The notes below the pieces were generated by a model. It made no database searches and was not told the origin of the DNA. It worked only from the letters and a program-made list of their open reading frames with translations. Positions 1 through 64,000 of a stretch of DNA of 64,000 nt are shown here, in pieces. The DNA comes from an uncultured Alphaproteobacteria bacterium (GTDB taxonomy: Bacteria > Pseudomonadota > Alphaproteobacteria > UBA7985), in the NCBI GenBank assembly GCA_905479265.1, contig CAJQLX010000027.1, forward strand, positions 1 through 64,000, written 5' to 3'. Within the stretch, counting starts at the first letter, position 1. Each line of letters opens with the position of its first letter. A program made the position numbers and the translations under genes.

Positions 1-870
1 GACGCCGACGCTGACGCCGAAGTTATGGACACCGGCGCCGACGCCGAAGTTGTTGAGGCTGACGCCGACGTCGCCGAGGAAATGCCAACCCCGGAAGCTG
101 CCTCTGACGTTGCTCCCGAAGAAGCCGCCGACGTTGTTTCCGAAGAGGCCGCTGTTGTTCCGGCTCCCGAGCCCCGCGAAGAATACCTTCCCGGCTATGA
201 CTTCTCCGAGGCGTTGATCAGTCACGTTCTGACAGATCAGGCGTCAATCTATCTGGATCAATTTATTGAAGCGCTGGAAAACGGAGAAGACCGTCGTTCA
301 ACGCTGCTCATGCAGAAACTCGACGTTTTGCGGCTGACGCACGCGGGTTACGCGGCGGTTGATCTCACAGATTCAGACAACGCTGCGGCTGCTTTGCGAG
401 ACTTGCAGGCGCACTGGCAGTCCCTCGAAGCGGCGTCCCAAGCCATCGATGAAGGCACGATCGAAGGCATTGTTGGCCGGACCATGTTGAGCCTGACTGA
501 CTATCTTGATGATGACTTTATGCCCCGCCTGGAAACCCTGCGCGCGGCGGACGACCTTGCGGCCTCTGATGTTTCTCCGAATGGGTTGTACCTGAACTTT
601 CTTGGGCTCCAGTCGATGATGGATTTTGAGGCCAGCGCGGAATATTCGACCGTACGACTGTTCGACTCCCTGCCCAATGCCGATGATATCGAAGACAAAA
701 TTGCAGCCTCTCGCCAGAAGTTGGAGCCGATGCGCCGTCTTGCTGTTGATGTTCGGAAGGGATTGCTGACCGATGAGAAACAGGCGACCTACAAAGATCA
801 ACTGTCTGCTTTAGCTGATGAAATCAAAGCGTTTTCGGCGTTTTTACGCAGCAGCGTTACTGAGCAGTAG
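1..870 (+). CDS. Unknown acidic protein, 5' end outside window
   Basis: The reading frame is open from the first base, so the N-terminus lies upstream. The visible part begins with about 55 residues of Asp/Ala/Glu/Val/Pro repeats (DADADAEV-like units), probably a disordered linker. About 230 residues of soluble, mostly helical sequence follow, starting near YLPGYDF. I do not recognise the domain. It overlaps the next gene, a dihaem DUF1111 protein, by 53 bases, which suggests translational coupling and a shared periplasmic or redox role. DUF1111 genes often sit with imelysin-type iron proteins, but I see no imelysin GxHxxE motif in the visible part, so no function is assigned. Confidence 0.75.
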   Translation, partial: DADADAEVMDTGADAEVVEADADVAEEMPTPEAASDVAPEEAADVVSEEAAVVPAPEPREEYLPGYDFSEALISHVLTDQASIYLDQFIEALENGEDRRSTLLMQKLDVLRLTHAGYAAVDLTDSDNAAAALRDLQAHWQSLEAASQAIDEGTIEGIVGRTMLSLTDYLDDDFMPRLETLRAADDLAASDVSPNGLYLNFLGLQSMMDFEASAEYSTVRLFDSLPNADDIEDKIAASRQKLEPMRRLAVDVRKGLLTDEKQATYKDQLSALADEIKAFSAFLRSSVTEQ

Positions 871-1756
871 CAGCGTCTTTGCTGGCCTTTTGGCCGGCGC
901 AGATGCGTTGGATGAGCGACTGAAGTCACACCGAACCGGGGATGCCTTGAGTTGCTCGTCTTGCCATGCGGAAACCCGTGTTGTGACGGGTGGAACGGCG
1001 GGTTTAGGGGATCGTCGCGCGGATCCGTTTTTCGTTTCTGCTGTGATCGACCAAGTGAGCGAGGCCAGCATTTTGGCGCTCGCTGACCCGGCCGATGCTG
1101 ATGCGAACGGGATCAGTGGCCGCGCTGCATGGGTCTGGAGCCTGCGTGATCGCCGTCCAGCGGTTGGGCGTTTTGGGTGGAAAGCCACCGTCGGAACGTT
1201 GGAGGATCAAATCGCCAATGCTCTGGCCACCGACATGGGGCTGGCCAACGCGCTATTGGACTACGCCGATGCAACCTGCTTCCCCGACGAACCCGGATGC
1301 CTGATCGCCCGTCGTAGCGCGGGGTCGTCGAATTTGCTGCCACGCTTGTCCCATGCCGTGCGGATGTCGAAACCCTCTGACAGCCCGCCGAACGGCTCAA
1401 TATACCGCGCAGGTTTGGCGCTGCTGGCGCAAGTGGGGTGTAACGCCTGTCATCAACCGGTGCTCGCTGATCCGGTTGGGCAGCCGCTTGTTTTGTTCTC
1501 TGATCTCCTGCTCCATGATCTCGGCCCCGATTTGAGCGAAGCGCAACGCGTCGGTTCCGCCGGACTGAGTGAGTGGCGCACGGCGCCCTTGCTGGGCCTG
1601 TCGCAGCGGAGCGCGTTTCTCCATGATGGTCGCGCGGAGACAATCACCGATGCGGTTACGGCGCACGGCGGTGAAGCCACCGAGAGCAAGAACTTGTTTC
1701 TGGCTTTGTCTGACGCGGACAGTTTAGAGTTAATCGAGTTTTTATTATCGCTTTGA
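818..1756 (+). CDS. DUF1111 dihaem cytochrome c (thiol oxidoreductase-like)
   Basis: 312 residues. A hydrophobic signal peptide (about residues 8-30, ending near GADA) predicts export. There are two CxxCH haem sites: CSSCH near residue 46 and CNACH near residue 210. Family hallmarks are DADANGISGR, GRFGWKA, EWRTAPLLGLSQR and FLHDGRAETI, all typical of the DUF1111 group distantly related to dihaem peroxidases. It is shorter than the roughly 450 residues I associate with the family. The start overlaps the upstream gene by 53 bases and has no strong ribosome site, so translation is probably coupled. Its stop abuts the cytochrome b561 gene, which could be its membrane electron partner. The substrate is unknown. 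Confidence 0.85.
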   Translation: MKSKRFRRFYAAALLSSSSVFAGLLAGADALDERLKSHRTGDALSCSSCHAETRVVTGGTAGLGDRRADPFFVSAVIDQVSEASILALADPADADANGISGRAAWVWSLRDRRPAVGRFGWKATVGTLEDQIANALATDMGLANALLDYADATCFPDEPGCLIARRSAGSSNLLPRLSHAVRMSKPSDSPPNGSIYRAGLALLAQVGCNACHQPVLADPVGQPLVLFSDLLLHDLGPDLSEAQRVGSAGLSEWRTAPLLGLSQRSAFLHDGRAETITDAVTAHGGEATESKNLFLALSDADSLELIEFLLSL

Positions 1757-1767
1757 AGGAAAAGATC

Positions 1768-2307
1768 ATGGCGGCGTCCAACGGCTATAATCCCGTGTCT
1801 GTCCTGCTGCATTGGTTCACGGTGCTGTGGTTTTGCATCATGTGGCCCGCAGGCGTCTTGATTGGCAATTGGCAGGATGCGCCTGATTTTGTGTACGACT
1901 TGCACGTCACTGTCGGCGTCTGCGGTGCAGCCTTTATTGTGTTTCGGATCTTTAATCGGGTGGGGCGCGGGTTTGCCGCGGCGAACCCAGACCACGCAGG
2001 GTGGGAGCGGTTTTTGGCGCGGCTGGTGCAGTGGGTGTTCTTGATTGCGCTGACCTTGGCCATTTTGACCGGCCTGTTAAAGGCGTTCATGGGTGGCGGA
2101 TCGCAGTATTTCCTGTGGGGCAGTGAATTGCCACGTTTGGGCCGGTTGGGCGATCTTGCCGATCCTGTAAGCGCCGTCCACGCCCTATGCTCGTTCGTGT
2201 TGATCGTTGCCGTCGTCCTGCACGTCGGCGGTGCCTTAAAGCACAGCTTGCTGCAAAACGACGGAACCCTGATGCGCATTCTCAAGCCCAGCACGCCCGG
2301 AAAATAA
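1768..2307 (+). CDS. Cytochrome b561 family protein
   Basis: 179 residues from the ATG at 1768, which follows AAGGA by seven bases; a TTG at 1753 is possible but less likely. Four hydrophobic segments are visible, with candidate haem-ligand histidines in HWF near the N-terminus, in LHVTVG, in AVHALCSF and in VLHVGG. This is the layout of the bacterial cytochrome b561 family of dihaem, four-helix quinol-linked membrane proteins. It lies directly behind the exported dihaem DUF1111 gene, so electron transfer between quinone pool and periplasm is the likely role of the pair. The direction of transfer cannot be read from the sequence. Confidence 0.85.
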   Translation: MAASNGYNPVSVLLHWFTVLWFCIMWPAGVLIGNWQDAPDFVYDLHVTVGVCGAAFIVFRIFNRVGRGFAAANPDHAGWERFLARLVQWVFLIALTLAILTGLLKAFMGGGSQYFLWGSELPRLGRLGDLADPVSAVHALCSFVLIVAVVLHVGGALKHSLLQNDGTLMRILKPSTPGK

Positions 2308-2310
2308 GCC

Positions 2311-3108
2311 CTAGAGCGCGAATTCCGGTTCAACCGGGGGCTGGTCGATCGGCGATTTGAAGCAAGCGATATAGGAAACGCTGGTGTCGTCGGTCAGCAT
2401 CCACTTGTCCAACAGCGGGTTGAACATAAAGCCCTTAATCCGCTCGGGCCGGAGCCCGTTGGCCTCAATCATTTTGAACATTTCCGCAGGGGGAACAAAG
2501 CGTCGCCAGTCGTGGGTGCCTTTTGGCAACCATTGCAGCACGTATTCCGCTGCGACGATGCCCAGGGCAAAACTGCGGAGGGTTTTGTTGAAGGTGGACA
2601 TGAACACAACACCCCCTTCCGCGCGCGCACCAACAACATCGGTGACAAAGGCCGGGGGATCGTTCACGTGCTCAATGATTTCCAGCGCTAGAACCGCGTC
2701 AAAGCGCTCTCCCGACTCAACCAGTTCGGCGACGGTGGCGACCCGATAATCAATCTCCAGCCCCATTTGCTCGGCGTGGATTTGTGCCACGGGGATATTC
2801 GCCGGCGTTGCATCAACGCCCGTAACGTCTGCGCCCAATCGCGCCAGCGGCTCACACACAAGCCCGCCTCCGCACCCAACATCCAGGATCCGCAGCCCGG
2901 CAAAGGGAAGGGGGCTGTCCAAATCCCGGTCGAAGTGCTTAGCGATTTGTTCGGTCAGAAACCGGATCCGCGTCGGGTTGAGTTTATGCAGCGGACGGAA
3001 GTCGCCCTGTGGATCCCACCAACTGGCGGCCATCTTGGTGAACTTCTCTACTTCCGCCGGGTCAACTGTGTGGCCCGTGTTGGTGCTCGTTTGCTCGGTA
3101 TCCAACAT
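2311..3108 (-). CDS. ubiG: Ubiquinone biosynthesis O-methyltransferase UbiG
   Basis: 265 residues. The start at 3108 is preceded by AGGAG; an upstream in-frame extension to 3225 lacks family similarity. UbiG performs both O-methylations of ubiquinone synthesis using S-adenosylmethionine. The N-terminal part has the family signature KFTKMAASWWDPQGDFRPLHKLNPTR (in pieces). The SAM site is ILDVGCGGGLVCEPLARLGA, followed by VTGVDA and a post-motif LEIIEHV. The length is slightly above the usual 240. It is divergent from lysC, with an 85-base shared promoter region, and convergent with cytochrome b561, only three bases apart. Confidence 0.95.
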   Translation of the reverse strand: MLDTEQTSTNTGHTVDPAEVEKFTKMAASWWDPQGDFRPLHKLNPTRIRFLTEQIAKHFDRDLDSPLPFAGLRILDVGCGGGLVCEPLARLGADVTGVDATPANIPVAQIHAEQMGLEIDYRVATVAELVESGERFDAVLALEIIEHVNDPPAFVTDVVGARAEGGVVFMSTFNKTLRSFALGIVAAEYVLQWLPKGTHDWRRFVPPAEMFKMIEANGLRPERIKGFMFNPLLDKWMLTDDTSVSYIACFKSPIDQPPVEPEFAL

Positions 3109-3193
3109 GCGTCTCCTGCCGTTGCGGCCATTGAATAGTTTCAGTAACCCATATGTCGGGTTTTTTGCCCTGATAAACAAGCAGGTTGGGTCA

Positions 3194-4435
3194 ATGGCGC
3201 GCATTGTCATGAAGTTTGGGGGCACCTCCGTGGGTGACCTTGATCGTATCCGAAACGTCGCGCGACGCGTTAAGGCGGAGCACGATGCCGGAAACGAAGT
3301 CGCGGTGGTTGTCTCGGCGATGTCGGGTGAGACGAACCGGCTGGTCGGATTGGTTTCTGAAGCCGCTGCGCTCTATGATACGCGAGAATACGACGTGGTG
3401 GTTTCCACGGGTGAGCAGGTGACGGTCGGTGTTCTGTCGGTCATCTTGCAGTCAATGGGCATTGATGCGCGATCTTGGTTGGGGTGGCAGTTGCCTTTCA
3501 AGACCGAAGACGTCCACGGCAACGCCAGAATTCTCGATATCGATACACGAGAAATCGAAAGCCGATTTGCAGAATCGCGTGAAGTTGCCGTCGTGCCGGG
3601 GTTCCAAGGCTTGAGCCCACGGAACCGCATCACCACGTTGGGGCGCGGTGGGTCAGACACCTCTGCTGTCGCCCTTGCCGCAGCGCTGAAGGCCGACCGC
3701 TGCGATATCTATACGGACGTTGACGGGGTCTACACCACAGACCCTCGCGTGACCGATAAAGCGCGCAAGCTGGACCGCATCAGCCACGAGGAAATGCTCG
3801 AAATGGCATCCTTGGGCGCAAAAGTTCTCCAAACCCGCAGCGTTTCGATTGCCATGAGCCATGGCGTGCCGTTGCAGGTTCTTTCTAGTTTCGAAGATAA
3901 GCCGGGGACGCTGGTCACGGCAGAGGATGACAGCATGGAAAAAGACGTTGTTTCAGGTATCGCTTTCTCCCGCGACGAGGCGCGCATAACGCTGATTGGT
4001 ATTCCCGATCGACCCGGCGTCGCGGCGACCATCTTTGGCGCGCTTGGTGATGCGGCCATTAACGTCGATATGATCGTGCAGTCGCGCACCGTCATCGACG
4101 GCGATGAAAAGACGGATATGACCTTCACCTGCGTACAGGCCGATCTGCCGCGCGCGCTGGCTTTGATGAAAGAAAAGCACGGCGACATCGAATACAAAGA
4201 GCTTGAGGCCGATGAAGACGTGGCCAAGGTTTCGATTGTTGGTGTGGGCATGCGGACGAACTCAGGGGTGGCCAAAACCATGTTCGGGGCACTGGCTGAG
4301 AAAAACATCAACATCAAGGTCATCACGACCTCGGAGATCAAAACCTCTGTTTTGGTGGGTGCTGATTATTTGGAACTTGCGGTGCGCACGCTTCACGATG
4401 CCTTTGGGCTCGAGGGCAAATCCCCCGCCGACTGA
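3194..4435 (+). CDS. lysC: Aspartate kinase
   Basis: 413 residues from the ATG at 3194 (MARIVMKFGG). It phosphorylates aspartate, the first step to lysine, threonine, methionine and diaminopimelate. The kinase domain fills about residues 1-250, with the nucleotide site KFGGTSV at the N-terminus, GFQGLSP, TLGRGGSDTSA and YTDVDGVYTTDPR. Two ACT domains follow (about 265-400), including the FSRDEARITLIGIPDRPGVAA start; these usually bind lysine or threonine for feedback inhibition. The length matches the single-domain LysC type. A bidirectional hairpin separates it from convergent rpoH. Confidence 0.96.
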   Translation: MARIVMKFGGTSVGDLDRIRNVARRVKAEHDAGNEVAVVVSAMSGETNRLVGLVSEAAALYDTREYDVVVSTGEQVTVGVLSVILQSMGIDARSWLGWQLPFKTEDVHGNARILDIDTREIESRFAESREVAVVPGFQGLSPRNRITTLGRGGSDTSAVALAAALKADRCDIYTDVDGVYTTDPRVTDKARKLDRISHEEMLEMASLGAKVLQTRSVSIAMSHGVPLQVLSSFEDKPGTLVTAEDDSMEKDVVSGIAFSRDEARITLIGIPDRPGVAATIFGALGDAAINVDMIVQSRTVIDGDEKTDMTFTCVQADLPRALALMKEKHGDIEYKELEADEDVAKVSIVGVGMRTNSGVAKTMFGALAEKNINIKVITTSEIKTSVLVGADYLELAVRTLHDAFGLEGKSPAD

Positions 4436-4446
4436 GACCAGGCCAC

Positions 4447-4475
4447 AAAAAAAGGGCGCCTCAAGCGCCCTTTTT
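4447..4475. terminator. Bidirectional intrinsic terminator between lysC and rpoH
   Basis: GGGCGC (4454-4459) and GCGCCC (4465-4470) form a stem around a five-base loop. A run of A precedes it and a run of T follows, extending the stem and giving a T-tract on either strand. It sits between two convergent stop codons and can end both transcripts. Confidence 0.85.
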
Positions 4476-4500
4476 CGTCTTTGGTCGTCGATCCGGCGGA

Positions 4501-5385
4501 TCAGCTTTCGAGGTAGAGGTCGTCGGCTTGGCCGACGCGAGCGATCATAAACGTTTTGAGCTTATTCATCGCCCGGTGCTCCAACTGGCGCACGCGCTCC
4601 TTGGACACCCCGAAATGCTTGCCCAGCTCTTCCAGCGTCACGCCGTCATCGGTCAGGCGGCGCATCCGAATGATTTTCGCTTCACGCTCACCGAGGTTTT
4701 CCAGCGCTTCCTCAAGCCATGAGCGGCGAATGTCGCTGTCGTGGTCAAGGATGGTGTTGTCTTCTGGTGTCGGGCGATCGTCGGACAGCATGTTCTGCCA
4801 CTCCTGATCACCGTCTTCGCCAACAACAGCGTTCAATGAGCCGTCTGCACCAGACAAACGACCTTCCATCGCCTCGACGTCACGAAGCGGCACACCGAGT
4901 GTTTCCGCGATTTCTTCACGGCCATCTTGGTTCAACTGCTCGCCGGTCTTTTCTTCGATCTTGGACCGCAGGCGGCGCAGATTAAAGAACAGCGACTTTT
5001 GCGACGCCGTTGTCCCGGTCCGCACGATCGACCAATTTCTCAGGATAAAATCCTGCATCGCGGAACGGATCCACCATGAAGCATAGGTGGAGAAGCGCAC
5101 GTCACGGTCCGGCTCAAAGCGGTTGGCGGCATGGAGGAGGCCGACAACGCCTTCTTGGATCAAGTCACCCATGGGGAGACCATAGTTGCGGAAGCGACCA
5201 GCGGTGGAGACGACCAGACGGTTGTAAGCATTGATCAGCTCATGCAGAGCGGCATCATTATTCTCATCACGCCAAGCCCGCGCTAAAGCATATTCGTGCT
5301 CACGGCTCAGGAGCGGTGTTTCCATGGACCGCTTGATAAAGGCGATATTAGCGCGACGTGTTTCGCTATCGTCAAATGCCGTCAT
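4501..5385 (-). CDS. rpoH: RNA polymerase heat-shock sigma factor RpoH (sigma-32)
   Basis: 294 residues from the ATG at 5385 (MTAFDDSETRR), close to the usual RpoH length. Region 2 contains NRLVVSTAGRFRNYGLPMGDLIQEG and the WWIRSAMQDFI core-binding and -10 recognition helix (both read in parts). The RpoH box is QKSLFFNLRRL, which separates it from housekeeping RpoD. Region 4 ends with a helix-turn-helix, TLEELGKHFGVSKERVRQLE. It directs heat-shock transcription. The 220 bases upstream, before the phosphatase gene, probably hold its promoter. A small heat-shock gene in this window (21158-21670) is a likely target. Confidence 0.96.
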   Translation of the reverse strand: MTAFDDSETRRANIAFIKRSMETPLLSREHEYALARAWRDENNDAALHELINAYNRLVVSTAGRFRNYGLPMGDLIQEGVVGLLHAANRFEPDRDVRFSTYASWWIRSAMQDFILRNWSIVRTGTTASQKSLFFNLRRLRSKIEEKTGEQLNQDGREEIAETLGVPLRDVEAMEGRLSGADGSLNAVVGEDGDQEWQNMLSDDRPTPEDNTILDHDSDIRRSWLEEALENLGEREAKIIRMRRLTDDGVTLEELGKHFGVSKERVRQLEHRAMNKLKTFMIARVGQADDLYLES

Positions 5386-5606
5386 GATCTCGTTCCCTCT
5401 GCTTACGCTGAAGTGCGCAATTGGTATGACCGAAAACGATGGTACTACCAAATGCGACAATGAAAAGGGCAAAAGGTCATACCAGTGATAAAGTGCGACA
5501 ACATGTCCAATTATTCACGCCGCCGTGATCAAAAGCAGGGAACGCAACTCAAAAAATGCAGAAATGGGGGAATTTAGACGCCCAGCCGGGGCGGGGCATG
5601 CGGCGT

Positions 5607-6407
5607 TTAAGCTTCAAACGCCTCGACGATATCGCCATTCATATCAATGCAGCACGTCAGCAGCGGACCACCGAACCCACAGCCCGCGTCAACAAAAGTG
5701 GCGTGGTCGAGTTCAGAGATCCCTAAGTGGTTGGGGTGCCACCCTGCAAAAACCCGCTTGAAGCCTTCAAATTCGCGGTCCAACCGCAAGAAGCTCGGGT
5801 GCCCCCACCAGAAGGAGTCCGTCTGGCGGTCCAGCGACAGGTTGGGGTCCACGCCTGCGTGGGTGAACAAGAAGTTGTGCCCGTCATCATAGGCCGCGCG
5901 TTTGATTGCCATGATCAGCGAGTAGTGGCCGGGCATCGAGCGGATCGCGGCACGCAGGCCAACGGTGTAATTGGCGATTTCACTCACCGACATCCGCGCA
6001 AACTTGGCTGCTTCCTGTCCGCTAGACCCATAGGCCTTCAGCGTGCCTTCAAGGCCGTGATCCAACATCCACGCCAGCACCGATGGGGGTGATTTCGCGA
6101 AATGGAGCTGCAGTGCCCGTTCCAGCATCTCTTCTTGTGCGCCGCGCAAATAGGCGATGTCGTGCGGGAAGAGAATGAACCGGCCCATGATGTGACGACG
6201 AAAGGCCACCATCTCATCCATCACGTCGCCCGTTTGCTCGCCGAAGCCCATGAAGTTACCCAAATAGACCAAGCGATCGCCAGGCTGGAAATGGGTATTG
6301 ATGACGTCATGAATGGCCACCAGCCGGCTCAAGTCGCCGTGGATACTCGATACCATCCAGATCCGGTTGGCACCTGACAGCACTTCAAAACGATTAGGGC
6401 GGCTCAT
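5607..6407 (-). CDS. Degenerate PPP-type metallophosphatase
   Basis: 266 residues with the fold landmarks of serine/threonine metallophosphatases, but with key metal ligands changed. Motif GDxHG reads SSIHGD, motif GDxxDRG reads LGNFMGFG, and the GNHE motif reads RGAQEE. THAGVDP and the DSFWWGHP block remain. I recall similar LRGAQEEM proteins in other alphaproteobacteria, so the loss seems ancient rather than a recent mutation. It may be a regulatory pseudo-phosphatase or bind a nucleotide. It lies upstream of rpoH on the same strand with a 220-base gap. No membrane segment or signal peptide is seen. Confidence 0.75.
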   Translation of the reverse strand: MSRPNRFEVLSGANRIWMVSSIHGDLSRLVAIHDVINTHFQPGDRLVYLGNFMGFGEQTGDVMDEMVAFRRHIMGRFILFPHDIAYLRGAQEEMLERALQLHFAKSPPSVLAWMLDHGLEGTLKAYGSSGQEAAKFARMSVSEIANYTVGLRAAIRSMPGHYSLIMAIKRAAYDDGHNFLFTHAGVDPNLSLDRQTDSFWWGHPSFLRLDREFEGFKRVFAGWHPNHLGISELDHATFVDAGCGFGGPLLTCCIDMNGDIVEAFEA

Positions 6408-6547
6408 GGACGACAGGCCTTCACTCAGCGCCGCGAAATACCGGCGTTTTGGTTAAAATCTACCTAACCGTTTAAGCGTGATTTGCATTTGGTCAAGAGA
6501 AGCCCGGAATCCACGACTTTATGCGTGGGCATTTGAAGATTGAGAAT

Positions 6548-6570
6548 AAAAAAGGGGGCCTAAGCCCCCT
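6548..6570 (-). terminator. Intrinsic terminator of carD
   Basis: The stem GGGGGC/GCCCCC (6554-6559 with 6564-6569) has a four-base loop and, read on the minus strand, is followed by a run of T. It sits 24 bases beyond the carD stop. Confidence 0.85.
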
Positions 6571-6593
6571 AAATACATACTTATTTCGCGTGG

Positions 6594-7088
6594 CTATGCC
6601 GCACGAAGCACTGTTTCCAGTTTTTCGGTCGCCGATTCTTCGTCGATCTTTTCAATCGCAGCAAACTCACGCGTCAGACGGGCCAGTGCGGACTGGTAAA
6701 TCTGACGTTCAGAGAACGACTGCTCCGGCTGCTCTGCACCACGGTGCAAATCACGAACAACTTCTGCGATGGAAATAGGATCGCCCGAATTGATCTTTGC
6801 CTCATACTCCTGCGCGCGGCGGGACCACATGGTGCGGCGTACCTTGGCGCGACCGCGCAGGGTCGTGATGGCTGAATCCATGATTTTCTTGGACGACAGC
6901 GGGCGCAGACCGGATTGGTCAGCCTTGTTTGTCGGAACGCGAAGGGTCATGCGCTCGGAGTCAAACTTGATAACGATCACCTCGACAGAGAGTTCCCCGA
7001 GGTCTTGTGTTTCGATGCCTTTGACTTCGCCTACGCCGTGCGTTGGGTAAACGACGATGTCACCAGCATCATAGGAGTCCTGAGCCAT
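6594..7088 (-). CDS. carD: CarD family RNA polymerase-binding regulator
   Basis: 164 residues from the ATG at 7088; a GTG at 7100 is an in-frame alternative. The N-terminal Tudor-like RNA-polymerase interaction domain (about residues 5-65) has GDIVVYPTHGVGEVKGIE and MTLRVP. The basic helical C-terminal domain has GRAKVRRTMWSRRAQEYEAKI and AEVVRDLH. CarD binds the RNAP beta lobe and stabilises open complexes at ribosomal and other promoters, and is common in alphaproteobacteria. The gene has its own terminator and a plausible sigma-70 type promoter about 145 bases upstream. It lies downstream of fdxA on the same strand but is separated by the fdxA terminator. Confidence 0.95.
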   Translation of the reverse strand: MAQDSYDAGDIVVYPTHGVGEVKGIETQDLGELSVEVIVIKFDSERMTLRVPTNKADQSGLRPLSSKKIMDSAITTLRGRAKVRRTMWSRRAQEYEAKINSGDPISIAEVVRDLHRGAEQPEQSFSERQIYQSALARLTREFAAIEKIDEESATEKLETVLRAA

Positions 7089-7231
7089 ATTTGATTTCAC
7101 TCTTTGGTTCTTTTTTGTCTTGGCGACAGGAAGAGCATCGGCTATTCCTGCAGGGACTTTGAACGAAAATCAGCTCCCAAGGTGTCTCTCAGACCTCGGG
7201 ACGCGCTACTTTTCGCACTTGTCATTCCCCC

Positions 7232-7260
7232 AAAGTAGCAAATTTGTGGCATTTTGACAA
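7232..7260 (-). promoter_or_regulatory. Possible sigma-70 type promoter of carD
   Basis: On the minus strand TTGTCA (7260-7255) is followed after exactly 17 bases by TACTTT (7237-7232). The -35 match is five of six and the -10 match is weak. The remaining gap between carD and fdxA shows nothing else that I can name. Confidence 0.35.
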
Positions 7261-7360
7261 ACACAGTTGCCCAATTTGGCTGGTGCATTGCCCTGTTGCT
7301 GTCATGCGACCGTAACATGACGAGATGGCATGAGTGCTATCTATTATCCGATTGCGTGAA

Positions 7361-7382
7361 GAAAAGAGGGCTTAATCGCCCT
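7361..7382 (-). terminator. Intrinsic terminator overlapping the fdxA stop
   Basis: AGGGC (7367-7371) pairs with GCCCT (7378-7382), and on the minus strand the stem is followed by CTTTTCTT. The TAA stop of fdxA lies at the loop and stem border, so a ribosome reaching the stop would cover part of the hairpin. Confidence 0.6.
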
Positions 7383-7710
7383 TTCCTGGCGCTGCGGAGA
7401 AGAATTTTTCCAGCTTACCGCTCACGCCCTTGTATTCGTCAGCATCGCTGGGTGCTTCCTTCTTCAGCGTGATGACGGGCCAGGACTCAGAATAGTCGCG
7501 GTTCAGCTCGATCCATTTCGTGGCATCCGGGTCTGTATCCGGCAGAATCGCGTCTGCAGGGCACTCTGGCTCACACACACCACAGTCGATGCACTCATCC
7601 GGGTGGATGACCAACATGTTCTCACCTTCGTAGAAGCAATCCACGGGGCAGACTTCAACACAATCGGTGTATTTACACTTAATGCAGTCTTCGGTGACGA
7701 CGTAAGTCAT
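7372..7710 (-). CDS. fdxA: Ferredoxin FdxA (7Fe type)
   Basis: 112 residues, the standard length of FdxA. The N-terminal half carries the two cluster motifs: [14 protein letters not shown] near residues 9-21 and [12 protein letters not shown] near 40-51. The first has the spacing of a 3Fe-4S plus 4Fe-4S ferredoxin of the Azotobacter FdI group, with the C-terminal extension (about 60-112) also typical. It is a soluble one-electron carrier whose partners are not evident here. It sits between terC and carD, in the alphaproteobacterial helicase, S4 protein, fdxA, carD order. Confidence 0.95.
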
Positions 7711-7731
7711 GCGCGCCTTATTCCCTGAAAG

Positions 7732-7755
7732 CAGGCCAGCGCTATCGCTGGCCTG
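7732..7755 (-). terminator. Strong hairpin between terC and fdxA
   Basis: A ten-base perfect stem, CAGGCCAGCG with CGCTGGCCTG, encloses the loop CTAT. On the minus strand it is followed by CTTTC, a weak T-tract. It could end terC transcription or only attenuate it before fdxA. Confidence 0.55.
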
Positions 7756-7785
7756 ATGTTTCGTATTGATCGAGAGACGAAGCGC

Positions 7786-8598
7786 CTAATCGGGAAGTTT
7801 GATTGGTGCGTGCTTATGAAGATGCACGGGAACACCCTTCCGTCTCCTTGATATGATATTGAGCATTTCGACGAAGATGGAGAAACCCATGATTCCGTAT
7901 ATCAAGGCCTTCGGAACTTCATAGTGAAGCCCTTCACCCAGCAGAATGGCACCGATCAGCAGCATAAAGGCAAAGGCCAACATCTCGGTCGTTGGGTGAC
8001 GCTCCATGAAACGGGTCAGCGGTCCAGCGGCGACCAACATGATAAAGGTGGAGATCAGTACGCCACCGACCATAATCGGCACAAGCTGGTTATAGGCGAT
8101 GCCAACAGCCGTCAGCACGCTGTCGATGGAGAACACCAAGTTGAGCAGCAGCAAGGTAAACAGGATCTGGCCCAAGGGCAGGCGCTTGGCCTGACCATCG
8201 GCATGGTGATCATCGCCTTCGAGCTTTTCAAAGATTTCCTGCGTGGCTTTGTAGATGAGGAACACCCCACCAATCACCAAAATCGCACCTTTGACCGTAA
8301 TATCTTGATGGTGGTCCGGCATGAACGGCACGGTGAACAGATGCACGTTTTCAAATCTCAGCAGCAGCCCGATGGAGAAGATCAGCGCAATCCTCGCGAC
8401 CATCGCCATGATGATCCCAAGCGTTCTGGCGCGGTCTTCTTGCCCTCTGGGCGCGCGCTTTGCGATGACGGCAATAAAAACAACGTTATCGATGCCCAGC
8501 ACGACGCCCATAAAGGACACGGTGAGCAGGGATAGAATGGCTGGAACAGTCAGCAATTCGTTCAAGGATAGAAAGTCAGAAAACATTTCGAAGGACAT
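7786..8598 (-). CDS. TerC family integral membrane protein
   Basis: 270 residues with about seven hydrophobic segments. Family signatures are GVVLGIDNVVFIAVIAKR near residue 32 and NLVFSIDSVLTAVG near 155. Their acidic residues within membrane helices are thought to carry metal or protons. A His/Asp-rich cytoplasmic loop (GDDHHADGQ) lies between the two halves. TerC proteins are linked to tellurite resistance and, more recently, to manganese export and loading of exported enzymes. No tellurite operon is present, so metal homeostasis is the more likely job. It interrupts the otherwise usual pairing of the S4 protein gene with fdxA. Confidence 0.9.
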   Translation of the reverse strand: MSFEMFSDFLSLNELLTVPAILSLLTVSFMGVVLGIDNVVFIAVIAKRAPRGQEDRARTLGIIMAMVARIALIFSIGLLLRFENVHLFTVPFMPDHHQDITVKGAILVIGGVFLIYKATQEIFEKLEGDDHHADGQAKRLPLGQILFTLLLLNLVFSIDSVLTAVGIAYNQLVPIMVGGVLISTFIMLVAAGPLTRFMERHPTTEMLAFAFMLLIGAILLGEGLHYEVPKALIYGIMGFSIFVEMLNIISRRRKGVPVHLHKHAPIKLPD

Positions 8599-8654
8599 GG
8601 CTCAAACCTTAGTCAGAATTTATGCGACCATGTTTAGAGCTTTTAGCGAGAATA

Positions 8655-9086
8655 TTAAAGATCTCGCAGGCGGTCTGTGTCCCGTCTTTCGCGTTTTGTT
8701 GGTCGGCCAGCCCCAAACTCCCGCTCTGCAACCGGTATGGTACGAGCATCCAGCGGTTTGGCGTCTTCGCCTTCGCTTGCATTCCCTTCAGATTTTGGTC
8801 CTCGTTCGGGCAGGGGGGCAAGGTCGTTGTAGAGCAGCTTGGCTTCTTCAAACGGACGCCGCGCGCTGCCTAAGCCAAGAATTTCGATAACGCGAATGTT
8901 GTGCCCTTGGTGAAACGTCAGCACATCACCAACTTTGACATCGGCGGAGGCCTTGCGCACGGCGACTTTGTTCACCCGAATCTTTCCGCCATTGGCAACG
9001 TCAGCGGCAAGCGTGCGGGTTTTGAAGAAGCGCGCGTACCACAGCCACTTATCAACCCGCAGTTTCCCTGCCGCTTCTTCCGTCAT
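8655..9086 (-). CDS. S4-domain RNA-binding protein, Hsp15-like
   Basis: 143 residues. The N-terminal S4 domain (about 8-70) reads LRVDKWLWYARFFKTRTLA, GGKIRVNK and KVGDVLTF, close to Hsp15 (HslR). That protein binds free 50S subunits carrying stalled nascent chains. A charged, Arg-rich C-terminal tail follows (about 100-143) with a RPTKRERRDTDRL end. Its start lies eight bases after the helicase stop, so the two RNA-related genes are very likely one transcript. In E. coli Hsp15 is heat induced; no sigma-32 site is obvious here. Confidence 0.88.
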   Translation of the reverse strand: MTEEAAGKLRVDKWLWYARFFKTRTLAADVANGGKIRVNKVAVRKASADVKVGDVLTFHQGHNIRVIEILGLGSARRPFEEAKLLYNDLAPLPERGPKSEGNASEGEDAKPLDARTIPVAEREFGAGRPTKRERRDTDRLRDL

Positions 9087-9094
9087 GGGCGCGG

Positions 9095-12058
9095 TTACTT
9101 TTTCAGTTGAGCCAGAACAGCGAACGGGCTGTTGGGATCGATGGGCTTATCGGCGTCCCGACGCGGTTTATTCCCACCTGTCGATTTCGGGGGGCGCGGT
9201 CCTTTGCCTTTTGCCCCAGCATTTTTAGGGGGGCGTGGCTTTTGGTGCTGGCCTGCTTTTTCAGCCGTTTTACCTTTTTCGCCCGCGCTCGCAGCAGGGC
9301 GGCGGTTTTCGGGCTTTCCCGCACCGCGTCCGCGTCTTGTCCAAACAGCGGCGTCTGCTTCGAATGCAGGTTTGCTGGGACTTTCTTCGGCTTTGGGCAC
9401 TGGTCCTTCTTCAGACGCTGCTTCGGAGGCTTCTTCTACCTCCTCCGGGGCCGTTTCAGCGGCGGCTGGAGCGGCTGTTTCTGGTTCTGTGGCTTCTGTC
9501 GTTTCCGGCACGTCGGTTTCGGGTGCCGGGGATGCCTCAGACGCCTCAGATGCTTCAGATGGCTCGGTTGCTTCAGACGGCTTTGGCGCGGCTGGTTCTT
9601 CCTTGGCTGCTGGCTTCGCGGCGGCCAGTGCTGCTGCTTCTTCGGCGCTCAAGCGCGATGGCACGTAGCCAAAAGCAAACATCAGCCGGCGGACGAGGGC
9701 CGCGTCGCAACCGAGTTGCTTTTCCAAACCATCAGGCTGGATAAAGTCAGGCTGCGCCCGGAATTGACTGTGCAAATGGCCCGCTAGCCGGTCCAATGTC
9801 TCCACCTGCCCCACGATAGGCCGCTCTTTGCGATCCCCCCGGCTTTGGGGCTGCAGCACGGTAAAACCGAGTGTTTGATAGAGGGACAAGGGTACATCCT
9901 GCTCGGGGTGCATGACCTTGATTCCCTGCGCCGGCAGCATGTCGCGCACGTCTGGACGCTCATGCCACAGCGACCACAGCAACACCCGCCACGGCCAATG
10001 CTGGGTGTTCGACAAGCCCCGCATCCAAACCGCAAAACGACCAATGCGGACACCCTGATCATAGAGTGCTTTACGCTCGTCTTTTCCAAGCTCTGAGAGG
10101 AATTGGGTGATGCTTTCCCGGTTGATCAAACCGAAGTTCTCAACCAACTGAAACGCCAGACCACGGGCTGTGCCTTTCAGGGGCGCAGACTGCAATTCGT
10201 GGAAGTTTTTCATCCGGTTCCGCAGGTGGGCACGGGTCCATTTTTCGATACGCTGACGGATTTTTTCGCGGTCGGTGCCTTGCAGCAGGTCATTATGAAT
10301 AACCTCGATCGCTGGAAAAAGCAGGCTTTCGCCTTTGACCAAGTGGCCCACTTGGTTTTCACGCCAGAGCAATTGACCCGCTTCGGTCAAGCGGAAAGCC
10401 CCGTCATTGTCGGCCAACAGTTGTTGAACTCGGTTCTCAACCTCTTTGACCATCACACGACGCGCTGCGGTAAACACCGGGCGGGCCGAAGAGTCCAAGA
10501 TTGAGGGGTCGGGCGCGAACACCAAACCTTTGATGTGTCCGACGTGTTCGCCTTCCACTTTGACTGTGCCTTCTTTGGCATCAATCACTGCATTCAAGTC
10601 TGCGCCGTCCATTAGTACCCTCGCCATAATCGTCGCTCGACGATCAACAAACCGCTGAGTTAATCGTTCGTGTAGCGCGTCCGATAATTTATCGTCAATT
10701 TTTCGCGCCTTTTCTTGCCAATATTTGGCGTTTGTGACCCAAGAGGCGCGATGTGAGATGAATGTCCACGTTCGAACCGCTGCGATCCTGTTCACAAGAG
10801 TGTCGATGTCGCCTTGCAGATTGTCCAGTCGCGAAACGTGCGACTCTACGAAATCTTCTGGAACACGGCCTACTCCGCGGATCAAATACCTGAAAATCTG
10901 ACCCAAAAGAGCAGTATGTTGCTCGAAAAGCGTTTTTCGGAAGTCCGGCACTTGCGCCACGTCCCATAGGGTGCGCAGTGCAGCGCGGGAGCGTGCGGTC
11001 CGCGCCACGTCCTCGTCTTTGAGCAAAACCTTTAAGGCTTGATGATCCTCAGCATCTCTGGTCCGGCTCAACAGGGGGTGCGGTGGCTGCTTTTCCAGCG
11101 ACCGCAGCAGGCCCGAAGACGAGCTGAAGTCGAGGTTGCGGGAGCGCCATTGCAGCACTTCAACCGGGTCAAACCGATGGTTTTCGACCGCCTCGACGAT
11201 TTCGTCAGGGAACCCGCCGATCTCCGTTGTTGTGCAAAAGGTGCCGTTGTTCATATGTCGGCCCGCCCGGCCAGCGATCTGGCCGACTTCCGGCGCCCGT
11301 AAACGCCGTGCTTGTCGCCCATCAAACTTGCTGGTTTTGGCAAATGTGACGTGGTCCAAATCCATGTTCAGACCCATGCCGATTGCGTCCGTCGCCACGA
11401 GGTAATCGACCTCGCCAGCTTGATACATATCGACTTGAGCGTTTCGCGTGCGCGGGCTTAGCGCCCCCAGCACCACGGCGCAGCCGCCCCGCATGCCGCG
11501 TAAGCTTTCGGCGACGTGGTAAACGTCTGAGGCGGAAAAGACGACAATCGCGCTGCGGCGAGGCACTTTTTGCAACCGCTTGGGTGATACGTAGTTGAGC
11601 TCTGAGAATCGTGGCCGCGTTTCGATCTCACAATCGGGCAAAAGCTCTCGAATCACGGCGGCCATGGTGTCGGATCCCATAAACATGGTTTCCATCGTGC
11701 CGCGTGCATTCAGCAATCTGTCTGTAAAAACATAGCCGCGTTCGGGATCGGCGCAGAGTTGGATTTCGTCGATCGCGACAAAGGACACGGAGACGTCCAG
11801 TGGCATGGCCTCGACGGTGCAGATCCAATAGCGGGGATTTTGGGGAATGATCTTTTCTTCGCCCGTGACCAGCGCGACTTGACTGACGCCTTTGGTCTTC
11901 ACCACTTTGTCGTAGTTTTCGCGGGCTAGGAGCCGAAGGGGAAAACCGATCATTCCGGTCGCGTGGCCGAGCATCCGCTCGATCGCGAGGAAGGTTTTGC
12001 CTGTATTGGTAGGGCCGAGTACCGCAGTCATCGGCCCTTCATTTTTTGCACCAGTCAT
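9095..12058 (-). CDS. SUV3-like superfamily 2 RNA helicase with long low-complexity tail
   Basis: 987 residues. Helicase motifs run in order: Walker A GPTNTGKT near residue 15, DEIQ near 115, GALSPRTRNAQVDMYQ, then TDAIGMGLNMD and QIAGRAGR in the RecA-2 domain. This matches the alphaproteobacterial relatives of mitochondrial SUV3, the degradosome helicase. The SUV3 C-terminal region follows to about residue 745. From about 750 a tail rich in Ala, Glu, Pro, Ser and Thr extends to 890, then a Lys/Gly/Pro-rich basic end to 987, probably a disordered RNA- or protein-binding arm. The role is presumably RNA unwinding during decay or ribosome work. It is cotranscribed with the S4 protein gene. Confidence 0.92.
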   Translation of the reverse strand: MTGAKNEGPMTAVLGPTNTGKTFLAIERMLGHATGMIGFPLRLLARENYDKVVKTKGVSQVALVTGEEKIIPQNPRYWICTVEAMPLDVSVSFVAIDEIQLCADPERGYVFTDRLLNARGTMETMFMGSDTMAAVIRELLPDCEIETRPRFSELNYVSPKRLQKVPRRSAIVVFSASDVYHVAESLRGMRGGCAVVLGALSPRTRNAQVDMYQAGEVDYLVATDAIGMGLNMDLDHVTFAKTSKFDGRQARRLRAPEVGQIAGRAGRHMNNGTFCTTTEIGGFPDEIVEAVENHRFDPVEVLQWRSRNLDFSSSSGLLRSLEKQPPHPLLSRTRDAEDHQALKVLLKDEDVARTARSRAALRTLWDVAQVPDFRKTLFEQHTALLGQIFRYLIRGVGRVPEDFVESHVSRLDNLQGDIDTLVNRIAAVRTWTFISHRASWVTNAKYWQEKARKIDDKLSDALHERLTQRFVDRRATIMARVLMDGADLNAVIDAKEGTVKVEGEHVGHIKGLVFAPDPSILDSSARPVFTAARRVMVKEVENRVQQLLADNDGAFRLTEAGQLLWRENQVGHLVKGESLLFPAIEVIHNDLLQGTDREKIRQRIEKWTRAHLRNRMKNFHELQSAPLKGTARGLAFQLVENFGLINRESITQFLSELGKDERKALYDQGVRIGRFAVWMRGLSNTQHWPWRVLLWSLWHERPDVRDMLPAQGIKVMHPEQDVPLSLYQTLGFTVLQPQSRGDRKERPIVGQVETLDRLAGHLHSQFRAQPDFIQPDGLEKQLGCDAALVRRLMFAFGYVPSRLSAEEAAALAAAKPAAKEEPAAPKPSEATEPSEASEASEASPAPETDVPETTEATEPETAAPAAAETAPEEVEEASEAASEEGPVPKAEESPSKPAFEADAAVWTRRGRGAGKPENRRPAASAGEKGKTAEKAGQHQKPRPPKNAGAKGKGPRPPKSTGGNKPRRDADKPIDPNSPFAVLAQLKK

Positions 12059-12166
12059 GTGGTGGAGACCTCTGTCATCCAGGCATGCCGCCAGAAAACG
12101 AACTCGCGCATAACCTTATGACCGGACAGTGACAACCTGCGCGCTAGGACGCAAGCGCATTTCGGG

Positions 12167-12316
12167 TCAGAGGCGACTCATGGCCTCCTTAATTCGGAGT
12201 TTTTCTCGTTTCAGATGTTGTAGACGCAGACCATCGGGGAGTGGCCGCTTCTGTTCGTCCATGATGGACTGTTCGAGTTGCTGGTGACGTGATTGTAAAG
12301 ATGTCGAATAGGACAA
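12167..12316 (-). CDS. DUF465 (YdcH-like) small protein, TTG start
   Basis: 49 residues from a TTG at 12316, chosen because GGGAG lies eight bases upstream and the family similarity begins there. The sequence has the short helical-hairpin pattern of DUF465: SRHQQLEQSI, then RPLPDGLRLQHLKREKLRIKE (in parts). The function of the family is unknown. Members are very common in alphaproteobacteria, often as one or two small genes beside unrelated loci. It stands alone between the helicase and the COQ9 gene, all on the same strand. Confidence 0.75.
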   Translation of the reverse strand: MSYSTSLQSRHQQLEQSIMDEQKRPLPDGLRLQHLKREKLRIKEAMSRL

Positions 12317-12475
12317 GCCTCTAACTCCCTGCTTTGCTCGATTGATATATATACGATGGGTGCAGGGGAGCCTTGCGTCAAGGGCTCTCAAAGGTGCAAT
12401 CATTGCTTTTTTGAGGGAAAATTTCCCTTATTGCCTGTATCACACTGGATACGTACGCGAAGAGGTAGGGACTTT

Positions 12476-13069
12476 TTATGCGCCCATGACGCGTTGGCGA
12501 AGCCCACCAAGGGCGCCAAAGACGCGAACCACGTTCCTCAGACGACGGTCGAGAAACCGTTTGGTGCCGGACAGATCCGGATCATCATTTGCCAGCCAGT
12601 ACGTCAGTGTCGCACCATAAACGCCAGACAGGAGCGTGCGCTTGGTTACGTAGTTAAAATCACGTTCTGTCGCGCCAACAGCGTTCCATGCGGCGTCAGA
12701 CGTTGCCCAGGTCAACCGAGTCCCGGCGTAAAGGTGTTGGGGCAAGGCCAGGTGCGACAGTCCACGACGCACCGCTTCCTTAACCGGCGCAGCATGCTCC
12801 AGACGGGCGCTGAGAATACGGTGCAGGCGGTCCGTCGTTCCCAATTCGTCAAAGCCGGGCTCATCGAGGACGGCCAGCATGCGCGAATCTGCCAATTTCG
12901 AATGACCGGCGATCATGGAAACCGGCGTTGGAAACCAATCCATAGCCAGCGCAAGCGGAATCTCCGTCTCTTCAGCTGCGCGCCGAAGGGCTGCATTGCT
13001 CCAGCCGTCGAAGGCGGCGTGGCGCGCGATGGCGTCGATCAGGGCGGACTGTTCATAAGTGTCTGTCAT
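12476..13069 (-). CDS. COQ9 family protein
   Basis: 197 residues from the ATG at 13069 (MTDTYEQS); longer in-frame starts up to 13276 add sequence without family resemblance. The N-terminal part looks like a TetR-type helical region (AIARHAAFDGWSNAALRRAAEE). The COQ9 signature lies near the end: WNAVGATERDFNYVTKRTLLSGVYGATLTYWL (in parts), then FLDRRLRNV. In eukaryotes COQ9 binds lipid and helps COQ7 hydroxylate demethoxyubiquinone; bacterial members are assumed to act in ubiquinone synthesis. It fits with ubiG and an ABC1/UbiB-like gene elsewhere in the window. Confidence 0.85.
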   Translation of the reverse strand: MTDTYEQSALIDAIARHAAFDGWSNAALRRAAEETEIPLALAMDWFPTPVSMIAGHSKLADSRMLAVLDEPGFDELGTTDRLHRILSARLEHAAPVKEAVRRGLSHLALPQHLYAGTRLTWATSDAAWNAVGATERDFNYVTKRTLLSGVYGATLTYWLANDDPDLSGTKRFLDRRLRNVVRVFGALGGLRQRVMGA

Positions 13070-13293
13070 ACCGCTGAAATGTGGTTGGGAGGCGGTTTCG
13101 TCAACCGGTCGGTTTGTCCCATCGGGCCGCCCCCCGTTTTGGCAGGGGTTTTCCATGCACAATATGCACGGCGGAAGGCTTTGCATTTCTCGATGCATTT
13201 GGTAAACACCACGAGAACTTGCGCGGTTGTTCTGCGCGAGCACGTTTTTATTTTGCCCGATCAAAGGGCTTTGCAAAGGTTAGGAAGCATTCC

Positions 13294-13497
13294 GTGGAAG
13301 TATCCGTTCGCGATAACAATGTAGATCAGGCGCTGCGCGCCCTGAAAAAGAAACTACAGCGCGAAGGTGTATTCCGTGAGATGAAGCTCCGCCGTCACTT
13401 CGAGAAGCCATCGCAGCGTCGTAAGCGCGAAAAGGCTGAAGCCGTTCGTCGTTACCGCAAGGTGATGCGTAAGCGGATGGAGCGCGAAGGCTACTAG
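13294..13497 (+). CDS. rpsU: 30S ribosomal protein S21
   Basis: 67 residues starting at a GTG at 13294, supported by AGGAAG (13282-13287) and by the family N-terminus ([14 protein letters not shown]). The whole sequence is typical of S21: [30 protein letters not shown] and a very basic C-terminus. S21 binds the 30S platform near the anti-Shine-Dalgarno sequence. It is divergent from the COQ9 gene, with about 225 bases between the starts that must hold both promoters. Confidence 0.97.
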
Positions 13498-13523
13498 GCC
13501 TTTGCCCAAAACGCGGCATTCCC

Positions 13524-14129
13524 GTGTTTGACGCTTCTTTACGCAAGTATATTGACCCGCCAACGAACCGTGTCGCTTCCTGGTTCGTTGGAAAGGGTAT
13601 AAGCGCCGATCAGATTACGCTGGTCGGCTTTTTTGTTGGCCTGATGGCCGTTCCAGCGCTTTGGCTGGGGTATCCTTTGCTCGCGCTGGGCTTTATCGCC
13701 GTCAATCGGTGCGCTGATGGCTTGGACGGCGCGGTTGCGCGTCAGACGAAGCCAACCGACCGTGGTGGCTTTCTCGATATCTGCCTCGATTTCTTCTTTT
13801 ACAGCGCGATCCCTTTTGGCTTTGCGCTCATGGACCCAGCACAAAACGCGCTGGCGGCCTGTTTCCTCATTTTCAGCTTTATCGGGACAGGGGCATCGTT
13901 CCTCGCCTATGCGATATTTGCAGAAAAGCGGGGGATCAGCACAGATCTGCGAGGGCAGAAGTCGCTCTACTACCTCGGCGGTTTGACAGAAGGGTTCGAA
14001 ACCATTGTGTTTCTGGTCCTTGCGTGCCTGTTTCCGTCGGCGTTCTGGTGGATGGCGATTGTGTTTGGTGGGCTGGCGTGGATCACCGCAGCAACCCGCG
14101 TCGTTGCGGGTTGGCGGATGTTCCGCTAG
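13524..14129 (+). CDS. CDP-alcohol phosphatidyltransferase family membrane protein
   Basis: 201 residues with a GTG start. The catalytic signature DGx2ARx8Gx3Dx3D is complete: DGAVARQTKPTDRGGFLDICLD (read in two parts) near residues 67-90. About five to six hydrophobic helices follow. Members join a CDP-linked lipid to an alcohol to make phospholipids. The substrate cannot be told; the subgroup could make phosphatidylglycerophosphate, phosphatidylserine or a related lipid. It begins 27 bases after rpsU. It overlaps by four bases, tail to tail, with the convergent ABC1-family gene. Confidence 0.9.
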   Translation: MFDASLRKYIDPPTNRVASWFVGKGISADQITLVGFFVGLMAVPALWLGYPLLALGFIAVNRCADGLDGAVARQTKPTDRGGFLDICLDFFFYSAIPFGFALMDPAQNALAACFLIFSFIGTGASFLAYAIFAEKRGISTDLRGQKSLYYLGGLTEGFETIVFLVLACLFPSAFWWMAIVFGGLAWITAATRVVAGWRMFR

Positions 14130-15508
14130 TCCAGCTCTTCGGGCATAGGCTGCCCATGTTTGCCGAACATTGTCTTTTGCCGCTCGATCATCGTGTCGAT
14201 GTCGAAGTCGTGAATCAGCTCGTTAAACATGCGATGCCAGTTAATCTCGGCGTCCAGATGCATAAAGACAGAGCCTAGACCAATGGCGGCTCGGTCCATG
14301 AACACAAACTCACGCGGCAGCTTGACCCCGCCCACGCGCTTAAGCTCCTGATGCACATTTCGCGCGACTTCAGCGCCGTATTCGCCTGTGTTTGTCTGCG
14401 AAATCAGCCGGGGTTTGTCTTCCAACAGGGGTTGGAAGATGAAGCCGGCCCACACGTGTAGAACGTCGATCAGCTCGCGGGTGATGTCGGTGAATCCCCA
14501 AGCCTCATAAGCCGAAACAGCCAGCTCGTCATTGCCGGTTTGCAGCGCTTCATACAGGTCGATGACGCCCTTGACGAACTTTGCCTGGAAGAAACGAACA
14601 CAGCCGAAATCGAGCATGTTGATGCTCAAGTCATCCCGGATGGTGTAGTTGCCGAAGTGCGGATCACCGTGGATGACCCCGTAGTTGTAGAACGGCACGT
14701 ACCAAGCGCGGAACATGTTCTGTGCGACGGTTTCGCGGTCTTCAACCGATGCGCCGCCGCGGATGAAATCCATCAATGGCGTCCCATTGACCCACGTCAT
14801 TGTCAGCAAGCGTTGGCTTGAAAATTCCTCGTGCACGGGTGGGACGTGGACCACTGTCTCCTGTGCCAGCATTTCGTCGTAAAGGCGAAGGTGACGGGCT
14901 TCACGGATGTAATCCAGCTCCTCCCGCAAGCGGGCTGAGAGCTCTTCAAACACGCCAGAAGGGTCAATGGCTTTGTCGTAACTGCGGTATACGCCAAAGG
15001 CCCAAGCCAACTGACGCAAGTCAGCTTCGACGGCGCTGGACATATCGGGATATTGCAGTTTACACGCGACGTCTGTGCCGTCGGGCAGCACGGCGCGATG
15101 GACTTGCCCCAAAGAAGCAGCAGCGGCGGCGTCGCGCTCGAAAGACGTAAATTTGGACTGCCAGTCTGGGCCCAGTTCCGACTTCATCCGGCGTTTCACA
15201 AACGTCCACCCCATAGGCGGCGCGTTGGATTGCAACTGTCGCAGATCCTCTGAGTACTCCTTGGGGAGTGCGTCAGGGATTGAGGCCAGCAATTGCGCAG
15301 CCTTCATGAGCGGCCCCTTGAGGTCGCCCAAGGCGTCCTTCAATGCGGCGGCGTGCTTGCCTTGGTCCAGTTTGGTGCCCAACACGCGGTTAGCACCCAA
15401 TTGAACAGCAAGGCCGCCCAGTGAGGTTCCAACGCGTGTGTAGCGACGCAGGCGGCTGCCAAGTCTATTTTCATCCATGTGATCGGTCATGATCAGGATA
15501 TGGATCAT
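14126..15508 (-). CDS. ABC1/UbiB family atypical kinase
   Basis: 460 residues. Three in-frame ATG starts (15508, 15490, 15478) cannot be separated; none has a strong ribosome site. Family features: the KxGQ helix appears as LMKAAQLLASIPDALP, the Ala-rich nucleotide loop as AAAAASLGQVHRA, an ATP-binding lysine in VACKLQYP, the catalytic loop HGDPHFGNY, and the metal site MLDFGCVR. These atypical kinases or ATPases (UbiB, COQ8) support ubiquinone synthesis. Unlike UbiB, no C-terminal membrane helix pair is obvious, so it is closer to the soluble ABC1 group. The KxGQ glycine is replaced by alanine. Confidence 0.9.
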   Translation of the reverse strand: MIHILIMTDHMDENRLGSRLRRYTRVGTSLGGLAVQLGANRVLGTKLDQGKHAAALKDALGDLKGPLMKAAQLLASIPDALPKEYSEDLRQLQSNAPPMGWTFVKRRMKSELGPDWQSKFTSFERDAAAAASLGQVHRAVLPDGTDVACKLQYPDMSSAVEADLRQLAWAFGVYRSYDKAIDPSGVFEELSARLREELDYIREARHLRLYDEMLAQETVVHVPPVHEEFSSQRLLTMTWVNGTPLMDFIRGGASVEDRETVAQNMFRAWYVPFYNYGVIHGDPHFGNYTIRDDLSINMLDFGCVRFFQAKFVKGVIDLYEALQTGNDELAVSAYEAWGFTDITRELIDVLHVWAGFIFQPLLEDKPRLISQTNTGEYGAEVARNVHQELKRVGGVKLPREFVFMDRAAIGLGSVFMHLDAEINWHRMFNELIHDFDIDTMIERQKTMFGKHGQPMPEELD

Positions 15509-15574
15509 TATCGACGCAGAAACAGTCCCCCAAAGGGTCGCAGGTTGCGATCTTTGAGGGATAATTTTTCCGGG

Positions 15575-17407
15575 CTAGAGCGTTTCCAATTCGTCGATGA
15601 AACTTTCCAGTAAAGTCAGACCCTGACGCCAGAAACTTGGGTCGCGAGCATCGAGCCCAAAGGGCGCTAACAGCTCGTGATGGCGCTTGGTTCCGCCCGA
15701 GGCGAGCATCTCCAGATACTTCTCAGCAAAGCCCGCTTCGCTGTCTTGGTAAACCGCATAGAGCGAGTTCACCAAGCAGTCGCCGAAAGCGTAGGCGTAG
15801 ACGTAAAACGGGACGTGGATGAAATGCGGGATGTAGGACCAGTAGTCGCCGTATTCCTCAGCATTTAAATGGAAGGCAGGGCCAAGCGCCTGCACCTGTG
15901 TTTCCATCCAAGCGGTCTGGAAGTCCTCGCGCAGCAGTTCTTTGCCACGTCGGGCGTCGTGTACGCGGGTTTCGAAGTTGTGGAAGGCGATCTGACGAAC
16001 CACCGTGTTGAGCATATCCTCAACCTTCCCAGCCAGCAGGACTTTCCGCTGTTTTTTGTCGCTGGCGTCGGCCAGCAGGCTCTGGAAAGTCAGCATCTCG
16101 CCAAAAACAGAAGCGGTTTCAGCCAGCGTCAATGGCGTGGATCCATTGAAGTAGCCTTTTTCTGCGGCCAACACCTGATGAACGCCGTGACCGAGTTCGT
16201 GAGCCAACGTCATGACATCCCGGGTTTTGCCCTGGTAGTTCACCAACACATACGGGTGCGCAGAGGGCACGCAGGGGTGGGCAAAGGCGCCGGCGTCCTT
16301 GCCGGGGATCACCGGGCTGTCGATCCAGCCCTTTTCAAAAAAGTCGCCGGCGATCTGAGCCATCGAAGGGGTGAAGCCTGCGTAAGCGTCCAAAACGCGG
16401 TCTCTGGCGTCAGTCCACGGAATCTTCGCTTCATCAGCCTCGGGCAAAGGCGCGTTCCGATCGTAGTGTTCGAGCTTCTCAAGCCCCATCCACTTCGCTT
16501 TCATGGCGTAGTAGCGGTGGGAAATCCGGGGGAAGGCTTCTGTGACCGTGTCTGCCAGCGCCTTGACCACGTCATCCTCGACTTCGTTTGCCACGTTGCG
16601 CGACGAAACGGGTTGAGCGTACCCGCGCCATTTGTCGTCGAGTTCCTTTTGCTTGATCACCGTGTTGTTGATGCGAGACATCAGACGTTGGTTATTGCCA
16701 AGCGTCTTGGTGATGGCCTTGGCCGCTTTCGCGCGTGTTTCCCGGTTGGGGTCAGCGAGCAGGTTGAAGGTTTCCGCGTTGGACAGTTCGTTGCCGTCGA
16801 TCTCAAACGACAACGCAGCCATTGTTTCGTCAAACAGCTGAACCCAAGCGCTCCCCCCGACAATCGCGAAATCATGGGTGTAGGCCTCCAACTCGTCGGA
16901 GAGCTGGTGCGGCTTCATCAAGCGGGTGCGCTCGACAAAGCTTTTCCACGGGGTCATCGCCGGATCAGCCAACTTGTCAGCCATGGCGCTGTCTTCAATC
17001 CCGTTCAGCTCCAGCGAGAAGAAAACGAGGTCAGCGCTGATGTTGGTTGAGCGTTCATTGATCTTGGCCTGAAACTGCATGGCTTCGCCATCGGTGCGCT
17101 GCGTTGCCCCGTTGAGGAAAGCGTAGGTGCCAAGCTTGCCCAAGCGCTCATAGATCGTTTCGTACCAAGCAATCGTTTCCGCCAAGGCGCTCGGCGTCAT
17201 GCTCGCCAACGTGCCTTTCACCGTTGCAGACAGCGATTTGGCCTGTGCCTCTGCCCAGTCCAGATCAGCATCGATTTTTGCATCCGATGGGCCGTCGTAC
17301 AGGTCGGCGAGGTTCCATCGTGGCAGCGTGCCGAGGTCAGCGTCTTCAACAGGAGACAAGGCGGAGGAAGCCGCAAAGAGGGCTTGTGTTGGCGCAAAAG
17401 TGGACAT
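15575..17407 (-). CDS. pepF: Oligoendopeptidase F (M3 family)
   Basis: 610 residues, the usual length of PepF. The zinc site is HELGHGVH, with the third ligand glutamate about 25 residues later in LTLAETASVFGEM. The N-terminal domain has LGTLPRWNLADLY and the helical pattern of oligopeptidase F. It hydrolyses medium-length peptides in the cytoplasm. It is divergent from the acyl-CoA synthetase gene, with about 118 bases between the starts. No signal peptide is seen. Confidence 0.95.
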   Translation of the reverse strand: MSTFAPTQALFAASSALSPVEDADLGTLPRWNLADLYDGPSDAKIDADLDWAEAQAKSLSATVKGTLASMTPSALAETIAWYETIYERLGKLGTYAFLNGATQRTDGEAMQFQAKINERSTNISADLVFFSLELNGIEDSAMADKLADPAMTPWKSFVERTRLMKPHQLSDELEAYTHDFAIVGGSAWVQLFDETMAALSFEIDGNELSNAETFNLLADPNRETRAKAAKAITKTLGNNQRLMSRINNTVIKQKELDDKWRGYAQPVSSRNVANEVEDDVVKALADTVTEAFPRISHRYYAMKAKWMGLEKLEHYDRNAPLPEADEAKIPWTDARDRVLDAYAGFTPSMAQIAGDFFEKGWIDSPVIPGKDAGAFAHPCVPSAHPYVLVNYQGKTRDVMTLAHELGHGVHQVLAAEKGYFNGSTPLTLAETASVFGEMLTFQSLLADASDKKQRKVLLAGKVEDMLNTVVRQIAFHNFETRVHDARRGKELLREDFQTAWMETQVQALGPAFHLNAEEYGDYWSYIPHFIHVPFYVYAYAFGDCLVNSLYAVYQDSEAGFAEKYLEMLASGGTKRHHELLAPFGLDARDPSFWRQGLTLLESFIDELETL

Positions 17408-17525
17408 TGTCTAAATAAGGCCTATTTTGTGATATATTGCCGTTGTAAAACCAACATGGCGAACAGGCGGGGCTTCGGCAACACCTGCTGCGTCACTAAA
17501 GTTCAAAACACTAAGGGATAGAACC

Positions 17526-19370
17526 GTGCAGCGTGATCTGAAAGCACTCGATGCCATGCCAAATTTGCCAACGCTGTTTTTTGAGACAGCAGAAGCGAAG
17601 AAGCGGAAGCCGTTTCTTTGGCATAAGGAAAACGGCAAGTATCGGTCTCGCACCTATCGCACAGCGATGCAGGAAGTCATCCATCTGGCGCGCGGCTTGC
17701 GCGACTTGGGGATTGAGCCGGGCGATCGCGTGGTCATCTGTGCAGAGAATCGACCCGAGTGGGCGATTGCGGATATTGCGATCATGGCGCTGGGCGCCAT
17801 CGCGGTTCCGGCTTACACGACAAACACCACCACCGATCACCTGCACATCCTGAGCAATTCCGGCGCGAAGGGGGCCATCGTTTCCACCCGCGATCTCGCC
17901 AAAAAGCTGCTGCCTGCGGCGATTGATAGCGGCGTTTGTCAGTTCATTACCTCGATCGAACCCCTGCTCATTCGCCAAAAGTTGCCCTTGGACGTGCATG
18001 CTTATGACGCTGTTATTGCGCATGGGAAAGAACTGACAGACGACATCGTTGCCCATGCGCGTGCCCTGCCGCGCGAAAGCACCAGCTGCATCATTTATAC
18101 CTCTGGCACCGGCGGTACGCCCAAGGGTGTGGAGCTGTCCCACGGCGCTATTCTGTGTAACGCCACCGGTGCGTTTGACGTGCTCAGCGACGGTTGGTCG
18201 GTGGGCGAGGAGGTGTTTCTTTCTTTCCTGCCCATGACGCATTCCTACGAGCACTCAGCCGGCTTGTGGTGCCCCATTGCAATGGGCGCGCAAATTTATT
18301 TTGCAGAGGGCGCTGAGAAACTGGCGGAAAACCTTGCCGAAGCGCGTCCCACAGTGATGACCGCCGTTCCGCGATTGTTAGAAGCGTTGCGCGCACGGGT
18401 GTTGAGGGGGCTGCGGACCGCGCCGGCCATGCGCCAAAGCCTCTTTCACCGAACCCTGGACATTGGGCGACGCAAGATCAACGATCCGGCATCCTTGACC
18501 CTTGGCGACAAGATGATCGACGGCTTCCTAGAACGTACCGTTCGCAGTCAGGTGCGAAACCGATTTGGTGGTCGCCTCAAGGCTTTTGTCAGCGGCGGTG
18601 CTGCGCTGCACGGCGAAGTTGGGCTGTTCTTTGAAGCGTTGGGTGTCACGGTTCTGCAAGGCTACGGACAGACTGAATCAGCGCCCATCATCTCCGTCAA
18701 TCGGCGCGCAGATCGGCAGTTGGATGCGGTCGGCAAGCCCATGCGCAACGTTGAAGTCAAGCTGGCCAATGACGGCGAAATCATCGTTCGCGGTGAATTG
18801 CTGATGAACGGCTATTGGAACAACCCGGCCGATACGAAAAAGACCATCGTCGATGGTTGGCTTCACACAGGCGATATTGGTGAGTTCGACGCCCGGGGCC
18901 GAATCAAAATCACGGACCGGAAAAAGGATATCATTGTCCTTTCCGGCGGGGACAATGTCTCGCCAGCGCGTGTAGAAGGTTTCTTGACGATCCAGAGCGA
19001 AATTGGTCAGGCGATGGTGATCGGCGACAAGCGTCCGCACTGCGCCGCGCTCATTGTGCCAGATGACGAGTGGTTGATCGATTTCAAGAAAGAAACGGGA
19101 AAGACCGGAACCTTGGCGGACTTGGCCGATGACCCGGAGCTTCACAAGCGGCTTTCAGCGGCAGTAAACCGGGTCAATCAAGAGCTATCGAATATCGAGA
19201 AAGTCCGAAAGTTCGCGGTCGCAACCGGTGAATTCACCACCGACAATGCCCAGCTCACGCCTTCGATGAAGGTCCGTCGGCACGTGGTGAAGCAGGACTA
19301 TGAAAGCGTGCTCGAAGCGCTTTATCCTACGGAAAAGAAGAAAACGGCGCTGGTGGAAGCCAGCGCCTGA
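17526..19370 (+). CDS. Long-chain acyl-CoA synthetase (AMP-forming)
   Basis: 614 residues from a GTG at 17526 behind AAGGGA. It activates a carboxylate, probably a long-chain fatty acid, to its CoA ester via an acyl-adenylate. Adenylation motifs: IIYTSGTGGTPKGVELSH, YGQTESAP, LHTGDIGEFDARGRIKITDR (in part) and KDIIVLSGGDNVSP. Overall it resembles the FadD15/FAA1-like group, which is around 600 residues. The substrate length is not readable. It ends six bases from the convergent trcR gene, and its 3' end contains a hairpin that may end trcR transcription. Confidence 0.92.
   Translation: MQRDLKALDAMPNLPTLFFETAEAKKRKPFLWHKENGKYRSRTYRTAMQEVIHLARGLRDLGIEPGDRVVICAENRPEWAIADIAIMALGAIAVPAYTTNTTTDHLHILSNSGAKGAIVSTRDLAKKLLPAAIDSGVCQFITSIEPLLIRQKLPLDVHAYDAVIAHGKELTDDIVAHARALPRESTSCIIYTSGTGGTPKGVELSHGAILCNATGAFDVLSDGWSVGEEVFLSFLPMTHSYEHSAGLWCPIAMGAQIYFAEGAEKLAENLAEARPTVMTAVPRLLEALRARVLRGLRTAPAMRQSLFHRTLDIGRRKINDPASLTLGDKMIDGFLERTVRSQVRNRFGGRLKAFVSGGAALHGEVGLFFEALGVTVLQGYGQTESAPIISVNRRADRQLDAVGKPMRNVEVKLANDGEIIVRGELLMNGYWNNPADTKKTIVDGWLHTGDIGEFDARGRIKITDRKKDIIVLSGGDNVSPARVEGFLTIQSEIGQAMVIGDKRPHCAALIVPDDEWLIDFKKETGKTGTLADLADDPELHKRLSAAVNRVNQELSNIEKVRKFAVATGEFTTDNAQLTPSMKVRRHVVKQDYESVLEALYPTEKKKTALVEASA
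19337..19367 (-). terminator. Terminator of trcR inside the acyl-CoA synthetase 3' end
   Basis: GGCGCTGG (19346-19353) and CCAGCGCC (19360-19367) form an eight-base stem with a six-base loop. On the minus strand it is followed by GTTTTCTTCTTTTCC, a good T-rich tail. It therefore acts in the trcR direction although it lies within the last codons of the opposite gene. Confidence 0.7.
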
Positions 19371-19376
19371 TTGCTT

Positions 19377-20015
19377 CTACTGATTTTCGCGGCTGAACGC
19401 TGCGAAGATCCCTTCTGGGATAACAGCCTTGGGCTGGCTTTCGTCGAACATGGGCTGCTCGGCTGCGATTTTCGCAGCCGCCTCTGGGTTCGCAGCGTTT
19501 GCTTTCGCGACGGCTGCATCCAAGTCGGCTTGCTTACAAATGCCCAACAGCACCGGATCACGGGGCTGAAGGTTGGCCATGTTCCAGTGCGTCTTTTCCC
19601 GGATGGCACCAATGGTGTTTTTCGTGGTGCCGACCAGCTTGATGATCTGTGCATCGGAAAGGTGCGGGTAGGTTTTGACCAGCCAAGCAATGGCGTCTGG
19701 CTTTTCCTGACGGCGTGCAACGGGTGTGTAACGCGGGCCTTTGGTCCGGCGCGACAGCTCGGGCATATCGCTCTTGGCCAAGGTCAGCGACGCATTCAAG
19801 TCGCCTTCGCACCGCTTGATCTCGTCTTCCGTAAGTTGACGGCTTTTGGTCGGATCCTGCCCCATGATGCCTTTCGCCACGTCGCCATCGGCAATGCCTT
19901 TGACTTCCAGCTTATGCAGGTGACAGAAATCAGCGATCTGTTCGAAGGTGAGAGCGGTGTTATCAACCAGCCATACAGCAGTTGCTTTAGGCATCAGTGG
20001 TGGTTGCTGGGCCAT
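19377..20015 (-). CDS. trcR: DUF1013 protein, TrcR-like RNA polymerase-associated regulator
   Basis: 212 residues of the DUF1013 family, confined to alphaproteobacteria. The Caulobacter member, TrcR, tracks with RNA polymerase and influences cell-cycle gene expression. Visible here are AVWLVDNTALTFEQIADFCHLH near the N-terminus (read in parts), VKGIADGD, and a central helix-turn-helix-like stretch LVKTYPHLSDAQIIKLVGTTKNTIGAIRE (in parts). An Ala-rich C-terminal helix ends the protein. It is likely cytoplasmic and essential or near-essential. The 111 bases upstream hold its promoter. Confidence 0.88.
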   Translation of the reverse strand: MAQQPPLMPKATAVWLVDNTALTFEQIADFCHLHKLEVKGIADGDVAKGIMGQDPTKSRQLTEDEIKRCEGDLNASLTLAKSDMPELSRRTKGPRYTPVARRQEKPDAIAWLVKTYPHLSDAQIIKLVGTTKNTIGAIREKTHWNMANLQPRDPVLLGICKQADLDAAVAKANAANPEAAAKIAAEQPMFDESQPKAVIPEGIFAAFSRENQ

Positions 20016-20126
20016 GCCACGCTCCTTTCGTGCTTAAAAGTTCGGGAGATTGCCTAAGCATATACGGCACGATGGCGCGGAAATAAATGCTTTCAGACGC
20101 ACAACTGCTGCTCGCTGGTGCCAGAA

Positions 20127-21086
20127 TTACAGATCGATGTACAAACCTCGGCCCGGCTCTGCGCCGCCATTGGTGTCTTTTGCAATGACATCAGCCGCCG
20201 CCGCAACGGCAATGCACGCAGCGGCATCCAGGCCATCATCATAGGCGTTGCGGGCAAACGTCGTCGCGATATCCGCCCACGCTTGCGCTTTTCCCGGCGT
20301 GTCGCTCAAGGCCGGAGAAACCCGCAAATCCAAGCGGCGCTCGTTCCGTGCAATATGCAGCATGACCTGTGCGGCGAAGGCATCGCTGTCCAAGCCGGCA
20401 ATGGCGTAAACCGCCTCTGGCGTCGATAACAGGAACCGTCGGCGCAGAAACGACGGGGTCAGCCACTGTCCCAATTTCGTCGTCAACAAAGCAACCATAA
20501 TTCCCGAAAACACGAGTGTCTGAAACGACATCACACCAAACAGCGTGCGGTCGGAAGGGATCAATAAATAGCCAACAAACCCTGCTGCAATGGCTGCGAT
20601 TACCACAAACAACCAGCGTGTCCGCGAACGTCCCGCCGCCAAAGCAACGACAACATCGCCTTTGGAGCGCAAAGAAGCGTCGTAGAGCGCATTCTTGATG
20701 GTTCCATGATCGACACGGCGCAGTTTGCGGCCACCCTTGGGCCAGGTCTTCACGATCTGTAGCGTGCCTTCTGGCCAGCTTTTCTGTGTCGAGCGCAGCA
20801 GCGCGGTCCATTCTTTACCGCGTGTCAGGAAATACGAGCCACCGAAGAGAGCAATCAAGGCCACGGGCGCAAGAAGCACCGTCAGAACATCGGGCGCAGG
20901 CCAACCGTCTGGTCGGAAAAACAAGGCCCAGCCAAGTCCCAAGGCCGAGATAGCGAGGATGAGCAGCACAAGCCACCGCAGCCCGCCTTCTTCCTTGGAC
21001 GTTGTTTCATCGATTTCGTCATCGTCGATGAGAGGATCGTTCACATCAGCACCTTGCGCGGATTTCCATAAATTCGTGCTACTCAT
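20127..21086 (-). CDS. Uncharacterised multi-pass membrane protein
   Basis: 319 residues that I do not assign to a family. An acidic N-terminus (DDDEIDETTSKEE) is followed by two hydrophobic segments (about 37-55 and 65-85), a basic soluble stretch (90-145, including TWPKGGRKLRRVDH) and two more segments (about 155-172 and 185-203). The C-terminal 110 residues are soluble and helical. A four-helix inner-membrane protein with cytoplasmic ends is likely. It lies between trcR and the small heat-shock gene on the same strand, with gaps of 111 and 71 bases. Confidence 0.75.
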   Translation of the reverse strand: MSSTNLWKSAQGADVNDPLIDDDEIDETTSKEEGGLRWLVLLILAISALGLGWALFFRPDGWPAPDVLTVLLAPVALIALFGGSYFLTRGKEWTALLRSTQKSWPEGTLQIVKTWPKGGRKLRRVDHGTIKNALYDASLRSKGDVVVALAAGRSRTRWLFVVIAAIAAGFVGYLLIPSDRTLFGVMSFQTLVFSGIMVALLTTKLGQWLTPSFLRRRFLLSTPEAVYAIAGLDSDAFAAQVMLHIARNERRLDLRVSPALSDTPGKAQAWADIATTFARNAYDDGLDAAACIAVAAAADVIAKDTNGGAEPGRGLYIDL

Positions 21087-21157
21087 AACAAAGCCGGGTC
21101 GCGATGACGACCCGGCAAGTCAAATTTAGAGAATGCGAGAAAGACGGAAGGAAGCGG

Positions 21158-21670
21158 TTAAGCCGCCTTGGTCGCTAAGTCATTGCCGGCAGATTCGCCT
21201 TCAATAACCTTTGCCGCCTGACCGGTCTTCGACCCTGTCGAAATCTCAATCATCCGAGGCCGTAAAGCCTCTGGCACTTCTCTGACCAACTCAACATGCA
21301 ATAAACCATGTTCCAACTTTGCACCGGCGACGCGAATATGATCCGCGAGCTGGAACCGTCGTTCGAAGGCGCGGGTTGCGATGCCGCGATGGAGGAAAGT
21401 GGTGTCGGATTCAGTTACGCCTTGCGCATCCGATTGGCGTCCACGCACGGTCACGGCCTGATCTTGGACTTCAATCTCCAAATCATCGAGCGTGAAACCG
21501 GCCACAGCCATGGAAATTCGATATTCGTCTTCGGATTGCCGTTCGATGTTGTAGGGCGGGTAGCTGTTCGCAGCATTCGCATCCATCCGCGAAGCTGCTT
21601 CCAGCATCGAGGTCATACGATCAAAGCCAACGGTCGAACGGAAAAGGGGGGAAAGATCCAAAGTACGCAT
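21158..21670 (-). CDS. Hsp20/IbpA-type small heat-shock protein
   Basis: 170 residues. The N-terminus FRSTVGFDRM matches the IbpA group. The alpha-crystallin domain (about 40-130) has YPPYNIERQSEDEYRISMAVAGF (in parts), TVRGR, FLHRGIATRAFERRF and a closing LHVELVREVPE in place of the usual GVLxV motif. These chaperones hold aggregating proteins in the cytoplasm. AGGAGG lies seven bases before the start but can be masked by the upstream RNA structure at 21671-21784, so translation is probably temperature controlled. RpoH, encoded in the same window, is the likely transcriptional activator. Confidence 0.95.
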   Translation of the reverse strand: MRTLDLSPLFRSTVGFDRMTSMLEAASRMDANAANSYPPYNIERQSEDEYRISMAVAGFTLDDLEIEVQDQAVTVRGRQSDAQGVTESDTTFLHRGIATRAFERRFQLADHIRVAGAKLEHGLLHVELVREVPEALRPRMIEISTGSKTGQAAKVIEGESAGNDLATKAA

Positions 21671-21784
21671 AGGGTAGCCTCCTTAAGCAAAAGCAAGGTT
21701 CTATAGTTCAGACCTCACAGGTGTGACGGTCTGCACCAGCGTGCGGAGCCCTCAGTTTGAGCGGCTGTCCTGCTGATACTATAG
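21671..21784 (-). promoter_or_regulatory. Probable ROSE-type RNA thermometer in the hsp20 leader
   Basis: On the minus-strand RNA, CUUGCU (21697-21692) can pair with the Shine-Dalgarno AGGAGG (21683-21678) around an eight-base loop, leaving a G opposite a G. This is the hallmark of ROSE elements. Upstream are three hairpins: AGCC-CUCA with UGAG-GGCU (21747-21766), a short CAC/GUG hairpin (21734-21743) and CAGACC/GGUCUG with an inner UCACA/UGUGA (21709-21733). A seven-base stem, ACUAUAG with CUAUAGU (21701-21707 and 21778-21784), can enclose all three. The transcription start was not located. The pairings are seen in the sequence; the function is inferred. Confidence 0.72.
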
Positions 21785-21860
21785 GACGTAAGGAGCGCGT
21801 GTTCGGATCGCAAGGGGCGGACCGTCAAAAAAGTCCGCACCCAAAAAGCCAAAGTTAGGC

Positions 21861-22088
21861 TTAAACCTTCAAACCCGACATGAAGCCGAACTTGTCGTTA
21901 AACTTGCCAACCTGACCACCAGTGTCGAGCATACGCTGAACACCCGTCCACGCTGGGTGGGACTTTGGGTCAATGTCCAGACGCATTGTGTCGCCTGGCG
22001 CGCCATAGGTGGAGCGCGTGGTGAAAGTAGAACCGTCCGTCATGATAACGGTGATCTCGTGGTATTCTGGATGAATGTCCGCCTTCAT
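21861..22088 (-). CDS. rpmE: 50S ribosomal protein L31
   Basis: 75 residues with the L31 sequence pattern ([26 protein letters not shown] and KFNDKFG near the end). It has none of the four zinc-binding cysteines of the zinc form, so it is the metal-free type usual in alphaproteobacteria. It sits between the MotB-like gene and the hsp20 leader on the same strand. A weak hairpin, AAGCC/GGCTT with a short T-run near 21840-21862, may be its terminator. Confidence 0.95.
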
Positions 22089-22138
22089 GGGCCGACTCCT
22101 GTACTCAAAGAGTGAAACTGGAAACGTAAGCGGCGTGC

Positions 22139-24451
22139 TTAGCGCGGGGAGAGGATGAATTCAATACGTCTGTTTAGCTGGTCAGCTTCCGTTTTTTCTA
22201 TACCCACCAGATTGGAGGCGTCTTTGATCGGCGACGTGTCGCCAAATGAAGCCGCCAGTAGCTTCGTCCCGTAGTCCTCCGGGGTATCAAGCGTGCTCAA
22301 CGTTTGCAGCAAAGCGGTCCTTACAGCCTCTGCTCGCAGGAAGCCAAGCTGTAAATTGCTTCTGAAATCGCCAGTGAAGGTGTTGTTGACCGGGGTTTGG
22401 TCGGTGTGCCCTTCGATGCGGATCAGCCAATCTAAGCCATCGGGCAGGCGGCGGGTCAGTTCAGCCAGATCTTCGGCCACCAGTGACAGCTGGATCAGCG
22501 AGCCATCTTGAATCTCATAAGATCCAAGCTCGAACTGAATTTTCTCTCGAGATTTGAATCGGACCTGCGTCAATTCCTGCTCGCCAATGGTGCTGGTTTC
22601 TTCCTGCACCACGATCCCGTCCAGCCCTTGGGCGGCGTCACGAGCGGCAAAAGCGAAGCTCGATTGGGCGCGGGACAAGATGACTTCGCGCTGCTCCAGC
22701 GCTGATTTCAGTTCTTGTTCTAACGCCAGTTGGTCAGCCAGCACCGCCGCCATATTCAGGCTGGCGTTTTCCAATTCGAGGCTTTGGGCGCGAACGATCG
22801 CGTTGCGTTCCATCAAAACAGCTTCGATGCGGCTCAGCTTTTGCCGGACATCAAAGAGTTGGGCGTTGAGGGTGTCGATCTGCGTCCGTGCGCTGGCCAA
22901 CTGTGACCGGCTGGCGAACGTTTCGCCTTCTGAAGCGGCCAGCTTTGTGGCGAGTTCGTTGATTTCAACCTCTTTGGCGTCGGCGCTTTCCTGTGCGGCG
23001 TCAGCGGATAGGCGGACTGTGGCCAGCTGCTCGGACTGCGACAGCAGCTGTTGATCCAACTCGGCGATGCGGTCAATGGCTTGCTGCAAGGCTGTTTGAT
23101 CCTGATACCGCTCTTCAACCAAGGTTTCGAGGCTGCTGATGCCGGCGGCCATTTCCTGCTTCACGCGAATGATTTCTTGCTCTTTGGCCGCCAAAACCTT
23201 GCTGCGTTCATTCAGCTGCGCCTGCAGTGCGGCCTGTTCAGCTTCGCGGGCTTGCAGCTTGATCAGCAGCTCTTCAATCCGCTTCTCGTAACTTCCCGCG
23301 ACATCAGTGATTTCGCGCTCTTGGGCATCGACGGTGGCGCGCAGCGTGTTGATGGAGTTCTCGAACGACAGGATCGAAGTTTGCAGATCGTTGACCCGGC
23401 TCTGCAAGTCATCCCGAACGTCGGTCAGAATCTTGATTTCGGCGAGCTTTGCTTCAATCGTGTATTCGTTGACTGCAATGGCCTCATTGGCATCAACGAG
23501 GTCTTTGCTCACCTGTTCATTGCTCTGCTTGAGTTGGGCAACCAATAACTTATCGTCCAACAACGCTTGTTCGGCGTCTGACAGTTGACGGCGCGCGTTC
23601 ATCAGCGTGCCAAGCAGAGTGTTGAGCTCCGTTTGCTTTTGTTCAGCAAGCTGGAACATCGCTTCCATCAAATCCTGAGTGGATTGCACCGTCGCTTTGA
23701 GCCGAGAGGCCCGATCCGGCGCTACGGTGCCCAAGTCGCTCTCTGGATTGAGCGGAATGCGTTCTGCCAACTCCATGAGAATCTCGCGTTCTTCTTCGCT
23801 GGCGATGGTCGGCGCGATGTTTTGAACGCTGCTCAGGAACTCGCCACGCAAGGCAACAAACCGGTTGATATTCCGCTCTTGGTTATTGTCAGCCAGCACG
23901 ATGGTGGCTTCCATCTCTTCGGTCAGGTCGCCATCGTCGCGAACACGCTGGACCAGCGCGACCCGCTGCTGCTCGGCTTCGGCCAAGACCTGTTGGTTCA
24001 GGATCAAATCGGATGAAAGTTTTGTGTTCTCGGCCTGCAGCTGCCGGTTCTGAATTTCTGACGCGGCCAAACGCTTGAGCAGGGATTGCTCCTCCTCCCG
24101 CAAGGTATCAACATTGCCCGCCAGCGACATGACCTCGGACCTTGAATTATCGAGGTTGTCCCGCAGAATATTGCGTTCGCCCCGCAGCGAGGCCAACTCC
24201 TGCCGGACGGCGTTAAGCTCATTGTCCAGCTGGGTGTTCAACTCCTTCAGCTCGAACTTTTCGAACTCGAGTTGCTCGTTTTCATTCAACAGCGATTTGA
24301 TCTGCGAAACGTTGTCGTTCAGCTGCGTCGATAGGAACTGCTGCGCAAAGATGAAGACGACCAATACAAAGATCACCACCATCACCAGCGTTGTGAGGGC
24401 GTCTACAAAGCCTGGCCAAATATTGACGCGGTTGCGCGTGCGGCGAGCCAT
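22139..24451 (-). CDS. MotB-like protein with giant coiled coil and OmpA domain
   Basis: 770 residues. One N-terminal membrane helix (about 14-38, [24 protein letters not shown] in part) has an aspartate in the position expected for a MotB/TolR/ExbD proton site (FVDAL). Residues about 45-600 are almost entirely heptad-like coiled coil. An OmpA-type peptidoglycan-binding domain (about 640-770) has [20 protein letters not shown] and LNRRIEF. The protein probably spans a wide periplasm to reach the wall, driven by the MotA-like partner encoded nine bases upstream. The coiled coil is far longer than in MotB (about 300 residues in total). Confidence 0.85.
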
Positions 24452-24460
24452 GCCAGATCC

Positions 24461-25795
24461 TTATTCTTCTGGCGTGCCGCGAGACGCGGCTTCTTCACGG
24501 AAAGCCTGCAATTCGGCGCGATTGCTTTCCATGCTGTCCAACAATGCCTGCAGCTGGTTGCCCGTTTCGTTGCCGGACAAGAAGTCGCGCAGGTTGGTGA
24601 ATGCATTTTCTGTGCGTCGGGCATTCTCGCCCAATTCACGGCTCAACTCCGCAAGGCGGTCGTTCAGCGTGCGTGTCGTATCGCGTGCTTTCAACAGCCG
24701 CTCGATGTCTTCGGCCACTTTGACCATTTGCGCCTGTCCACGGCTTGCATCGTCAAAATACTGGTCTGAACGGCGGTTCCAACTGTCCATGATTTCGCTC
24801 ATGCGTTGGTTGGTGTCGATCAGCATGTTGAGGTTGCTGATTTTCCCGTTCTCTTCTCTGAGCAAGGCTCTCTGATTTTCTTGAATCGCCACCAAAGCCT
24901 CGACCGTCGCAAAGAGCGTGTCATGGTTTCGGGCGAGGCCGACGTCGATTTGCTCCAGCTTGGCGTTGGTGGCCGTCAGCACCTCTTCATTAAAGCTGGT
25001 CGTCGAAGCCGCTACAGCGCCCGCTGCGGCCATGGGGTAGGGACCACCGCCGGTGCCAGCGCTAGAGAGAATGGCGTGCTGGTAGAGCCAGTTTTCCAAC
25101 TCATCAATGAAGCGGCCATGGGCTTGCGCGCTCTGTTGCTCCAAAAAGCCGATGATGATCGTTCCCGCCAATCCGAACAGCGAGGAGGAGAATGCAATGC
25201 CCATGCTGCCGATTGGATCTTCGAGGCTGCGAATCATTTGCTCAAAGAGCTCACCGGCATCGCGGGATGCCGATTCCTGGTTCATTTGCCCGATCGCGTT
25301 GCCAATATTCCCAACGGTCAGCGTCAGACCCCAAAATGTCCCAAAGAGGCCGAGGAAAATCAGCAGTTGCAGCAGATATTGGGAAAGGTCTCGACGTTCA
25401 TCATTTCTTGCCTTGATGGCATCCATAACGATGGAAAGGTTTTCGGTCGAAAACCCGCTCTTTACCGTTTTCCCATCCATGAGCGATTGCAGCGGGTAAA
25501 GGAGCTGCGGCATGTCAGCACTGGATTCCTGCGCGCTGGAAGGCGCAGAGCCAGAGGTTCTGGTGCCGGCGACCCAAACAATAGCCCGGCTCAGACTGAA
25601 AACTTCCCAAATGATCAACGCCGCCGACAAAACGGCAACTGTCAAAATCGCCCCGTTGATCGCTGCTTGAGCAAAAAAGAATTCGGTCAGCCGCTCAGCC
25701 TGCGTGTATGCGAGCCCCGTGGAAAACAGGAGCACAGCCACGATGATGATCAACGGAATGTAAGGCTGCGTAAGAGTACGCTTTTCTTCGGTCAT
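24461..25795 (-). CDS. MotA/TolQ/ExbB-type proton channel protein with helical tail
   Basis: 444 residues. Two N-terminal membrane helices (about 11-28 and 42-66) are followed by a cytoplasmic stretch, then two helices carrying the MotA/TolQ/ExbB signature (about 143-168, FLGLFGTFWGLTLTVGNI, and about 187-214, GIAFSSSLFGLAGTIIIGF). The tail from about 250 to the end is long and helical, with probable coiled coil and a short basic stretch. It should form an ion-driven channel with the MotB-like protein whose gene follows. No flagellar or Tol/Exb genes are adjacent, so this is a separate motor-like unit of unknown job. Confidence 0.85.
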   Translation of the reverse strand: MTEEKRTLTQPYIPLIIIVAVLLFSTGLAYTQAERLTEFFFAQAAINGAILTVAVLSAALIIWEVFSLSRAIVWVAGTRTSGSAPSSAQESSADMPQLLYPLQSLMDGKTVKSGFSTENLSIVMDAIKARNDERRDLSQYLLQLLIFLGLFGTFWGLTLTVGNIGNAIGQMNQESASRDAGELFEQMIRSLEDPIGSMGIAFSSSLFGLAGTIIIGFLEQQSAQAHGRFIDELENWLYQHAILSSAGTGGGPYPMAAAGAVAASTTSFNEEVLTATNAKLEQIDVGLARNHDTLFATVEALVAIQENQRALLREENGKISNLNMLIDTNQRMSEIMDSWNRRSDQYFDDASRGQAQMVKVAEDIERLLKARDTTRTLNDRLAELSRELGENARRTENAFTNLRDFLSGNETGNQLQALLDSMESNRAELQAFREEAASRGTPEE

Positions 25796-25983
25796 GTGCT
25801 TGACGCTAATCGCAATGGTTAAACGTCCTGCTTAGGTACATGCACACTCATCAATTCGCACGGGATTTGTGCTGAGAGGGCGCCGAGAACGCGTAAGGCT
25901 CGAATGTTGATTGAAACTTCACCAGTCTCAGTGTCTTTGTCGCTGCCTAATTGGGCAACTTCATGGCAGATTGAATGTTTCAA

Positions 25984-26018
25984 CACGGCCTCGCCTGTAA
26001 AAACACAGTGAGGCCGCG
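25984..26018 (-). terminator. Hairpin downstream of the OmpA-domain gene
   Basis: CGGCCTC (25986-25992) pairs with GAGGCCG (26010-26016), with an inner CTGT/ACAG stem. On the minus strand it stands about 26 bases after the stop of the OmpA-domain gene but is not followed by a clear T-tract, so termination may need Rho or be partial. The rest of the 250-base gap to the MotA-like gene shows nothing I can name. Confidence 0.5.
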
Positions 26019-26043
26019 TGATCTTTGATCGTTTGTGACGCGC

Positions 26044-27510
26044 TTAGTTGGCGCGGACGATGAGGGCGTTGCTTGGCTGACCGCCAGATGGGATCAGCGT
26101 TTCACGCGTTACCATCGAATCATCCAGACCAGCATCCGTGAGCGCATGCAGGGCACGCAGGACGCGGCCCTTTACGATCCGCAGCGCGTTGTCTTCTTCG
26201 ACGATGTTGGGGTCAGCGTAGCCGATGATCTGCACTTTTTGCTTCGCAGCGAGGCACAGCTCACCAAAGCTCTTCACCGTTGCCGTTTGATCGGCGGTAA
26301 AGCGGTTTGACGTGCCATCGAATTGCAGCATCACGCCGTCAGACGTACAGCCCGAAGCACCGGTGCTTGCTGCCACGGATGGGGTTGAGGTCTCGACCGC
26401 TGCAGAATCCGCCAAAGACCGGGTGCGACTGACAAAGGTTGTCCCTGTATCTGCTGCGGCTGCGGTCGCAGCCGGTTCAGCCGCTGCTGCCGCGAGGTCG
26501 CGATTGTTTCGGCTGACAAGGCTGGTACCATTGCCGGTGGAAGTGGCAACTTGCGGGGTGGTTGCACCGGCGGTAACTGCTTCCTCTGTGATTCGGCTAA
26601 AGGACTGCACCGCATCTTTGCTCTCGTTCACCGGTGAAGCAATGTTCTCACCGGCTGCATCAGCAGATCCTTCCTGCTCAGTCGGGAACGGGGAGGGGAC
26701 AGACGATGTTGAGCGGGTTGTTCCGGTTGCAACAATCGCATTCGGAATCTTCTTGTATCCCGGCGCGCCCGGACGGATCAGCGGGATCGGGCCTGTAAAG
26801 TTTGTGGCCAGCGGGAACGTACCAATCATCGCGGCGCTGTTCGCCACGCTATCCATGCCACTGCGCGCCGCCGCAGCGACAGCATCAGCACGGTCTGCGC
26901 CAACGTAAGGAATCGGCGTTGGGTTCGACAGTCCTGAGCCCGGCAGTTGGCGGGTGTATTCTGGACCCACAATCGGCAAATCACTGCCGTAAGACACCAA
27001 AACTGAACCGCCAAACGAGCTGCTCGAAATTGTGGTGGTGTTGCCATATCCGCCGCGAATGTTGGTCACGGGGCCGGAAGTAACAGGGACGCCGTTTACA
27101 ATCGCAACCGCCGTCAATCCCGTATCGACCCCTGCTGGGGTGGTCAGGAGAGGCTGAAGCGTTGCTTCGGACGGGAAAGCGACCAGCGAGGTTGGCGCCG
27201 TTGCGGCTGTTTGCCCGAAACCGCCAATGGTTACCGGCTCGCCAACCGCCTGCGCGGCCAGCAAAGCGGCGTCTTCCGCGCTAAGAACTGTGTAGCCGGG
27301 CTGGATAGAGGGTTGGGTCGTGTTGCGTGACGTAAAGGCAGTCGCTTGGAACAAGGGTGTCGCGGCGGATTGCACAACGCTGCTAACAGGCGGCGCTAGC
27401 AGATCACCTGCGGGCACGGAGCCTGCCTGAAAGAATTCCTGAGCTTGAGCAGAAGCGCTGAAACAAACAGCACTAATGGCGACGCCAAAAATGGTCGTAC
27501 GCAAGGTCAT
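26044..27510 (-). CDS. Secreted OmpA-domain protein with low-complexity centre
   Basis: 488 residues from the ATG at 27510, which has GAGG upstream and begins a clear signal peptide (MTLRTTIFGVAISAVCFSASAQA). The long middle part (about 25-375) is rich in Ala, Ser, Thr, Val and Pro and looks disordered. The C-terminal 100 residues resemble an OmpA-like domain: VMLQFDGTSNRFT, VQIIGYADPN, and NALRIVKGRVLRAL for the usual NxxLSxxRAxxV. Two cysteines, CTSDG and ELCLA, may form a disulfide. It probably anchors to peptidoglycan from the periplasm or outer membrane. It lies upstream of the MotA-like/MotB-like pair on the same strand and may belong to the same envelope system. Confidence 0.75.
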   Translation of the reverse strand: MTLRTTIFGVAISAVCFSASAQAQEFFQAGSVPAGDLLAPPVSSVVQSAATPLFQATAFTSRNTTQPSIQPGYTVLSAEDAALLAAQAVGEPVTIGGFGQTAATAPTSLVAFPSEATLQPLLTTPAGVDTGLTAVAIVNGVPVTSGPVTNIRGGYGNTTTISSSSFGGSVLVSYGSDLPIVGPEYTRQLPGSGLSNPTPIPYVGADRADAVAAAARSGMDSVANSAAMIGTFPLATNFTGPIPLIRPGAPGYKKIPNAIVATGTTRSTSSVPSPFPTEQEGSADAAGENIASPVNESKDAVQSFSRITEEAVTAGATTPQVATSTGNGTSLVSRNNRDLAAAAAEPAATAAAADTGTTFVSRTRSLADSAAVETSTPSVAASTGASGCTSDGVMLQFDGTSNRFTADQTATVKSFGELCLAAKQKVQIIGYADPNIVEEDNALRIVKGRVLRALHALTDAGLDDSMVTRETLIPSGGQPSNALIVRAN

Positions 27511-27759
27511 ATTCTCGATCCTCAATTTACCCCGCTTGTCGATGGCCGACGGCCATCGCGGGTTTGCACGTAAGTTTAGTTGTATTACAGCAGGCCAATT
27601 CGTCGAAATTACGATAAGCAGGCTAAATACTAGTGCAGAAATACCACACCGGTCTATATAAAACGCATAACGTTGCGGCGAATCCCGCCTCAATTCGCTA
27701 GAGTTCGATCAAATTTTCCCTTGTGTAAAGCGCCTACCCCATTATGCGCGGGGCGTGCT

Positions 27760-28548
27760 TTAAGCTTTGGTGACGAGGTTGAAGAATTGGTCGTATATCA
27801 TCGGACCCGCCACGATTATGGAGCGATCAGACACGATTTTCTCGCCGCCGTTCAGGTCGGTGACACGCCCACCTGCTTCATTGGCGATTAATGCGCCCGC
27901 GGCAATATCCCACGCCGCCAATCCGCGTTCCCAATAGCCATCGTATCGGCCAGCGGCCACGTAAGCCAAATCCAGCGCCGCAGACCCGAATCGTCGGACG
28001 CCCGCGCTCGCAAAGGCGACCTTTTCGATTTCGGCCATGGTCGTGTCTTGGTCGCCTCGGCCTTTGAACGGCATGCCTGTCGCGAACAAAGATTCTGTCA
28101 GATCCTCTTTCCGCGAAATACGCAATTGGCGTGAATTCACGTAAGCGCCGTGCCCGCGTTCCGCCCAAAACAGTTCGTCTTTCAGCGGGTCAAAAACAAC
28201 GCCCGCAACGATACCGCCCGCTTGCTCCAAAGCGATGGAAATCGCCCAGTGCGGCAAGCCGTGCAGGAAGTTGGTTGTGCCGTCGAGCGGATCGACGATC
28301 CAGCGGCCTTCTGGTTCTTCCGGTCCAGTCTGGCCGCTCTCCTCACCAAAGAAAGCAAACTCCGGACGCGCTTCTTGGAGGACTTCATAGATGATGCCTT
28401 CCGCGCGTCTGTCGGCTTGACTGACAAAATCTGCTGGGCCTTTGCGGGATACAGTGAGGTGTTCAACGTCGCCAAAATCACGGACGAGTTGTCGGCCAGC
28501 TTTATCAGCGGCCTTGACCATTACATTAATGAGCGCAGAGCGACGCAT
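27760..28548 (-). CDS. suhB: Inositol monophosphatase family protein (SuhB-like)
   Basis: 262 residues. Metal-dependent phosphatase motifs are complete: FFGEESG (motif with the Glu ligand), WIVDPLDGTTNFLHGLPH (metal and phosphate site) and the late AAWDIAAGALIANEAGG. Family enzymes release phosphate from myo-inositol-1-phosphate or similar substrates. E. coli SuhB also acts in ribosomal RNA transcription antitermination; whether this one does is not known. The gene starts three bases after the efp stop, so the two form an operon. Confidence 0.93.
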   Translation of the reverse strand: MRRSALINVMVKAADKAGRQLVRDFGDVEHLTVSRKGPADFVSQADRRAEGIIYEVLQEARPEFAFFGEESGQTGPEEPEGRWIVDPLDGTTNFLHGLPHWAISIALEQAGGIVAGVVFDPLKDELFWAERGHGAYVNSRQLRISRKEDLTESLFATGMPFKGRGDQDTTMAEIEKVAFASAGVRRFGSAALDLAYVAAGRYDGYWERGLAAWDIAAGALIANEAGGRVTDLNGGEKIVSDRSIIVAGPMIYDQFFNLVTKA

Positions 28549-28550
28549 GT

Positions 28551-29114
28551 CTATTTCGCACGCTCCATGTAAGTCCCATCGGCGGTATTCACGACCACTT
28601 TCGTACCGGCTGCGATATGCGGTGGCACCATGATCTTCACGCCATTTTCCAAAAGCGCAGGCTTGTAAGATGACGAAGCCGTTTGGCCCTTCACAACCGC
28701 ATCAGCCTCTGTGATTTCCAGGATGACTGACTCCGGCAAGCTCACTGAAATCGGCTCTTCTTCATACAGCTCGATGGTGACCTGCATGTTTTCCTGCAGG
28801 AAGGGCAAAGGCTCGCCCACCAAGTCGCTGTTCAGTTCAATCTGCTCGAACGTGTCATTGTTCATGAACGTCAGCATTTCACCGTCAGCGAACAGGTATT
28901 GGTAATCCACCTGATCCAGACGAACGCGTTCCACGGTCTCATCAGAGCGGAAACGCTCGTTCATTTTGGTGCCGTCGCGAATGTCTTTGAGCTCAATTTG
29001 CGCAAAGGCACCGCCTTTACCCGGCTTGACCTGCTGCAGCTTGACTGCACGCATCAGCCGGCCCTTGTGTTCGATGATGTTGCCGGGGCGAATGGCGTTG
29101 CCGTTGATCTTCAT
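28551..29114 (-). CDS. efp: Translation elongation factor P
   Basis: 187 residues, the standard EF-P length of three beta-barrel domains. The loop carrying the modified residue reads VKPGKGGAF with the lysine at position 33, so an EpmA-type lysylation could occur; no epm genes are in this window. Other landmarks are [13 protein letters not shown] at the N-terminus, [13 protein letters not shown] in the middle and the C-terminal [18 protein letters not shown] region (in part). EF-P rescues ribosomes stalled at polyproline. The helicase tail and other proline-rich proteins here would be clients. Confidence 0.97.
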
Positions 29115-29184
29115 GGCTTTAACCCTGTTCGGTTAGGGGAATTTCAAAGGTGCAAGTATCAGTGTCGTTTGCGACAGGCAATCT

Positions 29185-29724
29185 TTAGCCAAGCGCAACC
29201 GCTATGAACTCGGGGGCGAAATCGGGGTCATCGGCTTGGGAAGCAACCGGAATGATGCACGGGATTTCCATCATTTCGACCCACCACTCAGCCAGTTCAT
29301 GTTCGATACCCGCCATCATGTCCGTCTGATTGTCCGCGCGAAGATCACCGAAAAACAAGGCGTCGGCCCCAAATTCACCGGCTTGCATGGCCAGGTCGCG
29401 GGACGTGAGATTGGCCGCAACGATCTGCATATCGGGGAAATCATCGCGCATGGCGCGGTCTGCGGCCATGTCAAAGGACACGAACCCATCAACACCGTTG
29501 GGCGGCAAGTCTTCGCCATTGGTGTTCATCGATGCTGTGATAAGGGCGCATTCTTGATCGGCGCACAGGCTGATCCAGTCCGCCAAATGGCCCGCCGTTG
29601 GACTCACGTCCTCGGGCATTTTCAGGATCAGCGCGACACCCGCCAGCGTCTTGGGCAGCGGCGTTTCGCCCAAAGTTGCGATTTGGACCAGTTGTGGCCC
29701 TTCGTCGTCATCCATTGTTGCCAT
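29185..29724 (-). CDS. Degenerate ThiE-like (thiamine phosphate synthase-like) protein
   Basis: 179 residues from the ATG at 29724, preceded by AAGGAA. The stretch IVAANLTSRDLAMQAGEFGADALFFG resembles the part of ThiE-like proteins that reads SRxxAMxAGExGADYxxFG, and the order of beta-alpha units fits a TIM barrel. The diphosphate and metal motifs of true ThiE are not seen, and an acidic N-terminus (MDDDEGP) replaces the first strand region. It probably does not make thiamine phosphate. It starts four bases after an unknown gene and follows transketolase, a thiamine-diphosphate enzyme, which may be a coincidence. Assignment is tentative. Confidence 0.5.
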   Translation of the reverse strand: MATMDDDEGPQLVQIATLGETPLPKTLAGVALILKMPEDVSPTAGHLADWISLCADQECALITASMNTNGEDLPPNGVDGFVSFDMAADRAMRDDFPDMQIVAANLTSRDLAMQAGEFGADALFFGDLRADNQTDMMAGIEHELAEWWVEMMEIPCIIPVASQADDPDFAPEFIAVALG

Positions 29725-29728
29725 GCGA

Positions 29729-30166
29729 TCAGGTTTCCTTGCGTGATGGTTGCTGCCGATTGGCAAGCGGCGGCTCGGTCCGCTTTGTTTTGCGCGTCGG
29801 GACGATAGGCGTCCAGACTTCGGTTGCTATTGGACGCTGCGTCACCAGCGTCGCACCAGCCTCAGCCGCGTAGTGTCTCAAGTCGTCGAACGCCGCATTT
29901 TGTGCCGGGCAATAGACGTGCTTCACCCCGTTTTGCAGGATCTGCAAGCCAAACCCGGGCGCGTGACTGGCATCAACCAACAGCGTGCAATCCGGCCCCC
30001 ACGTGGCAATGGCCGCCTGCAAATCGATGGCCCAAGCGGCCCCCAACTGCTTCAAAGCAGCGGCGGGCGTGATAAAGGTGATGTCGTGCGCCGTCTCGGC
30101 ATCGCGGTCAGGAAGCGCCGTCGCGAAGGTAAGTTCGACAACATTTCGCTTCCCATCCGCGCGCAC
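29729..30166 (-). CDS. Unknown protein in the transketolase operon
   Basis: 145 residues from a GTG at 30166, three bases after the transketolase stop, so translation is almost certainly coupled. I do not recognise the family. There is alternating alpha/beta sequence (VVELTFATALP, TLLVDASHAPGFGLQIL, HVYCPAQNAAFDDLRHYA, ATLVTQ) suggesting a small Rossmann-like fold, then a basic, proline-containing tail (TRKTKRTEPPLANRQQ). No signal peptide or membrane segment is visible. It is followed after four bases by the ThiE-like gene. Confidence 0.7.
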   Translation of the reverse strand: MRADGKRNVVELTFATALPDRDAETAHDITFITPAAALKQLGAAWAIDLQAAIATWGPDCTLLVDASHAPGFGLQILQNGVKHVYCPAQNAAFDDLRHYAAEAGATLVTQRPIATEVWTPIVPTRKTKRTEPPLANRQQPSRKET

Positions 30167-30169
30167 AGT

Positions 30170-32167
30170 TTAGAGGCTTTCGAGCACAGCTTGGACAATG
30201 GCATCCTTGGTGATGCCGTAGTGGGCATACAGCTCTTCGGCAGGGGCAGAAGCGCCGAATTGGTCGCCAACGCCGATGAAAATCCCATCTTCGCGGATAA
30301 ACCGACGCCAGCCAAAATCAGACCCTGCTTCGATCGCAACCCGCAGGCTGCCCGGGCTGAGGACTTCTTCGCGGTAATGCGCCGGCTGCTGCTCAAACAG
30401 CTCCCAACACGGCAGCGACACAACCGCCGTGGCGATGCTGTGATCCCGCTCCAGAATTTCCTGCGCCTCGACCGCGATGCTCATCTCAGTCCCGGTTGCA
30501 ATCAGCGTCACTTTCCGCTCGTCCATTGCGGGACGGAAGATGTAGCCGCCGGTCGCTGCGTAATTCTCGCCGATCAAATGGCGCAGCGCCGGGACTTTCT
30601 GTCGTGACAGGGCGATGACGGAGGGGCCATCGTGCTGCAGCGCCAGTTCCCACGCTTCTGCCGTTTCAACCAGATCCGCAGGGCGGAAGGTCAGCAGCCC
30701 CGGAATCGCCCGCAGCGCGGCCATATGCTCAACCGGCTGGTGCGTTGGGCCGTCTTCGCCTAGCCCGATGGAATCGTGCGTCATGACGTAAATCACACGC
30801 TGCTTCATCAGCGCAGACAGGCGGATCGCGGGGCGTGCATAGTCGGTGAAGACCAAGAACGTGCCAGCGTAGGGTGTTACACCGCCATGCAGTGCCATGC
30901 CGTTCATCGCAGAGGCCATGCCGTGCTCACGAACGCCCCAGTTCACGTAGTTCGCGCTGAAATCGTCGGCACTGATCGCGCTGTGGTGGGAGGTTTTTGT
31001 GTTGTTTGAACCCGTGAGATCGGCTGAACCGCCGAGCATGGTTGGCATTTCGGGGATCAATGCTTCGAGCACTTTTCCCGAGGCTGCACGTGTCGCCAGC
31101 GCTGGCATATCTTCAATCGCTTGAGTTTTAACGGCGTCCAATGCCTTCAGCGCAGCTTCGTTCAGCTCGCCGGCTTGCATGGCGTTAAACAGCGTGGCTT
31201 TGGACGAAGCGCCCAAGCGTGCTTTCCATTCTGCGGACGCCGCAGCGCCCTTGGAACCGGCCGCGCGCCACGCATCCATAACATCGTTCGGAACCGCGAA
31301 AGGCGCGTGTGTCCAGCCGATGTTGTCCTTGAATTCCTGCAGGCCATCAGCACCCAAAGGTGCGCCGTGCGCCTTGGACGTTCCCGCCACCTTGGGCGAG
31401 CCATAACCGATGGTGGTGCGGCAAGCGATCATCGACGGTACTGAGGTCTCCTGCTGCGCCAGTTCAATGGCGGTCAGGACGGCGTCTTGATCGTGGCCGT
31501 CAACGGCCTGAACATGCCAACCCGCAGCCTCAAACCGGGCGCGCTGGTCTTCGGATGTTGAAAGATCGGTTTTGCCGTCAATGGTGATTTCATTGTCATC
31601 CCACAGGACAATCAGCTTGTTCAGCTTCAAGTGTCCAGCGAGCGAAATCGCCTCCTGACTGACGCCTTCCATCAAACAGCCGTCGCCCGCGATGACATAG
31701 GTAAAGTGATCAACCAGCTCGTCGCCGAAGCGCGCTGCCAACCACTGTTCCGCCATTGCAAAGCCAACAGAATTGGCGATGCCTTGCCCCAATGGACCCG
31801 TGGTGGTTTCTACGCCTTCGGTGTGGCCATACTCCGGATGCCCGGGTGTCTTTGATCCCATCTGCCGGAAATTCTTGATTTCATCGATGGACACGTCCTC
31901 ATAACCGGACAGGTAAAGGGCGGAATACAGCAGCATAGAGCCGTGACCGGCAGACAGGATAAAGCGATCGCGATCCGGCCATTGCGGCCACGCGGCATCG
32001 TACTTCAGCACGTCGCGGAAAAGGACTGTCGCCACGTCGGCCATGCCCATCGGCATGCCGGGGTGTCCAGAGTTTGCGGCTTGAACTGCTTCTGCCGAAA
32101 GAACGCGAACGGCATCGGCCATTCCGGCAGCGAGAGCGTTGGGGTCCTGAGCTACTGCATCAGACAT
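30170..32167 (-). CDS. tkt: Transketolase
   Basis: 665 residues from the ATG at 32167 with AGGAG nine bases upstream. It moves two-carbon units between sugar phosphates with thiamine diphosphate in the pentose phosphate pathway. Signatures include SGHPGMPMGMA, GHGSMLLYSALYLSGY, the ThDP motif GDGCLMEG with the following NKLIVLWDDNEI, and the pyrimidine domain PYAGTFLVFTDYARPAIRLSALM and DSIGLGEDGPTHQPVEH (each read in parts). It leads an operon with two poorly known genes. The 279 bases to zauP are divergent promoter space; I saw no other feature there. Confidence 0.97.
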   Translation of the reverse strand: MSDAVAQDPNALAAGMADAVRVLSAEAVQAANSGHPGMPMGMADVATVLFRDVLKYDAAWPQWPDRDRFILSAGHGSMLLYSALYLSGYEDVSIDEIKNFRQMGSKTPGHPEYGHTEGVETTTGPLGQGIANSVGFAMAEQWLAARFGDELVDHFTYVIAGDGCLMEGVSQEAISLAGHLKLNKLIVLWDDNEITIDGKTDLSTSEDQRARFEAAGWHVQAVDGHDQDAVLTAIELAQQETSVPSMIACRTTIGYGSPKVAGTSKAHGAPLGADGLQEFKDNIGWTHAPFAVPNDVMDAWRAAGSKGAAASAEWKARLGASSKATLFNAMQAGELNEAALKALDAVKTQAIEDMPALATRAASGKVLEALIPEMPTMLGGSADLTGSNNTKTSHHSAISADDFSANYVNWGVREHGMASAMNGMALHGGVTPYAGTFLVFTDYARPAIRLSALMKQRVIYVMTHDSIGLGEDGPTHQPVEHMAALRAIPGLLTFRPADLVETAEAWELALQHDGPSVIALSRQKVPALRHLIGENYAATGGYIFRPAMDERKVTLIATGTEMSIAVEAQEILERDHSIATAVVSLPCWELFEQQPAHYREEVLSPGSLRVAIEAGSDFGWRRFIREDGIFIGVGDQFGASAPAEELYAHYGITKDAIVQAVLESL

Positions 32168-32446
32168 AAGGTTGTGCTCCTGATTGAAACGCAAGATCGG
32201 TGCTTTCCCGACCCTCGAACCGGGCCAATACCACCACTATATACGTCCTTATAACCACGGAGCCGCCTTGGAATTAACCCCCTCAGACGGGCGTACTGCC
32301 ATGAAAGGATTAGCATTCTGGGTCGGAACTGAGGCTATTTATCCACTGCTATTGTCAATTGGCGTGAAGTATCGTCTAGATGTCCTTGAAACAAAGGCCA
32401 ATTTACACTAATCGAAGTTTATAACCCGAGGATGAGCTAAGACCCG

Positions 32447-32674
32447 ATGGGCCGATTAGAAGACGCAAAAGCGCGCTTGGATACTGTCTTGCACCGGTTG
32501 GAAGCCCTGGGCGACCAACTGGGGCCAGAGACGCAGGAAATCACACGTCTCCAGCGTCAGATTTCTGTGATGGAATCTGCGCAGGAAGAACTTCGTTCAG
32601 CAACCGCTTCCGCAACGGAGCAGGTCGCGCAGCTGATGGCAGAGCTTCAGCATGCTGAAAGCACCGAGGAATAA
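32447..32674 (+). CDS. zauP: ZauP-like coiled-coil protein (DUF4164 type)
   Basis: 75 residues, nearly all one amphipathic helix: RLEDAKARLDTVLHRLEALGDQL, then ITRLQRQISVMESAQEELR (in parts). It ends six bases before zapA. In Caulobacter the gene upstream of zapA encodes ZauP, a coiled-coil partner that, with ZapA, bundles FtsZ filaments at mid-cell. Size, position and composition match that role, though sequence identity was not measured. No membrane segment is present. Confidence 0.75.
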   Translation: MGRLEDAKARLDTVLHRLEALGDQLGPETQEITRLQRQISVMESAQEELRSATASATEQVAQLMAELQHAESTEE

Positions 32675-32680
32675 CGGCGG

Positions 32681-33085
32681 ATGGGTCAGGTGCGAATAAC
32701 ACTCAATGGACGTGGCTATGACATCGCTTGTGATGATGGTCAGGAAGAACACGTCATGCGGCTCGCCAATGCTCTCTCCGAGCGGGTGAACCAATTGGTG
32801 ACAGCCAATGGGCAAGTGGGCGAGGCGCGGTTGCTGCTTATGGCGGGTCTGCTGATGGCCGACGATTTACACAGCGAGCGGGCCAAATCAGCAGCAGACG
32901 GTGCTGCCGCGAAACCGGAGTCCACCAGCGACGATGGTGCCGGCAGTGGCGGCGGCAGTGATGCCGTGCAGCAGGCCTATGACTATGTGGCAGACGTGTT
33001 TGAGCAGCTCAGCGACCGATTGGAAGCCGTGGTTTCCACGCTCGAAGGGTCCGAAGACGCCGCCGACGACGAAACCAACCGCTAG
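32681..33085 (+). CDS. zapA: Cell division protein ZapA
   Basis: 134 residues. The N-terminal ZapA head is clear: VRITLNGRGYDIACDDGQEEHVMRLA (in parts), then LANALSERVNQL and LMAGLLMADDL. A low-complexity Ala/Gly/Ser/Asp linker (about 70-98) precedes a second helix (YDYVADVFEQLSDRLEAVV). ZapA tetramers cross-link FtsZ filaments. The linker makes the protein longer than the usual 100 residues. It is in an operon with zauP; the esterase gene begins 20 bases later. The 6S RNA gene often found after zapA is not there. Confidence 0.92.
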   Translation: MGQVRITLNGRGYDIACDDGQEEHVMRLANALSERVNQLVTANGQVGEARLLLMAGLLMADDLHSERAKSAADGAAAKPESTSDDGAGSGGGSDAVQQAYDYVADVFEQLSDRLEAVVSTLEGSEDAADDETNR

Positions 33086-33104
33086 ACTTTTCGGGACTAA
33101 ACCT

Positions 33105-33821
33105 ATGCAGCAGACGCCAGATTTTGACGTCATCCGTGGTTTTCAAATCGAAGGCACGGACCCAACCCATCGCGCTCTGATCCCGAATTTGGAGCCGGTT
33201 AAACACCTGCTCGTCTTCCTTCATGGCTACGGCGCAGATGCGGACGACTTGTTCCCGCTTGCCATGCAAATGGCGCCCGCGTTGCCGGCGACGGCAATCG
33301 TCAGCCTTGAAGCGCCAGAGGAAATCCCCGGCGGCATGCTCGGTGGGCGGCAGTGGTTTCCAATTTCTCGGATTGATAAGTCAGAACTCGATCACGGTGC
33401 GCAAATGGCGCGGGGCTACGTCAACACGGCTCTGCAAAGCCTCAAGCGCCGATTTGATTTGCAGTGGTCGGACATTGCCTTGTTTGGGTTTTCGCAGGGC
33501 TGCATGATGTCGCTGGAGGTGAGTTTGCGCTTGCCCGAGGCGCTGGGTTACGTGCTGGGCTACAGCGGCGCGCTGCCAGCACCCGAGCGTGCGGCAACCG
33601 AAAGCACGTCATTCCCGCCTTATCTGCTGGTCCACGGCGAAGACGATCAGGTGGTGCCTTTTGCGTCTATGGAAGCCGCAGCAAAGACGCTTGCCGCGTT
33701 GGGCGCGCCTGTTGAAACGTTTCCTCGGCCCGGTTTGGGGCATGGAATCGACGGCGAGGGTCTGCAAGCCGCTTTGCTGAAATTGCGCACGGCCTTCGGC
33801 ATGGGCGATTTGGTCGAATAG
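33105..33821 (+). CDS. Carboxylesterase/phospholipase family alpha/beta hydrolase
   Basis: 238 residues from the ATG at 33105. The fold follows the YpfH/carboxylesterase 2 group: LLVFLHGYGADADDLFPLA near the N-terminus, the nucleophile elbow GFSQG, the acid in HGEDDQVVPF and the histidine in GLGHGID. These enzymes cleave short acyl or lysophospholipid esters, and the real substrate is often unknown. There is no signal peptide, so it is cytoplasmic. It lies close behind zapA and may share its transcript. Confidence 0.9.
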   Translation: MQQTPDFDVIRGFQIEGTDPTHRALIPNLEPVKHLLVFLHGYGADADDLFPLAMQMAPALPATAIVSLEAPEEIPGGMLGGRQWFPISRIDKSELDHGAQMARGYVNTALQSLKRRFDLQWSDIALFGFSQGCMMSLEVSLRLPEALGYVLGYSGALPAPERAATESTSFPPYLLVHGEDDQVVPFASMEAAAKTLAALGAPVETFPRPGLGHGIDGEGLQAALLKLRTAFGMGDLVE

Positions 33822-33955
33822 GCCAACTCAAGGCCTGTCCCTCAAGCCCGAACTGCGACCTGTTGAACGATTATGAGACGCTGACTTGTCCAATCGTCAT
33901 TCGCTTGTCATAGTCGAATGACAGCTTCCGAGAGGTTCGGAAGGGGCAGGAGAGC

Positions 33956-34522
33956 ATGACAGCGAGAAGCTTAGAGAACTATCCGGCACTGGTGTTAAAC
34001 GCCGATTTTCGGCCCTTATCCTATTTGCCGTTGTCACTTTGGAATTGGCAGGACTCCGTGAAGGCCTGCTTCCAAGGGCGGGTCAACGTCGTGGCGGAAT
34101 ACGATCACGTGATCCGAAGCCCGTCGTTTGAAATGCCGATCCCCAGTGTGATTGCGTTGAAAGACTACGTTCCGATGAACCGGTCTCCCGCTTTCACCCG
34201 TTTTAACGTTTTCTTGCGCGACCATTTCCGGTGCCAGTACTGCAGCACGCGGTTCCCCGTTCAAAGCCTGACCTTCGACCATGTGATTCCTCGGTCAAAA
34301 GGCGGCGGGACGAGTTGGGAAAACGTCGTGACGGCGTGCCAAAAGTGCAACCTGAGAAAGGGCAATCGGTACCTCCGCGACAGCTCGATGCGCTTGCGCA
34401 AGGAACCACTGCGCCCGACGGCCTATCAGCTGCAGGACGCAGGCCGGTCTTTCCCGCCAAATTTCCTGCACGAAAGCTGGGAAGATTACCTGTATTGGGA
34501 TTCGGTGTTGGAGCGGGATTAG
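33956..34522 (+). CDS. HNH endonuclease family protein
   Basis: 188 residues. The HNH core lies in the middle: FRCQYCSTRF, LTFDHVIPRSKGGGTSWENVV (in parts) and ACQKCNLRKGNR. Two CxxC pairs (CQYC, CQKC) should bind a structural zinc, and the histidine in FDHV is the likely catalytic base. Stand-alone HNH proteins of this type are widespread in alphaproteobacteria; their role is unclear and not tied to a mobile element here. Its stop overlaps that of convergent dsbB by four bases. Confidence 0.9.
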   Translation: MTARSLENYPALVLNADFRPLSYLPLSLWNWQDSVKACFQGRVNVVAEYDHVIRSPSFEMPIPSVIALKDYVPMNRSPAFTRFNVFLRDHFRCQYCSTRFPVQSLTFDHVIPRSKGGGTSWENVVTACQKCNLRKGNRYLRDSSMRLRKEPLRPTAYQLQDAGRSFPPNFLHESWEDYLYWDSVLERD

Positions 34523-35067
34523 CCCTGCACACCGTTGCTGCGTAACGTCGTGAGTGCCAAAAAGGCGGACAAAAACATCAGGCCGAGGTTGGCGATCATG
34601 TTGTACGTCGCCATCGAAAGCCCAAACAACGTCCAAGTCCCCTCAGCGCAGGTGACTTCTGGCACGTTGAACAGGGGGTTTACCGGCATGTTTTGACTTT
34701 CGGGGCTCACTTGAAATTCCGCCATCGAGCCCGAGCAAAGAACGTCCCCCAGCCACCACGCTTGCTCAACACCCACGTGTTCAAAGGCTGTTGCACTGCC
34801 ATAGAGAAACGCGAGACCACAAACCCCCAGCAACATGGCGCGCTCAACATTGCGATCAGGGTCGCGACCAATAACGATGGCCGCGCCCGATATGACCGCC
34901 GCGACCACGTAAGACGTGCGTTGGGCGATACAGAGCGTGCAGGGGTGGTGTCCGCCGACGTACTGAGAAATCAAGGCGACCCCGAGGAAAAAAGCGCAGG
35001 CGATGAGGATGAGCGAGGGGAAGGCCCAATCCCAGTTTTGTTCGATTTTATAGAACAACTTCAACAT
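34519..35067 (-). CDS. dsbB: Disulfide bond formation protein DsbB
   Basis: 182 residues with four hydrophobic segments. The quinone-linked redox pair is CTLC in the first periplasmic loop (about 43-46). The second pair is the lone cysteines of DVLCSGS and EVTCAEG in the large second loop. DsbB re-oxidises DsbA and passes electrons to ubiquinone. The PSLILIACAFFLGVALISQYV first helix and HPCTLCIAQR are typical. The gene lies 24 bases after the YqaA-type membrane protein gene on the same strand, so the two may be cotranscribed. Confidence 0.93.
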   Translation of the reverse strand: MLKLFYKIEQNWDWAFPSLILIACAFFLGVALISQYVGGHHPCTLCIAQRTSYVVAAVISGAAIVIGRDPDRNVERAMLLGVCGLAFLYGSATAFEHVGVEQAWWLGDVLCSGSMAEFQVSPESQNMPVNPLFNVPEVTCAEGTWTLFGLSMATYNMIANLGLMFLSAFLALTTLRSNGVQG

Positions 35068-35091
35068 TCGTGCGGCTCAGTCTCCATCGGC

Positions 35092-35679
35092 CTAATGCAG
35101 CGCGGTGTAAGCAAAAACACCTGCTACGACAATCAGACCAGCGGCCAACGTAAACCATCCAAAATATTTCTCAATCAGCGGTTTCGCCACAGGTCCAAGC
35201 AGCGCGACAATCCCCGCCACCAAAAAGAAGCGCCCACCACGAGAAATGACGGAGGCGACGATGAAGATTCCCAGTGCAACATCAAATGCGCCGGAGGCAA
35301 TGGTAAAGACCTTGTAGGGAATCGGGGTAAAGCCAGCGAGAAAGACAATCTGCCAGCTAAAGGCGTTGAAGGTTTGCTCGAACGCGCTGATGCTGTCTTC
35401 CTGACCCAGCAGCGCCAGCAAAGGACGCCCCACAGCGTCGAACGCAAACGTGCCAATCAAGTATCCGAAGATGCCGCCAAGGACGGAACCGATGGTGCAA
35501 ATGGTCGCCGCCAACCACCACCACGCGCGGCGCGCCAGAACGATGGGCGCCAGTAACGTATCGGGTGGAATGGGAAAGAAGGAGCTTTCCGCAAACGACA
35601 TGGCAAACAGCACGCCAAGAGCCCTCGGCTTTTCGGCTTGCTGCAATGTCCAGTGATAAAGAGATTTCAGCCATCCCAT
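35092..35679 (-). CDS. YqaA/DedA (SNARE-associated) family membrane protein
   Basis: 195 residues from the ATG at 35679, with AGGAG ten bases upstream; the longer frame would run through the tRNA gene and is not real. Landmarks are FAESSFFPIPPDTLLAPIVLAR (in parts), SVLGGIFGYLIG, FLAGFTPIPYKVFTIASGAF and SRGGRFF, typical of the short YqaA branch of the DedA/VTT superfamily. These proteins are thought to translocate or flip lipids. About five hydrophobic segments are visible. It may be cotranscribed with dsbB. Confidence 0.88.
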   Translation of the reverse strand: MGWLKSLYHWTLQQAEKPRALGVLFAMSFAESSFFPIPPDTLLAPIVLARRAWWWLAATICTIGSVLGGIFGYLIGTFAFDAVGRPLLALLGQEDSISAFEQTFNAFSWQIVFLAGFTPIPYKVFTIASGAFDVALGIFIVASVISRGGRFFLVAGIVALLGPVAKPLIEKYFGWFTLAAGLIVVAGVFAYTALH

Positions 35680-35743
35680 GCAAGAAAACTCCTTGGCGCT
35701 TGGTTCGAGGGGTCTTATACAAGCTTCAGCCCTGAAGCAAAGC

Positions 35744-35828
35744 GCCCCCGTGGCGGAATTGGTAGACGCGCGTGATTCAAAATCACGTTTCTTCGGGAGT
35801 GCCCGTTCGATTCGGGCCGGGGGCACCA
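35744..35828 (+). tRNA. tRNA-Leu (anticodon CAA), CCA encoded
   Basis: An 85-base cloverleaf. The acceptor stem GCCCCCG pairs with CGGGGGC, and the gene ends ACCA. The anticodon stem CGTGA/TCACG holds the loop TTCAAAA with anticodon CAA, reading UUG. A long variable arm (TTTCTTCGGGAGT) is the class II feature of leucine tRNA, and the T-arm has GTTCGATTC. It lies between the YqaA-type gene (minus) and the response regulator (minus), on the plus strand. Confidence 0.97.
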
Positions 35829-35891
35829 ATTCCTTTCTTTCCTCACCGTCAAGACAAGGCCAATCGCGCTGGCCCGCGGGCTAGCGGCGCG

Positions 35892-36464
35892 CTAGTTCAG
35901 CTTGCGTTTGAGGTTTCGCCGGTGCGCTTCGACCGTTCGTGTTGAGATATTCAGGCGATGGGCGATTTCTTTTGAACGCAGCCCTTCATCCATCATGCGC
36001 AGCACTTCGCGCTCGCGCAACGTCAGGGACTGGTGCTTGCTGTCATCGAAAGTCCGGTCGCCGAACAGCTTTTCCTTGATCGTTTCTGCGAAGTAAGAGC
36101 CGCCCATCGCGACCACTTGGACCGCGCGCTGCATTTCATCGAAGTCAGCGGATTTGAGCAAATACCCATCGGCCCCGGCTGCGGCAACGGCGCGGATATA
36201 GTCCTGACTGTCGTGGGTCGAAAGAACCAAAATTTTGCACGTCGGATTGGCTTGCTTGATCTGATGCGTGGCCTCGACCCCGTTTATGACCGGCATGGAT
36301 ATGTCCATAAGAATAAGGTCAAAGTCCACAGACGCGGCCAGATCCACCACCTGCTGTCCGTTGATGGCCTCGGCGACAATCTGCACGTCCATGCGCTGCA
36401 GTCGCACTTGCAGGGCTTCGCGGACAAGCTCATGGTCGTCTGCGATGATGGCGTTGATCGTCAT
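35892..36464 (-). CDS. NarL/FixJ-type response regulator
   Basis: 190 residues. The receiver domain (about 1-120) has the acidic pair in IADDHE, the phosphorylated aspartate at position 54 (LILMDISMP) and the conserved lysine in LLKSADFDE. A LuxR-type helix-turn-helix follows (about 130-188): LTLREREVLRMMDEGLRSKEIAHRLNIS (in parts) and TRTVEAHRRNL. Its start overlaps the stop of the kinase gene by four bases, so it is the kinase partner. It probably controls the divergent TRAP transporter operon, where repeated TACGTACGT sites lie. Confidence 0.95.
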   Translation of the reverse strand: MTINAIIADDHELVREALQVRLQRMDVQIVAEAINGQQVVDLAASVDFDLILMDISMPVINGVEATHQIKQANPTCKILVLSTHDSQDYIRAVAAAGADGYLLKSADFDEMQRAVQVVAMGGSYFAETIKEKLFGDRTFDDSKHQSLTLREREVLRMMDEGLRSKEIAHRLNISTRTVEAHRRNLKRKLN

Positions 36465-37816
36465 GGCGCTGCGGGCTCACTGGAAAGGGGCATGATGCCG
36501 ATCACTTGGGTTCCGCCGTCGGATGTCAGCGAGTGAATATCCAGCCGCCCACCCTGAGCCGCCAAGCGCTCCCGCATGTTGGCGATCCCCAGGCCGCTGT
36601 GCGCTTTCGAGCGGAGGCCTTTGCCGTCGTCTTCGATCGTCAAATGCACCGCCTTGCCCTTGATCCGCAGCGTAATCCAGACGCGATCGGCGTCGGCGTG
36701 CTTTGAGACGTTCGTCAGCGCCTCCTGCGCCACGCGAAACAGCGCCGATTTGCCAGCCTCTGTGAGTTTGTCGCCCAAGGATTGGATGTCGGGGTAGACC
36801 TTGCACTTGGATTGCAGCGCGTAGTCCTCGGCCAGAGACATCAAAGCCTGCTGCAAGCCCAATTGATCCAGCGCGGGCGGGCGCAGATTGCGTGCGATAG
36901 AGCTGAGTTCGGTGAGTGCGCGATCCAGCGTGCCACGCGACCGCCCAAGCGTTGCTTTCTGCTCAATCTGCGCAGGGTTCAAGTCGGCTTCTACCGCTTC
37001 GAGTGAATAGCGTGTCAGGATCAGCAGCTGAGAAATGCCGTCGTGAAGGTCGCGGGAAATGCGCTGTGATTGTTCTTCTTGAATCTCAACGATCCGGCTG
37101 TTGAGAGCCTTGAGTTTGGCGTCAGCGGTCCGCTGCACGTTGTGTTGAAAAGCATAAACGACGATGGCGGCCAACAAAACGGCCAAAAGACCAAAGCCCA
37201 TAACCCACAAAAAAGACCGCTGCACAGACCGGCCAATGGTGGCGTTCACAAGGTCCACTTCGCCGCGAATGTCATCCAGATAGAGACCCGTTCCCAGCAT
37301 CCAACCCCAGCTGTCGATCCCCAGAGCAAAGCCAATTTTTGGCTCTTCCAGTCCGGTTGAAGGTTTGTTCCATAGATAAGAGTGAAAACCGCCCCCGGCT
37401 TTGGCTTGCTCAATCAGCCCTTGAATCACAAAGTTGCCGTTGGGGTCTTGCAGATCCCACAGGTTCTGTCCGACCAGCTCACTCAAGCGGGGGTGCACAA
37501 GGTTATTGCCGGCATAATCGTAGACATAGAAGTAACCGTCTTCGCCAAACGTCATGGCATTCAGCACGGTTTTCGCTTGCTGCTGGCTCTGCGCTGTATT
37601 GCTTTGGCGTTTGACCAAGGGGCGAATCGCTGTCTCCGCCAGCTCAGCATAATTTGTCAGCGCGGTCTGCTTGTCCGACACCAATCGGTCTTCGATGAGG
37701 TTCCCCAACTCCGCCGAAAGCGTGGCAGTTTGACGCGTGACGACGCCCAACATCGCAGCGGCAAACAAGATGATCGGTATAACCGAGATGGCGAGCAAGT
37801 TGAGTCTGAGTCCCAT
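36461..37816 (-). CDS. Cache-domain membrane sensor histidine kinase
   Basis: 451 residues from the ATG at 37816 behind AAGG; upstream in-frame starts reach into the operator repeats and are unlikely. One membrane helix near residues 7-27 and another near 200-220 enclose a periplasmic single Cache domain: FGEDGYFYVYDYAGNNLVHP (in part), VGQNLWDLQDPNG, GWMLGTGLYLDDI. The HisKA_3 phosphoacceptor is His258 in RDLHDGISQ, and the HATPase region has ALTNVSKHADAD and SGLGIANMRERL. Such Cache kinases typically sense small carboxylates. Its position beside TRAP genes suggests that it senses the TRAP substrate. Confidence 0.93.
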   Translation of the reverse strand: MGLRLNLLAISVIPIILFAAAMLGVVTRQTATLSAELGNLIEDRLVSDKQTALTNYAELAETAIRPLVKRQSNTAQSQQQAKTVLNAMTFGEDGYFYVYDYAGNNLVHPRLSELVGQNLWDLQDPNGNFVIQGLIEQAKAGGGFHSYLWNKPSTGLEEPKIGFALGIDSWGWMLGTGLYLDDIRGEVDLVNATIGRSVQRSFLWVMGFGLLAVLLAAIVVYAFQHNVQRTADAKLKALNSRIVEIQEEQSQRISRDLHDGISQLLILTRYSLEAVEADLNPAQIEQKATLGRSRGTLDRALTELSSIARNLRPPALDQLGLQQALMSLAEDYALQSKCKVYPDIQSLGDKLTEAGKSALFRVAQEALTNVSKHADADRVWITLRIKGKAVHLTIEDDGKGLRSKAHSGLGIANMRERLAAQGGRLDIHSLTSDGGTQVIGIMPLSSEPAAP

Positions 37817-37872
37817 GGGCTGCCTTATACAGTGTCTGCCTCGCTTTGTGCATTGGCGTCGATGGGAATTGT

Positions 37873-37984
37873 CTACGTACGTAATTTTTTGGTCGCCACA
37901 CCGATTGCCGCGCGCACCGGATCGCACTACGTTCAAGGCGTGGTAATACGAGAAGATTGTATCGCCGTGCGACTACGTACGTCA
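37873..37984. promoter_or_regulatory. Repeated TACGTACGT sites upstream of the TRAP operon
   Basis: CTACGTACGT occurs at 37873-37882 and again at 37973-37982, exactly 100 bases apart. A partial copy, CTACGTTC, lies at 37927-37934. All are in the 280-base divergent region between the kinase and dctP1. NarL-family regulators often bind short palindromic TAC-type sites, so these are good candidates for the adjacent response regulator. The repeats are directly visible; the binding is inferred. Confidence 0.5.
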
Positions 37985-38096
37985 TTGGTCTGTTTTGTGT
38001 ACCAATTTACATCCTTAACCTTTTGTGGTTTAGGAAGGTCGAGACGCCCTCTGGGAGGGGGGTGTTGATAAACTGTCCGTTTCGGGAGGATTTACT

Positions 38097-39194
38097 ATGA
38101 AACGTCGTGAGTTTCTTAAAGGCGCTGGTGTCGCTGGCGTAGCTGCAGGTGCAGTTGCCGCGACCGGTCTCGCTACCCCAGCACTGTCTCAGGGTCGTGA
38201 AAAGATTACGATGGTGACCACATGGGGCCGTGGCTCCTTTGGTGTACACGATGCTGCTCAGCGTGTTGCTGACAACGTTGCTGCCATCACCGGCGGAACG
38301 CTGGAAATTGATCTGAAGGCAAACGGCGAACTGGTTTCCGGTACGCAGGCTGCATGGGATGCAGTGACTTCTGGTACCGCAGACGCGTTCCACGCTGCTT
38401 CTTATTACTACATCGGTCAGCACCCTGCGCTGGCATTCTTTACGGCTGTACCGTTCGGAATGACCGCACAGGAAATCAATGACTGGATGTATGCTGGTGA
38501 AGGTCGTGCGCTGTACGACGAAATCGGTGAAGAGTTTGGCCTGAAAGGCTTCTTCGCGGGTAACACCGGTACGCAAGGTGGCGGTTGGTTCCGTAATGAA
38601 ATCAACTCTGCATCTGATTTCGAAGGCCTGAAGTACCGTATGCCTGGTCTGGGTGGTAAGGTGATTTCCAAGCTTGGTGCATCTTCGATCACCATGGCTG
38701 GCGGCGAAATCTTCCAGGCACTGCAGTCCGGCGCGATTGATGGCGCAGAGTGGATCGGCCCAGCTTCTGATGAGTCCCTTGGTCTCCAAGAAGCAACCAA
38801 CATCTACTACACCGCAGGCTTCCACGAGCCAGGTGCGGCACTGTCCTTCACGATGAACCTGGACCGCTGGGACTCCTTGTCCGAGTCACACCAGAGTGCA
38901 ATCGAAGTTGGTTGTGCTGATGCAAACGTACGCAGCCATTCTCAGTACATGGCCGCAAACGGTGCAGCACTTCAGCGTCTGATCGCTGGTGGTACCCGTG
39001 CGCTTGAGTTCCCAGATGACGTTTGGGATGGCTTTGGTCGCGGTTCTGTCGAAGTGTTTGAAGAGAACATGGATGATGAGTTCTTCAAGCGTTGTTACGA
39101 CAGCGTAATGGCCTCCATGCGGAGTTCTTCTGGTTGGGCGTCCCGCTCTTCCGGTCAGTACACCGCACAGCGTGACCGCGTTCTCGGCAGCTAA
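38097..39194 (+). CDS. TRAP transporter solute-binding protein, Tat signal (DctP1)
   Basis: 365 residues, with GGGAGGA before the ATG. The N-terminus carries a Tat signal (KRREFLKGAGVAG, cleavage near ATPALSQG). The mature part follows the DctP fold and resembles the alpha-keto-acid receptor group: MVTTWGRGSFGVHDAAQRVA (in part), GELVSGTQAAWDAV, FFTAVPFGM, FEGLKYRMPGLGG and GAIDGAEWIGPA. The Arg in KYRM is the usual carboxylate clamp. Codons are strongly biased to GGT, CGT, GCT and GCA, unlike neighbouring genes, which points to very high expression. It leads the TRAP operon; a hairpin follows its stop. Confidence 0.95.
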   Translation: MKRREFLKGAGVAGVAAGAVAATGLATPALSQGREKITMVTTWGRGSFGVHDAAQRVADNVAAITGGTLEIDLKANGELVSGTQAAWDAVTSGTADAFHAASYYYIGQHPALAFFTAVPFGMTAQEINDWMYAGEGRALYDEIGEEFGLKGFFAGNTGTQGGGWFRNEINSASDFEGLKYRMPGLGGKVISKLGASSITMAGGEIFQALQSGAIDGAEWIGPASDESLGLQEATNIYYTAGFHEPGAALSFTMNLDRWDSLSESHQSAIEVGCADANVRSHSQYMAANGAALQRLIAGGTRALEFPDDVWDGFGRGSVEVFEENMDDEFFKRCYDSVMASMRSSSGWASRSSGQYTAQRDRVLGS

Positions 39195-39219
39195 TCAGCC
39201 GTCGACGACATGTCAAAGT

Positions 39220-39247
39220 ATAGAGGTCGCTGAACGGCGGCCTCTAT
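39220..39247 (+). other. Hairpin between dctP1 and dctQ1
   Basis: ATAGAGG (39220-39226) pairs with CCTCTAT (39241-39247) around a G/C-rich inner loop. No T-tract follows, so it is more likely an mRNA-stabilising or attenuating structure that lets the binding protein be made in excess over the membrane subunits. The rest of the 261-base gap holds nothing else that I recognise. Confidence 0.5.
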
Positions 39248-39455
39248 CGCGCTTGATCATAAGACCACCGAACACTCAATCGTTCTCCTCGGCCCAAGGC
39301 CGCGCGCCACCGAACCCCACTGCCGGCTGCGACGAATGGAGTTTGAGAGACATTCGACCGTGAAACGTCGATTACGGGCTGATGGCCCAAAGGGTGGGGT
39401 CTTCTTTTAGCGCGAAACCAGCCAACGCCTCGCCGCCAAAAAAGGTGCTGCCACT

Positions 39456-40688
39456 ATGGCCGTTATCATTGGATTTCTGACCGCAATCGCCCAGGGCTTC
39501 GTCAACTTGTTGCTCGCGCCTTACAAGGCCGGCACTTGGTTCTATGGCATCATGACCGGCGACGAGCGCGCAGCCGAAGCAGCGCCGCAGTTGCAGGCGA
39601 TGACGGCCAAGCTGGCCGAAAGTGGCGAGCTGGCCGCTTTCGATGCTGTCCTCAAAAAACAACCTGATCTCGTTGGCGCGGCGCAAGCAGCGATCGACGC
39701 CGCAACCTTCAACGGTGATGCGGCGGCGCTGCTCGAATACGCGCGACTGAAGGCCTTGGCCGTTGAATTCCCGGCGGATGACTACATCGTTAACGCCCTG
39801 ATTTTCGGCAAATCTTCTGACTTCTTCTTCATGTTCTTTGCGCTGGTTTTGACGCTTCTGATCGCTGGTCTGTTCTATCGCCCCGTCTTGCGCAGCGTCG
39901 CAGGGGGCATTGATCGGTTCAATGGAACGCTGGGCAAACTGGCGTCTTGGTTCGTTCTGTTCATGGCTTTCCAGCAGATCATGATCATTTTCTTGCAGCA
40001 GGTTTTCCGCTCAAACGGGTTGCCTATTTCGTTTTTTGGGTTGGAGCTGGTGCCCGGAGACGACGTGCTGACCATGCCATGGTTTGCGACCGAACTGCTG
40101 TTGTACAACGCGATTATCATCGCCTTTGCTTGCGCTTACACGTTCATGGACGAGGGCCACGTCAGGGTGGATTTGATCTATGGCGCGATGAGCCGTCGGG
40201 TAAAGCATTGGATCGACGTTGTGGGAACGCTGATTTTCCTGATGCCATCGATGATTGGCCTTTGGTGGGTATCGTGGCACTTGGCGATGAACAAGATCTT
40301 CCAGATTACGTCGTTCAACCCGCTCACGCAGCTGATTCTAACCCGCAACTTCGATGGCCGGATCCCCGGCGCGTCGAGTTTCAAACAGATCAACTGGAAC
40401 ACATCGACAGGCGAAAACTTCAGTCACGTTCCGCTGTATTACCTGCTCATCCTCATACTGGCTGCGCTGATGCTGATTCAAGCTGTTGGCTTCCTTTTCT
40501 CCAGCCTTGATAAGGGCCTTACCTCCGACACGGAGCATGCCCGCCGAGAACGCGAAGACGCAGCAAACAGGGGTGAAGCCGACCCTGAGCAACTGACCGC
40601 GCAGGCCATTCAAGACGCCACTGACGCCGCAACAGACGGCACAGCCCCAACAACCAACGCCAGCCGTCCGACCCTTGGTTCGGCATAA
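39456..40688 (+). CDS. Enlarged TRAP small permease subunit (DctQ1)
   Basis: 410 residues, about twice the usual DctQ. The DctQ core lies at about 160-355: LASWFVLFMAFQQIMIIFLQQ (in part), ELLLYNAIIIAFACAYTFMDEGHVRVDLIY (in part), RRVKHWIDVVGTLIFLMPSM and a last helix near YYLLILILAALMLIQAVGF. Ahead of it is an extra segment: a first hydrophobic stretch (1-25), an Ala-rich helical stretch (about 38-115) and a helix near 128-148. An insert (FNPLTQLILTRNFDGRIPGASSF, in part) precedes the last helix, and a charged C-terminal tail (about 360-410) ends it. It pairs with the equally enlarged DctM1. Confidence 0.85.
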   Translation: MAVIIGFLTAIAQGFVNLLLAPYKAGTWFYGIMTGDERAAEAAPQLQAMTAKLAESGELAAFDAVLKKQPDLVGAAQAAIDAATFNGDAAALLEYARLKALAVEFPADDYIVNALIFGKSSDFFFMFFALVLTLLIAGLFYRPVLRSVAGGIDRFNGTLGKLASWFVLFMAFQQIMIIFLQQVFRSNGLPISFFGLELVPGDDVLTMPWFATELLLYNAIIIAFACAYTFMDEGHVRVDLIYGAMSRRVKHWIDVVGTLIFLMPSMIGLWWVSWHLAMNKIFQITSFNPLTQLILTRNFDGRIPGASSFKQINWNTSTGENFSHVPLYYLLILILAALMLIQAVGFLFSSLDKGLTSDTEHARREREDAANRGEADPEQLTAQAIQDATDAATDGTAPTTNASRPTLGSA

Positions 40689-40719
40689 TCCGGCAGTTAA
40701 GTAAGAGAAGAACAGACCC

Positions 40720-43700
40720 ATGCTCTTTGGATTAGACGGCGTCGAACTCAGCCTGGTCATCGTTTTCGGAACGTTGTTCATGGCTATCCTTTCCGGTTAT
40801 CCCGTTGCGTTCGCGCTATCGGGTTCAGCCATCATCAGCTTTGTGCTCATTGCGATTGGGTCCGAGTTGGGCTGGTTGCTGGTGGAATACGAAGGCGAAC
40901 TCAAACCGCTGCTTGCAGCCCATCATGAGATATTTGACGGGCCCGCCTGGCAGAAAGGGCTGGATACGCTCGCCCAGTGGAGCAACAACAACTACTCCCG
41001 CGCCTTTGGCGAGAACCAGAATGACACGCTGCTGGCTGTGCCGCTGTTCGTCCTGATGGGCATCGCGCTTGAGCGGTCTAAGATCGCCGAAGAGCTGCTG
41101 ACCTCTATGGGGCGTTTGTTTGGTGGCATGCCGGGCGGGTTGGCTGTCTCGGTGGTGTTGGTTGGTGCGCTGTTGGCGGCGTCAACGGGCATCGTGGGCG
41201 CGACCGTTGTGACGATGGGGTTGATTTCCCTGCCGACCATGCTGCGGGCGGGTTACTCCAAAGAACTCTCTACCGGGGTTATCGCGACGTCTGGCACCTT
41301 GGGTCAGATCATTCCGCCGTCCATCGTATTGGTGTTGCTCGGCTCGATGGTGGGCGACATCTATTCCTCCGCGCAGAAGGGCCGGTCCCAAGATCTTGGC
41401 ATTCCGTTGCCGGAACTGCTGGGTGATGACATCGCGATTTCGACCGGAACACTGTTTAAAGCGGCCTTTATACCGGGGATTGTCCTCGCGCTCCTCTACG
41501 CCGCTTACGCCTTGGGCTATGCGCTGCTTCGTCCCCACGCTGCCCCGCCGATCAAGCAAAACCCGGACGCGAACACCTATGATCTGCTGGGGGACTATGG
41601 GCGCTCCGCTGGTCGTGCAGCTGGCGCGATCGCTTTGCCGTCGCTGGGCTTTATCGCGGTTTGGGTTATTGCGGCTTTTGTCGGCTATGTCGGCTCACAA
41701 AAACCACCGCAGGACGTTCTAGAATTTGCCAACGCCCAAGCGTTGCTGGAAGAAATCGAGCGCGCGCGTGCATCTGATATTGATGCGGGTGATTGGGCAG
41801 ATTTGCAGGAATTTACGGCGCTGGTTTCGCGGGCAAAGCCTATTCCGCAAGACTTACAAACCCGCGTTGATGTTTTGCTGGATGGCACGGACGGTTCCGT
41901 CATCACCGCCACGCTGCGCGAGATCGAATTTACCGAACGTAAGTCCACGCTTTTGCGCGGCATTGATCGTTTTGCAAGCTCCATTGATGCCATGCTTGGA
42001 CCCGATTTAGCCGCTCCTTATTTCGAAGTCCTGCAACGAGCAGAGGGCGCGAACACGCTCCCTGAACTGACCGCTGCGGTAAAAGGCGCGCCACGCGGAC
42101 AAACCGTGCAAAAGCTGGTCAATCGCGCCGACAAGGAATTCGACTTTACGCCCTACAAACTGGTCGCTGAGGACTACGCCTCTGCCGTGTCCAAGGCGCG
42201 GAGAAAGTCGGTGATCCGAAAATTCAAGGATGACCCAGAAGGCACGGTGGAAGAGCTTGAGCGTCGTTCGGTGCTGCTGGGCGAAAAAATTGCCGCTTTG
42301 CAGGCGCTTTACGAACGTTTCTTCGAGCCTGAGGTCAATGCCGCTTTCGCCGACAACCTCGCAATCATCCAGTCCGCAACGGATCTTGAAACGCAGCTGA
42401 ACGCGATCCGCGAGTTGCCGGCATCCGGCGATCTGGATCGGGCGGTTTCGAGCGTTGATGGCTTGCTGAAGCGGGAGTCCTATCTCGCCTCGTCGTTCTC
42501 TTACGACCGCGCAATCCGTCAAGTTGCGGACGGGCAGGTGCCATTTGCTGTTTCCAAGCCCGTGACGTCAGAAGCGGCGAACCTGCTGCGTAAAGCCTTC
42601 CCGGACATGGGCAACGGCGACGCGCCAAAGCAGCTTTCGGCGTACTTCCGTGACAGTCTCGATAACTACGTTGTGCCGGCAATATCCATGGGGGTCGCGG
42701 CGTTCCTGACACTGGTTTCGGTGTCGTTTGCTTTGGCAGCATCGTTGCGTCGCCGCGCATCACAAACGCCGATTCTGGTTGGCGCGCTTGGTGTTCTGTC
42801 CTTTGTGGCTGTGGCGATTTGGCTGGTTGATCCATCGACCTCACCGTGGACGCGCACGGCACTGTATTTCATCCCGACGGCCCTGATCATCTACGGCATG
42901 GTTGGCGCGGTTCCGCGCTTGCTGGAGGTCGAGGTGATTCGCGTGGTCGTGCCGCCCGTCGTTCTGATTGTTGCCGTTCTGGGCTCCATCTTTGGCGGCA
43001 TTACCAACCCGACACCGGCTGCCGCCTTGGGCGCTGGTGGCGCTATCTTGCTGTCAGCGATCAAGCTGCTGGAACGTGACGTGCAGGTTGGGCCGTTTGA
43101 CAACAAGATTGGGCGAAACATCCTGCTTTGGACGGCAGCGTCGATCGCCGTCATGCTCTTGGTAAAGGCCAACTTCCTCGACGGTAACCAAGCCGTTGGA
43201 TTTGGCAAAGCAACCGCGTCAGGCATCGCGTCAGCTCTTTACGTCATTTCCATTCTTGGCATGATTTACGCGGTTATTGTCCTGTTGGGCGCGCGTGTCG
43301 AAGGTGGCCGACCCGTTGCGAACCCACGCACCATCGCAGGCGCGACCAAGTCGTTCTTGTTCAGCAAGGACCGCGTGCTTTCGTCCATCCTGATGGAAAC
43401 GGCAAAGGTCTCGATTATGGTCTTTGCGATCCTGATCGGTTCTCAGCTGTTGGCGCTGACCCTGCGATCCTTTGGCGGGGAAGAGTACATCGAACACTTC
43501 CTGCGCTCGTTCGAAGATCCGCGAACGCTTCTGCTGGTTGTCATGGTGGTTTTGTTCGTGCTCGGGTTCGTTCTGGACTTTATCGAAATCATTTTCATCG
43601 TTATCCCGATTGTGGGACCGGTGATCTATGGTGCCGATCCGAACATCATGCATCCTGCCTGGATCACGATTCTCATCGCGGTGAACTTGCAGACCTCATT

Positions 43701-43884
43701 TATCACGCCGCCCTTTGGGTTCGCGCTGTTCTACCTGCGAGGTGTGGCACCGCCTGAGATTCAGACCAGCAACATTTATCGAGGGATTATCCCATTCGTC
43801 ATCATTCAGGTCGTGGGCCTGACCATTCTGTGGTTCTTCCCACAAATCACGACCTTCCTCCCGGATTTACTGCCGGACAATTGA
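40720..43884 (+). CDS. Giant TRAP large permease subunit (DctM1) with soluble insertion
   Basis: 1054 residues against the usual 430. The DctM N-terminal half (1-320) is clear: LSGYPVAFALSG, LLAVPLFVLMGIALERS, GLAVSVVLVGALLAASTGIVGATVVTM (in part) and TSGTLGQIIPPSIVLVLL. Residues about 326-648 are a soluble, mainly helical insertion starting after GYVGSQKPPQD. New membrane helices follow (about 650-735). The DctM second half then resumes with VVLIVAVLGSIFGGITNPTPAAALGAGG (in part), followed by an additional hydrophobic stretch (about 790-860) and the final ETAKVSIMVFAILIG, FIEIIFIVIPI, NLQTSFITPPFGFALFYLRG. The reading frame is intact, so this is not an assembly or frameshift artefact. The insertion function is unknown. 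Confidence 0.9.
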   Translation: MLFGLDGVELSLVIVFGTLFMAILSGYPVAFALSGSAIISFVLIAIGSELGWLLVEYEGELKPLLAAHHEIFDGPAWQKGLDTLAQWSNNNYSRAFGENQNDTLLAVPLFVLMGIALERSKIAEELLTSMGRLFGGMPGGLAVSVVLVGALLAASTGIVGATVVTMGLISLPTMLRAGYSKELSTGVIATSGTLGQIIPPSIVLVLLGSMVGDIYSSAQKGRSQDLGIPLPELLGDDIAISTGTLFKAAFIPGIVLALLYAAYALGYALLRPHAAPPIKQNPDANTYDLLGDYGRSAGRAAGAIALPSLGFIAVWVIAAFVGYVGSQKPPQDVLEFANAQALLEEIERARASDIDAGDWADLQEFTALVSRAKPIPQDLQTRVDVLLDGTDGSVITATLREIEFTERKSTLLRGIDRFASSIDAMLGPDLAAPYFEVLQRAEGANTLPELTAAVKGAPRGQTVQKLVNRADKEFDFTPYKLVAEDYASAVSKARRKSVIRKFKDDPEGTVEELERRSVLLGEKIAALQALYERFFEPEVNAAFADNLAIIQSATDLETQLNAIRELPASGDLDRAVSSVDGLLKRESYLASSFSYDRAIRQVADGQVPFAVSKPVTSEAANLLRKAFPDMGNGDAPKQLSAYFRDSLDNYVVPAISMGVAAFLTLVSVSFALAASLRRRASQTPILVGALGVLSFVAVAIWLVDPSTSPWTRTALYFIPTALIIYGMVGAVPRLLEVEVIRVVVPPVVLIVAVLGSIFGGITNPTPAAALGAGGAILLSAIKLLERDVQVGPFDNKIGRNILLWTAASIAVMLLVKANFLDGNQAVGFGKATASGIASALYVISILGMIYAVIVLLGARVEGGRPVANPRTIAGATKSFLFSKDRVLSSILMETAKVSIMVFAILIGSQLLALTLRSFGGEEYIEHFLRSFEDPRTLLLVVMVVLFVLGFVLDFIEIIFIVIPIVGPVIYGADPNIMHPAWITILIAVNLQTSFITPPFGFALFYLRGVAPPEIQTSNIYRGIIPFVIIQVVGLTILWFFPQITTFLPDLLPDN

Positions 43885-44603
43885 CGATCCAGAGTTGGGG
43901 TCGCAGTGCACTGAGTGCTGCGATCCTGCTGGCTGCTTTCGCTGGGCTGTTTGCGCTTGGCGGTTGGTGTGCCATTGGTCATCCCCCAAAGCCCTTTGCC
44001 AGCGCAGAGGGCTTTTTTGTGTCTGGGATTCAGCTGCAAACCGCCGCGCTGACGGTGCTGGGTTTTGCTTTGGTCTGGAAAGGCCCAGACCTCGACAGCC
44101 TGCTCGACGCGGGCGCGGCCTTGTTGTGGCGAGTGGCGGCTCTGGCTGCCGTTGGGTCAATGGCGATCGTGTTCCTGTGGGCCAGTGCGCGGTTCCTGTT
44201 TGGGATCAGCTTCTTTCCCCCGCAAAGCCTGACACTGTCATTTTCGGAAACATGGTGGATCGAGGTAGCCATGGCTCTGTTTGGCATCGCACTGACGGGT
44301 GCGATCCCGATTTTGCTCCGCTGGGGCGGTCACGTATCCATTGATGCTTTGGCGCCGATGCTGGGCGCGCGAGCAAAGCGGTTGGTCGCTCGCGCAGGCG
44401 CCGTGTTTCTGGCCTTACCCGTCGGTTGGCTTTTGTTGACCAAGGGAACGATCTTCGCCGCGCGCGCTTGGGATCAAAGCGAAGGATCAGCCAACTTCGG
44501 CATCGAGTTCGTGTTTCTGGTGAAGACGTTGGTGCCTTTGCTCGGTTATCTTATCGTGGTTTTTGCCCTTGCGGGGCTCAGGGGCAGGAGCCTGCCCGAA
44601 TGA
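43881..44603 (+). CDS. TRAP small permease subunit (DctQ2)
   Basis: 240 residues if translation starts at the TTG at 43881, which overlaps the dctM1 stop (TTGA); a GTG at 43830 is an alternative. About five hydrophobic segments are visible. DctQ-like features are weak but present: WWIEVAMALFGIALTGAIPILLRWGGHVSIDAL (in part), the HVSIDAL block corresponding to HVRVDLI of DctQ1, and ARAKRLVARAGAVFLALPVGW. Its stop overlaps the dctM2 start (ATGA). Both overlaps argue for one transcript and for coupled translation with the two DctM genes. Confidence 0.78.
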   Translation: MTIQSWGRSALSAAILLAAFAGLFALGGWCAIGHPPKPFASAEGFFVSGIQLQTAALTVLGFALVWKGPDLDSLLDAGAALLWRVAALAAVGSMAIVFLWASARFLFGISFFPPQSLTLSFSETWWIEVAMALFGIALTGAIPILLRWGGHVSIDALAPMLGARAKRLVARAGAVFLALPVGWLLLTKGTIFAARAWDQSEGSANFGIEFVFLVKTLVPLLGYLIVVFALAGLRGRSLPE

Positions 44604-46162
44604 TGGTTGAGCTGATCATCCTGCTCCTGTTTCTGGGCGCGACCTTCACCTGTTTGCTCAGTGGCTATCCTGTCGCCTTTGGGTTGGGGGGCGTGGGCGT
44701 TCTGGTCCTTGGTGGCCTCATCGCGCTATCGATGGTGGGGGTGCCGCTCACGGGGGCCGATGGTTGGGCCATTGTGGACGCGACCGGTTGGCGTGATCTT
44801 TCCCCGCTGGCCAGCGACGTGTACCGCCATATGGCACCCAGTGGCCAAACCTTGCTCGCCATCCCCCTGTTTGTCTTCATGGGCACAGTGCTTCAGCGTT
44901 CCGCTCTGGCCGATCGATTGTTTGAAGCCGTGCCAGCGCTCACACGCCGGGTTCCCGGTGGATTGGGCGTTGCTGTGGTTTTGGTTGGTGGTTTGCTTGC
45001 GGCCTCGACCGGGGTTGTTGGGGCGTCTGTCGTCACCCTGTCAGCCATCGCTCTGCCGGCGCTTTTGCGCAACGGCTACGGGTTCCGCAACGCCGCGGGC
45101 GTGGTCACGGCTTCCGGTACGTTGGGCCAAGTCATTCCCCCGTCGATCATCTTGATCCTGCTGGCCGAGCAAGTCGGCGTGCAGTTTCAAAGCGCCCAAA
45201 TTGCACAGGGCAACTTCGCGCCCTTGGCGGTCACCAGCGGTGATTTGTTCCGAGCGGCGCTTGTTCCCGGCGTGCTGGTCATGTTGGGTTTCGCGGGATT
45301 GGCGCTTTGGTTTGGGCGTCATGCGACGGGAACCGATGATGCAAAAATGATGAGTTGGCGCGCGATTGCCAACGGTATTTTACCCCCCGTGGGCCTGATC
45401 GTGCTGGTGCTGGGGTCGATCGTCACGGGGGTTGCAGACACCACGTCTGCGGCGTCGTTCGGCGCCGTTGGCGCGGCGGTGCTGGCCAGTCGCAGCAGCG
45501 TCCTGATCTGGTCCACCACTGTGCTGACCGTCCTGATTTTTGGGTGGCGTCAGTTTGCAGGTTTTACCGCCTTGGAACCCCTGATTTTAGCGCTTTACCT
45601 CGTTGTTTTGGCGATGGTGGCGTGGGCAGGTTACTTGGGTTTCCGCCGAGGCGTCTTTCAGGCTGCACTCAATGACATGCTGCGGCTTACGGCCATGATC
45701 TTTGCCATTATCGTAGGCGCCGGTTTGTTTGCGCTGTGCATCAAGGCGATTGGCGGAGACGATTTGCTCTCTCAGGGCATGATTGCGCTCACCGCGTTGG
45801 TTGGCGCGGAAGACCCACAGCAGACCGCTCGGGCCGCCTTGCTCGTCCTGCTGATGATCATTTTCCTGCTGGGCTTTGTTCTGGAGTTTGTGGAGATCAT
45901 CGTGGTTGTTTTGCCGCTGGCGCTGCCCGTGGTGTTTTCGGTCCCGCCAGAGGTGCTTGATCCGGTCTGGGCGGGTATCCTGATCGCTTTGACGCTGCAG
46001 ACCTCGTTTCTGACCCCACCCTTTGGCGTCGCCCTGTTCTATTTTCGGGGCGCTGTGCCGGATCAAGGTTCGACCTTGCAACTCTACCGGGGCGTCCTGC
46101 CGTTTATCGCTGTGCAGGTTATGGTGATTGTACTGGTTTGGTTCGTTCCTGCGCTGATTTAA
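44600..46162 (+). CDS. TRAP large permease subunit (DctM2)
   Basis: 520 residues from the ATG at 44600, which overlaps the dctQ2 stop and has GCAGGAG upstream. DctM features: LLSGYPVAFGLGGVGVLV, LLAIPLFVFMGTVLQRS, GVAVVLVGGLLAASTGVVGASVVTL (in part), TASGTLGQVIPPSIILILL, and the end FVEIIVVVLPLALPVV plus LQTSFLTPPFGVALFYFRG. It is moderately longer than usual because of a stretch between the halves (about 330-400) and a short insert near residues 50-80. It lacks the 320-residue soluble insertion of DctM1 but aligns with it in all core motifs, so the two are paralogues. Confidence 0.93.
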   Translation: MMVELIILLLFLGATFTCLLSGYPVAFGLGGVGVLVLGGLIALSMVGVPLTGADGWAIVDATGWRDLSPLASDVYRHMAPSGQTLLAIPLFVFMGTVLQRSALADRLFEAVPALTRRVPGGLGVAVVLVGGLLAASTGVVGASVVTLSAIALPALLRNGYGFRNAAGVVTASGTLGQVIPPSIILILLAEQVGVQFQSAQIAQGNFAPLAVTSGDLFRAALVPGVLVMLGFAGLALWFGRHATGTDDAKMMSWRAIANGILPPVGLIVLVLGSIVTGVADTTSAASFGAVGAAVLASRSSVLIWSTTVLTVLIFGWRQFAGFTALEPLILALYLVVLAMVAWAGYLGFRRGVFQAALNDMLRLTAMIFAIIVGAGLFALCIKAIGGDDLLSQGMIALTALVGAEDPQQTARAALLVLLMIIFLLGFVLEFVEIIVVVLPLALPVVFSVPPEVLDPVWAGILIALTLQTSFLTPPFGVALFYFRGAVPDQGSTLQLYRGVLPFIAVQVMVIVLVWFVPALI

Positions 46163-46256
46163 AAACGGTTCTTCAATCTTTAGAGACATAATCGACTCTT
46201 TCCTTTTTTATCAGCCTCATCAGTGCCAAGACTGGCGTCCTTCACAAAGGAGCATC

Positions 46257-47363
46257 ATGGCCGCCTCATCTGCCAAACTTCGTCGTCGTCAAGTGCTGGC
46301 CAGTGGGCTGGGCGCTTTGTCCCTGCTTGCCGCGCCTAACGTGGTGCGGGCACAGGCGAGGGTCGTTCGAATGTCGTCGGTTTGGGGGCGCGGATTTCCC
46401 ATTGTTGGCCCCTCAGCACAGCGTTTGGCCGAGCGTCTGACAGCAATCACCGATGGCGCGTTGCGGGTTGAGCTGTTTGCTGCGGGGGAACTGGGCAGCC
46501 CCGGCGAGGCGCACGCGCGCGCCGGTGCTGGCGAAGTGGAAATGTATCACGGTGTCGAATATTTTTGGTCGGCCAAGAACCCGGCTTTTTACCTGTTTTC
46601 CGGTGTGCCATTTGGCCTGACGGGGTTGGAGTTGCTGGGCTGGTTGACCGGTTCAGGCGCGGAACATTGGGACGCCATACAAGCCCCGTTCAACATCAAG
46701 CCCTTTTCCGCCGGTATGCTGGCGGGTGGGCTTGGGGTTTGGTCGAACAAGCGTTTGGAATCGCTGGACGACTTCGATGGGCTGACGATCCGATCGAGCG
46801 GTTTGGCAAGGACGCTTTTGAAGTCTTTGGGTGCCGACGCCCGCCCCGTTAGCTTTGCACGTCTGGCCTCGGCCCTCAGTTTGGGCGCTTTGGACGCAAC
46901 GGAGTGGTTCGGACCCTGGGCCGATCCACAGGGCGAGATCACTGAAGCCACAAAGTATCTCTATGGCCCTCCGGTGCTCCGGCCCGCTTTGGGAATATCG
47001 GTAGGGCTAAACCTGCCATTTTGGTTCAGTTTGACCGAGCCGCAGCGCTTGGCTTTTCGCAGTGTGTTTGCCGCAGAAAGTCACCGCATGCTGTTGAGCA
47101 CGCATCAGGAAAACGCGCGCTTGCTTGGCGCGATGCAAGCCACAGGGCAGATGCGAAAAGTGCGCAATTTCAGCCCCGAGCTGCTTACTGATTTGGGACG
47201 TCAATCGGGGCAGGTCTTGCGGCAGACGATGGATGGCTCGGACGAGGCAACAGCAATTCTTAACGATTATCTCAGTTTTCGAGCCCAGTCTTATCGTGAA
47301 GTGCTCAACGGCTCGTCCGGCTTCATGAAGTCGCGCGAACTACCGTTTCCGTTTGCGCAATGA
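46257..47363 (+). CDS. TRAP transporter solute-binding protein (DctP2)
   Basis: 368 residues, with AAAGGAG five bases before the ATG. The N-terminus LRRRQVLASGLGALSLLAAPNVVRAQA (in part) is a probable Tat signal. The mature protein parallels DctP1: VRMSSVWGRGFPIVGPSAQRLA (in part), GELGSPGEAHARAG, LFSGVPFGLTGLE, FDGLTIRSSGL and LGALDATEWFGPWADP. Unlike DctP1 its codon use is ordinary and GC-rich. It is the last TRAP component of the run and is followed after 38 bases by an oxidoreductase gene. The clamp arginine (LTIRSSG) is kept, so a carboxylate ligand is likely. Confidence 0.93.
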   Translation: MAASSAKLRRRQVLASGLGALSLLAAPNVVRAQARVVRMSSVWGRGFPIVGPSAQRLAERLTAITDGALRVELFAAGELGSPGEAHARAGAGEVEMYHGVEYFWSAKNPAFYLFSGVPFGLTGLELLGWLTGSGAEHWDAIQAPFNIKPFSAGMLAGGLGVWSNKRLESLDDFDGLTIRSSGLARTLLKSLGADARPVSFARLASALSLGALDATEWFGPWADPQGEITEATKYLYGPPVLRPALGISVGLNLPFWFSLTEPQRLAFRSVFAAESHRMLLSTHQENARLLGAMQATGQMRKVRNFSPELLTDLGRQSGQVLRQTMDGSDEATAILNDYLSFRAQSYREVLNGSSGFMKSRELPFPFAQ

Positions 47364-47401
47364 GCCGATAGGTTTTGATGGTTATTTTGGAGAGCCCAAG
47401 C

Positions 47402-48514
47402 GTGTCAGATACTTCCCCCCTGTTCCAGCCGTTCAAGCTTCGCAGCATGACCATTCCCAATCGGATCGTAATGGCGCCGATGACCCGTAACTTCAGTCCC
47501 AATGGCGTGCCGACGGATGAGGTTCGGGATTACTACCGGCGACGGGCAGAGGCCCACGTGGGGCTCATTATCTCTGAGGGAACGACCGTGGCGCGCGGTG
47601 GGGCGAGCAATGATCCGCGCATCCCGAACTTTCACAAGCCAGACGCGCTGGCCGGGTGGAAGAGCGTCATTTCAGCGGTTCAAGACGTTGGCGGCGTGAT
47701 GGGGCCACAGTTGTGGCATCAGGGGATGCTGCGAAAGCCCGGAACAGGCCCGGACCCTGACGCGCCGTCGGATGGTCCCTCGGGCCTAACGCACCGGGGC
47801 AAAGCCGTACAGGACGCACCAAGCGAAGAAGACGTCTGGGACATGGTCACGGCGTTTGCTGATGCTGCGGGCGAGGCTAAGCGCTTGGGTTTTGATTGCA
47901 TCGAACTCCACGGCGCGCACGGTTACCTGATCGACGAGTTCTTCTGGAGCGTTATGAATGTCCGTGAAGACCGCTTTGGCGGGGACTTACCCGACCGCGC
48001 AACCTTTGCCGCCGAAATCATCAAACAGTGCCGGGAGCGGGTTGGCGACGACATGCCAATCATCCTGCGGTTCTCTCAGTGGAAGTCGCAAGACTACGAC
48101 GCAAAACTGGCCGAAAGCCCGCAAGAGCTGGAAGCTTTCTTGCGCGTGTTTGTCGAGGCCGGCGTGGATTGCCTGCACTGCTCACAGCGCCGTTTCTGGG
48201 AAGCAGAATTTGAGGCTGTGGACGGCATGGACGGGCTGAACTTGGCGGGATGGGCGAAAAAGCTGACCGGACTGCCCACCATCACGGTTGGTTCAGTTGG
48301 GTTGAGTACCGAGTTTACCGGTGCCTTCCGCGGGGAAAGCTCGAAAACGCGCCCCCTGACCGACGTGATCGAACGTCTGGAGCGTGGGGAGTTTGACATG
48401 GTGGGCGTCGGACGCGCGCTGTTGCAGGATCCGTTTTGGGCACAAAAGATTTTCGACGGAAACTTTGAAGATCTGTCCGACTATGACGCGGCAGCGCTGA
48501 AAACGCTCTACTAG
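47402..48514 (+). CDS. Old Yellow Enzyme family NADH:flavin oxidoreductase
   Basis: 370 residues from a GTG at 47402 with GGAG nine bases upstream; ATG 47378 is an alternative. It is an FMN TIM-barrel protein: LFQPFKLRSMTIPNRIVMAPMTR (in part), LIISEGTTV, PQLWHQG, FDCIELHGAHGYLIDEFF (in part), NVREDRFGG and a C-terminal MVGVGRALLQDP. OYE enzymes reduce activated double bonds. The usual His-His or His-Asn pair appears as HGAH. It probably acts on the substrate brought in by the TRAP system, as the last gene of that run. It is convergent with zur, four bases apart. Confidence 0.92.
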   Translation: MSDTSPLFQPFKLRSMTIPNRIVMAPMTRNFSPNGVPTDEVRDYYRRRAEAHVGLIISEGTTVARGGASNDPRIPNFHKPDALAGWKSVISAVQDVGGVMGPQLWHQGMLRKPGTGPDPDAPSDGPSGLTHRGKAVQDAPSEEDVWDMVTAFADAAGEAKRLGFDCIELHGAHGYLIDEFFWSVMNVREDRFGGDLPDRATFAAEIIKQCRERVGDDMPIILRFSQWKSQDYDAKLAESPQELEAFLRVFVEAGVDCLHCSQRRFWEAEFEAVDGMDGLNLAGWAKKLTGLPTITVGSVGLSTEFTGAFRGESSKTRPLTDVIERLERGEFDMVGVGRALLQDPFWAQKIFDGNFEDLSDYDAAALKTLY

Positions 48515-48518
48515 CGGT

Positions 48519-49049
48519 TCAAGCCGCCGCTTTGTGGCATGTGGGGCACGTGCCGCTGACTTCGCGCAATTCTCGCTCAATCACAAAACCCATTTCATCG
48601 GCTGCGGCGCGTAGGGGTGATGGGTGCTGCTCGGCAAAGGATTCGGCCACCAAATTGCAGTGTTGGCAGATCAAGAATGTCGGCGCGGCGCACTGTGATG
48701 GATTGCGGCACGCAACGTAGGCGTTGAGGCTTTCAATGCGGTGCGCCAGACCGTTTTCGATCAGGAAATCCAACGCACGGTAGGCCACAGGTGGCTGTGC
48801 GCGCTGACCGCCATCACCAAGTTTGTCCAAAATAGCGTAAGCGCCAAGCGGCCGGTGTTCTTCGAGCAGGAAGTCCAAAACCTTTCGCCGCGTCTCGGTC
48901 AATCTCGCCCGATCGTGGGTGCACTTCGCCTCGGCCGCTGCGACGGTTTGCGACACGCATGCAGCGTGATCATGCGGTTCAAAAACATGATCCGCATACT
49001 GATTTGAAGACGCGCTTGTGTGAATGGTTTTGATGTCTGTATCGCTCAT
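48519..49049 (-). CDS. zur: Zinc uptake regulator Zur (Fur family)
   Basis: 176 residues. The winged helix (about 45-110) reads RLTETRRKVLDFLLEEHRPLGAYAILDKL (in parts) and PPVAYRALDFLIENGLAHRIESLNAYVAC (in parts), the Zur form of the Fur DNA-binding region. Zinc sites are FLICQHCNLVAE and a late CPTCHK, plus a His-rich N-terminus (EPHDHAAC). With zinc it should repress uptake genes. It is divergent from the zrg-like operon, and a perfect palindromic operator lies between the two starts, so it probably controls that operon and perhaps itself. Confidence 0.94.
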   Translation of the reverse strand: MSDTDIKTIHTSASSNQYADHVFEPHDHAACVSQTVAAAEAKCTHDRARLTETRRKVLDFLLEEHRPLGAYAILDKLGDGGQRAQPPVAYRALDFLIENGLAHRIESLNAYVACRNPSQCAAPTFLICQHCNLVAESFAEQHPSPLRAAADEMGFVIERELREVSGTCPTCHKAAA

Positions 49050-49097
49050 TTACCGATGGTGCCTCTTGATTCCCTTAGCGTCTTCATGCGAGTTAAC

Positions 49098-49115
49098 GTA
49101 ATGTTATAACATTAC
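49098..49115. promoter_or_regulatory. Zur operator (perfect 18-bp palindrome)
   Basis: GTAATGTTATAACATTAC is a perfect inverted repeat matching the core of the proteobacterial Zur box, which has ATGTTATA and TATAACAT half sites. It lies between zur and the DUF2796 gene and ends one base before the first ATG of that gene, so repression of the operon is direct. It also overlaps a likely -10 element. Confidence 0.88.
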
Positions 49116-49130
49116 ATGCGGAATGGTATC

Positions 49131-49640
49131 ATGGTTACCAAAATTCTTAAACTGTCCGTTCTGTCTTTTATCGCGTTTTCGTTCTCGGCAAAAGCCGAAG
49201 ACGCCCACGTGCATGGCGAGGCGGTGTTAGAAGTTGTCATCGATGATGCCGGCGCGTTGCTCCGCTTTGAAGCGCCGGCGGTTGATATCGTTGGTTTTGA
49301 ATACTTACCAAAAACCGATGAAGAGCAGCAGGCGATTGACGCAAAAATTACACTTTTGGGTGATATGTCCAGCGTGGCGATGGTGCCCGACGCAGCCGGC
49401 TGCGTGTTGGCCGAAGTTCATGTAGACTTTGAAGCCGAAGAACATGAGGGCGAGGTTGAACACATCGCCTTTCATGCTGAATATGAGTTGGACTGTGCGG
49501 ATGTCTCTGCGCTGACATACTTGCAGGCGACCGTCTTTGACCAATTTCCAGCCTTAGAGGAAATGGATGTTGAAGTCGTTATGCCCACGGGACAAAAGGG
49601 AGCACACTTGGAGCCGGACCGCACCAAGCTTGAGCTTTAG
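49131..49640 (+). CDS. ZrgA-like DUF2796 zinc-binding periplasmic protein
   Basis: 169 residues from the ATG at 49131, preferred over 49116, which touches the operator. A signal peptide (VTKILKLSVLSFIAFSFSAKA) is followed by AEDAHVHGEAVLEVV, the DUF2796 start. Histidine and acidic residues recur (VHVDFEAEEHEGEVEHIAFHAEY, in parts), and two cysteines (GCVLAE, LDCADV) may form a disulfide. DUF2796 proteins such as ZrgA of Vibrio cholerae belong to a Zur-regulated zinc uptake system; that role is inferred here from family, operator and neighbours. Confidence 0.85.
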   Translation: MVTKILKLSVLSFIAFSFSAKAEDAHVHGEAVLEVVIDDAGALLRFEAPAVDIVGFEYLPKTDEEQQAIDAKITLLGDMSSVAMVPDAAGCVLAEVHVDFEAEEHEGEVEHIAFHAEYELDCADVSALTYLQATVFDQFPALEEMDVEVVMPTGQKGAHLEPDRTKLEL

Positions 49641-49665
49641 GCCATAATGAAGGAGGGCAAATCGC

Positions 49666-50337
49666 GTGAAAAAGTTTGGGTTTGTCCTTCGCACGCTGTT
49701 GGCCAAGGCCGTGGCCAGCACGTTTGCTGTGCTGCTCGCGCAAACCGCCTGGGCTCATCCGCATGAATGGATCGACCTGACTGTTCAGTTCAAGTTCGAT
49801 GAAGAAAAGCGGCTGATCGCGCTTGAGCAATCATGGCTGTTTGACCCGTTCTTTAGCGCCTATGTCCTGGACGAGCTGACCGCCGACCGCCCCAACCGCA
49901 AGCGTGTCTTAGAGCAGGGTGAAGCCTTGGGGCCAGAGATGGTGTCGAATCTCAGCAAGCACGGCTACCTGAACAATTGGACGTTTCAGGACACGCCGAT
50001 CGAGGCCGTCAACGGCACATTTGTTTCCGTGCAGCTTAAGAACCGAAATCGCATGGAATTGACGTTTCAGGTTGATCTGCCCGAGCCCCTTGATTTGACG
50101 ACAGGAGCGTTCGAGTACAGCGTCTTTGACCCGTTGTACTATATTGAAATCCTGCATGCAGAGCGCTTTCGACCGCGCCTGCGTGGTGGTCCACGTGGGT
50201 GTCGATCCACCATCATCCAGCCTGAGCCAGATGAAGACTACATCATCTACGCCGCAGAACTCGACCGCACCGACAACGCGGAAGAGGGTCTGGGACAGCA
50301 CTTTGCTGAGCGCGTGGTGATCTCGTGCCAGCGTTGA
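49666..50337 (+). CDS. DUF1007 family periplasmic protein
   Basis: 223 residues from a GTG with AGGAGG upstream. A signal peptide ends near QTAWA and is followed at once by HPHEWIDL, the DUF1007 hallmark and a plausible metal ligand set. The rest has LIALEQSWLFDPFFSAYVLDEL (in part) and FEYSVFDPLYYIEILH. DUF1007 proteins are often encoded beside nickel/cobalt or zinc transport genes. It is embedded in the Zur-controlled operon and overlaps the ABC ATPase gene by 13 bases, so a zinc-handling role is likely. Two late cysteines (GPRGCRS, ISCQR) are present. Confidence 0.85.
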   Translation: MKKFGFVLRTLLAKAVASTFAVLLAQTAWAHPHEWIDLTVQFKFDEEKRLIALEQSWLFDPFFSAYVLDELTADRPNRKRVLEQGEALGPEMVSNLSKHGYLNNWTFQDTPIEAVNGTFVSVQLKNRNRMELTFQVDLPEPLDLTTGAFEYSVFDPLYYIEILHAERFRPRLRGGPRGCRSTIIQPEPDEDYIIYAAELDRTDNAEEGLGQHFAERVVISCQR

Positions 50338-51023
50338 AATCGGTGCTGATCCGGGGTGAAAATCTCATGTTTCAGCGACCCGGCGGTTTCACGTTCAGCG
50401 CGCCGGCATTCTCGGTATCCGCAGGCGAAGCCGTCGCGGTTCTGGGTCCATCTGGATCGGGTAAATCAACGTTTTTGGACCTTGTCGCGGGCGTCCTGCG
50501 GCCTTCTTCGGGGACGCTAGAAGCCTTTGGTCACGACACGAACAAGCTGAGCCTTGGCGCGCTGGATCAACTGCGCGGGGACTGCATTGGCGTTATTTTT
50601 CAGGAGCATAATCTGCTTCCTTTTGCGTCCGTCTTTCAAAATGTTGCCTTGGGCGTACAGTTTAGCAAAGCGCGGCGGGCGCGGCTCAAGTCGGGGTCGC
50701 TGGCCACTGAAATTGCCGCGCTGCTGACCGCGATGGATCTGGATGCAGAAACCATGATGCACCGACCGGCGCACACGCTGTCTGTCGGTCAGCGCCAACG
50801 CGTCGCCGCTGCCCGCGCGTTGCTGGGTGATCCGCCGCTGGTTATCGCCGATGAGCCCACGTCCGCGCTGGATGAAGGCAACCAACAGCGTTTTATGGAC
50901 CTGCTGCACGCCGCGCGCCGGGCTTCGGGGGCTGCTTTGCTGTTTGTTACCCACGACCCGCGACTGGTGCAGGACTTTGATCGCTTGATCGACCTCTCCG
51001 ATCAAGGAGCGCGGTTGCGATGA
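50325..51023 (+). CDS. ABC transporter ATP-binding protein (LolD/MacB type)
   Basis: 232 residues from a GTG at 50325, inside the end of the DUF1007 gene. Motifs: Walker A GPSGSGKS, Q-loop VIFQEHNLLPF, signature LSVGQRQRVAAARAL, Walker B PPLVIADEPTSALDE and the H-loop LFVTHDPR. The sequence groups with the LolD/MacB subfamily that powers FtsX-type permeases and typically works on periplasmic or outer-membrane events rather than bulk import. The permease starts within the last four bases. In the Zrg system these proteins act in zinc acquisition. Confidence 0.93.
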   Translation: MPALKSVLIRGENLMFQRPGGFTFSAPAFSVSAGEAVAVLGPSGSGKSTFLDLVAGVLRPSSGTLEAFGHDTNKLSLGALDQLRGDCIGVIFQEHNLLPFASVFQNVALGVQFSKARRARLKSGSLATEIAALLTAMDLDAETMMHRPAHTLSVGQRQRVAAARALLGDPPLVIADEPTSALDEGNQQRFMDLLHAARRASGAALLFVTHDPRLVQDFDRLIDLSDQGARLR

Positions 51024-52303
51024 TGGTTGGTCTGGCCCTGCGCTCGATGCTGGCGCGCAAGTTGAGTTTGATTTTGACCGTTGTGACGCTCGCACTGTCC
51101 GTCGCGCTGTTCCTGACGATCGAGCGCTTGCGTGTGGCAACGCGGGATAGCTTTGATGGGACCATCAGCGGCGTGGACGTGCTGGTGGGTGCGCGGGGGA
51201 GTGATTTGGGTTTGCTGCTGTACACGGCATTCCAGATCGGGGACGCCGCGCCGTCGATGCGGTGGAGTAGCTTTTTGGATGTTCAGGCCGATGCCCGCAC
51301 CCAATGGGCGGTGCCGATCAGTCTGGGGGACAGCCACCGCGGCTACCGCGTGATTGCGACGACCTCGGACTACTTTGATTTTGTCAGAACGGGTCGAGAT
51401 CGGCCACTGGCATTCAAGGCAAAGGCACCGTCTTTGCTCAGCGGTTTTGGGGTGGTTCTTGGGTCTGATGTGGCGCGGGCTTTGGACTACGAGTTGGGTG
51501 ATGCCATTGCCATTCAGCATGGCCTCGCGTCCGCAGGGGACCGGAGCCACGAGACTCAACCCTTCATCGTTACCGGCATTCTTGCCGCCACAGGGACGCC
51601 GATCGACTATAGCCTGTTGCTGCATATTCGGGCGTTTGAGGCTATTCATGAAGGCTGGAATGGGTCGGTGCCGGGCCGGGCAATCACCCGTCATGATGGC
51701 GCCACGGACCGAACGGTGATTGACCTCTCAGGCGATGAATTTGAACCCTCACGGCTCACGGCAGTCTATGTCGGTTTGAAATCAAAGCGGCGGATTTTCC
51801 AATTTGTTGAGACGATTGAAGACCGCCGCCGCACAGAACCGCTGACAGCCGTTTTGCCGGGGATCACGCTGTCGCAGCTGTGGCTGTTGCTGGGGTCGGC
51901 AGAGCGCGCTTTGCTGACGTTCTCGGTGCTGATTGTTCTTGCGGCGCTGGCGGGTCAAATGACCCTGTTGGTCGCAACGTTGGATCTTCGTCGTCGAGAG
52001 ATTGCCATTTATCGGGCCATGGGCGCCCAACCGTTGGCGATTGCCGGATTGCTGGTTGTTGAAGCGGTGCTGATCAGTCTCGCCGCAGCGCTCAGCGGAC
52101 TGGTTCTCACGCTGCTGGGAACATGGGTCGCGGGGCAGGTGCTGGGTGGCACCTTGAAGCTGGATCTCAACGCCGTCATGGTAACGATCCGTCAAGGGCA
52201 GGCGCTGCTGGCCTTTATTGGCGTCAGTGCGGTAACGGGTTTGGTGCCGGCTTTCTTGGCTTACCGCTCCTCGCTGCAAGATGGCATGCGGGCGCGTTAC
52301 TGA
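51020..52303 (+). CDS. FtsX/MacB-type ABC permease
   Basis: 427 residues, overlapping the ATPase stop (ATGA). One N-terminal membrane helix (about 12-33, KLSLILTVVTLALSVALFLTI in part) is followed by a large periplasmic domain (about 35-280) and three C-terminal helices (about 290-312, 338-370 and 390-412). The FtsX-type segment LRRREIAIYRAMGAQPLAIAGLLVVEAV (in part) is clear. A periplasmic domain between helices one and two is typical of MacB/LolC mechanotransmission permeases. It should work with the DUF2796, DUF1007 and DUF3299 proteins in zinc uptake. Confidence 0.92.
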   Translation: MMVGLALRSMLARKLSLILTVVTLALSVALFLTIERLRVATRDSFDGTISGVDVLVGARGSDLGLLLYTAFQIGDAAPSMRWSSFLDVQADARTQWAVPISLGDSHRGYRVIATTSDYFDFVRTGRDRPLAFKAKAPSLLSGFGVVLGSDVARALDYELGDAIAIQHGLASAGDRSHETQPFIVTGILAATGTPIDYSLLLHIRAFEAIHEGWNGSVPGRAITRHDGATDRTVIDLSGDEFEPSRLTAVYVGLKSKRRIFQFVETIEDRRRTEPLTAVLPGITLSQLWLLLGSAERALLTFSVLIVLAALAGQMTLLVATLDLRRREIAIYRAMGAQPLAIAGLLVVEAVLISLAAALSGLVLTLLGTWVAGQVLGGTLKLDLNAVMVTIRQGQALLAFIGVSAVTGLVPAFLAYRSSLQDGMRARY

Positions 52304-52338
52304 TCGAGGATGAAAGGCACCAAAGGTAGGGGGAAGGA

Positions 52339-52932
52339 ATGAACGCTCTCAGGTCGGTATTGATCGCGCTGGTCGCTGTGTTAGCCGTGTGTGTGCTTGG
52401 GGTGTTTCTGTTTCGCCTCGCGGTCCTTCCCCGGATTGTCGCGGAAGAGGCTACAGGCCCGGTTCTCGCGTGGCGCGCGTTGATCCCGGAGGCTGCCTTG
52501 ACCGCCTATGCTGCTTTGGACAGCGCACCGGATGATGAGCAATTGTTGTACATCGCTGAAACCAGCACAGAGCCGGCTTTGGACGGTCAGACAGTGTCGA
52601 TTGCAGGCTTTATGGTCCCGCTGGACGCCACACGCGGCACGACGGCGCAGTTCCTGCTGGTCCCCTATCAAGGCGCATGCATCCACACCCCAGCCCCGCC
52701 GCCCAATCAGGTGATTTCCGTCTATGCCCCGGGCGGTGCGCGGTTGTTCCATAACTGGCAGCCCGTCACCGTGACCGGTATGATGAGCGTGGCCAACCAG
52801 ACAACGAGTTTGGCGGAGGCGGGGTATGTGATGACGCTCAACCGCATTAAAGCCTACCGTGAAGACGCCGGGGCTACGACCCTGACATTTGTGCAGGCCA
52901 AAGGCGCCCACGATAGCCCGCTGCTGCAATAA
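52339..52932 (+). CDS. DUF3299 family exported protein (ZrgE-like)
   Basis: 197 residues, with GGGGGAAGG before the ATG. An N-terminal membrane anchor or signal (about 5-30) precedes the DUF3299 domain: QTVSIAGFMVPLDA, LLVPYQGACIHTPAPPPNQ (in part) and WQPVTVTGMM. The ACIHTPAPPPNQ block is diagnostic. Proteins of this family accompany the DUF2796/ABC genes in Zur-controlled operons. The single cysteine and histidine of ACIH could bind metal. It ends the zinc operon; 120 bases later an EamA-type transporter gene begins. Confidence 0.87.
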   Translation: MNALRSVLIALVAVLAVCVLGVFLFRLAVLPRIVAEEATGPVLAWRALIPEAALTAYAALDSAPDDEQLLYIAETSTEPALDGQTVSIAGFMVPLDATRGTTAQFLLVPYQGACIHTPAPPPNQVISVYAPGGARLFHNWQPVTVTGMMSVANQTTSLAEAGYVMTLNRIKAYREDAGATTLTFVQAKGAHDSPLLQ

Positions 52933-53052
52933 ACTGGACAAGCGAACCAAGAGGGTTGAAGACTTGCCGCTCTGGGCGATCTGAACCCCTGGTCGCGTCC
53001 GACATGGTGAAGCGATGGCAGGGGCGGTCGCGGTCTTTAAGACGGATATTTG

Positions 53053-53928
53053 ATGCCTGACATTCTTCGCGCAATTATATTGATGGTCCTCGGCAGCTTT
53101 CTGTTCATGTGGGCGGACTTGTTCATGAAGCTCTCAAGCCAGAGCATGTCGCTGGGTCTGGTGACCATGATGTTGGGCGGTGGCATGGCGTTGTTTTTCG
53201 TCGTTCTCATGCGTCGTGCGGGTCAGCCGTTTTTCGATCGAAAATACCTGCATTTCGCGATGCTCATGCGGTGCGGCGGCGAGGCTGTTGGTGTCCTGGG
53301 CATCATCATCGCGCTGGCGAATTCACCATTGTCGACGGTTACCGCGTTGATGCAGTCTTTACCGCTGGTTCTGACCATCATGGGCGCGGTGTTCCTTAAG
53401 GAACCTATTGGCTGGCGGCGTATTTTGGCCCTGATGGCCGGTTTGATTGGCGTGCTGATTATCATCAAGCCGGGGATGGCTGGCTTTGACGTCTTCGCGA
53501 CATTCACGCTTCTGGGCGTTGCGGGAATGGCGATCCGTGACTTTGGTACGCGGATCATGCCCAAGGAGATTTCAACCGCGACGCTGTCTTTCTATGGCGC
53601 ATCGACCATCTTTGTGACCGGCTTTCTTATGATTGTCGTCACCGGGAATTGGACCGCGCCGACATGGACGGGGATCGGCTTTGGCGTGGGGCTTGTGGCC
53701 TTTGGCAGCATTGGCACGCTTGCCGTGTCAACGGCGATGCGCTTGGGCGATGTGTCTGTTATCAGCCCCTTCCGGTATGTCCGCGTGGTGTTTGGCGTTG
53801 GTGCTGGGGTACTGGTTTTTGGGGAAAGCGTGGACTTTCCCATTATCCTCGGTTCAACCATTGTGGTCGCAGCAGGGCTTTATAGCTGGATGCGGGAGCG
53901 GAAATTGGCGCTCGGCCCGCCGACGTGA
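53053..53928 (+). CDS. EamA/DMT family transporter
   Basis: 291 residues from the ATG at 53053. Ten hydrophobic helices form two EamA repeats; the first repeat has FMWADLFMKLSSQSMSLG and SPLSTVTALMQSLPLVLTIMGAVFLKEPIG (in part), the second STAMRLGDVSVISPFRYVRVVFGV (in part) and VLVFGESVDFPIILGSTIVV (in part). DMT carriers export or import small metabolites such as amino acids; the substrate cannot be read. It stands alone between the zinc operon and dddP, on the same strand, with about 190 bases to dddP. Confidence 0.92.
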   Translation: MPDILRAIILMVLGSFLFMWADLFMKLSSQSMSLGLVTMMLGGGMALFFVVLMRRAGQPFFDRKYLHFAMLMRCGGEAVGVLGIIIALANSPLSTVTALMQSLPLVLTIMGAVFLKEPIGWRRILALMAGLIGVLIIIKPGMAGFDVFATFTLLGVAGMAIRDFGTRIMPKEISTATLSFYGASTIFVTGFLMIVVTGNWTAPTWTGIGFGVGLVAFGSIGTLAVSTAMRLGDVSVISPFRYVRVVFGVGAGVLVFGESVDFPIILGSTIVVAAGLYSWMRERKLALGPPT

Positions 53929-54118
53929 CGCAAGCAGCGCTGCCGTCATCCAGCGTGTCGAACCAGCAATCCAATCGATGTTCTGAAGGTGCAGAAGGCG
54001 GGCAAAGCTGTGGATTCACAAACCCGTCGCTTTCAAAGCAAACGTGCGGTTTTTTGAAAAATCTCCAGTGTCATTTAGTGAGACCGTCAGTGGCATATTG
54101 ATAGGGAGGTTGTCCGAC

Positions 54119-55498
54119 ATGGATGGTGAGTTTTTCAGCGACGTGCGCAAAGTTATGCCTTTTGCCAGCCCAAAGGCTGCTGCTGCGCCCTCGGTGGCGA
54201 TTGATGCGCAACAGGGTGAAACGCTGAAAGACGGCAGCCCGAACAATGGCAACCGGATCGAGATCGGCCCAACCGAGCTGGCGTGGCAAGAATGGCAAAG
54301 CGCTGGGCTGCAAGCGCCTGATCTGGACGCCATGCGCGCCTATCGTCTGACCCGGATTGTTGAGGCGCTGCACGCGCGCGATTGGGGCGGCGTGCTGCTG
54401 TTTGACCCGCTGAACATCCGTTACGCCAGCGACAGCACCAGCATGCAGCTGTGGAACACGCACAACCCCTTCCGCGCCTGTTTGGTGACGGCTGATGGAC
54501 ACATGGTGGTGTGGGATTACAAGAACAGCCCGTTCTTGTGCGAGTTCAACCCGCTGGTCAAAGAAGTACGCAGCGGCGCGAGCATGTTCTATTTCGCCAA
54601 TGGTGACCGGACCGGCGATGCGGCCAACAATTTTGCGCAGCAAATTGTTGAGTTGATGGGCAAGCACGCTGGCGGAAACATGCGTTTGGGCGTCGATAAG
54701 ATCATGCTCGACGGCTATCACGCGCTAACCAACGTGAACTTTGACGTCATGCGCGGTGAAGAGCTGATGGAAAAGGCGCGGAGCGTGAAAAGCGTCGATG
54801 AGCAAATCGCCATGAAGTGCGCAAGTTGGTCGTGTGAGCAATCGGTTTATGAAATGCAGGCTGCGGTTCAGCCGGGCATGAGTGAAGATGAAATCTGGGC
54901 CGTGCTGCACGCCGGAAACATCAAGCGCGGTGGGGAGTGGATCGAAACCCGCCTGCTGTCCACCGGTCCGCGCACCAACCCGTGGTTCCAAGAGTGCGGG
55001 CCGCGCAAGCTGCAGAACAACGAAATTCTGGCCTTTGATACGGATTTGGTTGGCATCTACGGGTTTTGCATCGACATCTCTCGCACATGGTGGATTGGCG
55101 ATGAAGCGCCCCGTCAGGACATGATTGACGCCTATCGCCACGGCGTTGAGCATATGCGAATCAACGAGCAGCTGGTTAAGCCCGGCACGTCGATGAAAGA
55201 GTTGACCTTTGGCGGGCATCAACTGGACCCCAAGTACGTCGCGCGGCAATATTCCTGTCGCTTCCACGGCGTCGGGTTGTGCGATGAGTGGCCTTGCATC
55301 CCATACAAGGAAGAGTTCCAAGAGGGCGCAAACGATTATGTTTTGGAGCCGGGCATGTGCCTCTGTGTCGAAGCCTTGGTCGGTGAAGAAGGCGGAGACT
55401 TTTGCATCAAGTTGGAAGACCAGTTGATCGTCACGGAAACGGGCTTCGAGAACATCACAAAGTTCCCTTATGACCCTCGGCTCATGGGCGATTCGTAA
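54119..55498 (+). CDS. dddP: DMSP lyase DddP (M24 family)
   Basis: 459 residues from the ATG at 54119 with GGGAGGT eight bases upstream. DddP cleaves dimethylsulfoniopropionate to dimethyl sulfide and acrylate. The M24 creatinase-like fold is kept. Characteristic stretches are DPLNIRYASDSTSMQLWNTH (in part), FNPLVKEVRSGAS, GGEWIETRLLSTGPRTNPWFQ (in part) and FHGVGLCDEWP. The six metal-site residues are D307, D309, D319, H383, E418 and E433. These match DddP residues D295, D297, D307, H371, E406 and E421, as I recall them from the characterised Ruegeria enzyme, at a constant offset of twelve. It is upstream of hpbD and an alcohol dehydrogenase. Confidence 0.93.
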   Translation: MDGEFFSDVRKVMPFASPKAAAAPSVAIDAQQGETLKDGSPNNGNRIEIGPTELAWQEWQSAGLQAPDLDAMRAYRLTRIVEALHARDWGGVLLFDPLNIRYASDSTSMQLWNTHNPFRACLVTADGHMVVWDYKNSPFLCEFNPLVKEVRSGASMFYFANGDRTGDAANNFAQQIVELMGKHAGGNMRLGVDKIMLDGYHALTNVNFDVMRGEELMEKARSVKSVDEQIAMKCASWSCEQSVYEMQAAVQPGMSEDEIWAVLHAGNIKRGGEWIETRLLSTGPRTNPWFQECGPRKLQNNEILAFDTDLVGIYGFCIDISRTWWIGDEAPRQDMIDAYRHGVEHMRINEQLVKPGTSMKELTFGGHQLDPKYVARQYSCRFHGVGLCDEWPCIPYKEEFQEGANDYVLEPGMCLCVEALVGEEGGDFCIKLEDQLIVTETGFENITKFPYDPRLMGDS

Positions 55499-55550
55499 GG
55501 CAAAGCCCCGGCGCAGGGTGGCGGCTGTCATTTAATGATCGAGGGTGAAT

Positions 55551-56660
55551 ATGAAGATCCGTGAAATCCACATCTACGCTCATGACTTACCGGTCAAGAA
55601 CGGTCCCTATACCATGGCCAAGGCTGAGGTTTGGGCGCTCGATACGACGCTGGTCAAACTGGTGGGCGAAGACGGCACTGTTGGGTGGGGTGAAACCTGT
55701 CCTGTGGGTCCGACCTATGCCGAGGCCCATGCCGGTGGCGCGCGGGCTGCGCTGGTCGAAATGGCGACGGGGTTGATCGGGGCCGACTGCTGGCCCGTGT
55801 CGCTCAATCGCAGCATGCACAGCCTGTTGAACGGACACAATTATGCCAAAGCAGCGATCGACATCGCGGCGCACGACTTGGTGGGAAAAGCGCTGGGGGT
55901 AAACGTCGCGGACTTGTTGGGCGGTGCGCAGACCGATCGCGTGCCGTCGTACTATGCAACGGGCGTTGGCGCGCCGGATGACATCGCGCGTCTTGCGACG
56001 GAAAAGCAGGCGGAAGGCTATCCACGGCTGCAGATTAAGGTTGGCGGTCGCCCGGTTGAGATCGACATCGAGACCATTCGCAAAGTGTGGGAAGCCGTCC
56101 GTGGCTCGGGCATGCGCTTGGCGGTTGACGGCAACCGCGGCTGGACCACCCGCGACGCGCTGCGCGTCAGTCGCGAATGCCCTGACATTCCTTTCGTGAT
56201 GGAGCAGCCGTGTAACACCTATCAAGACCTTGAAAAGATCCGGCCACACGTCTCTCACGCCATTTATATGGACGAAAACAGCGTTGATCTGAATACGGTG
56301 ATCTCAGCAGCGGGGACGGGATTGGTCGATGGGTTTGGCATGAAAGTAACGCGGATTGGGGGGCTGCAAAACATGCGGACATTCCGTGATATCTGCGAGG
56401 CGCGCAATCTGCCCCATACGTGTGACGATGCTTGGGGCGGCGACATCATCGCAGCGGCTTGTACACAGATTGGCGCGACGGTGAAGCCGGACCTTTGCGA
56501 AGGTGTGTGGCTGGCCGCGCCCTATATCGACGGGAACTTTGACACCGAAAATGGCATTAAAATTGTCGATGGCCACATCGCTCGTCCGACGGGCTCTGGT
56601 CTGGGCGTCGTACCGGACGAGACCAAATTTGGCGCGCCTCTGGCGTCGTTTGGGGGCTGA
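55551..56660 (+). CDS. hpbD: 4-hydroxyproline betaine 2-epimerase-like enolase superfamily enzyme
   Basis: 369 residues from the ATG at 55551 (GAGG just upstream). It is an enolase-superfamily barrel: the capping domain to about 120, catalytic lysines K163 (LQIKVGG) and K265 (MKVTRIGG), metal ligands D193, E218 and D241. Specific stretches ([58 protein letters not shown]) closely resemble HpbD from Pelagibaca, which epimerises 4-hydroxyproline betaine and proline betaine, with the same catalytic numbering as I recall it. It sits in an operon with dddP, so the cell may use several methylated osmolytes. Confidence 0.88.
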
Positions 56661-56661
56661 G

Positions 56662-57750
56662 ATGATCCCTGAGACAATGCATGCTGTGCAGTTGATCGGC
56701 CACGGCGGAATCGACAAGCTGGCCTACCGCACCGATGTTCCTGTGCCGCAGCCGGGGGCCGGTGAAGTCCTGATCCGCGTGGCAGCCGCAGGGGTGAATA
56801 ACACCGATATCAACACCCGCATCGGTTGGTACTCCAAGGCAATAACTGAGGATACCAACACGGGCGGAGCCGAAGGTTTTGACAGCGTGGACGACGACGA
56901 TGCCAGCTGGTCCGGCACGCCTTTGACCTTCCCGCGCATTCAGGGCGCAGATGTTTGCGGCCATGTCGTTGCGGTCGGCGAGGGGGTGGACCCTGCGCGC
57001 ATGGGCGAGCGTGTGATTGTGCGCAATATGCTGCGAACCTATGTCGATTATCGACCTTACGAATGCTGGACAATCGGCAGCGAATGCGACGGTGGTTTTG
57101 CGCAATTTTGTGTGGCCCCAAGCCCGGAAACCCACGCCGTCAACTGTGACTGGGACGACGTCGAACTTGCGGCAATCCCCTGTGCCTATTCAACCGCTGA
57201 AGGCATGCTACATCGCGCCAATCTAGGGGCCGAAACGGTGGTGGTGACGGGCGCATCGGGCGGTGTCGGCTCTGCGGCGGTGCAGCTGGCCAAGCGAAGG
57301 GGCGCGCGCGTTATCGCCCTGTGTTCTGCGTCCAAGGTTGAGGCTGTGAAAGCCCTCGGCGCGGACCGGGTCATCGACCGCGACGCGGATTTGGTTGCTG
57401 AGCTGAGCGATGAGACGATCGACGTGGTGGTTGATCTGGTGGCTGGGCCGCAATGGTCGAGCTTGCTGGACGTTCTGCGTCGAGGTGGGCGATACGCCGT
57501 GGCGGGAGCGATCGCGGGGCCGATCTGCGACATTGATGTGCGTACACTGTACCTGAAGGATCTCACCTTGTTCGGCTGCACGTTTCAAGAAGACGTCGTT
57601 TTCGAAAATATTGTAACGTATATCGAAGCCGGTGAAATCCGCCCCGTGGTTGCCAAGACCTACGCGTTGCGGGACATTGCCACGGCCCAAGAAGACTTTC
57701 TGGCCAAGAGGCACACCGGCCAGCTGGTGCTGATCCCGCCACAGGGTTAA
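56662..57750 (+). CDS. Zinc-independent alcohol dehydrogenase/quinone oxidoreductase family protein
   Basis: 362 residues starting one base after the hpbD stop. A medium-chain dehydrogenase: N-terminal GroES-like domain (VPQPGAGEVLIRVAAAGVNNTD in part), Rossmann domain with GASGGVGSAAVQLAKRRGARVIA (in part) and a C-terminal NIVTYIEAGEIRPVVAKTY segment. The catalytic zinc cysteine of true alcohol dehydrogenases is replaced by the asparagine of VNNTD, so it is an NADPH-dependent quinone- or enoyl-reductase type. An insert with WSGTPLTFPRIQGADV is noted. It could reduce acrylate- or proline-betaine-derived intermediates from this operon, but that is inference. Confidence 0.9.
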   Translation: MIPETMHAVQLIGHGGIDKLAYRTDVPVPQPGAGEVLIRVAAAGVNNTDINTRIGWYSKAITEDTNTGGAEGFDSVDDDDASWSGTPLTFPRIQGADVCGHVVAVGEGVDPARMGERVIVRNMLRTYVDYRPYECWTIGSECDGGFAQFCVAPSPETHAVNCDWDDVELAAIPCAYSTAEGMLHRANLGAETVVVTGASGGVGSAAVQLAKRRGARVIALCSASKVEAVKALGADRVIDRDADLVAELSDETIDVVVDLVAGPQWSSLLDVLRRGGRYAVAGAIAGPICDIDVRTLYLKDLTLFGCTFQEDVVFENIVTYIEAGEIRPVVAKTYALRDIATAQEDFLAKRHTGQLVLIPPQG

Positions 57751-57880
57751 CCCGGCACCCAAGATCGGGGAAAACTGATTATGCCGCGCGGTTTTACATT
57801 TTTGGGCTCAATAACGACCAAAGCAACCGACGCTCCAACATTTTGAAGACGACAGCCGTTCAGTCATGAACCCTAAGCGC

Positions 57881-58093
57881 TCATCGGTTTTGGCGGTCTC
57901 GCTTGCGTGATGCGACCGGCATATCTTGGTTTTGACGTGGCGCGCTGATGCGACACGATGGGTGGTTTTCTTCGTTTAAAACCGCGGTGGTCACGGCACT
58001 GGAAAAGCATTGCATAACGCCGCCACCACAGCCCCAGTAGAGCTCTCTGACGATCGCTGTGTTTGTCATGCAACTTACGTTTCTGTTGGCCAT
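57881..58093 (-). CDS. Possible small Cys-rich protein
   Basis: A 70-codon ORF whose ATG at 58093 is preceded by GGAG with a seven-base gap, a strong ribosome site. The sequence starts MANRNVSCMTNTAIVRELYWGCGGGVMQCF (in parts), contains four cysteines (SC, GC, QC and PSCR) and ends in a basic Arg/Gln-rich tail (SRKRDRQNR). I recognise no family. AGA, TTA and GTA codons are unusual for this genome. Two nearby ideas, a peptide precursor or a remnant of a larger gene, cannot be separated. The rest of the 57751-58281 gap shows nothing else that I can support, only a 26-codon ORF ending inside the next gene start. Confidence 0.35.
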   Translation of the reverse strand: MANRNVSCMTNTAIVRELYWGCGGGVMQCFSSAVTTAVLNEENHPSCRISAPRQNQDMPVASRKRDRQNR

Positions 58094-58281
58094 CTGAGTT
58101 CTCCGTTCATAACGCCACTTTACGAGAACATATGTTGGCTGCGGCGACAAGAAAGCCGCGGGCTGCTTTTGGCGGGGGCCGAGTGATGCTAGAAAGCGGG
58201 CTTGGATCATGGGAGACGTGAGATGGCCTTTCAGCGCGGGATAGAGACGGACATGTTTTCGCGTGCCGAAGCGGTGAACCA

Positions 58282-59406
58282 TTGCCCTTGGTTTCGATGC
58301 TAGACCTAAGCCGTCAAATGGTTGCGGCCACCGAGGCGCTGCAGAATGCTGCGGCGCAGGGTGTTGCGGCCGGGGTGGTGTTGAGCCGATCAGCCGAAAC
58401 AACGCGCAGCAACGCCTTAAGTGTTCAGACCCTCGACGCGGCCACGTTCCGCCTTGCCTTCGCGCGCGCCCTTGATGCGCTTTCCGCAAAGCGCCCTGTG
58501 GCCGCTTCGCCGACCTTGTTCCTTGTCCCGCCCCGTCTTGATGCTCCGCTGTCAACGGCGGTGCTCACGCGCGCAGTGGCGGGTTGGTCCGATCTTGACT
58601 GGCAAACCACGCTCAGCTTCGACGACGAACCGTTGCTCCAGATCTGTCGATGGTCTTCCACCATGCAATTGGGTGCCGTAAAAGCCGGGATGCCCGCGAC
58701 AGCCCTCAACGGCTATCTGAACGCGGGGCATATCCGTGCGGCGGATCACGGCATTTTTGCGCGCGGGCAAGCGGAACCTGACTGGTATGAGACGCTCGCC
58801 CGATTTGGCACCGCTGAAACGGGTTTTCAAGCGGCCGGCGCGGTCTTGACGGGGCAGGAACCAGCAGAAGACTTGGCAGCGCTTGATCTGCAGATGCTGA
58901 CTTTTGCACTCGAAAGGTTGGCCGCTGATGCCACCTTGAAACTGAGCGTGAACGCAAGCCGTGCCTCGCTCAACGACCCCCAGTGGCGCAGAAACAGTGC
59001 GGCCCAGCTCGCCCGCGTAAGCCCATCCCTGCGAGCCCGGCTGGCGATCGAAGTCACCGAAACGCCCGCACCTTTGGGGCCAAAAGACTTAGGGGCGGTC
59101 ATTGCGGAACTGGCCGCGCTGGGGGTGCGGGTTTGGCTAGATGACATTGGCACGGGGGTCACGGCCCTGAATGAAATGAGGATCGCAGGGGTTGCTGGGA
59201 TCAAGCTCGACCGGACTTTGTCTCAGCATGCTTTCGCCTTTGATGATTGTTTTGGTGTGATGTCCCAACTCGCTGGTTTTGCGGCGCGCCGAGGTCTGGA
59301 TTTCATCGTTGAAGGTGTCGAGAATACCGACCAGCGGCAGCGCGCGGAGGCGTGGGGCGCGAGCCATGTTCAGGGCTTTTTCGCTGGACAACCGACCCTC
59401 AGTTAG
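58282..59406 (+). CDS. Degenerate EAL-domain protein
   Basis: 374 residues; the start is uncertain (TTG 58282, or ATG 58297 without a ribosome site). The C-terminal 220 residues keep the EAL-domain pattern: LKLSVNASRASL, ARLAIEVTET, VWLDDIGTG, AGIKLDRTLS, FIVEGVENT and ASHVQGFFAGQP. The EAL tripeptide itself is not found, so metal and cyclic di-GMP hydrolysis may be lost. The N-terminal 140 residues (Ala-rich, then LFLVPPRLDAPL) do not show a GGDEF or other sensor I know. It may be a c-di-GMP receptor or a partner-binding protein. Confidence 0.75.
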   Translation: MPLVSMLDLSRQMVAATEALQNAAAQGVAAGVVLSRSAETTRSNALSVQTLDAATFRLAFARALDALSAKRPVAASPTLFLVPPRLDAPLSTAVLTRAVAGWSDLDWQTTLSFDDEPLLQICRWSSTMQLGAVKAGMPATALNGYLNAGHIRAADHGIFARGQAEPDWYETLARFGTAETGFQAAGAVLTGQEPAEDLAALDLQMLTFALERLAADATLKLSVNASRASLNDPQWRRNSAAQLARVSPSLRARLAIEVTETPAPLGPKDLGAVIAELAALGVRVWLDDIGTGVTALNEMRIAGVAGIKLDRTLSQHAFAFDDCFGVMSQLAGFAARRGLDFIVEGVENTDQRQRAEAWGASHVQGFFAGQPTLS

Positions 59407-59691
59407 GCGGCGGACCATTCAGCCGCCATTCTGGGGCGAAGGCTACGGGGTTTTCTGCGTTAGTTGATGGCAGCGATTGAATGGGTTGGTGAATGGCATC
59501 CTTGCTCGGGTTTAAGTTTATTAACGGATGCGGCCTATTCCAGCGGCTGTTTGAGCTGAACCGTTAAAAGCCGCACGCGCCCTGGCCCCCGTATCGCCTT
59601 AGCCTTGCAGACTTCCGCGCCCATGGCCTAGACCTGAAAACAGGGCGGCATGACGCCGCTGTGACGCAGGCAAGATAAGGGCAGGGGAACG

Positions 59692-60657
59692 ATGTCTCAA
59701 ATGACGTATCGGGTTGGTGTGGTTGGTCTTGGTGCCGTTGGAACCCGCATGATTGGGACCATGCAAGCCCATGAACGCTTTGAAGTCATTGCTGGGTTTG
59801 ATGCATCGCCGGCCGCTGTGACCGCGCTCAAAGAACAGGCGCCAACCGTAGCGGCGACCGGCGACTTTGATGCCTTGTTGTCCAGAGACGACATCGATGT
59901 TTTATACGTCAGCACACCACCGAAATCACACGCGGACTACGTCCGTCACGGCATCGCCAAAGGCTGGAAAATTTTCTGTGAAAAACCACTGGGTGTCGAC
60001 GTGTTGGACAGCCAGCGCCTGACAGCCGAAATGGATGCCAGCGGTTTGGGGCAGGCGGTCAATTTTGTGTATTCCGGCGCACCAGCAGCACGCCGTGCGA
60101 AACAGATGATCAACGACGGCGTTATCGGGGATGTTCTTGGTGCTGAGCTTGACGTGCGCTTGAGCCGTTGGCCAAGGGCTTTTCAGTCCCATGCCGCGTG
60201 GCTTTCAAAGCGTGCCGAAGGCGGTTTCACGAGGGAAATGATCTCGCACCACGCCTATCTCACACTCGTCTTATTGGGTACACCACGCCTAAACGGTCAG
60301 CCTTTGGCGCATTTTGAGCCCCACGGTGGGTCTGAAAACATGATGCTCGGGGTATGGGATACGGACTTGGGCAAGGTGGCTGTCTCTGGTGTCGTTGGCG
60401 GAAACCGGAATGATACGGTGAGCTTCCGCATCCTTGGCAGCAAAGGATGCTTGAGATTTGATAACTGGTACCAACTGCTGCTTGAAAGCTCAGCGGGAAC
60501 CGAAAGCGTTCTGGATGACCAGCAGCAATTGCCCGTTGCGGCCTATCAGGGCCAGTTGGATCAATTGGCGCTTCAGTTTGATACTGGCGAACAGCGGCTC
60601 GCCTCCTTTGAGGATGCGCTTAACGTTCAAAAGCTGATTGAGCAAATGGTCGCTTAG
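59692..60657 (+). CDS. Gfo/Idh/MocA family NAD(P)-dependent oxidoreductase
   Basis: 321 residues. The N-terminal Rossmann domain has VGVVGLGAVGTRMIGTM (in part), and the second signature FCEKPLGVDV carries the catalytic lysine (EKP). The C-terminal dehydrogenase domain follows, with GGFTREMISHHAYLTLVLLG (in part). Most members oxidise or reduce sugar or inositol hydroxyls. The histidine pair in SHHAYL is in the usual substrate region. No sugar genes are adjacent, so the substrate is open. The 285-base upstream gap shows no other gene. Confidence 0.9.
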   Translation: MSQMTYRVGVVGLGAVGTRMIGTMQAHERFEVIAGFDASPAAVTALKEQAPTVAATGDFDALLSRDDIDVLYVSTPPKSHADYVRHGIAKGWKIFCEKPLGVDVLDSQRLTAEMDASGLGQAVNFVYSGAPAARRAKQMINDGVIGDVLGAELDVRLSRWPRAFQSHAAWLSKRAEGGFTREMISHHAYLTLVLLGTPRLNGQPLAHFEPHGGSENMMLGVWDTDLGKVAVSGVVGGNRNDTVSFRILGSKGCLRFDNWYQLLLESSAGTESVLDDQQQLPVAAYQGQLDQLALQFDTGEQRLASFEDALNVQKLIEQMVA

Positions 60658-60731
60658 GCGAGCCCAACCAGCGGAGCCTGTGCTATCGTCGTTGCCGCAC
60701 GCACGCGACTTGGTGGCCCCGGGTAAGCGGA

Positions 60732-61823
60732 TCAGGCATCAAGCCTCGCCGCATCTCGGGGCAAATCAGACAAGATCTCCGGCCCGTCCGCGCGCAGAAT
60801 AACGATTTCCTCCAACCGCAGCCCAAAACGATCGGGCAGGTAAATGCCGGGCTCAATCGAAAACACCATGCCCTCGTCGAGGACGGTTTGGGAACTGCCG
60901 GTGATATAGGGCGGTTCGTGGACCTCCGTGCCTAAACCATGGCCGGTGCGGTGGAAAAAGAAGTCACCGTAGCCTGCTTCCGTAATGACAGCGCGGGCCG
61001 CGTCATCAACAACATGCGCTTTCACGCCCGGACGTGCTGCTGTCAAAGCCGCTTGCACGGCGCGATCGACCACATCGTGGACTTGGGCGTAACCTTCCGG
61101 ACCGTCACCCAGCACCACCATGCGGGTGATGTCTGAAGAGTAGCCTTCAAACCCTGCGCCAATATCAATGACCACGGCATCGCCCGCCTTGAGCTTGGAT
61201 TGCCCCGTGTGGTGGTGCGGGAAAGCGCCGTTGCGGCCAGCGCCAACAATCGAGAAAAGCGGTCTGGCCCCCATGCCGGCAAAGGTGTCGCGCGCGACTT
61301 GCGCAACCTCCAACTCGGTCATGCCCGGTTGTATCGCCGCCCAAGCGGCCTTCATCGCCGTGTCAGCCTGCTTGGCATTGGTTTTTAGCGCGCGGTACTC
61401 GCCCGGTTCCTTTCGCATTCGCAGCGCACCGATGGTGCCAACGGTGAACTGTCGTGCGGCGCGAGGCAAAGCGTCCGTGATTAAGGCGGCGTGGTCCGCT
61501 CGCATGCATTCGTCCAGCACTAAGCTCGAAAATCCCGAGGCACCGAAGTCAGCCAGCACCGCGCCCAAGGCGCTGTCTGGCCCTTCTGCGTCAGCCCAGT
61601 TGTAAAACGGCATATCGGTCTGTTGCCGCGCACTATCTGCCTCTAGCGCTGGCATCAGGAAGGCGGCCTTGTCGATCGAAATCAACGCGATACAGGGACG
61701 CTCGTCAGCGTGAGGGCGTACATCGAGCAGCCACGCCATATGCGCGCCCGGTGCAAGCGCGACCAAATCAACATTCTCAGCACGCATCGCACCGCGCAGG
61801 CGGGAGAGTCTATCAGTGGACAT
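60732..61823 (-). CDS. Xaa-Pro aminopeptidase family M24 protein
   Basis: 363 residues. The creatinase-like N-terminal domain (1-125) is followed by the pita-bread M24 domain. Metal ligands are all visible: VVIDIGAG and SSDITR (aspartates), RTGHGLG (histidine), SIEPGIYLP (glutamate) and LRLEEIV (glutamate). The substrate loop PHHHTGQ follows the usual HYxP region. It most likely cleaves X-Pro peptides or related betaine-like substrates. M24 members such as DoeA and DddP have other activities, but no stretch specific to them is present. It is convergent with the Gfo/Idh/MocA gene and divergent from the DUF3422 gene. Confidence 0.9.
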   Translation of the reverse strand: MSTDRLSRLRGAMRAENVDLVALAPGAHMAWLLDVRPHADERPCIALISIDKAAFLMPALEADSARQQTDMPFYNWADAEGPDSALGAVLADFGASGFSSLVLDECMRADHAALITDALPRAARQFTVGTIGALRMRKEPGEYRALKTNAKQADTAMKAAWAAIQPGMTELEVAQVARDTFAGMGARPLFSIVGAGRNGAFPHHHTGQSKLKAGDAVVIDIGAGFEGYSSDITRMVVLGDGPEGYAQVHDVVDRAVQAALTAARPGVKAHVVDDAARAVITEAGYGDFFFHRTGHGLGTEVHEPPYITGSSQTVLDEGMVFSIEPGIYLPDRFGLRLEEIVILRADGPEILSDLPRDAARLDA

Positions 61824-62149
61824 CTTGCATAAATCCTTCTTTTGGTCTCAGCGCCTGAGCCAGCTGGTTGGGCTCGTGATTCTGCTCCCTCGCCCCCAGT
61901 CTGACCATGATAACGCTAACAGCCACGATGGCGCACGCGCCCATTCTTTGCACCCGTATTCTGACAAGCTGGGCAATGAATTTTCTCAAGAAAGAAGGGT
62001 CGAGCTGCCCCGTCTGGCTTCAGAAGATTCTAAGTGCTGATTTGGTCATCGAGCCCCTGATTTACGAAGCGCTTTAACGCCTCGCGTGGGACTTTATCGA
62101 TCTTTACTCTAGATAATACTTGAAAGAGTTATCTGATGGAGACTGTGCG
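61824..62149. other. Intergenic region, divergent promoters
   Basis: 326 bases between the M24 peptidase (minus) and the DUF3422 gene (plus). I see no gene, repeat or clear hairpin. An AT-rich stretch near 62105-62130 (AGATAATACT) might be a -10 element for the DUF3422 gene, without a good -35. Confidence 0.4.
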
Positions 62150-63457
62150 ATGCAGGAGCACCCCCACCGCCGCGCCCTGATAGACGAGCTTCACGCGCGT
62201 CCTTTTGCCGAAATTGCGGCCCCGTGCGACGTGGTTTTTCTGGCGTGCAAGCACCCTCAAAACGCCGTCGGTCGAGACCGCGCGGCGGAGCGTTCGCTGC
62301 TTGCCGACCGCTTGGTGGCTGAGGGGTTGGACGAGAAGCGCTTGGGCACTAACCATTTCCTCGGTCCCGTCGGTGATGACGCCAAGGGCGACTTGTTGAA
62401 GTGGGAGCAGCATTCCGAATTCACCAGCCTCGCGCTGTTCCGCAGCGCCGTCGCGCCGGAGGCTTTCGCCTTCGACGACGCCCGAGAAACGCTGGAGCAC
62501 TGGGCTGAGGGGCTCACCGCGCCGGTGTTGGTCAAAGTTTCGTTGCGGGTTGAACATTGCCCCGACGATCCCGAGGCCATAGGCGAACATCTGGAGCAGT
62601 GGTTCAACGCCAAGAGCCTCGCCGCCGCCCGTATTCTTGACGGAACCGCTGTCCTTGCCGGGGATTTTCAGTTGGATGCCCACGGCCACATGCGCTTCGC
62701 CCTGTTTGTCCCGCCCAGCTGCAGTCAGGCGCGTGTGGGGCAGTTGGTGCAGTCTGTGCTGGAAATCGAAACCTATCGCGCCATGTCGATGCTCGGGCTG
62801 GACCGCGCACGCAAATTGGCCAAGGCGCTGACGGACTTTGACCAGCGGCTGGAGGACATCATTCTGGCTATGGCCAAGGCAGATTCAGACCCCGAAAGCC
62901 TGTTGTTCGACCTGCTCAACATTTCCTCCACCCTCGAAGAACAAGCCGCCCTGATGACGTTCCGCTTTGGTGCGACCGAGGCCTATAACGCCATTGTTCA
63001 CGACCGGATCGAGCTGCTGCGGGAACAGCGGTTTGAGGGGCTTCAGACCTTTCACGAATTTATGATGCGCCGCTTTGACCCGGCGATCCGAACCGTCAGC
63101 TCGACCCAAGATCGCCTCAACAGCCAACTGAACCGCACCACACGGACCGCTGAGCTGTTGCGGACACAAGTGGATGTTTCTCGCTCAGCGCAGAGCCAAA
63201 CTCTGCTGACCAGCATGGATCGCCGAAACGCCGTGCAGCTGCGTTTGCAGCGAACGGTCGAGGGGCTGTCGGTTATCGCCATCAGCTATTACGCTGTGAA
63301 CCTGCTTGCCGGGTTCCTGTTCCCGATGGCTCAAGTTTTCGACATCACCAAGGCGCAGGTTACCGCCGGCTTGGTGCTGCCTGTGGTGATCCTTGTCGCG
63401 CTGATGATCCGGCAGGTTCGGTTGGCTGAAGGGAAGGACGGAGACGGCGACGACTAG
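62150..63457 (+). CDS. DUF3422 family membrane-anchored protein
   Basis: 435 residues from the ATG at 62150, with GGAG eight bases upstream. The family N-terminus is HPHRRALIDELHARPFAEI (in part), and the body is long and helical with FEGLQTFHEFMMRRFDPAIRT (in part) and LNRTTRTAELLRTQVDVS. Two hydrophobic helices near the end (about 375-393 and 402-423) anchor it in the inner membrane, leaving a short charged tail (EGKDGDGDD). The function of DUF3422 is unknown. The topology resembles CorA-like divalent ion channels, where a large cytoplasmic domain precedes two C-terminal helices, but the GMN motif is not present. Confidence 0.88.
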   Translation: MQEHPHRRALIDELHARPFAEIAAPCDVVFLACKHPQNAVGRDRAAERSLLADRLVAEGLDEKRLGTNHFLGPVGDDAKGDLLKWEQHSEFTSLALFRSAVAPEAFAFDDARETLEHWAEGLTAPVLVKVSLRVEHCPDDPEAIGEHLEQWFNAKSLAAARILDGTAVLAGDFQLDAHGHMRFALFVPPSCSQARVGQLVQSVLEIETYRAMSMLGLDRARKLAKALTDFDQRLEDIILAMAKADSDPESLLFDLLNISSTLEEQAALMTFRFGATEAYNAIVHDRIELLREQRFEGLQTFHEFMMRRFDPAIRTVSSTQDRLNSQLNRTTRTAELLRTQVDVSRSAQSQTLLTSMDRRNAVQLRLQRTVEGLSVIAISYYAVNLLAGFLFPMAQVFDITKAQVTAGLVLPVVILVALMIRQVRLAEGKDGDGDD

Positions 63458-63616
63458 CGGCGCGCCACCGCGCCTTTTCACCAAAAAAGCCAGCCAATCC
63501 GAAAATTGACGGTGCCGACCGCTGCCCCGGTTATAGCGCCTCATCAAACGCAGGGTGGGGGACCGGTCGAAACCAATCCCCGTTATTTGGATTGTGGTAC
63601 TCCAACCGAATTTATC

Positions 63617-64000
63617 TCACCACGGGATAATTTCGCCCTTATAGTCCGCAAACAACGCGGTTTGTTCAGGTTGAAGATTGGCGATGACCGTCCGCATTCC
63701 ACTTGCACTTGTTTGGGCCGTAATCAGGGCACCTTCGCCCCCGGAAGCAGTCTTGACCCAACCCGGGCTCAGTGATGCGACGGTGATTCCGTCATCCTTG
63801 AGGTCGATAGACATTGACTTGATGGCCTGATTTAAAGCCGTTCGACTGGTGCGGTTCATATACATTGCACCGCCCGTGTTCTCCGCGATTGACGCGGGCT
63901 TTGACGTCACAAAAATAATTTTTTTGTCTTTGCCGAGTAAAATGTTTGGGTACAGGTATTGCGCGAGTAGCACTGGGCCGATGGCATTTGAGCGAAACAT
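63617..64000 (-). CDS. Short-chain dehydrogenase/reductase, partial, altered catalytic residues
   Basis: The last 127 codons; the N-terminus with the NAD(P)-binding glycine motif lies beyond 64000. Recognisable are NAIGPVLLAQ, KIIFVTSKPASI, TALNQAIKSMSIDL and VASLSPGWVKTASGG, typical of the C-factor-like SDR group. The usual YxxxK catalytic pair appears as NxxxR: the block reads NRTSRTALN where YRxSKxALN is expected. Tyr and Lys are therefore probably both lost, with a tyrosine two residues earlier. It could be inactive or use another mechanism. Confidence 0.85.
   Translation of the reverse strand: MFRSNAIGPVLLAQYLYPNILLGKDKKIIFVTSKPASIAENTGGAMYMNRTSRTALNQAIKSMSIDLKDDGITVASLSPGWVKTASGGEGALITAQTSASGMRTVIANLQPEQTALFADYKGEIIPW

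Follow-up and report, generated by a model that had tools for sequence, protein, structure and literature searches.

A helical domain inserted into the large permease of a DctP-type TRAP importer is confined, among sampled genomes, to one alphaproteobacterial genus

Gene organization of the locus

The window analyzed, a 64,000-nucleotide stretch of DNA from an uncultured alphaproteobacterium, encodes a TRAP importer, DctPQM1, with enlarged small and large permeases, next to a two-component regulatory pair. The features discussed below are as follows.

35892 to 36464, reverse strand: LuxR-type response regulator, partner of the kinase (Pfam Response_reg, GerE)
36461 to 37936, reverse strand: divergent sensor kinase with a sCache_2 periplasmic domain (Pfam sCache_2 7.8e-40, HisKA_3, HATPase_c); the start is probably later than the TTG given
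38097 to 39194, forward strand: dctP1, TakP/SmoM-type solute receptor with a TAT signal (Pfam DctP 4.9e-44; PDB 2hzk 1.1e-66, 7ug8 2.3e-67)
39456 to 40688, forward strand: dctQ1, small permease of 410 aa (Pfam DctQ 1.3e-08; aligned relatives)
39561 to 39806, forward strand: soluble DctQ1 insertion, residues ~36-117, flanked by a pair of additional hydrophobic helices at the N-terminus (alignment; hydropathy at 2-20 and 123-141)
40720 to 43884, forward strand: dctM1, TRAP large permease with a predicted periplasmic insertion (open frame; Pfam DctM 2.4e-57 in two stretches; full-length orthologues in three congeneric genomes)
41626 to 41682, forward strand: extra membrane helix A, DctM1 residues 303-321, preceding the insertion (hydropathy; found in relatives of 690-808 aa, not in ordinary ones)
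41698 to 42669, forward strand: soluble helical insertion, DctM1 residues ~327-650 (loop-length alignment, 7-12, 70-74 and 324-325 residues; hydropathy; all-helical prediction with pLDDT 59)
41923 to 42540, forward strand: probable tandem duplication within the insertion, pairing residues 402-498 with 511-607 at offset 109 (profile self-comparison, hhalign, helix coincidence)
42682 to 42912, forward strand: extra membrane helices B, C and D, residues 655-673, 685-703 and 713-731, following the insertion (hydropathy; RRR after B marks the cytoplasmic side; same clade distribution as helix A)

The dctM1 frame is uninterrupted over 1054 residues, and the original prediction of an intact frame carrying all DctM core motifs in order was borne out. 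DctM1 belongs to the Pfam DctM family (PF06808), scoring 195.1 bits against a cut-off of 23.8. The match falls into two stretches, residues 16-211 covering profile positions 1-160 and the C-terminal ~220 residues covering positions 205-413, which shows a core present in order but interrupted. Both twin-proline motifs, which in TM5 and TM11 adjoin the Na+ sites (PMC9971032), are present as IPPS at ~198-201 and TPPF at ~996-999 and are invariant across a nine-sequence DctM alignment. The NCBIfam model TIGR00786 (dctM) matches DctM1 in three stretches with 238.5 bits, below its cut-off of 268.45. Because the neighbouring permease M2 likewise stays under this cut-off (206.1 bits), the insertion alone does not account for the shortfall.

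DctM lengths were surveyed in 13 genomes, as proposed earlier. Most of the DctM frames listed have 430-600 residues, fused or other long forms reach 700-950, and only DctM1 and its orthologues exceed 1000 residues among the matches listed. The initial estimate of about 2.5 times the normal length therefore stands against ordinary DctM, but is reduced to ~1.5 times against DctM1's own subfamily of 690-700 aa. Two other oversized frames (G009:C22:48207-49823 and G011:C2:115012-116604; 949 and 892 aa) have a core that looks contiguous, so their extra length is probably terminal.

dctP1 and dctQ1 adjoin dctM1 just upstream, the arrangement of a DctP-type TRAP system. The TakP (SmoM) system of Rhodobacter sphaeroides (PDB 2hzk/2hzl) has a receptor of the same family as DctP1 and the same order of receptor gene, then dctQ and dctM homologues. 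In the excerpted text of the TakP report, the pyruvate and cation ligands are Tyr100, Gln156, Arg177, Glu214, Trp215 and Glu240, and TakP is a helix-swapped dimer, with the C-terminal helix present in every homologue its authors examined (PMC1839085). All six of the ligands given there are identical in DctP1, and the alignment extends to TakP residue 349 of 365. The same excerpt describes no enlarged permease for the TakP system. DctPQM1, a TRAP importer of the DctP type, is predicted to take up a pyruvate-like 2-oxo acid.

The sCache_2 kinase/LuxR-type pair adjoins dctP1 here and in another member of the genus, and a similar pair lies near dctM of a more distant relative (L049), which suggests that the pair likely controls the transporter. 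Directly downstream of dctM1 is a second, complete TRAP set (43830-47363) with Q2 from ~43830, M2 at ~44600-46162 and P2 at 46257-47363, where the M2 start was chosen from the Q2/M2 overlap. Over the aligned segments, M2 and M1 share about 43-46% identity, and the Q2 and M1 frames overlap. An Old-yellow-enzyme-type flavin oxidoreductase (47375-48514) follows the second set and is likewise placed in two other genus members.

Conservation and distribution of the insertion

The description of a soluble helical domain flanked by extra membrane helices proved correct. The insertion is a cysteine-free, soluble segment of 324 aa with a net charge of about -13 and a strongly conserved basic patch at residues ~490-504; DctM1 as a whole likewise has no cysteine. 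Full-length orthologues bearing the insertion align end to end with DctM1 in three congeneric genomes (G001 and G003 with 88% identity each, G005 with 79%), whose matching public records are three separately named MAGs. Among congeners the insertion alone is 63-78% identical, compared with 86-93% for the core; it is faster-evolving and less constrained than the core. Its dN/dS is 0.05-0.17 with synonymous changes near saturation across the four species, and its length differs among them by a one-residue indel only. The congeneric orthologues and the purifying selection argue that the insertion is a maintained part of the protein, explained by neither a frameshift nor a chimeric assembly. Two further congeneric genomes, 79 and 63% complete, yielded orthologues of neither permease nor receptor.

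Searches of sequence and structure databases, suggested at the outset, gave no significant relative of the insertion. The best Pfam match had an E-value of 0.0078; it was to DUF7528, which matched in only 2 of 4 members and was not credible. Nothing in the PDB was better than E 0.15 by sequence, or under E 0.39 in a Foldseek search with the weak model of the insertion. No credible homologue appeared in 385 genomes of the class and 398 of the phylum, and matches in two class genomes (G044 and G132; E 0.003-0.008) lay in short frames, spanned 44-54 residues and were attributed to chance. Viral contigs searched with the whole DctM alignment gave no match. A genome-wide pattern scan, whose reach is close relatives only, recovered the insertion in the three congeners alone. 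Within the sampled genomes, the insertion is restricted to this genus.

Predicted structure and a probable internal repeat

The insertion is predicted to be all-helical, at a pLDDT of 58.7 for the isolated domain. The AlphaFold model of full-length DctM1, built from a shallow alignment of eight sequences, reached a pLDDT of 42.1 and was not used for topology. Comparing the insertion profile with itself revealed an ungapped match of 97 columns at offset 109 with a score of 35.4. The next-best offset scored 22.7, and among 300 column shuffles 3 did as well as the offset-109 match. For the duplication, hhalign gave a p-value of 0.005, and in the low-confidence full-length model the helices 428-442 and 537-551 as well as 447-455 and 556-564 coincide at the same offset. 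A tandem duplication of a ~109-residue unit inside the insertion is probable, although not proven.

Extra membrane helices and the history of the enlargement

A tree of DctM1 and 20 relatives was built from core columns only. Ordinary relatives have 14-18 residues between DctM1 positions 277 and 737, that is between TM6 and TM7. In a clade with a support of 100/100, this stretch is at least 143-147 residues long, room for four extra membrane helices. Within this clade, the loop between the first and second extra helices measures 7 residues in family f44, 12 in f3, 70-74 in f25/f37 and 324-325 only in members of this genus. The nearest insertion-free homologues, of 690-705 aa (G007/G009 and G051/G177/G273), share the four extra helices and align over DctM1 residues 1-330 and 648-1053, with 7-12 residues in between where DctM1 has the insertion. 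Their identity to DctM1 is 52-62% across the aligned segments of the N-terminal half and up to 75% at the C-terminus. The extra helices, common to a clade of several families, are thus older than the insertion, and the novelty is confined to the domain between them. Since the genus is sister to the clade with 7 residues at the site (support 94/99), the domain is read as a gain; in the simplest history, the four helices would have been gained first and the domain afterwards in this genus.

Other permeases of the group carry additions of their own. The f25/f37 permeases L017, L062, L063, L064, L065 and L072 have the loop of 70-74 aa at the insertion site, and four f25/f37 loops contain an [ED]ECxASMI[DE]LHG motif that includes one Cys, which points to a small periplasmic element of independent origin. 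A helical C-terminal extension of ~338 aa is found instead on DctM of G006 and G008, from the same order, and G011 (L051:1317-3977, L052:5604-8261, L053:6569-9232), where it is predicted to be periplasmic by family topology. Homology of the insertion to these extensions, to the 70-74-aa loops or to the DctQ insertion found no support with hhalign.

The original prediction that the neighbouring DctQ is enlarged as well was confirmed, DctQ1 having 410 aa compared with 269-309 aa in its relatives. In the alignment, the relatives also show the extra N-terminal hydrophobic pair, and the loop inside the pair is ~80 residues larger only in this genus. By sequence comparison, the enlargement of DctQ parallels that of DctM1 in its history. 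The DctQ1 insertion has a net charge of -7.

Predicted membrane side of both insertions

In PpSiaQM, the M subunit has 12 TM segments in an N-out/C-out topology with a scaffold of TMs 1-3 and 7-9, and Q is N-in/C-in (PMC9971032). The published M topology makes the TM6-TM7 connection cytoplasmic and places the loop after extra helix A in the periplasm. Hydropathy and loop charges are compatible with 12 core TM segments, N-out/C-out, for DctM1: the ratios of K+R to D+E are 4/3 (267-302), 3/0 (674-684) and 7/3 (859-896) in the inside loops and 3/9 in the outside loop 48-103. In DctQ1, the loop after helix 123-141 is basic (4/1), which puts residues 36-117 outside. Family topology and the positive-inside charges together suggest that both insertions are periplasmic.

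Discussion

DctPQM1 belongs to a lineage of a few related marine bacteria, in which the insertion is real, conserved and lineage-specific. We propose that in this genus the periplasmic loop between the first and second extra helices, in the TM6-TM7 region, was expanded to a helical domain of ~324 residues, probably in part through the tandem duplication of the ~109-residue unit, and that DctQ1 gained ~80 periplasmic residues alongside. The insertion lies between TM6 of the first transport half and TM7 of the second scaffold half, and Q is part of the scaffold, so that both insertions are most likely attached to the stator. They could make up a larger periplasmic rim, capturing or orienting the receptor, which is TakP-like and probably dimeric, and acting like the P2 loop of MalF or the claw of VcGluQM. 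We put the probability of this reading, in which the stator offers the receptor a larger docking surface on its periplasmic side, at roughly 45%, with its sidedness, stator attachment and docking all inferred. The conservation of the domain, its gain relative to the sister clade, the predicted sidedness, the matching DctQ insertion, the TakP-type receptor with all six ligands and the VcGluQM precedent speak for it. Against it stand the poor quality of both predicted structures, the faster evolution of the domain relative to the core, and the relatives with a loop of 7-12 residues and the same kind of receptor, which presumably transport without an insertion. Simple electrostatic docking is also disfavoured, as the receptor (net charge -19) and the two insertions are all net acidic, although the insertion does carry the conserved basic patch at residues ~490-504. 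A more elaborate version, in which an undescribed helical family found only in this genus and arisen by tandem duplication would form a capture platform with the DctQ insertion, possibly holding both halves of the dimeric receptor so that two substrates are delivered in turn, strikes us as a long shot.

Several other explanations deserve weighing. The domain might bind a partner other than DctP, such as peptidoglycan, a porin of the outer membrane, a further envelope protein or another copy of the transporter, and thereby place or oligomerize the importer. A large, helical, lineage-specific domain predicted to be periplasmic, with probable internal repeats, would suit such a role, and the unrelated additions on related permeases, loops of 70-74 aa and C-terminal extensions of ~338 aa, indicate that periplasmic additions are tolerated or favoured in this group. 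However, the insertion resembles no peptidoglycan- or porin-binding family in Pfam or the PDB, and receptor docking explains the matched DctQ insertion equally well; we consider envelope anchoring unlikely. Neutral accretion, in which the loops of the subfamily grow by duplication with little functional effect and persist through a stable fold, could account for the range of loop lengths from 7 to 325 among relatives, the differing, unrelated additions in sister groups and an insertion that outpaces the core in evolution. This explanation is made doubtful too by strong purifying selection, with synonymous sites close to saturation and only a single-residue indel across four species, and by the parallel expansion of DctQ.

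Of the sensor, scaffold and docking roles first suggested for the domain, scaffold and docking gained from the predicted periplasmic side, the position at the stator half and the matching DctQ insertion, but none of the tests made here supported the sensor role. A domain binding a solute to gate transport or to signal to the adjacent sCache_2 kinase would fit the kinase/regulator pair beside dctP1 in two genus members and the related pair near a distant dctM. Yet the kinase carries a periplasmic Cache domain of its own, a similar pair also lies near a permease with a loop of only 74 aa (G032), and the insertion has neither a credible match to a sensor family nor a significant fold match, which renders this role improbable. 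The assembly is MAG-like and fragmented (61 contigs), which might have hinted that an error of sequencing or assembly, or a frameshift, had fused foreign DNA into dctM. The orthologues refute this: the insertion occupies the identical site in three other assemblies, with an intact frame under purifying selection.

The P2 loop of MalF is a large periplasmic insertion in the permease of the receptor-dependent maltose importer. It belongs to an unrelated ABC transporter, and receptor contact by the DctM1 insertion is putative. The VcGluQM report itself draws a parallel with the maltose importer, and describes for this TAXI-type system a predicted periplasmic claw domain between the last helices, restricted to a small group and proposed to hold the receptor; according to its authors, no such extension has been reported for DctP-type systems (PMC11574862). 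The claw and the DctM1 insertion are alike in being predicted globular domains within a TRAP membrane component, in a loop on the periplasmic side. However, the claw is a DUF3394 domain, mainly beta, C-terminal in a fused permease and attached to the transport domain, whereas the DctM1 insertion is predicted to be all-helical, is central in a DctP-type permease and lies probably on the stator side. Pfam finds no DUF3394 match in DctM1 or its insertion and DctQ is separate, which sets DctM1 apart from the claw systems. The earlier statement that no characterized TRAP permease has this layout thus holds for DctP-type systems within the literature consulted, with the TAXI-type VcGluQM as a precedent for the idea.

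Importers of this kind are known, and for the idea of adding a domain on the periplasmic side there is the TAXI-type precedent. The new element is a helical domain, apparently orphan and probably duplicated, that sits centrally in a DctP-type permease and has a counterpart insertion in DctQ. Close relatives lack these large, removable additions, and loops of 7, 12, 74 or 324 residues at one site of the same transporter constitute a natural experiment, bearing on the still poorly understood engagement of TRAP receptors with their membrane components, especially for dimeric TakP-type receptors. With each step of the enlargement visible in one lineage, the family illustrates in graded steps how a secondary transporter comes by a new periplasmic domain.
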